Below are positions 1-33,120 of a stretch of 33,120 nucleotides of DNA, one piece after another. The notes under the pieces were generated by a model, which was not told where the DNA came from, made no database searches, and worked only from the letters and a program-made list of their open reading frames with translations. Made by a program: the position numbers and the translations under genes. Location: assembly GCA_012513315.1 (NCBI GenBank), contig JAAZCL010000158.1, positions 1 to 33,120 of the forward strand, read 5' to 3'. Source of the DNA: Bacteroidales bacterium. Its GTDB lineage: Bacteria; Bacteroidota; Bacteroidia; Bacteroidales; Dysgonomonadaceae. Each line of letters starts with the position of its first letter. Positions within the stretch are counted from its first letter, which is position 1.

Positions 1-1
1 A

Positions 2-1630
2 GAAAACTTCAGTCAGGCAAATCTCAACTACTCATACCTTCTTTTTCCTATAGTAGGCATATTGGTTGCCAGTTTATATGTTAGATATATAGTAAAGGAC
101 GATATTAGCCACGGTGTAACAAAAATACTTTTTGCTATTTCACAACGCAAAAGTAGGATAAAGCCACACAATATGCACTCGTCGTTAGTGGCAAGTTCTA
201 TTACCATTGGCTTTGGAGGTTCTGTTGGAGCAGAGGCACCCATTGTGCTCACAGGCTCTGCTATTGGATCGAACCTTGGAAGATATTTTAAGCTTGAACA
301 ACACAGCCTAATGATATTAGTTGGTTGCGGAGCGGCAGGTGCTATTGCAGGAATTTTTAAAGCACCCATTGCAGGGATACTATTTGTTATTGAGGTGTTG
401 CTGCTAGACCTAACTATGTCGTCGATACTGCCACTACTTGTAACTGCTGTTACCGCCACAGTGGTATCATACCTACTAACAGGTATGGATGCCATGTTTG
501 CCTATACACTTGTTGAGCAGTTTACGCTAGACCGCATACCTTATGTAATTTTACTTGGTATAATATGTGGATTACTTTCGCTATACGTGATAAGATGTAT
601 GAGTTGGCTCGAAAGCATCTTTCATAGTTTGCCACATTGGAAGAGATTTGTACTTGGTGGGGTTATGCTTAGTATTCTGATATTCCTTTTCCCTCCCCTA
701 TTTGGTGAAGGTTATAATACAATAAACACCCTTCTTGCAGGAGGCGATTCATTTACCAGCCTTACAAACGAGAGTTTTTTCTATAACTTAGAGAGCAGAT
801 GGGCTATAATAGTATTCCTTATACTTGTTCTTCTTTTTAAAGTATTTGCAACTAGCGCCACCAACGGAGGAGGTGGTACGGGAGGGGTATTTGCTCCCAC
901 CCTGTTTTTGGGATGTATAGTGGGGTTTGTATTCTCCTACACGCTCAATCAGTTAGGTTATACAACATACCTTCCTCAAGAAAACTTTGCATTAATGGGT
1001 ATGTCGGGTGTTATGGCAGGTGTTATGCATGCACCCCTAACCGGCATGTTCTTAATTGTGGAGCTTACGGGAGGCTATGACATGTTTTTACCTTTAATGA
1101 TAGTTTCATTAGTATCATACGTAACAATTTTAATTTTTGAAAAGCATAGTATATATGCAATTCGTCTTGCAAAAAGGGGAGAGCTAATAACTCATCATAA
1201 GGATAAGGCAGTGCTCACATTCTTGAAGATAGAAGATCTGCTTGAAAAAGACATACCAACCGTTACACCTGATATGTCATTGGGTGAAATGGTGAAGGTA
1301 ATATCAACCTCAAATAGAAATATATTTCCTGTAGTTGATAATGACAATATTCTTATTGGGTTGGTATTGATGAATGATATTCGTAATATCATGTTCCGCC
1401 CCGAGCTGTATGAGAAATTTACGGTTGAGAAGTTTATGGTTGGTACTCCCGCAAAAATTGATATAAACAACAGCATGGAAGAGGTTATGGATACATTTGA
1501 AACTACCAAAGCATGGAACCTGCCAGTTGTTAATGAAAAAGGCGAATATGTGGGTTTGCTTTCGCAATCATCGGTGTTTAACTCTTATAGAGAGGTGTTG
1601 GTAGAGAACTATTCGCAGGATGATGAGTAA
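2..1630 (+). CDS. Voltage-gated chloride channel (ClC) family protein with C-terminal CBS domain pair, 5'-truncated by the window start
   Basis: Reading frame is open from base 2 (ENFSQANLNYSYLLFPIVGI...) into the listed ORF, so TTG at 62 is not the real start. ClC motifs GFGGSVGAEAPIV, GIFKAPIAGILFVIEV and GGGGTGGVFAPTLFLG; CBS-like repeats in the C-terminus. Confidence 0.93.
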   Translation, partial: ENFSQANLNYSYLLFPIVGILVASLYVRYIVKDDISHGVTKILFAISQRKSRIKPHNMHSSLVASSITIGFGGSVGAEAPIVLTGSAIGSNLGRYFKLEQHSLMILVGCGAAGAIAGIFKAPIAGILFVIEVLLLDLTMSSILPLLVTAVTATVVSYLLTGMDAMFAYTLVEQFTLDRIPYVILLGIICGLLSLYVIRCMSWLESIFHSLPHWKRFVLGGVMLSILIFLFPPLFGEGYNTINTLLAGGDSFTSLTNESFFYNLESRWAIIVFLILVLLFKVFATSATNGGGGTGGVFAPTLFLGCIVGFVFSYTLNQLGYTTYLPQENFALMGMSGVMAGVMHAPLTGMFLIVELTGGYDMFLPLMIVSLVSYVTILIFEKHSIYAIRLAKRGELITHHKDKAVLTFLKIEDLLEKDIPTVTPDMSLGEMVKVISTSNRNIFPVVDNDNILIGLVLMNDIRNIMFRPELYEKFTVEKFMVGTPAKIDINNSMEEVMDTFETTKAWNLPVVNEKGEYVGLLSQSSVFNSYREVLVENYSQDDE

Positions 1631-1640
1631 ATTAGCTATT

Positions 1641-2621
1641 ATGAAAAAAGAAGATTTAAGAATATTGTTTATGGGTACTCCCGAGTTTGCGGTTGAGTCG
1701 CTTAAAGCACTTGTTGATAATAACTACAACGTTGTAGCTGTAATTACCATGCCCGACAAGCCCGCGGGGAGAGGATATAAATTACAAGCATCTCCTGTAA
1801 AACAATATGCATTAGGAAAGGGATTAACGGTATTGCAACCAGAAAAACTAAGAGATGAGAGTTTTATAGCTCAGTTAGAAGACTTGAGAATAGATCTTCA
1901 GGTGGTGGTTGCTTTTAGAATGCTTCCTGAAGTTGTTTGGAGTATGCCATCTAAGGGAACCTTCAATCTGCATTCATCATTACTACCTCAGTATCGGGGG
2001 GCAGCGCCAATTAATTGGGCAATTATAAATGGTGAGAAGGAGACTGGTGTAACTACATTTTTTCTATCGCATGAGATTGATACAGGTGATATCATATTTA
2101 GAGAAAAAACCACAATAAGCAATTTGGATAATGCCGAGACGCTTCACGATAGGTTGATGGTGATGGGTGCCCAACTAGTGCTAAAGACAGTTGACGCTGT
2201 TATTAATAACAGTGTAACTAGCATTTCGCAGGATGAATTAAATGCAAATGAGATTGAATTAAAGCCTGCACCTAAAATATTTAAAGATGATTGCAGAGTG
2301 AATTGGAATAAAAACAGGGAAGAGATATTCAACTTCATAAGAGGCTTATCGCCCTACCCTGCTGCATGGACAGAGTTGCACCGAGCTGGAACTGATGAAG
2401 TCCTTAGGGTAAAGCTATTTGCTGGTATGTTATCTGAAGAAGTAGACTCAGCATCTTTGAAAAATGGAGCAATAATAACCGACAACAAAAACTATATAAA
2501 TGTGGTAACCGCAAACGGAATGGTTAGCATTACTGATTTACAGCTTTCGGGCAAGAAGCGTATGAATGTTATCGATTTCTTAAATGGATATAAGTTAAGT
2601 GAAGGCGATTATTTTAAATAA
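1641..2621 (+). CDS. fmt: Methionyl-tRNA formyltransferase
   Basis: RILFMGTPEFAVESLKAL, MPDKPAGRGYKLQASPVKQYA, NLHSSLLPQYRGAAPINWAIINGE, SPYPAAWTEL. The ORF opens at 1620; the start at 1641 (MKKEDLRILFMGTPEFA) fits the family better. Confidence 0.95.
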   Translation: MKKEDLRILFMGTPEFAVESLKALVDNNYNVVAVITMPDKPAGRGYKLQASPVKQYALGKGLTVLQPEKLRDESFIAQLEDLRIDLQVVVAFRMLPEVVWSMPSKGTFNLHSSLLPQYRGAAPINWAIINGEKETGVTTFFLSHEIDTGDIIFREKTTISNLDNAETLHDRLMVMGAQLVLKTVDAVINNSVTSISQDELNANEIELKPAPKIFKDDCRVNWNKNREEIFNFIRGLSPYPAAWTELHRAGTDEVLRVKLFAGMLSEEVDSASLKNGAIITDNKNYINVVTANGMVSITDLQLSGKKRMNVIDFLNGYKLSEGDYFK

Positions 2622-2631
2622 TTGCTTTTTA

Positions 2632-2720
2632 ACTACCACTTAAATATTCAACAACAAATTACACATCAACTTCCACTTTTAATTATCGATTACAAATTAC
2701 ACTTATCGACTACCACTTAT
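2632..2720. repeat. AT-rich imperfect tandem repeat (37-40 bp period, about 2.3 copies) at the 3' end of the DUF3078 gene
   Basis: Minus strand: AAGTGGTAGTCGATaaGTGTAATTTGTAATCGATAATTA / AAGTGGAAGTTGATGTGTAATTTGTTGTTGAATATTT / AAGTGGTAGTT. Confidence 0.75.
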
Positions 2721-4308
2721 AATTGAGTCCAAAACTTAGTGTTTGATTAACTTGCCAGAAGCCTAAAGTTGGATCGGCAGGAACGCTATCATCGAACCTC
2801 ACATTAAGATATAATCTTGTTGAGAAGGCATTACTTAATGCCATATTTAGACTATTCTCAAATTCAGTAATTACCTTGTCGTAACTTGTAAAGTAGGTCA
2901 AACGTGAATCCCACGAAATGTAACGTGTAAAATCATATTTGAGTATTGATGTGATAGTGGAACCAAGATCTAGAAGAGACTTATCACCCTCGGGAATACC
3001 ATATCGTACAACATCAACTGAATCGTTACCAACATATCTATAGTTTATAGATATAGGAGCAATGGCTAAATCCCATTTTACATTTCTGTGACGCACTCTT
3101 TCTGATTTCTTATTAACTGCATACTTTAAACCGACACCGGCATTTACATATAAAGGAGAAAGAAGTGCAGAGCGTAAATCATTTGAGTTAGTTGGATAAG
3201 AATTAAACAATTGCGACTTTGCCTCCATGTTCATTGAGTATGACCATCCTTTTACAAATGCATCAATACCAAAGTCACCATAGTAACGAAGCAGATCGTT
3301 TCCAATTCTATATTCTCTTAGCGAGTCGTCAGGTGCATTAAATACAGACAACCTCCACTCGATAGTATTATTAAACTTCACCTTTTCCTTCTTGTAATTG
3401 GCCCTTAATACATGATAACTATTAAAGTTAAGGTTGTTAGTACCTCCTTTATGCCAATTGTCGGAAAAGTAATTCTGAGCAAATTGAAACGAATGTTCAC
3501 CTGAGCGAACCCAATATTTTCTTTCGATTTCAAAAATATCAACACCAGGTGCCTCAAGTGAATAGGCAGTCTCAGATTCTAAAAGCTTTCTGAAAGGATT
3601 AAATGACTCTCTAACTTCCTCATCGCTGGTTCTAACACTTGGAAGGGAGCTGAAGTTAAGAACAGAATACCTCACTCTGTCGGGATATTCCATGTAATAA
3701 TCGCGTCTTACCCTCTGTATAAAATCGACATGCTTTAACCTAGGAGCAAATGTTTTGTCTTGTGGGATAAGCAATCCTTTATCACTTTCATCTTCTGAGG
3801 AATAAAATGTTAAATCTCGAGGAATGATTTTACCATTATAAATCATTGGAAGAAAAAGAGGATTGTAGAAAATTGTATCATTAAAAGTTAACCCACTTAA
3901 TGCGTATGCACTTTGATAATATTCGGGTAGTTGCAGTGTTCCATTCGCTTTTCGTGTATATATAGAATCTAATGGATTTCTACTTACAAATGGAACTGGA
4001 ACAATTATTGTATCTTCATTCAATGTTGGAGTTAATAATATAGTATCCGGAGGAAATACTTCGGGTAGAACTTCAGGTAAAGTATCGGATAAAGCTTCAG
4101 GAAAAGTTTCTTCAGGAAACATATTCTCAGGTGAAACTTCCTCAAGTAAAGGAATAGACTCTCTTGCTGTAGTGCGCTGTTGTATCTGACGACTGATATC
4201 TGTTATGTTTTCAAACAGGTTTAAAGTGTCGGGTACCTGATATGCCTCAGTGGCCGTAGAGGCCAATGAGAAAAATGATATAATAAAAAAAGTAAGAAGT
4301 TGTTTCAT
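2710..4308 (-). CDS. DUF3078 domain-containing protein, predicted outer-membrane/secreted
   Basis: Signal peptide MKQLLTFFIISFFSLASTATEA; DUF3078-like segment FAQNYFSDNWHKGGTNNLNFNSYHVLRANYKKEKVKFNNTIEWRLS; beta-rich C-terminus ending FGLNYKW. Confidence 0.8.
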   Translation of the reverse strand: MKQLLTFFIISFFSLASTATEAYQVPDTLNLFENITDISRQIQQRTTARESIPLLEEVSPENMFPEETFPEALSDTLPEVLPEVFPPDTILLTPTLNEDTIIVPVPFVSRNPLDSIYTRKANGTLQLPEYYQSAYALSGLTFNDTIFYNPLFLPMIYNGKIIPRDLTFYSSEDESDKGLLIPQDKTFAPRLKHVDFIQRVRRDYYMEYPDRVRYSVLNFSSLPSVRTSDEEVRESFNPFRKLLESETAYSLEAPGVDIFEIERKYWVRSGEHSFQFAQNYFSDNWHKGGTNNLNFNSYHVLRANYKKEKVKFNNTIEWRLSVFNAPDDSLREYRIGNDLLRYYGDFGIDAFVKGWSYSMNMEAKSQLFNSYPTNSNDLRSALLSPLYVNAGVGLKYAVNKKSERVRHRNVKWDLAIAPISINYRYVGNDSVDVVRYGIPEGDKSLLDLGSTITSILKYDFTRYISWDSRLTYFTSYDKVITEFENSLNMALSNAFSTRLYLNVRFDDSVPADPTLGFWQVNQTLSFGLNYKW

Positions 4309-4533
4309 ATTTGTAGAAAGCTAGACTTGAACACAAAGATATAAAAAATTTTACTTACACATGAAGTATTAAAACCATAAAGCTCACATAACTGTTCATT
4401 TTTTAGTCAGTTATTGTTTATAATAGAAACAATATAGGCATTTTAATGAGAGATTTTGAACTGGGATTTAAAAACAAACTAAAAAAAGAATATATTTGCA
4501 TAGTTTTAAATGAATAAATAAAAATTCAAAGAA

Positions 4534-5115
4534 ATGAAGAAATTGTTATACATTTTATTGATTGTTGCAGGTGCACTATCTCTTTCAAGCTGTTCGGGTT
4601 ATAATAAGATGGTAGAGAAACAGGAAGCAGTGACATCTCAGTGGGGGAATGTGCAAAATGCTTATCAAAGACGTGCAGACCTGATTCCCAATCTTGTGAA
4701 CACAGTAAAAGGGTATGCCTCGCATGAGCAAGAAACTTTTACTCAAGTGACTGAAGCAAGATCAAGAGCTACTCAAACGAACATTAATCCGGAGAACCTA
4801 ACTACAGAAAGTTTGCAAGAGTATCAACAGGCTCAAAATCAATTAAGCCAAGCATTGGGTAGACTACTTCTTATTCAAGAGAATTATCCTGAATTAAAGG
4901 CTAATCAAAACTTCCTAGCATTACAGGATGAATTGGCTGGTACGGAAAACAGGATATCGGTTGAACGAAATAGATTTAACCAGTTGGCTCAAGATTACAA
5001 CTCTTATATTCGTAAATTTCCACAGGTGATTTATGCCAAATGGTTTGATTTTGAAAGTAAGGCATATTTTGAAGCTCTTCCTGAAGCACAAACTGCTCCA
5101 CAGGTACAGTTCTGA
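4534..5115 (+). CDS. LemA family protein (lipoprotein)
   Basis: Lipobox-like LSLSSC; LemA signature NAYQRRADLIPNLVNTVKGYASHEQETFTQVTEARS and LQDELAGTENRISVERNRFN. Confidence 0.95.
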   Translation: MKKLLYILLIVAGALSLSSCSGYNKMVEKQEAVTSQWGNVQNAYQRRADLIPNLVNTVKGYASHEQETFTQVTEARSRATQTNINPENLTTESLQEYQQAQNQLSQALGRLLLIQENYPELKANQNFLALQDELAGTENRISVERNRFNQLAQDYNSYIRKFPQVIYAKWFDFESKAYFEALPEAQTAPQVQF

Positions 5116-5202
5116 TAAATACATTGCCAAAAGCTCAATTACTAGACATGCTTTGTGCTGAAACTCATACTTAGGGTGAAAGATGATAAAACAAATTAGA
5201 AA

Positions 5203-6009
5203 ATGAAATTATTATTGAAGAGTAAAGCTCTTCTGTTATTATCAATTATATTAATATCCACCGGGGCATTGGCACAGGACATACCAGAGCCGATGGTACC
5301 GTTTCGTTTGGTGAACGACTTTGCAGGTGTTTTTTCGTCTGCAGAAAACAGTGCACTAGAGCAGAAACTACTTGCTTATAACGACTCAACTTCTACTCAG
5401 ATATATGTGGTTACGGTAAATGATTTGGGCGGTTATGCTACATCGGACTATGCATTTAGCTTAGGTGAGAAATGGGAAATTGGTCAGAAAAGCAAGGATA
5501 ATGGTGCAGTTATTTTAATTAAACCAAAGATTGGCAATAGTAGAGGGCAAGCATTTATTGCAACTGGGTATGGGCTAGAAGCAAGAATAAATGATGCTTA
5601 TGCCGGTAGAATTGTTCGCAATGATATGATTCCGTATTTTATTGAGGATGATTATTTTGGTGGTGTAAATGCTGCAGTGGATGCAATGATTGCACGTCTT
5701 TCGGGTGAATATATAGCAGAAAATGAAGGTGAAGAAGGTGGCTTTCCTGCTTTATTCTTAATTATTGGTATAATGGCTATTATAATGATAGTCATAATAA
5801 TTGCTGGAAAGGGCAACAATAATAATGGAGGAGGCGGTTCGGGACACCACAGGACAAACTTGCCACCTATATTTTTTCCACCTCGCTCTGGTAGAAGCAG
5901 CGGAGGTTTTGGTAGTGGTGGCTTTGGCGGCGGAGGCTTCGGAGGGAGAGGTTTCGGCGGAGGCGGTGGAGGACGTTTTGGTGGCGGTGGTGCAGGTGGT
6001 AGCTGGTAG
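5203..6009 (+). CDS. TPM domain-containing protein (YgcG-like) with Gly-rich C-terminus
   Basis: Signal peptide; VNDFAGVFSSAENSALEQKLLAYNDSTSTQIYVVTVNDLGGY; TM helix; GGFGSGGFGGGGFGGRGFGGGGGG tail. Confidence 0.92.
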   Translation: MKLLLKSKALLLLSIILISTGALAQDIPEPMVPFRLVNDFAGVFSSAENSALEQKLLAYNDSTSTQIYVVTVNDLGGYATSDYAFSLGEKWEIGQKSKDNGAVILIKPKIGNSRGQAFIATGYGLEARINDAYAGRIVRNDMIPYFIEDDYFGGVNAAVDAMIARLSGEYIAENEGEEGGFPALFLIIGIMAIIMIVIIIAGKGNNNNGGGGSGHHRTNLPPIFFPPRSGRSSGGFGSGGFGGGGFGGRGFGGGGGGRFGGGGAGGSW

Positions 6010-6010
6010 C

Positions 6011-6925
6011 ATGAGAGGTAAATTAATTACAATACTTGGGCCCACCGCTAGTGGAAAGACTACTTTTGCTGCTAATCTTGCACATAGCATTGATGGTGAA
6101 ATAATAAGTGCCGACTCTCGTCAGATTTATAGGAGAATGGATATTGGTACGGGAAAGGATCTTTCTGATTATTTTATTGATGGTGAAGCTATTCCTTATC
6201 ATCTTATTGATATAAGAGAGGCAGGAGAAAAATACACACTTTTTGAATATCAGCGCGATTTTCACGACGCGTATGACGATATTCTTTCTCGCAAAAAGGC
6301 CCCTATCTTATGTGGTGGAACGGGGCTTTATATTGAGTCTGTACTTAAAGGTTATAATTTGCCTGAAGTTCCGGCTAATATTACTTTAAGAGAATCACTT
6401 CAAGGCAAAACCCTGGAAGAGCTGACAGAGATATTGAGAGGTTATAGACCACTGCATAATATTACAGACACCGATACAAAAAAACGGGCTATAAGAGCTA
6501 TTGAGATTGAGGAGTTTAGAGCAAAACAAGATCCCTCAGAAAGAGATTTCCCTCCTATTGAAAGTTGTGTTATGGGAGTGATGATTGATAGGGAATTGCG
6601 TCGTAAAAAAATAAGTGAGCGACTAAAAGCTCGTCTTAATGAGGGTATGGTTGAGGAGGTTAGGAGTATTATAGACTCGGGTATTTCACCTAATGACTTG
6701 ATTTACTATGGTTTGGAGTATAAATTTGTTACATTATATGTTATAGGGGAAATCACATATAAGGATATGTATGAGGGATTGGAAGTTGCTATTCATCAAT
6801 TTGCAAAGCGACAAATGACATGGTTTAGGGGAATGGAGCGAAGAGGTATAAAAATCAATTGGATAGAGGCCAATTTACCTATGAACCTAAAACTTGAAAA
6901 GGCTTATTCTTACATCGGCTTGTAG
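6011..6925 (+). CDS. miaA: tRNA dimethylallyltransferase
   Basis: ILGPTASGKTTFAANLA P-loop, GEIISADSRQIYRRMDIGTGK, LCGGTGLYIESVLKGY, QFAKRQMTWFRG. Start at ATG 6011; the listed 5801 start lies out of frame inside the TPM gene. Confidence 0.93.
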   Translation: MRGKLITILGPTASGKTTFAANLAHSIDGEIISADSRQIYRRMDIGTGKDLSDYFIDGEAIPYHLIDIREAGEKYTLFEYQRDFHDAYDDILSRKKAPILCGGTGLYIESVLKGYNLPEVPANITLRESLQGKTLEELTEILRGYRPLHNITDTDTKKRAIRAIEIEEFRAKQDPSERDFPPIESCVMGVMIDRELRRKKISERLKARLNEGMVEEVRSIIDSGISPNDLIYYGLEYKFVTLYVIGEITYKDMYEGLEVAIHQFAKRQMTWFRGMERRGIKINWIEANLPMNLKLEKAYSYIGL

Positions 6926-6943
6926 AGTTTACCAAAAATATTG

Positions 6944-6951
6944 TAATTTTG
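6944..6951 (+). promoter_or_regulatory. Putative Bacteroidota -7 element TAATTTTG upstream of lysA
   Basis: TAATTTTG matches TAnnTTTG; a TTG at 6920-6922 lies 21 nt upstream. Confidence 0.45.
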
Positions 6952-6985
6952 TTGTAATAACAAGAAACCTCTAGTTGATATTAAA

Positions 6986-8143
6986 ATGATTAAAGGCATA
7001 TTTCCGAACGATAAATTTGAATCACTCGAAACACCGTTTTACTATTATGATATGGAGTTGTTGAATAAAACACTTCAGACTATAACTAAGGAAACAGAAA
7101 ATCGCCCGTTTCATGTGCATTACGCGCTTAAAGCAAATGCTAACCCCCGTATCTTGCGAGAGATAGCATCACAAGGCTTTGGCGCAGACTGTGTAAGTGG
7201 TAATGAAATATTGAAAGCTATTGAATGTGGATTTTCACCTTCACAAATTGCTTTTGCGGGCGTTGGCAAGAGTGATAAAGAGATTAATATTGGGCTAGAC
7301 AATGATATTTTTTGCTTTAACGTTGAGTCGATTCCCGAAATTGAAGTTCTAAATGAACTGGCAGCTAAAAAAGGGAAAACAGCATCTGTTGCACTTCGCA
7401 TTAATCCTAATGTTGACGCACGTACTCATAAATATATTACTACTGGCTTAAGTGAGAATAAGTTTGGCATAAATGAACAGGACCTTCCTGAGACATTAAA
7501 AACTCTTTCTCAATCGCCTAATATTAAACTTATTGGCATACATTTTCATATTGGTTCGCAAATTACCGATCTAACCTCATTTGAGGATTTATGTGTTAAG
7601 ATAAAACTTATAAGGAACTGGTTTCATGAACAGGGTGTATCGCTTGAGATAATTAACGCAGGGGGCGGACTAGGTATTAATTATCAACATCCCAACCATT
7701 TCCCAATGGCCGATTTTGAGTCTTATTTCCGCCTTTTTGATAAGCACCTAAAACTTGAGGATGATCAGTCTCTGCATTTTGAGTTAGGTCGCTCTGTTGT
7801 TGCACCTTGTGGCACATTGATTAGTCGTGTCTTATACTTGAAGGAAGGCATTCAAAAAAACTTTCTAATAATTGATGCTGGAATGACAGATCTTATTAGA
7901 CCAGCACTTTATCAAGCATTTCATCATGTAGAAAATATCAGTTCAGATGAAGATCTCTACAAGTATGATGTTGTTGGTCCGATTTGCGAATCGAGCGATA
8001 CTTTTGGGGAGAATATTACTCTTAACAAATCTAAGAGAGGAGACCTAATTGCCATACGTTCGGCAGGTGCTTACGGTGAAACAATGGTTTCTAAATATAA
8101 CTGCAGAGATATTCCTAAATCGTATTACTCTGACTCTCTTTAA
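6986..8143 (+). CDS. lysA: Diaminopimelate decarboxylase
   Basis: FHVHYALKANANPRILREIASQGFGADCVSGNE, IGIHFHIGSQITDLTSF, NAGGGLGINY, VVGPICESSDTFG. Confidence 0.95.
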   Translation: MIKGIFPNDKFESLETPFYYYDMELLNKTLQTITKETENRPFHVHYALKANANPRILREIASQGFGADCVSGNEILKAIECGFSPSQIAFAGVGKSDKEINIGLDNDIFCFNVESIPEIEVLNELAAKKGKTASVALRINPNVDARTHKYITTGLSENKFGINEQDLPETLKTLSQSPNIKLIGIHFHIGSQITDLTSFEDLCVKIKLIRNWFHEQGVSLEIINAGGGLGINYQHPNHFPMADFESYFRLFDKHLKLEDDQSLHFELGRSVVAPCGTLISRVLYLKEGIQKNFLIIDAGMTDLIRPALYQAFHHVENISSDEDLYKYDVVGPICESSDTFGENITLNKSKRGDLIAIRSAGAYGETMVSKYNCRDIPKSYYSDSL

Positions 8144-8182
8144 TTTTCAACTTATAGATTCTTATATAAATTCATTGCAAGT

Positions 8183-9358
8183 ATGAATATTTTCTTCTCT
8201 TATTTCGAAGCGTTCTCTATTATTGAATGGGTGCTGGGCGCTTCTTTACTTTTCTTTTTTATAATTCAAATTCTATACAGCATATTTTTATTTAGAAAAC
8301 CCCAAGCATTTGAGAAAAAAAGAGAAGAATTTATTGTTGATGAAGACGAGCTACCGGGTATATCTGTGATAGTTACATCAAAAAATAACTCATTTGAGTT
8401 AGAAAAAAACCTCCCCTATTTTTTAAACCAGAATTACCCGCTGTATGAAGTGATTGTGGTAAATAGTGGATCGACCGACGATACAGATGATGTACTTAAA
8501 TTAGCCGAACAGAAATACTCTCAATTATACCACACTTTTATACCTGCAGGTGCTGATGAAGTAAATGAGAAAAAACTTGCAATTACCCTAGGCGTTAAAG
8601 CTGCAAAATACGATATTGTTTTGTTTAGTGAATCGTACTGCAGGCCATTTTCAAATAACTGGATTAGAGAGTTTGGAAAAGAATTTACAAAGGGAAAGGA
8701 TATATTGCTGGGATATAGCAAAGTGATTTTTACAAACAGAGTTGGACTAGGAAACTTCATACGTTATGATAATCTTATTCACCATTTAAAGTTTCTGTCC
8801 TTGGCTATTGCAGGCAAGCCTTTTATGGGTATTGGTAGAAATATGGCATACAAAAAAGAGCTATTTTTTAATAATAAAGGACTCTCGTCTGTTTTGGGTA
8901 TTGATGGCGGTGAAGATGATTTGTATATCAATAGGATTTCGAATAGAAAAAATACAGGTGTAATACTTTCAAAAGATAGTATTATTGAAACAGATAGTGT
9001 TGATAGTTTTTCGACATGGAGATCTATTAAATCGAAATATCTATATACAAAACAATTTTATAAAGGACCGGCGAATTCAATTTTTGGATTTGAAACGATT
9101 ACCAAGCAATTGTTTTATTTAATTCTTGTATTATCTATAGCAGTTTCGATTTATTTTTCGAACTTTATACTATTGGGGTTTTCTGTATTGTTGTTTATAA
9201 TTCGTTTTATAATACTGTTGCTTGTAATAAATAAAAATAGTGTGTGGTTTGATTCAAAGAAATTCAATATTAATCTGTTATGCTATGATTTGCTTCAACC
9301 AATAAGTAATTTAAGATTCAAGAAATACGCAAATAAAAGAAACAAATACCGCATATAA
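8183..9358 (+). CDS. Family 2 glycosyltransferase, membrane-associated
   Basis: GISVIVTSKNNSFELEKNLPYFLNQNYPLYEVIVVNSGSTDDT GT-A fold; N-terminal and C-terminal TM helices. Confidence 0.88.
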   Translation: MNIFFSYFEAFSIIEWVLGASLLFFFIIQILYSIFLFRKPQAFEKKREEFIVDEDELPGISVIVTSKNNSFELEKNLPYFLNQNYPLYEVIVVNSGSTDDTDDVLKLAEQKYSQLYHTFIPAGADEVNEKKLAITLGVKAAKYDIVLFSESYCRPFSNNWIREFGKEFTKGKDILLGYSKVIFTNRVGLGNFIRYDNLIHHLKFLSLAIAGKPFMGIGRNMAYKKELFFNNKGLSSVLGIDGGEDDLYINRISNRKNTGVILSKDSIIETDSVDSFSTWRSIKSKYLYTKQFYKGPANSIFGFETITKQLFYLILVLSIAVSIYFSNFILLGFSVLLFIIRFIILLLVINKNSVWFDSKKFNINLLCYDLLQPISNLRFKKYANKRNKYRI

Positions 9359-9464
9359 CTGTCTTTTTGTCAGACTTTGGGTTAAATGGGGTTAACGACA
9401 ATTTTATTCAGTTAAAAGTGTTAAAAGTTAAATGCCACGAGCAATGATTGCACATTATTTGTTT

Positions 9465-9472
9465 TATATTTG
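9465..9472 (+). promoter_or_regulatory. Putative -7 element TATATTTG for the degP/htrA gene
   Basis: TATATTTG matches TAnnTTTG; no convincing -33 TTTG at 19-21 nt. Confidence 0.4.
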
Positions 9473-9496
9473 AAATACAAGAATAACATTAAAACA

Positions 9497-11023
9497 ATGA
9501 TTATGAATACAAGTAAAACAAAAAACGTACTTTACATAGTACTAATAGCAGTTGTCAGTTCCATTGTTACCTTACTAGGTTATAATGTTGCAAACAGAAA
9601 TAACATCAATTTTTTAGATAGATCTGAAGCTAATACAACCTCAGAAGAAATTGGTGTATACTCAAACTCTTTTAATCAGGATAAAAATGTAGTTCTTACA
9701 AACCTAATGACATCCGAAGGATATCCAGATTTTACAGAAGCCGCTGAACGATCGGTTGACGGTGTGGTTCACGTAAAGACAAAAACATTAAGCAGTCAGC
9801 AATACATAAACCCATTCGATTTTTTCTTTGGTTTCGGAGATCGAAGCCCCTCTCAGCCTCGTGAGCAAGTAGGCTTTGGTTCGGGAGTTATTATTTCGAA
9901 AGATGGATATATTATAACAAATAACCACGTTGTAGAAAATGCAAATGAAGTTTCGGTTTCACTAAATGACAACAGAGAGTTCATTGCCAGGGTGGTAGGG
10001 AGTGATAAGGAAAGCGATTTAGCCCTTTTGAAAATTGAAGGAGATGACTTTCCATACCTCACATTTGGCAATTCGGATGCATTAAAAATAGGCGAATGGG
10101 TTTTGGCAGTTGGAAATCCTTTTAACCTGACATCAACCGTAACAGCTGGTATAGTTAGTGCCAAAAACAGAGGAAATGTTATGGGAGGCGGACTTCAGTC
10201 GTTTATTCAGGTAGACGCTGCAGTGAACCCAGGTAATAGCGGGGGTGCTTTGGTGAATACTAGAGGTGAACTAGTTGGTATTAATACAGCCATATATTCT
10301 CAAACTGGAAATTTTGCAGGTTATGCATTTGCAATTCCAATTTCAATTGCTGGTAAGATTGCTGCTGATATAAAGGAGTATGGTACAGTTCAAAGAGCGT
10401 ATTTAGGAATAAAAGTTCAAAATATTGAAGGTGTAAGACGAGAAGATCCAGAAAAAGCGAGAGAACTATCTCAAATTAAAGGAGTTTTGGTGGACGACTT
10501 CTCAGAACGTAGTGCATCTAAAGCAGCTGGAATGAATAAAGGTGATATTATAACTGCCATAAACAATGCACCTATTAATAATTTTGCCGAACTACAAGTT
10601 CAATTAAATAGATACAGACCTGGAGATAAGGTGAATGTAACTGTAGATAGAAATGGTAAGACTCAAAACTTTAATGTAGAGCTTAAAAACGATGCAGGCA
10701 ACACAGAAATATCGAAAGTAACCAACCCACTTGATAAACTTGGAGCTAAATTTACTACTATATCCGAAGATAGAAAATCTAAACTTGGTATTACAAGCGG
10801 AATAGAAGTTGAAAGCGTGGAGTCGGGAGGTCTATTTAGGAAAGAGGGTATTAATAAAGGATTTATTATATTGAGAATAAATAATACACCCGTTAATAGC
10901 GAAAATGATTTGAATAGTATTGTTGCGTCAACTCAAAACAGGCAAGATAAGGTGCTATTGGTAGCTGGTTTTTACCCAAATGGTAGAACTCAATACATAG
11001 CAATTGATTTATCTTCAGAATAG
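9497..11023 (+). CDS. Do/DegP/HtrA-family periplasmic serine protease with PDZ domains
   Basis: Catalytic motifs GYIITNNHVV (His), SDLALLKIEG (Asp), NPGNSGGALVNTRGELVGINTAI (Ser); PDZ-like repeats. The listed TTG start at 9470 overlaps a -7-like box, so ATG 9497 or 9503 is preferred. Confidence 0.93.
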   Translation: MIMNTSKTKNVLYIVLIAVVSSIVTLLGYNVANRNNINFLDRSEANTTSEEIGVYSNSFNQDKNVVLTNLMTSEGYPDFTEAAERSVDGVVHVKTKTLSSQQYINPFDFFFGFGDRSPSQPREQVGFGSGVIISKDGYIITNNHVVENANEVSVSLNDNREFIARVVGSDKESDLALLKIEGDDFPYLTFGNSDALKIGEWVLAVGNPFNLTSTVTAGIVSAKNRGNVMGGGLQSFIQVDAAVNPGNSGGALVNTRGELVGINTAIYSQTGNFAGYAFAIPISIAGKIAADIKEYGTVQRAYLGIKVQNIEGVRREDPEKARELSQIKGVLVDDFSERSASKAAGMNKGDIITAINNAPINNFAELQVQLNRYRPGDKVNVTVDRNGKTQNFNVELKNDAGNTEISKVTNPLDKLGAKFTTISEDRKSKLGITSGIEVESVESGGLFRKEGINKGFIILRINNTPVNSENDLNSIVASTQNRQDKVLLVAGFYPNGRTQYIAIDLSSE

Positions 11024-11087
11024 ACGCCATGTTAAGCAATGTTAATTAGTGGTTTTTTGCTAACAAAATCACTATATAATATGTTTC

Positions 11088-11132
11088 TATAGCAAAGGGA
11101 TTAGGTGTAAAACATCAAATTCCTTTGTTATA
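11088..11132. repeat. 45-bp imperfect palindrome/hairpin between degP/htrA and rpoD
   Basis: TATAGCAAAGGGATT-A-GGTGT-AAA-ACATC-A-AATTCCTTTGTTATA: 15-bp outer stem with G-U wobbles, A/A mismatch, 5-bp inner stem. Confidence 0.7.
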
Positions 11133-11179
11133 TATATTAGGTGTAGGAGAATTAGAAACGATAATACAAATATATTTTG

Positions 11180-11187
11180 TACTTTTG
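11180..11187 (+). promoter_or_regulatory. Putative -7 element TACTTTTG for the primary sigma factor gene
   Basis: TACTTTTG matches TAnnTTTG, about 50 nt before the start codon. Confidence 0.55.
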
Positions 11188-11236
11188 CACCCCCAAACGT
11201 TTAAGATAGAAATATTTATTGAAGGATAGGATATAA

Positions 11237-12097
11237 ATGAGACAATTAAAAATTACAAAATCGATCACCAATCGTGAAAGTGCTTCTTTAGACAAGTATC
11301 TACAGGAAATAGGCCGTGAAGAGCTAATTACTGTGGAGGAAGAAGTAGAATTGGCGCAAGCCATTAAGAAAGGTGATCGGCTAGCTCTTGAAAAACTTAC
11401 AAGAGCAAACCTCCGTTTTGTTGTTTCGGTAGCTAAACAGTATCAAAACCAGGGATTAAGCCTTCCCGACCTTATTAATGAGGGAAATTTAGGCTTGATT
11501 AAAGCTGCTGAGAAATTTGACGAAACAAGAGGATTTAAATTTATTAGTTATGCAGTATGGTGGATTAGACAATCTATACTGCAGGCTTTGGCTGAGCAAT
11601 CGAGAATTGTAAGATTACCGCTCAACCAAGTAGGTTCGCTTAACAAAATAAGTAAAGCACTACAGAAATTTGAACAGGAAAACGAACGCAGACCTTCAGC
11701 TGAAGAGCTGGCAGTAGTATTGGAAATACCTGTTGAAAAAGTAAGAGATTCTTTAAAAGTATCAGGCAGACACATTTCTATGGATGCTCCTTTTGTAGAA
11801 GGAGAGGATAATAGTTTACTTGACGTACTTGTGAATGATGATGCTCCAATTGCCGACAGAAAGCTTATTAATGAATCTCTACAAAAAGAAATTGATAGGG
11901 CTCTTTCTACACTTACAGAAAGAGAGAGTGATATCATTAAAATGTTTTTTGGCATAGGCTGTCAAGAAATGACTCTTGAAGAGATTGGAGATAAATTTCA
12001 ACTCACACGTGAACGTGTGCGCCAAATCAAAGAAAAAGCAATTCGTCGTTTGCGACAAGACTCGAGAAGCAAGCTTTTGAAAGGTTATTTAGGCTAA
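11237..12097 (+). CDS. rpoD: RNA polymerase primary sigma factor (sigma-70, short Bacteroidota type)
   Basis: [32 protein letters not shown], region 2 [37 protein letters not shown], region 4 [18 protein letters not shown]. Confidence 0.95.
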
Positions 12098-12318
12098 CTA
12101 AAGTCCTATTCAAGAATTAAGCTGTTCGGTTAGCCACAAATAATGTAGAAAAACTGTACACATTGCTATATTTTGGATAATTTTTACACAAAAATCAGCA
12201 AATGTGAAAATTAAGTTTTATATTTGTATTCTGTTGTCAGTAGCTTGGTGTAAATCGGTTTAGACAGGATTTTATATTATGGTTTCATTACAGTTTTACA
12301 CCTAATTTATCGAACATT

Positions 12319-12340
12319 TTTATAACGTAAACGTTATAAA
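12319..12340. promoter_or_regulatory. Perfect 22-bp palindrome TTTATAACGT-AA-ACGTTATAAA upstream of the OmpA-family gene (candidate operator or RNA hairpin)
   Basis: 10-bp arms are exact reverse complements with a 2-nt spacer. Confidence 0.6.
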
Positions 12341-12441
12341 TATAATAAATAAAAAAAGTACTAACATATTTTACGTCAGTGAAATGGCAAAAAGAATATC
12401 GAGTTATTGTAATAAAAAATGTTTAATTAGAATTTAAATTT

Positions 12442-13593
12442 ATGAAAAAGTTTAGTTTACTTTTATTTACTGCTCTTGTAGCGTTTAGCATAAGTGCACA
12501 AGAAGTACAAAACGTTTCTCAAGGTACCGTGTATCTGAAAAACAAAGGAAGTGATAATTGGTATATGGGCCTAGGCGGTGGCACAAACCTTTATATGACA
12601 AAAGGTGAAAACGATGCAGATGCCAATTTTGGCGATCGTCTTGGTTGGATGGGTCAATTAGAAATTGGTCGTTGGAACTCTCCTAATTGGGGTGCTCGTT
12701 TAGTTATTGATGGTGGACAAATCAATTTCGTTGCCGATGGATTGGATCCAGAGCGCAATTGGGTTGGTGGGCATCTCGACCTGATGTATGATGTTACCAA
12801 CGCATGGGGCACTTATAACCCTGACAGGGTCTACAGCCTTGTTCCTTACCTAGGTATTGGTTACATGTATGGCTTGGATGGTGATTGGAAAAAACCTAAT
12901 CCTGATGGCGATATGTTCAAAAGTCAAAACCAAACGTTAACTTATAACGTAGGTCTTATCAACAATTTCAAACTTTCTAACAGCGTCGCCCTTTTTGTAG
13001 AGCTTGGTTGGAGAGTTATGCAAGAGTCTTTTGACGGAAGCCCAACAAGTGGAGATTATGACTATGACAGCATGTTCACAGGTACTGCTGGTATCAAATT
13101 CGGACTAGGTGGAAAACAAGATTTCACACCAGCTGAACTTATGGACTACAATTTAATTAATGATCTTAACAGCCAAATCAACAGACTACGTGCTGAAAAC
13201 GAACAACTGAGACAAAGACCAGAATCTTGTCCAGAGTGTCCAGAAGTACAGCCTACAGTAACTGAAGCTGTTTATGTTCCTAACGTTGTATTCTTCCGTA
13301 TTAACTCTTCAACTATTGACAGAGGACAGCAAGTAAGTGTATATAACACTGCTGAATACATGAAGGCTAACGATAGCGCGAAAGTTAATATTGTAGCTTA
13401 TGCTGACAGACAAACAGGTACTCCTGAATATAACTTCGCACTTTCTGAAAGACGTGCAAGAGCGGTTGCAGATGCTTTGATCAATGATCATGGAATCAAC
13501 AGCGATCGTATCTCAATTGACTGGAAGGGTGACACCGAGCAGCCATATGCTGAGAACGATTGGAACCGTGTTGCAATATTCTTCGTTGACTAA
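12442..13593 (+). CDS. OmpA family outer-membrane protein
   Basis: Signal peptide MKKFSLLLFTALVAFSISAQ; beta-barrel N-terminus; C-terminal OmpA domain VVFFRINSSTID...NIVAYADRQTGTPEYNFALSERRARAVADALI. Confidence 0.92.
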   Translation: MKKFSLLLFTALVAFSISAQEVQNVSQGTVYLKNKGSDNWYMGLGGGTNLYMTKGENDADANFGDRLGWMGQLEIGRWNSPNWGARLVIDGGQINFVADGLDPERNWVGGHLDLMYDVTNAWGTYNPDRVYSLVPYLGIGYMYGLDGDWKKPNPDGDMFKSQNQTLTYNVGLINNFKLSNSVALFVELGWRVMQESFDGSPTSGDYDYDSMFTGTAGIKFGLGGKQDFTPAELMDYNLINDLNSQINRLRAENEQLRQRPESCPECPEVQPTVTEAVYVPNVVFFRINSSTIDRGQQVSVYNTAEYMKANDSAKVNIVAYADRQTGTPEYNFALSERRARAVADALINDHGINSDRISIDWKGDTEQPYAENDWNRVAIFFVD

Positions 13594-13614
13594 TTCAACA
13601 AGACAACAATATAT

Positions 13615-13647
13615 TAAAAAAGCATCTCTTCGGAGATGCTTTTTTTG
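13615..13647. terminator. Bidirectional intrinsic terminator between convergent genes
   Basis: AAAAAA-GCATCTC-TTCG-GAGATGC-TTTTTTT: stem with a UUCG loop, A-run upstream and T-run downstream, between convergent ompA-like and murF-alr genes. Confidence 0.92.
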
Positions 13648-13666
13648 TGTGTAATAATTTATTTAA

Positions 13667-16135
13667 TTATTCTTTTACGTATACTCTTTTTACACGAGGA
13701 GAAACAGATGTTAGTATCTCATATGGAATAGTACCTATACTATCAGCTAATTCTGTTACTGTAAGCTTATCACCAAAAAGAATTGCAATATCTCCTTCTT
13801 CTGCTGTTATATCGGTTACGTCAACCATTGTAAGATCCATGCAAACATTTCCTACTATGGGCGCATACTCTCCGTTAATTAAAACTTTGCCGTTTCTATT
13901 TCCGAACTTCCTATCTAATCCGTCAGCATAACCAAAACGAATGGTTGCAATTCGTGCATCGTGATTGAGCTTTTCATTTCGACCATAGCCAATTGTTTCT
14001 TCTTGCGATATATTCTTAATCTGCAGTATTGTACTTTTTAAAGTAGATACGTTTTGCAAACCTTCTAGCTTACTAGGACTAATACCATATAAACCAATCC
14101 CTAATCGTGCCATATCCCATTCATAATCATGAAAGCGTTCGATACCAGCTGAATTGAGTATGTGTTTATTTATCGGGTAATTCAATTCTTTCTCTATTAT
14201 TTCTGCTGCATGCCTGAAACTGCTAATCTGTTGATGAGTGAAATCGTCGAATTTCCAACTTTCACTTGCAGAGAGGTGAGAGAAAATAGAGTTTACTCTT
14301 AATCCTTTTTGCTCTTTTAATATGATTATTAATTTCTCGATATCCTCGATCATGAATCCTAAGCGGTGCATGCCTGTATCGATTTTTAAATGTATTGGAT
14401 AATTGGTTACACCTCTACGCTCAGATTCTCTTATAAATGCTTCTAGAATTCTAAAATTATAAACTTCAGGCTCAAGATCATTTGAAAACAATTCATCAAA
14501 ACCATTAACCTCGGGATTAAGAACTATAACTGGTAATGAGATACCTTCATTTCTGAGAGAAACACCCTCTTCTGCTACTGCCACTGCAAGATAATCGCAT
14601 CTATGATATTGTAATGTTTTAGCTATTTCTACCGCACCCGCACCATATCCATTAGCTTTTACCATGCATACTAACTTAACATTGGGCTTCAACTTGGATT
14701 TATAGAAATTGAAGTTATTCACTACAGCATCAAGATCTACTTCAAGCCTTGTTTCATGTATCCTTTCTTCTAACAGAGTGTTAATTTCCTCGAAATGGAA
14801 CCTACGTGCTCCTTTAAGTAATATTAATTCGTTTTTGAAAGATTCTACTGTAACTTTTTTAAGGAACTCTTCTGTGGAAGCATAAAATGATTTATCCTGC
14901 AAATTAAAAAATTCAGCATTTGCAAGGATGTCTTTTCCTATACCTATTAATCTTTGAACACCACTCTGTTCTATCATTTCAGCTACTCTCTTATAAAGTG
15001 TTTTTGGCAAAACGCCGGATTGCAAGATATCTGAGAGTATTAGAGTTTTCTTTAAAGATTGTTGCAACTTACGCTGTTGCTGGAAGTCGAGGGCAATTTT
15101 TATAGAGTTAATATCTGAATTGTAACTATCATTTATAATTAGACACCCTTTCTTACCTTGACGCACATCAAGCCTCATAGCTACAGGATCGAGAGTAGCC
15201 ATTCTTTCTGAGATTTCTGTTGGAGGAACATGTAAATAAAGAGCTACAGCAAGACAATTAATTGCATTTTCGATTGAAGCATCGTCAGTAAACGGAATAC
15301 TAAAACTATAATTGAAATTCATAAATGAATAACTTATCTGTGTTAACTCTGGCTTTTTCTCAATTCGTGAAATAAAAAGATGAGCCTCTCTATTTATTCG
15401 AGACCAGGTAAAAGTTTTTTGTGAAAGCACCTTTAAATCGATACATCTATCTACCAGTTGATTATCCTCGTCGTAAATTAACACTTCACTGTCAACAAAC
15501 AGTTCTAACTTCTCCATTGTTTTCTGTTGAAGAGAACTAAAATTCTCCTGATGCGCTTCACCTATTTTTGTAAGTACACCAATTGTAGGTTTTATTATGG
15601 GTACAAGTAATGCCATTTCATTAGGCATAGAGATACCAGCTTCGAAAATACCCAACTCGGCCTCCTGATTTAATTGACATACAGATAATGGGACACCTAT
15701 TTGGGAATTATAACTTCGAGGTGATCTAACAATATTATAATCTTTTTCGAGCAGTTGGTATAGCCACTCCTTTACTATTGTTTTGCCATTACTGCCTGTT
15801 ATGCCTATTACGGGAATATTAAAAAGAGCCCTATGATATATTGCTATTTTCTGTAATGCATGCAAACAGTCTTTTACTTTAATTAAATTCACATTCTGGA
15901 AACTCTTCCATTGAGGTAGTTGCTTTGAAACAACAAAATTGCGAACACCTGAGTCATAAAGCTCATTAATAAAATTATGGGCGTCGTTATTTTTAGTTTC
16001 TAATGCAAAGAATAATGTCTCAGAGGGATTTGAAAGTTTCCGACTATCGGTAAGTAAAATCGATATTTCTGCCGAATAAAGGTTATTGTCCTTAACTCCT
16101 AAAATAGAAGCAATTTGATTTATATCGTATTTCAT
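13667..16135 (-). CDS. Bifunctional UDP-N-acetylmuramoyl-tripeptide:D-alanyl-D-alanine ligase / alanine racemase (MurF-Alr fusion)
   Basis: MurF part with GITGSNGKTIVKEWLYQLL; Alr part with RLEVDLDAVVNNFNFYKSKLKPNVKLVCMVKANGYGAGAVEIAK and VGNVCMDLTMVDVTD. Confidence 0.94.
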   Translation of the reverse strand: MKYDINQIASILGVKDNNLYSAEISILLTDSRKLSNPSETLFFALETKNNDAHNFINELYDSGVRNFVVSKQLPQWKSFQNVNLIKVKDCLHALQKIAIYHRALFNIPVIGITGSNGKTIVKEWLYQLLEKDYNIVRSPRSYNSQIGVPLSVCQLNQEAELGIFEAGISMPNEMALLVPIIKPTIGVLTKIGEAHQENFSSLQQKTMEKLELFVDSEVLIYDEDNQLVDRCIDLKVLSQKTFTWSRINREAHLFISRIEKKPELTQISYSFMNFNYSFSIPFTDDASIENAINCLAVALYLHVPPTEISERMATLDPVAMRLDVRQGKKGCLIINDSYNSDINSIKIALDFQQQRKLQQSLKKTLILSDILQSGVLPKTLYKRVAEMIEQSGVQRLIGIGKDILANAEFFNLQDKSFYASTEEFLKKVTVESFKNELILLKGARRFHFEEINTLLEERIHETRLEVDLDAVVNNFNFYKSKLKPNVKLVCMVKANGYGAGAVEIAKTLQYHRCDYLAVAVAEEGVSLRNEGISLPVIVLNPEVNGFDELFSNDLEPEVYNFRILEAFIRESERRGVTNYPIHLKIDTGMHRLGFMIEDIEKLIIILKEQKGLRVNSIFSHLSASESWKFDDFTHQQISSFRHAAEIIEKELNYPINKHILNSAGIERFHDYEWDMARLGIGLYGISPSKLEGLQNVSTLKSTILQIKNISQEETIGYGRNEKLNHDARIATIRFGYADGLDRKFGNRNGKVLINGEYAPIVGNVCMDLTMVDVTDITAEEGDIAILFGDKLTVTELADSIGTIPYEILTSVSPRVKRVYVKE

Positions 16136-16142
16136 AATATGA

Positions 16143-17144
16143 TTATAAATTATTTACTTTTTCAATTAAACTAACAATTTGCCTGATTTCTTCTTCACAC
16201 TGTATATGGGGATACTTCTTTGTAAAGGATTCAATATTTTTTAGCGTACTAAAAAGGAATTTACTGTATGATTTGGTTTCTGTATTAATAGGACAGTGGT
16301 CAATTGACTTTCTTATAGAAGCCCACTCACTGTTAATCATTTGGGTATCTTTTGAAAAAAAACAATCTGAAAAACATTTCCATATATAATCTTGTGCCAT
16401 GGATGTTGGATGGACCATATCCTCGTTATAAAACCTATAATCACGAAGCTCATCAATCATTATTTCGTATGCAGGAAAGTATTCTACCCTGTCTTTGAAC
16501 TTGTTTTTTATATCTTCAATGGCAATATGTAAAATAGACTTACTTATTTGATTATCATGTGCTCCATCTCTAAAATGTCTTATAGGGCTTACTGTAAATA
16601 TAAAACGTAGATTCGAATTTTGATTTATAAGTTCCTCAATTAAATAACTCCAATCTTCAACAATTGTATCTATAGATAACCTATAGCGATTGAAATTTTT
16701 TGCAGGAAACTTGTGACAGTTACTCACAACCTGTGGAGTGTTGTGTAAGTTATATGCATATGCTGTACCAAAAGTTATTAGTAGTATGTCTGTTTCTCTT
16801 AAACAGTTTGTAGCATTGCTATATCGCTCGTTTATTCTTTTAAGGCATATCTGTTCATCGACATCAGAGAAGCTGCCATGATGCATAAAACTGTGATACA
16901 TCTCGTTATTATAAACTAGTTCTGACTCATTAAAATGTTTGTCTCCGAGCAGACGCTTTAAGCTATTTGAGATTGAAACGGGGTTATATAGAATACCAAA
17001 AGGATTAGGATCTACTTTGAATTTGTGCTCTTTGAGTTTATTACCGATATTTTCAGAAAAGCAGGATCCGAAAAGCATCATTTTAGTGGTGTGATCTATC
17101 CTTACATCTGATTTATCAATTTGTACGCGAGTTCTAAAATCCAT
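16143..17144 (-). CDS. GSCFA domain-containing protein
   Basis: MMLFGSCFSENIGNKLKEHKFKVDPNPFGILYNPVSI (GSCFA motif), FTVSPIRHFRDGAHDNQISKSIL, HPTSMAQDYIWKCF. Confidence 0.92.
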   Translation of the reverse strand: MDFRTRVQIDKSDVRIDHTTKMMLFGSCFSENIGNKLKEHKFKVDPNPFGILYNPVSISNSLKRLLGDKHFNESELVYNNEMYHSFMHHGSFSDVDEQICLKRINERYSNATNCLRETDILLITFGTAYAYNLHNTPQVVSNCHKFPAKNFNRYRLSIDTIVEDWSYLIEELINQNSNLRFIFTVSPIRHFRDGAHDNQISKSILHIAIEDIKNKFKDRVEYFPAYEIMIDELRDYRFYNEDMVHPTSMAQDYIWKCFSDCFFSKDTQMINSEWASIRKSIDHCPINTETKSYSKFLFSTLKNIESFTKKYPHIQCEEEIRQIVSLIEKVNNL

Positions 17145-17167
17145 ACGCTTGAATTTTCATTTTGATA

Positions 17168-17175
17168 CAAAAATA
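17168..17175 (-). promoter_or_regulatory. Putative -7 element TATTTTTG for GSCFA/murF-alr
   Basis: Minus-strand TATTTTTG matches TAnnTTTG, 24 nt upstream of the GSCFA start. Confidence 0.4.
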
Positions 17176-17229
17176 GAAATAAAGGAGCAAATAACTAAGG
17201 GAAGTATATAAAACTAATGGTGTGTATAT

Positions 17230-17258
17230 AAAAAAGGAAAGGTTGTCTCACGACAACC
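17230..17258 (-). terminator. Intrinsic terminator of the candidate small transcript
   Basis: Perfect 7-bp stem GGTTGTC/GACAACC with GTGA loop, followed on the minus strand by TTTCCTTTTTT. Confidence 0.65.
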
Positions 17259-17299
17259 AATCTTCATTGTTAACCTTAAATCTAATACCATGAAAAACA
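17230..17299 (-). ncRNA. Candidate small transcript of about 70 nt with its own promoter and intrinsic terminator (may contain a 25-aa ORF)
   Basis: Minus strand: TATATTTG (17305-17312) then AACGTGTTTTTCATGGTATTAGATTTAAGGTTAACAATGAAGATTGGTTGTC-GTGA-GACAACC-TTTCCTTTTTT. Confidence 0.5.
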
Positions 17300-17477
17300 C
17301 GTTGCAAATATAGGGTATTTTTTAATACCGAACATGATTTTCATGAATAAATATGAGATATTTTGCACCGTTTAACACAATTTGCCGCGATTAAACAGTT
17401 TTTTATCATGTATGCCTCATTTTTATATCTTTTTTCTCCTATTGTGCCGTTTTATATATCTAAATTTATATTGAACT

Positions 17478-18671
17478 TTATTCAACGTACAATACTAATC
17501 CTTTTAGGTATTCTCCCTCGGGATGATAAATGTTGATAGGATGATCTGTGGGCTGTGTTAGTTGGTGAAGAATTTTAACTTTGCGCCCACTTAAAGCGGC
17601 TGCGCTGAAGACTGTCAATCTGAATTGCTCTTTTGAAATAACTTGGGAGCAGGAAAATGTAAAAACAATTCCTCCTGATGCTATTTTAGAGAAAGCTGCA
17701 TGATTTAATCTCTTATAACCCTGCAATGCATTATTAATTGCCCCTCGATGCTTGGCAAATGCGGGAGGATCTAGCACTATAAGATTATATTTATTTTGAG
17801 GCATTTCGCTTAGAAATTTAAAACCATCTTCTGAGCTGGAATGATGTCGTGGATCATCTCCAAAGTTCATCGCTACATTTTCATCTGCTATTGATATGGC
17901 TTTTGACGAGCTGTCTACTGAAACAACCTCAGTGGCACCACCCCGCAAAGCATAAACCGAGAATCCTCCTGTATAACTAAACATATTAAGAACATTTCTA
18001 CCACTAGAATAATGCTCAAGTAAACTTCTATTATCGCGCTGATCGATAAAAAAACCGGTCTTTTGACCTTTCAACCAGTCGATTTTAAACTTTAACCCAT
18101 TTTCTATCGCTATATGTGTTTCACTTTTATTTCCATATATGTATGAATCGCCAAAATCTATATCGGCTTTAAAAGGCAAGGTCCCTTCGGATTTGTAAAA
18201 AACATTGAAATCTGGGCTATTCTTAAACACTCGTTTGAGTGCTTCAACTATTAATTTTTGATCGGTATGCATACCTACAGAATGAGCTTGCACTACAGCT
18301 GTTGAACCATACATGTCGATAATCAGACCCGGAAGATTGTCGCCCTCGCCATGAATGAGACGATAGACATTGTTATCTGTTCTAATTAGGCCTAACTCAT
18401 TACGCATTTTATATGCTGAAGTAATTCTTTTTTCATAGAAATTCTCATCTATCTTTTCTTCCTCAAATGAGAGTATGCGTACTGCGATACTGCCAATCTG
18501 GTAGTGTCCTATTCCTAAAAACTCTTTTTGAAAGGATAAGACATTTACTAAATCACCTTCAGACAAGTTGCTCGACTTAGATGATATGGCCCCTGAAAAC
18601 ACCCAAGGGTGAAATCTTTTTAAGAATTCATCTTTCTTGGGTTTAAGTATAATTTCTTTTTGTTGGTTCAT
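17478..18671 (-). CDS. Class I SAM-dependent rRNA methyltransferase (RlmI-like, PUA domain)
   Basis: LKRFHPWVFSGAI PUA start; GFFIDQRDNRSLLEHYSSGRNVLNMFSYTGGFSVYALRGGATEVVSVDSS; LIVLDPPAFAK; FTFSCSQ. Confidence 0.92.
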   Translation of the reverse strand: MNQQKEIILKPKKDEFLKRFHPWVFSGAISSKSSNLSEGDLVNVLSFQKEFLGIGHYQIGSIAVRILSFEEEKIDENFYEKRITSAYKMRNELGLIRTDNNVYRLIHGEGDNLPGLIIDMYGSTAVVQAHSVGMHTDQKLIVEALKRVFKNSPDFNVFYKSEGTLPFKADIDFGDSYIYGNKSETHIAIENGLKFKIDWLKGQKTGFFIDQRDNRSLLEHYSSGRNVLNMFSYTGGFSVYALRGGATEVVSVDSSSKAISIADENVAMNFGDDPRHHSSSEDGFKFLSEMPQNKYNLIVLDPPAFAKHRGAINNALQGYKRLNHAAFSKIASGGIVFTFSCSQVISKEQFRLTVFSAAALSGRKVKILHQLTQPTDHPINIYHPEGEYLKGLVLYVE

Positions 18672-19243
18672 TAACTCTTTTGGGTTAAGTGATTATAAAT
18701 GCGTAAACATGCCCAGGCATCAATTGCTGCGTATGATTGTTGTGCAGGCGAAAGTTCGGCCGCCTCCCAGTTTGATAATCTTTGACTTTTTGATATTTTT
18801 TGTCCGAATAAAATGGCATAGATTTTTTGAAGACTATTATCCTCAATATCAAATTTATCTACAAATAATTGTAAATCGATAAAATTCTCTGGCGTTTTGC
18901 CAGTTCGTTTTCTTAGTGCTGCAAAATCATCGCGAAGTGAAAGACCTATTTTTTTTACGTTTGCATTGCTCATCAAATCTTCTAGCTCTTTGGGAAAACC
19001 AATCTTGTTTAGTCTGAATAAATAGCATTTTTCTTCTGTAGCTAATTGTAATAGTGCAACATTATTTATCTGGCCACGTTTAAACGCGGGTTTTGTCTCG
19101 GTATCAAATCCAATAACGGTTTTGGATGATAAATGATTTACTGCATCTTTTACTTGAGCTATATGATCTACTACAATAATATCTCCGTTATATACTACTC
19201 TATCGAGTTCTGCAATTTGTTGTTTTGTAATAGTTAATCCCAC
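18671..19243 (-). CDS. 3'-5' exonuclease (DEDD/RNase D-like)
   Basis: VIGFDTETKPAFKRGQINNVALLQLAT (Exo I), LRDDFAALRK, YAAIDAWACLRIY (Exo III). Its stop overlaps the methyltransferase start by 1 nt. Confidence 0.9.
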   Translation of the reverse strand: MGLTITKQQIAELDRVVYNGDIIVVDHIAQVKDAVNHLSSKTVIGFDTETKPAFKRGQINNVALLQLATEEKCYLFRLNKIGFPKELEDLMSNANVKKIGLSLRDDFAALRKRTGKTPENFIDLQLFVDKFDIEDNSLQKIYAILFGQKISKSQRLSNWEAAELSPAQQSYAAIDAWACLRIYNHLTQKS

Positions 19244-19803
19244 AGTTCCTCCTGATTTAAAAAGCTCCCGTCAGTAACGTCATTTTCTTTACTTAACAGA
19301 GCATGCAAAGGACGTAGTACATTTATAAGTTTTTGTCCCCAGTATGATTTAAAATTATTTGTGCAAATTTCTAGAGCGCTTTCCATTTGACTTGTAAGCT
19401 CGAACTGATATACCGAGATAAAATTTCTAATATCTTGATAAACGTCTGCTATATTTTCTGAAATGAATGCCGAAATAGGACGATCACTATATTTCATATC
19501 TTCAATGAAAACATCTAGATATATATCTTCTTCTCCCATGATTTCAGAGACTCTGAGTTCTACTCTAGAGTAATCTTCTTCCTGTACAAATATTTCGGGC
19601 ATTTCATCAAAAGAAGCTACTGTTTCGGGCAACAACGAAGCTTTAAGGTAAAGTAGAGGTAGAATCTTTAACATTCTATCAATCCATTCTGTCCTAGGCA
19701 ATATCTCATCACCTTCGAGTATTGCACAAAATTCAACCGACACTGTAACAAAATCTATTACATTTTTGTCGTATATTATCCTATCGTTTTCTATCTGTTC
19801 CAT
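19234..19803 (-). CDS. DUF5063 domain-containing protein
   Basis: MEQIENDRIIYDKNVIDFVTVSVEFCAILEG...FVQEEDYSRVELRVSEIMGEEDIYLDVF; synteny with the exonuclease and methyltransferase. The listed ORF start at 19914 runs past the promoter-like box, so ATG at 19803 is preferred. Confidence 0.75.
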   Translation of the reverse strand: MEQIENDRIIYDKNVIDFVTVSVEFCAILEGDEILPRTEWIDRMLKILPLLYLKASLLPETVASFDEMPEIFVQEEDYSRVELRVSEIMGEEDIYLDVFIEDMKYSDRPISAFISENIADVYQDIRNFISVYQFELTSQMESALEICTNNFKSYWGQKLINVLRPLHALLSKENDVTDGSFLNQEELWD

Positions 19804-19852
19804 ATGACAAAAGTACATAATATTTTCGATAAAGAATATATATTTAAAAGGA

Positions 19853-19908
19853 GCAGTTTTATTTTTAAATAGCACCAACTCAATAGTGAGGGTATTAAAA
19901 ATAACTGC
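19853..19908. repeat. 56-bp imperfect palindrome in the DUF5063/rimP divergent promoter region
   Basis: GCAGTT(TT)ATTTTTAA ... TTAAAAATAACTGC arms, with inner ACC-AA-CTCA-ATAG-TGAG-GGT. Confidence 0.6.
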
Positions 19909-19914
19909 AAACAT

Positions 19915-19945
19915 TTTGTGAATCCGTTTGAAAACTATATCTTTG
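19915..19945 (+). promoter_or_regulatory. Bacteroidota-type promoter of the rimP-nusA-infB operon (TTTG-N19-TATCTTTG)
   Basis: TTTG at 19915-19918, 19-nt spacer, TATCTTTG at 19938-19945; matches the -33/-7 consensus. Confidence 0.75.
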
Positions 19946-19961
19946 TAGTTGAAATGAATGA

Positions 19962-19991
19962 GGGGAAGCAGGAAATACCGCTTCCTTTTTT
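19962..19991 (+). terminator. Intrinsic-terminator-like hairpin in the rimP leader (candidate attenuator)
   Basis: GGGGAAGC-A-GG-AAATA-CC-GCTTCCTT followed by TTTT, just downstream of the promoter and 18 nt before the rimP start. Confidence 0.7.
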
Positions 19992-20008
19992 ATTCGATAG
20001 AAACTTAT

Positions 20009-20473
20009 ATGATCGAAAAGAGTATGCTTTTAGAACTCATTAATGAGTATTTGAAGGATTCATCAAATTATTTGGTGGAGGTTTCTATTGGTTCTGCCAA
20101 CAGTATTACTGTTGAAATTGACAATGACGAAGGGGTTAGCATTGAAGAATGTGTTGCTCTAAGTCATTATATAGAATCGAAGCTCGATCGGGAAACCGAG
20201 GATTTTGAACTCACGGTTACTTCGGCCGGATTAACATCGCCATTAAGAACTTTACGTCAATATAAAAAATTTGAAGGCAAAGAAGTAGAGGTACTAAGTA
20301 AGAATGGTAGAAAATATAAGGGTGAACTTAAGACTTCCAATGAGAACGGATTTACGATTATCGTAACCACAAAAATAAAACCGGAAGGCGCCAAACGAAA
20401 AGTTGAAATGAGTGAAGATATCAGCTTTAAGTTTGATGAGGTAAAATATACAAAATATCTGATTAGATTTTAA
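20009..20473 (+). CDS. rimP: Ribosome maturation factor RimP
   Basis: VEVSIGSANSITVEIDNDEGVSIEECVALSHYIESKLDRETEDFELTVTSAGLTSPLRTLRQYKKFEGKEVEV; upstream of nusA. Start at ATG 20009 preferred over 19958, which lies in the hairpin. Confidence 0.92.
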   Translation: MIEKSMLLELINEYLKDSSNYLVEVSIGSANSITVEIDNDEGVSIEECVALSHYIESKLDRETEDFELTVTSAGLTSPLRTLRQYKKFEGKEVEVLSKNGRKYKGELKTSNENGFTIIVTTKIKPEGAKRKVEMSEDISFKFDEVKYTKYLIRF

Positions 20474-20480
20474 ATAACAT

Positions 20481-21839
20481 ATGGGCAAGAAGAAAGATAC
20501 CATAAGCCTCATAGATACATTTTCTGAATTTAACGAGCTGAAAAATATCGATAAGGCAACGCTTATCAGCGTACTTGAAGAAGCATTTAGAAACGTAATA
20601 TCTAAATCTGTTGGAACAGATGAGAATTATGACATTATAATTAATCCAGACAAAGGTGATTTGGAAATCTGGCGTAACCGTGTAATAGTGGAAGATGGTG
20701 AGCTGGAAGATCCCAATATGGAGATAACTATTTCAGAAGCTCTTAAAATTGACGACGACTTTGAAGTAGGAGAAGAACTTACTGATGAAGTTCACCTTGA
20801 GCATTTTGGGAGGAGAACGATTCTAAACCTTCGTCAAACTCTTTCTTCCAAGATATTAGAACTTGAAAAAGACAACCTATATAATTTATATAAAGACAAG
20901 GTTGGAGAAATTGTATCAGGTGAAGTATATCAAGTATGGAAAAAAGAATTACTATTACTTGATGATGATCATAATGAACTTATTCTACCTAAAACAGAAC
21001 AGATACCTAGTGACTTCTTCCGTAAAGGAGAACATGTAAGGGCAGTTGTGGCTAGAGTAGAAAACAAAAACAACAACCCAAAAATAATTCTTTCACGTAC
21101 GTCAATTGTATTTCTAGAGCGCCTGTTTGAACAAGAGATTCCTGAAATAGCTGATGGGCTTATTACTATTAAAGGAATTGCCAGAATACCTGGAGAAAGA
21201 GCAAAGGTAGCAGTAGAAGCTTATGATGATCGTATAGATCCGGTTGGAGCCTGTGTTGGTATGAAAGGTTTTAGAATTCACGGGATTGTGCGTGAATTGC
21301 GCAATGAAAATATTGATGTTATTAATTATACTAATAACACTTCACTATATATACAACGTGCTTTAAGCCCTGCCAGGATTAACTCTATTACGATAAAAGA
21401 TGAGGAAAATCGCGCAGAAGTATTTCTAAACCCCGAAGAAGTTTCACTTGCAATTGGCAAGGGAGGAGCTAATATTAAGCTGGCATCTATGCTAACTGGA
21501 TACAACATAGAAGTATTTAGAGATATAGATGAAGTAGATGAAGAAGATATTTACCTAGATGAGTTTCGTGATGAAATTGATGGCTGGGTAATTGATCAGC
21601 TGAAAAAAATTGGGTGCTCGACAGCTAAAAATGTACTAGAAACTAGCAGAGAAAGACTCATTAAGGAGGCAGACCTAGAAGAAAGTACAGTAGATGAAAT
21701 TCTAGCCATTTTAAGGTTTGAATTTGAAGATGAAACCGAAGAAGCAGAAGATGTTGAAAATGTTGACGACATTGATTATATTGATGATGTTGAGAAAACA
21801 GAGGACAATGATGTAGTTGAAGACACCAATGTTGACTAA
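20481..21839 (+). CDS. nusA: Transcription termination/antitermination factor NusA
   Basis: S1 and KH domains: GEIVSGEVYQVWKKELLLL, VKGIARIPGERAKVAVEAYDDRIDPVGACVGMKGFRIHGIVRELRNENIDVI, LAIGKGGANIKLASMLTGYNIEV; acidic C-terminal tail. Confidence 0.95.
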   Translation: MGKKKDTISLIDTFSEFNELKNIDKATLISVLEEAFRNVISKSVGTDENYDIIINPDKGDLEIWRNRVIVEDGELEDPNMEITISEALKIDDDFEVGEELTDEVHLEHFGRRTILNLRQTLSSKILELEKDNLYNLYKDKVGEIVSGEVYQVWKKELLLLDDDHNELILPKTEQIPSDFFRKGEHVRAVVARVENKNNNPKIILSRTSIVFLERLFEQEIPEIADGLITIKGIARIPGERAKVAVEAYDDRIDPVGACVGMKGFRIHGIVRELRNENIDVINYTNNTSLYIQRALSPARINSITIKDEENRAEVFLNPEEVSLAIGKGGANIKLASMLTGYNIEVFRDIDEVDEEDIYLDEFRDEIDGWVIDQLKKIGCSTAKNVLETSRERLIKEADLEESTVDEILAILRFEFEDETEEAEDVENVDDIDYIDDVEKTEDNDVVEDTNVD

Positions 21840-21921
21840 AAAAGATGAAACTCAAATCTACCACTTCGTGTTAAAATAAATGGTGTTAAAATAAAAAGAG
21901 AAAAGGATAGAAGATTTATAT

Positions 21922-24900
21922 ATGCCTATTAGACTAATAAAAGTTTCGAAAAATTTAAATGTGGGAATAAACAGCCTTGTTGAATTTCTGCACAAAAAAG
22001 GTATTGAAGTAGAAGCAAACCCCAATGTAAAAATTGAGGATGAACATTACAATTTACTTGTTACTGAGTTTGGTAAAGACAAAAGCATCAAACTTGAAGC
22101 GCTGGAAACACGTGAAAAGCTGCATCGTAGAGATGATAAACGTGATACGGTAGCAATAGAAGGTTATGATCTGCCTGAAGATCGAGCACCTAAAAGAAGT
22201 GCAAATAAAGAAACAATAGAGACTGAAATTCCACAAGAATTAAAACCTCAATTAAACGTAATAGGCAATATCGATTTAGAAACCTTGAATAAAAAGCGTA
22301 CTCCTTCTTTGAAAACCAAATCAGAATTGGATAATAAGAATAAAGAGGAAGTTTTAAAAGAAGAGAAAACTGTTGAGGTAGAACCTAAAAAACCAGTAGA
22401 ATCCAAAACTGACATACCAGAATCTAAAGCAACAGTTGAAACCGAAGACATTAAGATTCCTGAAAAAGAAATTAAGGTTGAAGATTCTCCAAAAAAAGAT
22501 AATGTTGTTGCTTCTGAAGTAGAAGAAAGCTTTGAAAAAGAGGCAGAATCTATTTCAAAAGCTGTGCCTATTAAAGAGAAAAAAACTATTGTCGAAACAG
22601 AGTCTAAACCAGTAGTCGGAGCAGAGATAGAAAAAGAAAAGGTTAAAGAAATAAAAGCAGAGGTAATAGCGGATAAAGGAGCTGAAATTACAGACCCCAC
22701 GATACTAGAACCATCAAAGGAATCACAGAAAACTGTAGAAAAGATCGAAACTAAGAAACAGACTGTAGAACCGATTAAAGAAGAACCGGCTACAAAAGAA
22801 AAAGCAGCTTTTAAGGTTGAAGATGTTAAAACAGAGGAATTAAAATCTGAAGAAGTCAAACCAGATGAAGAAGCAGCTAAACCAGAAGGGAGATCTGTAA
22901 AAGTATTCAGACTCAACAAAAACAAGCTGGAGTCGAATATAGTAGTAAAAGGATCAATAGATCTAAGTACTATTAACGACCGTACACGCCCTCCGAGGAA
23001 GTCAAGAGCAGAACGCAAAAAGGAACGATTAGAACGTGAACAAAAAAGCCTTGACGGAAAAAAGCTAAAAGATGAAAAAATAAAACTGCTAAAAAAAGAA
23101 ACTATCGACGAGCAGAAGAAACATCCTCAAGCCGCTGACAGTACTGACGATAATAAGAAGAAAAAACGTAAACGTATACGTTCAGGTAAAGTTAATTTGG
23201 AAAAACCTGGGAGCTTCAACCAATCATCTACAACTGCTAGAAGAGGTGATAGAAAAGCAACTCTAAGAAAACCGGTTAAAGCTGAAGTAAAAGAAGAGGA
23301 TGTACAAAAACAAATCAAAGAAACTCTAGCTCGCCTAACAGAAAAAAGAGGCAAGAAAGGTGGAGCAAGATACAGACGCGAAAAACGTGAAGCCAGTGCT
23401 ACAAAGCAAAGAGAGGAAATCAAACAGCAGGAAAGAGAAAGTCTTACATTGCAACTCACTGAGTTTGTAACTGCTAACGATTTGGCTAACATGATGGATG
23501 TACCTGTTACTGATGTTATCTCTACCTGTATGAGCCTTGGTGTTATGGTTGCTATTAACCAGCGTTTGGACGCAGAAATAATCAATCTTGTTGCTGAAGA
23601 ATATGGATTTAAAACCGAATATGTAAGCGCAGATGTAATTGAGGCAATTGCAGAAGAGGTTGATAATCCAGAAGATCTTATTCCACGTTCTCCCATTGTT
23701 ACAGTTATGGGTCACGTAGATCATGGTAAGACATCTCTACTTGACAGTATAAGGAGTACTAATGTAATTGGTGACGAAGCAGGTGGTATAACACAGCATA
23801 TTGGTGCTTATAACGTAGAATTGCCAAGTGGAAGAAAGATTACTTTCCTTGACACTCCCGGTCACGAAGCATTTACAGCTATGCGTGCACGTGGTGCTAA
23901 AGTTACTGACGTTGTTATAATTATAATTGCTGCAGATGATAATGTGATGCCACAGACTGTTGAGGCAATTAATCACGCTGGCGCAGCAGGTGTACCAATT
24001 GTGTTTGCAATTAACAAAATTGACAAAAATGGCGCAAACCCTGAAAAAATAAAAGAAAGGCTTGCCGAGATGAATTATCTTGTTGAGGATTGGGGCGGTC
24101 AATACCAATCTCAAGAGATTTCGGCTAAAAAAGGAATAGGCATACGAGAACTTCTTGAGAAAGTTTTACTTGAAGCTGATTTACTTGAACTAAAAGCTAA
24201 TCCTAACCGTAGTGCTTCGGGTTCAGTTATAGAATCGGAATTAGATAAAGGTCGTGGTTATATTTCAACTATACTCGTTGAAAATGGCACATTAAAACAA
24301 GGTGACATTGTATTAGCCGGGGCTTATTTCGGTAAAATAAGAGCAATGTTTAACGAACGTAATCAACGAATTGAGGAAGCAGGACCTTCAGAACCAGCTC
24401 TTATACTTGGACTTAACGGAGCACCTCAGGCAGGCGACACATTTAATGTTATGGAAACTGAGCAAGAAGCACGTTCTATTGCCAGTAGAAGAGAACAGCT
24501 ACAGCGTGAGCAATCAATGAGAACTCAAAAAATGCTAACACTCGATGATATTGGTAGAAGAATTGCCATAGGTAATTTCCAACAACTAAATATTATTGTA
24601 AAGGGTGATGTTGATGGATCAGTTGAAGCTCTTTCAGACTCATTGATACGTCTTTCAACCGAAGAAATTCAAATTAATGTAATTCATAAAGCAGTAGGTC
24701 AAATTTCAGAATCAGATATTACACTTGCTGCCGCATCAGAGGCAATTATCATAGGATTCCAGGTTCGTCCATCTTTAGGTGCGCGTAAAGAAGCAGAAAA
24801 ATCAGGAGTAGATATACGTTTATATTCTATTATTTACGATGCTATTGAAGAAGTTACTGCTGCAATGGAGGGTATGTTGTCTCCAGATATTAAAGAAGAG

Positions 24901-25191
24901 ATTACAGGAAACGTAGAAGTTCTGGATGTGTTTAAAGTATCTAAAGTTGGTACGGTTGCTGGAAGTATGGTGCGTGATGGCAAAATTAAACGTTCAAGTA
25001 AAATACGCTTAATACGTGATGGTATAGTAATTTTCACTGGTGTACTTGATTCTCTCAAGAGATTTAAAGATGACGTTAGAGAAGTTTCAGTGGGATACGA
25101 ATGTGGTATTACTATTCAAAACTTCAACGATATAAAAGTAGGTGATATTATTGAATCATATGAAGAAATTGAGGTTAAGAAAACCTTGTAG
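21922..25191 (+). CDS. infB: Translation initiation factor IF-2, long Lys/Glu-rich N-terminal region
   Basis: IF2_N start [28 protein letters not shown]-domain [39 protein letters not shown]. Confidence 0.97.
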
Positions 25192-25223
25192 AAAAGAATA
25201 TTCATTGCATAAAGTTTATAATT

Positions 25224-25754
25224 ATGACTAAAATTAAATTATGGACTCTAAGTCTGTTTGTTTTGTTTGTAAGCCTTTCTGCTTACTCCCAAATTATGCC
25301 CGTTGCACAAAGTACTGTCGCATATATTAACAGCGATGAACTTCTTGAAGCATTTCCAGAAAGAAAACAAGCAACTGACCAACTATTAATTTTAAGTGAA
25401 GAGTATAAAAAAGAGCTTGATTTGATGCAAAACGAATATAATAAAAAGTATTCAGATTACATTACATATCAAGCCTCTCTGGCAGAGAACATTAAACTTC
25501 GCAGAATGCAAGAACTGACTGAATTAGAAAACAGAATGCAGGAGTTTATGGAAATGGCACAAAAAGACATAGAGTTTCAGGAGAAGGAAAGACTTGAGCC
25601 TCTAAGGAAAAGGATTTCTGATGCTATTAATGCTGTTGGATTAGAACGCAACTATACGGTAATATATGATTTAGCCGATTCCGGAATTGCATTTGTTTCT
25701 CCTAGTGCTGAGGATGCTACCCCTTTTGTAAAACAAAAACTGGGGATTCGTTAA
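25224..25754 (+). CDS. OmpH/Skp family periplasmic chaperone
   Basis: Signal peptide; VAYINSDELLEAFPERKQATDQLLILSEEYKKELDLMQNEYNKKYSDY coiled coil; YTVIYDLADSGIAF. Confidence 0.9.
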   Translation: MTKIKLWTLSLFVLFVSLSAYSQIMPVAQSTVAYINSDELLEAFPERKQATDQLLILSEEYKKELDLMQNEYNKKYSDYITYQASLAENIKLRRMQELTELENRMQEFMEMAQKDIEFQEKERLEPLRKRISDAINAVGLERNYTVIYDLADSGIAFVSPSAEDATPFVKQKLGIR

Positions 25755-25770
25755 TCAACATGCTACTTTT

Positions 25771-26610
25771 GTGGAAGATAAAGATACCCATAGAGATGGT
25801 GCAATTGGAGTGTTTGATTCTGGATATGGTGGTCTAACCGTATTATCAGAGATAAAATCACTAATGCCCGAATATGACTTTATCTATTTAGGAGATAATG
25901 CTCGAACTCCATATGGTAATCGTTCTTACGAAAGAGTATATGAATTCACTCTAGAAGCTGTAAAATGGTTTTTCAAACATGGGTGCAAGCTTGTTGTCTT
26001 GGCATGTAACACAGCTTCAGCAAAAGCTTTAAGGAGTATACAACAAATAGATCTCCCTAAAATTGACATAAACAATAGGGTATTGGGTGTGATAAGACCT
26101 ACTGCAGAAAATGTTTCAAAGATTTCTCAATCGGGTCATATAGGTATCATGGGAACCGAAGGTACAATTCAATCTAAATCTTATGATATAGAGATAAATA
26201 AATTACACCCACATATGTTTGTTACTGGTGAAGCATGTCCAATGTGGGTTCCATTAGTGGAGAACAGAGAATATAATAAACCTGGTGCCGATTATTTTGT
26301 TAAAAAGCATATAGACAGTATATTATCAAAAGATCCTCTTATAGACACTATTATTCTTGGTTGCACACATTATCCCCTTTTAATTGAAAAGATAACCGAT
26401 TTTTTACCAAAGGGAGTAAGGGCAATATCACAAGGGAAATTAGTTGCAGAAAGTCTTAAAAATTATCTAGAAAGACATCCTGAAATGGATATTTTGTGTA
26501 CTAAAAACGGTACTATAACATACTTTACTACCGATTCTCCTTCAAAATTTATAGAACAAGCATCCATTTTTCTTGATGAGGAAATTGTTGCTCAAAAAGC
26601 TGACTTATAA
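25771..26610 (+). CDS. murI: Glutamate racemase (GTG start)
   Basis: GAIGVFDSGYGGLTVLSEIKSLMPEYDFIYLGDNARTPYGNRS, LVVLACNTASAKALR, IILGCTHYPLLIEKI. Confidence 0.95.
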   Translation: MEDKDTHRDGAIGVFDSGYGGLTVLSEIKSLMPEYDFIYLGDNARTPYGNRSYERVYEFTLEAVKWFFKHGCKLVVLACNTASAKALRSIQQIDLPKIDINNRVLGVIRPTAENVSKISQSGHIGIMGTEGTIQSKSYDIEINKLHPHMFVTGEACPMWVPLVENREYNKPGADYFVKKHIDSILSKDPLIDTIILGCTHYPLLIEKITDFLPKGVRAISQGKLVAESLKNYLERHPEMDILCTKNGTITYFTTDSPSKFIEQASIFLDEEIVAQKADL

Positions 26611-26611
26611 T

Positions 26612-27217
26612 ATGAACTGGTTTGATTTAGTCATACTCATTCTATTACTAATTGCCTTAGTAAATGGATATAGAAATGGCTTAATTCAGCAACTTGTGGG
26701 TTTAGCAATAATATTACTATCTGCTATCTTTGGAGGTAAACTTGCGGCATACATTCTTCCTGAACTTAATAGATTATTAGAACTATCTCCAAATCTTGCG
26801 AGGGTTTTATCGTTTGTTTTAGCATTTGCTGCTATTGCAATAGTTATTTCCCTTATCGGCAGACTTATACATCAGCTATTGTCAGTAATACTACTTAGTA
26901 CTGTAAATAGAATTCTTGGCAGCATCATAGCTGTAGGAACACTAATGTTTATTTTGAGTATTATTCTCAATCTAGTATTAATGCTAGATAAAAATGAAAG
27001 TCTTATTAGCAAAGATATAAAAAAAGATTCCTTCTTTTTTGAACGTGTAGAAGCTGTTGTTCCTGCAGTTGTACCGTATCTTAATAAAGAATTATGGGAA
27101 TTTATACCCGAAAACTATAGAGAAGAAATAGATAAAAAAAGTGATAGCATATTTCAAAATACGCCTAAAAGAATAGATATAGATTCAGTTTTCCAAAAAG
27201 AACATTTTACTGTATAA
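26612..27217 (+). CDS. CvpA family protein
   Basis: MNWFDLVILILLLIALVNGYRNGLIQQLVGLAIILLSAIFGGKLA, four TM helices. Start at ATG 26612 rather than 26573 inside murI. Confidence 0.9.
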   Translation: MNWFDLVILILLLIALVNGYRNGLIQQLVGLAIILLSAIFGGKLAAYILPELNRLLELSPNLARVLSFVLAFAAIAIVISLIGRLIHQLLSVILLSTVNRILGSIIAVGTLMFILSIILNLVLMLDKNESLISKDIKKDSFFFERVEAVVPAVVPYLNKELWEFIPENYREEIDKKSDSIFQNTPKRIDIDSVFQKEHFTV

Positions 27218-27226
27218 AATTTATAT

Positions 27227-27913
27227 ATGAAAATACACAAAGAAGGTAAATCTCCATTGATTAATATATTGATAGTAATATTTATAATAAATGTTACTAC
27301 TTTTTACTTTTTCTCCGAGACACTATTTGCAACCATCGTGCTTGCTATATCACTTATATTATTAGCATTAACGATAAATTTTTATAGAAGTCCCGAGCGT
27401 GTTTACAAAGGGGATCTTCATGGCTTAGTAAACAGCCCTACCGACGGCAAAATAGTCGCAATTGAACGAGTATATGAAAAGAATTTCTTTAATGAAGAAA
27501 GAATTCAGGTTTCAATATTTATGTCGGTTTTCAACGCCCATTCAAATTGGATACCGGTCTCGGGAAAAATCACTCATTACTCACATGTCGATGGCAACTT
27601 CCATGTGGCTTATCTTCCTAAATCAAGTACTGAAAACGAACACACTAATATTGTTATTGAAACCCCCCAACATGGCACGATATTAACAAAACAAATTGCT
27701 GGGGCTGTTGCACGAAGAATTGTTACATATGTAAAAGAAGGGGAAGAAGTGCATATCGGCTCCCCTCTTGGATTCATTAAATTAGGGTCGAGAATGGATG
27801 TTTTTCTACCTGTCAATTCAGAATTAATGGTTAATATTGGAGATGAGGTTCGCGCAAACAATACATTCCTTGCTCGGTTAGCTAAAACCAATGAAACATT
27901 GGGAGAGGAATAA
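27227..27913 (+). CDS. psd: Phosphatidylserine decarboxylase family protein
   Basis: NFYRSPERVYKGDLHGLVNSPTDGKIVAIERVYEKNFF, IFMSVFNAHSNWIPVSGKITHYSHVDGNFHVAYLPKSSTENEHTNIVIET, KLGSRMDVFLP. Confidence 0.93.
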   Translation: MKIHKEGKSPLINILIVIFIINVTTFYFFSETLFATIVLAISLILLALTINFYRSPERVYKGDLHGLVNSPTDGKIVAIERVYEKNFFNEERIQVSIFMSVFNAHSNWIPVSGKITHYSHVDGNFHVAYLPKSSTENEHTNIVIETPQHGTILTKQIAGAVARRIVTYVKEGEEVHIGSPLGFIKLGSRMDVFLPVNSELMVNIGDEVRANNTFLARLAKTNETLGEE

Positions 27914-27941
27914 AGCTTTCATTCAATGAATATTATAGATC

Positions 27942-28649
27942 ATGCGTAAACAAATACCCAACATTATAACTCTTCTGAACCTGTTTTCTGGTACCATAGC
28001 CATTACACTTGCTTTTAATGGTAATTTCTTAGGAGTAGTAATTTGGGTAGTTATTGCTGCAATCTTCGACTTTTTTGATGGAATGGCAGCACGTGCTTTA
28101 AAAGCTTACTCACCTTTGGGTAAAGAGCTTGATTCATTAGCTGATGTAGTAAGCTTTGGAGTGGCTCCTGCTTCTGCTCTTTATATATTAATAAAAGACA
28201 ACTTTATTTACTCAGAAGCGCTGCAATCGATGAGTCATTTAATACCTTACATAGCATTTCTAATTCCAGTTTTTGCGGCATACCGACTAGCGAAATTCAA
28301 TATTGATACTCGTCAGTCTCATACTTTTATTGGTCTACCTACTCCAGCTAATGGACTTTTTTGGATTAGCTATTGTTATGCTATTGATAAATTAGCTATA
28401 CAAAATGAAATAATTTTTTATGTTACTGTAATAGCAGTAATGTTCATGTCAATTATTATGATAGCCGAAATTCCAATGTTTTCCTTTAAATCCCAAAACA
28501 AAGGCTTTAAAGGAAACGAAAAACAGATAATACTAATACTTCTTTCTATTTTATTTCTTGCAATATTTGGCATAGGGGGGGTAGTTCTAAGTATTATTGC
28601 CTATATTTTTATTTCAATATTTAGTAACCGTTACAAAACTAAGCGTTAA
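27942..28649 (+). CDS. pssA: CDP-diacylglycerol--serine O-phosphatidyltransferase
   Basis: IPNIITLLNLFSGTIAITLAFNG; CDP-alcohol phosphatidyltransferase motif FDFFDGMAARALKAYSPLGKELDSLADVVSFGVAPA. Confidence 0.95.
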   Translation: MRKQIPNIITLLNLFSGTIAITLAFNGNFLGVVIWVVIAAIFDFFDGMAARALKAYSPLGKELDSLADVVSFGVAPASALYILIKDNFIYSEALQSMSHLIPYIAFLIPVFAAYRLAKFNIDTRQSHTFIGLPTPANGLFWISYCYAIDKLAIQNEIIFYVTVIAVMFMSIIMIAEIPMFSFKSQNKGFKGNEKQIILILLSILFLAIFGIGGVVLSIIAYIFISIFSNRYKTKR

Positions 28650-28726
28650 ATTATTGAAACAAGTATGCCTGAATAGAATGATTCATAGTATCTTTACTTT
28701 ATAACTAAAAGCTCAGTATACTGCAT

Positions 28727-28969
28727 ATGTTTAAATTTTTATTTTTCCTAATACTTATATTTATGGTTATAAGAGGCATATTCGCCTTCTTATTCAGATT
28801 TCTAAATACCGGTAGATTCAAATCACAGCAAGATAGAACTCAACAACGGCCAACTCAACCCAAGCAGCCTGAATCGCAGGAAGAGAGAATTATAGATTAC
28901 CAGAAAAAGTCATTTGAATCTAGCGAAATTGAAGATGCAGATTATATCGAAATTAAGGATCATAAATGA
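28727..28969 (+). CDS. DUF4834 family small membrane protein
   Basis: FKFLFFLILIFMVIRGIFAFLFRFL, then a Gln/Pro-rich linker and DADYIEIKDHK tail; typical position after pssA. Confidence 0.75.
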   Translation: MFKFLFFLILIFMVIRGIFAFLFRFLNTGRFKSQQDRTQQRPTQPKQPESQEERIIDYQKKSFESSEIEDADYIEIKDHK

Positions 28970-29009
28970 ACATATAAACTAGTTATTTCCATATTCTTAA
29001 TATATTCCT

Positions 29010-29017
29010 TATTTTTG
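29010..29017 (+). promoter_or_regulatory. Putative -7 element TATTTTTG for the 29071 operon
   Basis: TATTTTTG matches TAnnTTTG; only a weak TTTC at 28986-28989 sits 20 nt upstream. Confidence 0.4.
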
Positions 29018-29070
29018 TTATAATGGAAAATCAAATAGTGTAATATAATTAAAGTAACACAATATTAATC

Positions 29071-30333
29071 ATGACAGATATTTTTGATCGTTTAAAAAGT
29101 GCTGCCGGTCCGCTTGAGCAGTATCGCCAAAAGGCTGAAGGTTATTTCATGTTTCCTGAATTAGAGGGAGAAATTGGACCTAGAATGAAATTTCTTGGTA
29201 AAGAAGTAATCACATGGAGTCTTAATAACTATTTGGGATTGGCAAATCACCCCGAAGTGCGTGAAGCTGATGCAAAAGCAGCAGCCGATTGGGGAATGGC
29301 ATACCCTATGGGCGCCAGAATGATGTCGGGACAAACAAAATATCATAAAGAGCTTGAAGTTCGTCTTTCTAAGTTCGAGAAAAAAGAATCTACATACCTC
29401 CTCAATTATGGTTACCAGGGTATGGTTTCTATAATCGATTCACTTGTATCAAGAAATGATGTTATTGTGTATGACTCAGAGTCACATGCATGCATTATGG
29501 ATGGCATCTTTTTGCACAAAGCTAAAGGAGGCAAAAGTTTTGTTTATCCTCACAACGATATGGAACGTTGCGATAGGATGCTTGGCTTTGCCACACGTAA
29601 TGCTGAAGCGACAGGTGGTGGAATTTTACTAATTACAGAAGGTGTATTCGGAATGTCGGGAGACCTAGGCAATCTACCTGGAATTATTAAGTTGAGAGAT
29701 AAGTATAATTTCCGAATCATGATTGATGATGCACACGGATTTGGTACAATGGGCGAAACGGGTGCTGGTGCCAGTGAGCACTTTGGACTAATGGATGAGA
29801 TAGATATCTACTTCGCAACATTTGCAAAATCAATGGCAGGTATTGGTGCATTTGTAAGTTCAGAAAAAGCAATTATAGATTCTCTGAAGTATAATATGCG
29901 ATCACAGATCTTTGCTAAATCACTACCCATGCCAATGGTAATTGGTGCTTTAAAACGACTAGATATTCTCCAAAATCAACCAGAGCACAAAGAGAAGCTG
30001 TGGAGAGTTGCTAAATCTTTACAAGAAGGCTTAGTTGCAGAGGGCTTCAATATCGGAAACACAGAATCACCCGTTACGCCTGTATATGTCAAAGGAAATG
30101 TTGCAGAAGGCACAAACGTTGTAATTGATTTGCGTGAGAACCATAATATTTTCTGCTCACTTGTTGCATATCCTGTTGTACCTAAAGATGTGCTAATGCT
30201 TAGGCTAATACCTACTGCTTCTCATACTCAGAAAGAAGTAGATCAAACAATTGAAGTATTTAAAAAGATAAAAGCTAATCTTGAAGCAGGAAAATATAAG
30301 GGCGACGAGATGCAATCCAAATCTGTTGAGTAA
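29071..30333 (+). CDS. PLP-dependent alpha-oxoamine synthase family acyltransferase, probable cysteate fatty acyltransferase (sulfonolipid synthesis)
   Basis: ITWSLNNYLGLANHPEV, YPMGARMMSGQTKYHKELEVRLSKFEKKE, MIDDAHGFGTMGETGAG, FATFAKSMAGIGAF (PLP Lys). Family certain; substrate inferred from neighbours. Confidence 0.75.
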   Translation: MTDIFDRLKSAAGPLEQYRQKAEGYFMFPELEGEIGPRMKFLGKEVITWSLNNYLGLANHPEVREADAKAAADWGMAYPMGARMMSGQTKYHKELEVRLSKFEKKESTYLLNYGYQGMVSIIDSLVSRNDVIVYDSESHACIMDGIFLHKAKGGKSFVYPHNDMERCDRMLGFATRNAEATGGGILLITEGVFGMSGDLGNLPGIIKLRDKYNFRIMIDDAHGFGTMGETGAGASEHFGLMDEIDIYFATFAKSMAGIGAFVSSEKAIIDSLKYNMRSQIFAKSLPMPMVIGALKRLDILQNQPEHKEKLWRVAKSLQEGLVAEGFNIGNTESPVTPVYVKGNVAEGTNVVIDLRENHNIFCSLVAYPVVPKDVLMLRLIPTASHTQKEVDQTIEVFKKIKANLEAGKYKGDEMQSKSVE

Positions 30334-31661
30334 TGTTAAGATTAAAAGCCCAGAACAAATACTGGCTAACCTGTACTCAGTGCGGTTATGAAACCCCTAA
30401 CTTCTGGACTTGGTTTGATCAAAATCAGCAATGTCCAAAGTGTTCTAGCAAGCATTCCGAGGTATCTTATAATAGAAGATACCAAAGATTACCACGTATA
30501 ATGAATCGTGTAAATGATAGTTTTTGGACCTACTTTCCCTTTTTGCCTCTTTTACGTAGAAGACACATTGTGTCATTTAAAGAAGGAGCAATTCCTGTTG
30601 AGAGATGGGGTTTCCTTGAGGAGTTTGCCAAAAAAGAATTTAATCTAGATATTAAAGTTCATGTTTACCGCAACGATCTCAATGGGGGCACCGGCACATT
30701 TAAAGATATTGCAGCTTCTTTGGCCGCAAGTATTTTCAGTGAAATAGGAATAAATCAGTACTGTATTGCTTCAACAGGCAATTCGGCTACTGCTTATGCT
30801 AAATATCTCTCAAAGGCAAATGTCAACTGCTCAGTTTTCATGCCCGAGGATACTATAGGTACTTCAGAAGCAACTATTACTTCTTATGGCCAACAAGTAT
30901 TCAAAGTATCAGGAGACTACGCTAGAGCTAAAGAAATAGCTGCCGGCTACGCAAAGATTCACAACATACCTATGTCTACCGGAAATATCGATCCAATACG
31001 AGTTGAAGCCAAAAAGACTATGGTCTTTGAATTGCTTCGCCAGATGGATAAATTTCCCGATGTATATATACAAGCTGTAAGCGGTGGAACGGGTCCTATT
31101 GCTATAGATAAAGGTATAAGAGAGATTAAATCAATCTATCCCGATATTAAGAATCCTCGCTTTATGCTGGTGCAACCAGATGGGTGTGACCCAATGGTTA
31201 GTGCTTGGGAAAAAGCCGAAGTAGAAGGTTTTCCCGAAGGTTTTGAGAAAAACTATCCAATAATTGATAATCCAAAGACCGAAGTTCCAACATTGGCCAC
31301 AGGAAACCCTGCTACCTACCCTATTGTTGCAAAACTAGTTAAAGAATCGGGAGGTACATTTTTAAGAATGCGTGAGACTAAGTTGCTATCCATAGGTAAA
31401 CTTGTTGCATATGAGCAAAAAGTAATACCAGGGCCCGCATCTTCGGTATGTCTTGCAGGTTTCTTTTTGGCTCTTAAAAAGAATAAAATTAAGGATGGAG
31501 AAACAGTTCTTATTAATATTGGTGAAGGTCCAAACCGTGCACCATATTATCTAGAGCAAATGGTCAATACCTCACAACTAGTAAGTAAAGTAGAAGAATG
31601 TTCGCCCCATTTCATTGACGATTTTCGCAAAGAGCTTTGGGACGAAGTTTTGAGAGACTAA
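30333..31661 (+). CDS. Threonine-synthase-like PLP enzyme with N-terminal zinc-ribbon motif, probable cysteate synthase
   Basis: CTQCGYETPNF...CPKC; GGTGTFKDIAASLAASIF, CIASTGNSATAYAKYLSKANV, VSGGTGPIAIDKGIREIK. Overlaps the upstream stop (TAATG). Confidence 0.7.
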   Translation: MLRLKAQNKYWLTCTQCGYETPNFWTWFDQNQQCPKCSSKHSEVSYNRRYQRLPRIMNRVNDSFWTYFPFLPLLRRRHIVSFKEGAIPVERWGFLEEFAKKEFNLDIKVHVYRNDLNGGTGTFKDIAASLAASIFSEIGINQYCIASTGNSATAYAKYLSKANVNCSVFMPEDTIGTSEATITSYGQQVFKVSGDYARAKEIAAGYAKIHNIPMSTGNIDPIRVEAKKTMVFELLRQMDKFPDVYIQAVSGGTGPIAIDKGIREIKSIYPDIKNPRFMLVQPDGCDPMVSAWEKAEVEGFPEGFEKNYPIIDNPKTEVPTLATGNPATYPIVAKLVKESGGTFLRMRETKLLSIGKLVAYEQKVIPGPASSVCLAGFFLALKKNKIKDGETVLINIGEGPNRAPYYLEQMVNTSQLVSKVEECSPHFIDDFRKELWDEVLRD

Positions 31662-31681
31662 AGTTTATAAGGCTATCCTGC

Positions 31682-31771
31682 AGATGTTTGGGATGGTCAT
31701 ACAATAGAGGTCTGGACAGTCACACAAAGATGACTAGATAGTCACATAAAGATGTTCGTACAGTCACATTA
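31682..31771. repeat. Four imperfect tandem repeats of 22-24 bp, consensus near AGATGnnnnnACAGTCACAnAA
   Basis: Units begin at 31682, 31706, 31728 and 31750 (spacing 24, 22, 22). Confidence 0.8.
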
Positions 31772-31801
31772 ATTGCTAGTTTCTCATAATTAAACCAAAT
31801 T

Positions 31802-32593
31802 ATGCAAAACAATAAAACTATATGGATAACAGGAGCATCGTCGGGAATAGGCGAAGCTTCTGCTTATCAATTTGCTAAAGAAAAGGCTAACCTTATCCTA
31901 ACGGCTACTCGTGAAGATAAACTGAATGAGGTTCGGCAAAAATGCATTAGTCTGGGTGCTCAATGTAAAGTACTGCCATACGATCTTTCAGACCTGGAGA
32001 ATATTGATGAACTAACCGACAAAGCCATTTCAGCATTTGGAGATATTGATATTGTTTTTCTTAATGCAGGCATTAGTCAACGCTCCAAAACTCTCGATAC
32101 ATCGTTCACGGTAGACGAAAAAATAATGGCCGTAAACTTCTTTGCACCGGTAAAGATTACAAAACGTTTACTACCCAAAATGATCGAAAACGGAGGAGGC
32201 ACAATAGCTGTTACTAGTAGCATCTCAGGCAAATTCGGCTTCCCCCTCAGATCAGCTTACGCCTCATCGAAATTTGCCGTATACGGATTCTTCGAAACTG
32301 TTCATGCCGAGTATTACAACGATAACATACGAGTTGTAATTGTGTGCCCAGGCAGAATTAAAACTAACATATCTTACAACGCGCTCGAGGCCGATGGAAC
32401 AAAACATGCAAAAATGGATTCCGGTCAACAAGACGGAATGTCGGCCCAGAAAGCAGCAATTAAGATTGTTAGAGCCATAAACAACCACAAACCCGAAGTA
32501 TTGGTAGGTGGCAAGGAGCTAATCATGGTTTATATAAAACGATTATTCCCTGCTCTGTCTCGAAAATTGGTACGTAAAGTTAGTGCAACATAA
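31802..32593 (+). CDS. SDR family NAD(P)-dependent oxidoreductase, possible 3-ketocapnine reductase
   Basis: IWITGASSGIGEASAYQFA; FLNAGISQRS; SSISGKFGFPLRSAYASSKFAVYGF (YxxxK). Confidence 0.85.
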   Translation: MQNNKTIWITGASSGIGEASAYQFAKEKANLILTATREDKLNEVRQKCISLGAQCKVLPYDLSDLENIDELTDKAISAFGDIDIVFLNAGISQRSKTLDTSFTVDEKIMAVNFFAPVKITKRLLPKMIENGGGTIAVTSSISGKFGFPLRSAYASSKFAVYGFFETVHAEYYNDNIRVVIVCPGRIKTNISYNALEADGTKHAKMDSGQQDGMSAQKAAIKIVRAINNHKPEVLVGGKELIMVYIKRLFPALSRKLVRKVSAT

Positions 32594-32680
32594 GTCAATA
32601 TTGTCTACAAAATATTCTTCAATTAATATAACCTTCATATTTAGAATCTAGAAACATTGACTTCAAAAAAGAAATAAAAA

Positions 32681-33120
32681 ATGAAAGAGAATTATATCAT
32701 ATCAGGAATTCAACAAATTGGTATTGGAGTTGAGAATTTTGCAGAAGCTTGGAAGTACTATATAGACGTTTTCAATATGGATATTCGTATCCTCGAAGAC
32801 GATAAAGTAGCTGAGTTAATGCTGCCTTACACAGGTGGAAAACCTCATAAGCGTAGAGCAGCCATAGCTCTTAATATGCAAGGTGGAGGTGGATTTGAGA
32901 TATGGCAATATTCAGAGCGCAAACCTAAACCCATCGACTTCCAAATACAGGTGGGCGATTTGGGCGTTTTTGTTGCAAAAATAAAGAGTAGGGATGTAAT
33001 GAAGACCTACCAACATTTCAGTAAAAAACCAAATGTACAACTTCTTGGAGAGCCACAAAAGAGTTTAGATGGTCATAAAACATTTTTTATGAAAGATCCA
33101 TTCGGAAATCTCTTTCTGAT
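32681..33120 (+). CDS. VOC (glyoxalase/bleomycin-resistance fold) family protein, 3'-truncated by window end
   Basis: Translated by hand: MKENYIISGIQQIGIGVENFAEAWKYYIDVFNMDIRILEDDKVAELMLPYTGG...FEIWQYSERKPKPIDFQIQVGDLGVFVAKIK...KTFFMKDPFGNLF. Not in the ORF track because there is no stop in the window. Confidence 0.85.
   Translation, partial: MKENYIISGIQQIGIGVENFAEAWKYYIDVFNMDIRILEDDKVAELMLPYTGGKPHKRRAAIALNMQGGGGFEIWQYSERKPKPIDFQIQVGDLGVFVAKIKSRDVMKTYQHFSKKPNVQLLGEPQKSLDGHKTFFMKDPFGNLFL

Follow-up and report, generated by a model that had tools for sequence, protein, structure and literature searches.

What role does a hairpin play that lies between a promoter and the first gene of the rimP-nusA-infB operon? 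The window, which is the whole 33,120-nt stretch of DNA analysed here, comes from a Fermentimonas-like Dysgonomonadaceae genome, and its nearest RimP match (90% identical) belongs to a Fermentimonas MAG. On the plus strand, the window carries rimP (20009–20473; Pfam PF02576 and PF17384; ATG at 20009–20011), nusA (20481–21839; PF08529 and PF13184) and infB, encoding IF2 (21922–25191; PF11987 and PF04760). The original prediction placed a promoter, a hairpin and a T-tract in front of rimP and interpreted them as an attenuator of the operon. A minimal transcription attenuator, with NusA as the most likely controller, is in our judgement probably the best explanation.

The promoter-proximal hairpin of the rimP operon

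Direct reading of the sequence confirmed the predicted layout. A −33 element TTTG (19915–19918) is followed, after N19, by the −7 element TATCTTTG (19938–19945), which is of the Bacteroidota TAnnTTTG type. From this geometry, transcription would be expected to start at about 19951, leaving only a very short leader (19951–19961) before the stem. The hairpin (19962–19987) begins about 11 nt past the expected start site. Its 5′ arm (19962–19972) is composed of GGGGAAGC (19962–19969), a bulged A (19970) and GG (19971–19972), its loop is AAATA (19973–19977), and its 3′ arm (19978–19987) is composed of CC (19978–19979) and GCTTCCTT (19980–19987), with the final two stem pairs being G-U; both arms were assigned from sequence, folding and covariation. 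The U-tract TTTTTTATT (19986–19994) contains a T-run at 19986–19991 and then ATT, with RNA 3′ ends predicted at about 19988–19994, and the distance from the T-tract to the ATG is about 14–21 nt. Folding of the 44 nt that begin at the expected start gave −14.2 kcal/mol (z = −3.4), a stability equalled in 1 of 200 shuffles. As had also been predicted, the gene upstream of the promoter, a DUF5063 gene, is divergent, and a T-tract after the stem was absent from the minus strand.

The listed start (19914) of the DUF5063 ORF, at 19234–19914 on the minus strand, directly adjoins the rimP promoter, and an internal ATG near 19806 is more likely to be its true start. A strict terminator scan of the window did not list the hairpin site, probably because of the bulge and the G-U pairs. 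We also rejected a coding extension of rimP from an ATG at 19958, in frame across the hairpin in the window and, by reading, in L002; this ATG is probably not the rimP start, since related leaders (L003 and others) have no in-frame start there.

The TTTG element was found 19 nt 5′ of the −7 box in 16 of the 17 nearest loci (L002–L018). In Dysgonomonadaceae (window positions 19914–19945 and L002–L018), the −33 to −7 stretch (TTTTGNNAATNCNTTTGAAAA...TATCTTTG) was near-invariant, spacer included, and a genome search gave only one exact copy of it; the stretch is possibly an additional regulator site.

Conservation and covariation across Bacteroidota

One scan of a genome collection with RimP returned 80 Bacteroidota rimP loci, and when the leaders were read and folded, a hairpin with a T-tract was present 5′ of rimP in all 80. 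The hairpin was usually located just past the TAnnTTTG box, which lies 5′ of it in 78 of the 80 loci with a median box-to-stem gap of 25 nt, and was farther upstream in L007 and L052. Tails with at least 5 T in 10 positions were found in 77 loci, and poor T tails were seen in L025 and L054. Terminated RNAs would be expected to measure about 48 nt across the loci and about 40 nt in the window. To avoid sampling close relatives alone, we also sought RimP in 118 genomes drawn evenly across the phylum, located it in 117 and took 60 upstream regions, all of which contained a terminator-like hairpin upstream of rimP, although in some lineages the top-scoring scanned hairpin was not the one nearest the gene. 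rimP and nusA were adjacent in 60 of the 61 genomes compared, and the lone exception was at contig ends.

A uniform terminator scan (dG ≤ −8) detected terminators in 134 of 140 rimP leaders and in 7 of 140 dinucleotide-shuffled copies. The opposite strand scored in 41 of 140, where some stems are symmetric. In 400 kb of a relative from the same genus (G012), the same scan was positive in 4 of 42 divergent upstream regions and 9 of 135 codirectional gaps. Judged by these sequence comparisons, the rimP-leader hairpin is not a product of chance. Several leaders (L070, L073, L074, L075, L079 and others) have a stem flanked by A-runs on its 5′ side and T-runs on its 3′ side, and their opposite strand also scores; such hairpins could terminate in both directions.

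Counted by parsimony on one reconstruction of a quick RimP tree covering the 80 loci, the eight stem pairs changed doubly (compensatory) 26 times and singly 32 times, with about 4 unpaired cells. Pairs for these counts came from 3′-arm-anchored folds, replacing a MAFFT alignment of all stems in which the 5′ arms were misregistered. In a phylum-wide stem set hand-picked from the scan output, the mean pairing energy was −14.8 kcal/mol for own arms and −5.3 kcal/mol for swapped arms. The check proposed with the original prediction, stem conservation and covariation in relatives, thus came out in its favour (80 loci, 60 further genomes and the compensatory double changes), and conservation, covariation and position give strong support to its claim of a promoter-proximal intrinsic terminator acting as the rimP-nusA-infB attenuator.

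The stems themselves vary greatly. The Dysgonomonadaceae, window included, have GGGAAGC..GCUUCC and most Bacteroidia have GGGGAC..GUCCCC, while other stems in the phylum include GAGGGGAC..GUCCCCUC, GAGGCACGC..GCGUGCCUC, AUAGCCCG..CGGGCUAU, AAUCGCCCC..GGGGCGAUU, AGUGGG..CCCACU and GAUGGGC..GCCCAUU. A single covariance model (R1) of the GGGGAC-type stems matched 58 of 297 genomes at E ≤ 0.01, some of its matches lay away from rimP, and it missed the stem type of the window. It failed as a phylum-wide model because the stems are too diverged, and position-based sampling beside RimP was used instead. In seven loci (L048, L053, L056, L057, L058, L060 and L064), a tRNA-Gln (TTG) gene separates the hairpin from the promoter region.

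Leaders of nusA and rimP in other bacteria and in a family apparently lacking rimP

The window element closely resembles the published rimP-leader, which ranked first in frequency among attenuators across 302 genomes (Naville and Gautheret 2010, PMC2965389). Both are located upstream of rimP-nusA-infB and consist of a Rho-independent terminator with a G-rich 5′ arm, a C-rich 3′ arm and a T-stretch. The general form of the rimP-leader was described without an aptamer or an antiterminator (PMC2965389), and the window likewise has neither in visible form. The terminator of the rimP-leader lies 4–130 nt before the gene, a range that includes the distance in the window. Unlike the rimP-leader, the Bacteroidota element has its promoter only about 10–30 nt before the stem. 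The stem of the window, GGGGAAGC..GCUUCCUU, also differs from the GGGc(...)gCCC stem of the rimP-leader (PMC2965389), a motif that we did find in the leaders read from two other families, f41 and f33. The authors proposed that a specific stem motif is recognised and that the controller is NusA or, as another possibility, RimP, leaving the choice between the two open (PMC2965389). The main text of that paper does not name Bacteroidota, and its supplementary species lists may include some.

The Rfam rimP family (RF01770) was rejected as a direct match: it was absent among the window matches, and none of 21 genomes (that of the window and 20 relatives) reached its 47-bit gathering cut-off, the best score being 33 bits. 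An Rfam search of the site returned no relevant described cis-element family, riboswitches and T-boxes included, even with the limit relaxed to E ≤ 10, and tRNA and FopS were the only matches in an Rfam search of 20 related loci. A match to RF04319 (BTncRNA_FopS; 77.6 bits), a family of paralogous Bacteroidetes sRNAs, is located at 17227–17300 on the minus strand of the window, and L026 carries another FopS copy (1244–1316) about 185 nt ahead of rimP.

In B. subtilis, NusA is autoregulated via NusA-stimulated termination in the leader (PMC12288461, citing Mondal et al. 2016). The window shares with that system an intrinsic terminator in the 5′ leader of a nusA-carrying operon. NusA dependence has been shown in B. 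subtilis and is a proposal for the window, and the leaders differ in length (about 180 nt in B. subtilis, PMC2965389, versus about 40 nt). The metY-rimP-nusA-infB operon of E. coli has two terminators, t1 and t2, upstream of rimP (PMC6511841). Read by eye, its leader, like that of the window, has a hairpin (in E. coli GGGC-uuua-GGCCC) with a T-run just before rimP, and a tRNA gene (metY) is located upstream, as in some Bacteroidota; unlike the window, it has tandem terminators, several promoters and RNase III processing. Within the phylum, F. psychrophilum has been reported to carry a structured 5′ element ahead of rimP that is conserved across the Flavobacteriaceae and has no Rfam match (PMC9723704). 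This element precedes the same gene as the window element and its 5′ region was mapped experimentally; the passages of PMC9723704 that list it give neither a mechanism nor a tie to the rimP-leader or NusA. nusA goes unmentioned in the main text of the B. thetaiotaomicron map, and a literature search on premature termination in Bacteroides returned nothing.

Evidence on the associated gene came from family f41 (G129 and relatives; L239–L269), which lies outside the class of the window and was reached via G129, a genome without a RimP match. RimP_N was detected in 1 of 54 f41 genomes, NusA_N in 47 and IF-2 in 48, mostly near nusA, and tblastn of the fetched f41 loci with the RimP of the window gave no match. 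On one Pfam model and this locus-level tblastn, the family appears to have lost rimP, and a highly diverged RimP might be encoded elsewhere. A terminator (dG ≤ −6) was found before nusA in 27 of 30 evaluable f41 leaders compared with 9 of 90 shuffles, and a GGGC..GCC pattern with a T-run in 27 of 30 compared with 1 of 90. By comparison, only 2 of 76 rimP-containing loci had a terminator in the 170 nt before nusA. The terminator before nusA in f41 implies that the element is tied to the front end of the nusA-infB operon and has no need of rimP.

NusA feedback and its alternatives

Under the proposed mechanism, RNA polymerase starting at about 19951 would meet an intrinsic terminator within about 40 nt; part of the transcripts would end at the hairpin, and the remainder would continue into rimP-nusA-infB. 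The adjustable step is most likely the efficiency of termination, since no aptamer, leader peptide or antiterminator was visible. Pairing of the leader with the 5′ arm showed no excess over shuffled leaders (means of −0.87 and −0.98 kcal/mol). NusA, itself a product of the operon, would promote pausing and hairpin formation, so that more NusA would give more termination and hence negative feedback. What we observed is the promoter, the hairpin, the U-tract, their conservation and covariation, and the association with nusA-infB where rimP is missing; from these features we infer termination in vivo, its partial nature and its control by NusA.

The sequence evidence for the terminator would serve equally for a constitutive, unregulated terminator whose fixed readthrough fraction sets the operon level against a strong promoter. 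Neither a sensor nor an antiterminator was seen, and the leader tails are like those of 3′ terminators: a weaker U-tract in the leaders was considered and dropped, as the leaders had 5.5 T in 8 and the 3′ terminators of a relative, a set of only 14, had 5.3. Because the leader U-tracts are not measurably weaker, the terminator itself gives no pointer to NusA. We nevertheless consider a constitutive terminator unlikely, as a weaker promoter would suffice without a phylum-wide structure, the element fronts the gene of a termination factor and stays with that gene upon loss of rimP, and the equivalent site in B. subtilis is regulated. Attenuation by another product or signal, such as RimP, IF2, a ribosomal protein, NusG, or nucleotide or ppGpp effects on elongation, seems somewhat less probable again. 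RimP has been named as a possible controller, infB is kept in the f41 operon, and NusG likewise promotes intrinsic termination in B. subtilis (PMC8060035). RimP could not act in f41, where the terminator is present and rimP was not found; no protein-binding RNA domain is visible beyond the stem, and the stem sequence turns over widely.

Two further roles fit the locus far less well. The first, a terminator shielding rimP from transcription that enters from upstream or ending an upstream tRNA transcript, would suit the seven loci with tRNA-Gln between promoter and hairpin and has a parallel in the tRNA-Met gene (metY) upstream of rimP in E. coli. It is very improbable for the window and most relatives, in which promoter and hairpin have no same-strand gene between them, the gene upstream is divergent, and the region from the T-tract to the ATG, only 14 nt, contains no −7 box. 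The stem does lie at the expected 5′ end of the mRNA, where a stability hairpin or a translation-control structure could be placed. Such a role is hardly credible, as the T-tract, unneeded for stability, is kept with the stem in 77 of 80 loci and the orientation is strand-specific (134 versus 41 of 140).

Among regulatory readings, NusA dependence is better supported than RimP dependence, and the placement of the element in f41 favours feedback by NusA over RimP. Further points count against the NusA model. At about 40 nt from the start, termination would come early relative to NusA recruitment. In the seven tRNA-Gln loci, the hairpin would end the tRNA transcript too. IF2 or a general signal may be responsible instead, as nusA and infB could not be separated by lineage: the two genes remain close together both in the f41 table and in that of the phylum sample.

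The attenuator type is already known, and since the published rimP-leader is widespread, it is no peculiarity of Bacteroidota. What appears to be new is that the attenuator occurs phylum-wide with a stem sequence that has turned over greatly, and that a putative terminator fronts nusA in a family apparently lacking rimP. We regard the Bacteroidota form as a variant with a turned-over stem sequence and, in one family, as a nusA leader proper, for which NusA control is the most likely candidate. A broader reading is that of a phylum-wide, nusA-linked attenuator whose place and shape are kept while its stem sequence is almost wholly replaced between lineages, which fronts nusA upon loss of rimP, and through which NusA would feed back via hairpin strength and U-tract rather than a recognised RNA motif; we see the case for it as evenly balanced. 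These data bear on the choice between RimP and NusA, as the element stays with nusA-infB where rimP is missing, and on motif recognition, as the stem and U-tract are conserved phylum-wide and the stem motif is not. The question of the controller is now accessible to experiment in Bacteroides thetaiotaomicron, Flavobacterium johnsoniae and similar laboratory Bacteroidota. Family f41 is also, in its own right, a whole Bacteroidota family seemingly without RimP, a 30S maturation factor, in which nusA-infB has been retained.
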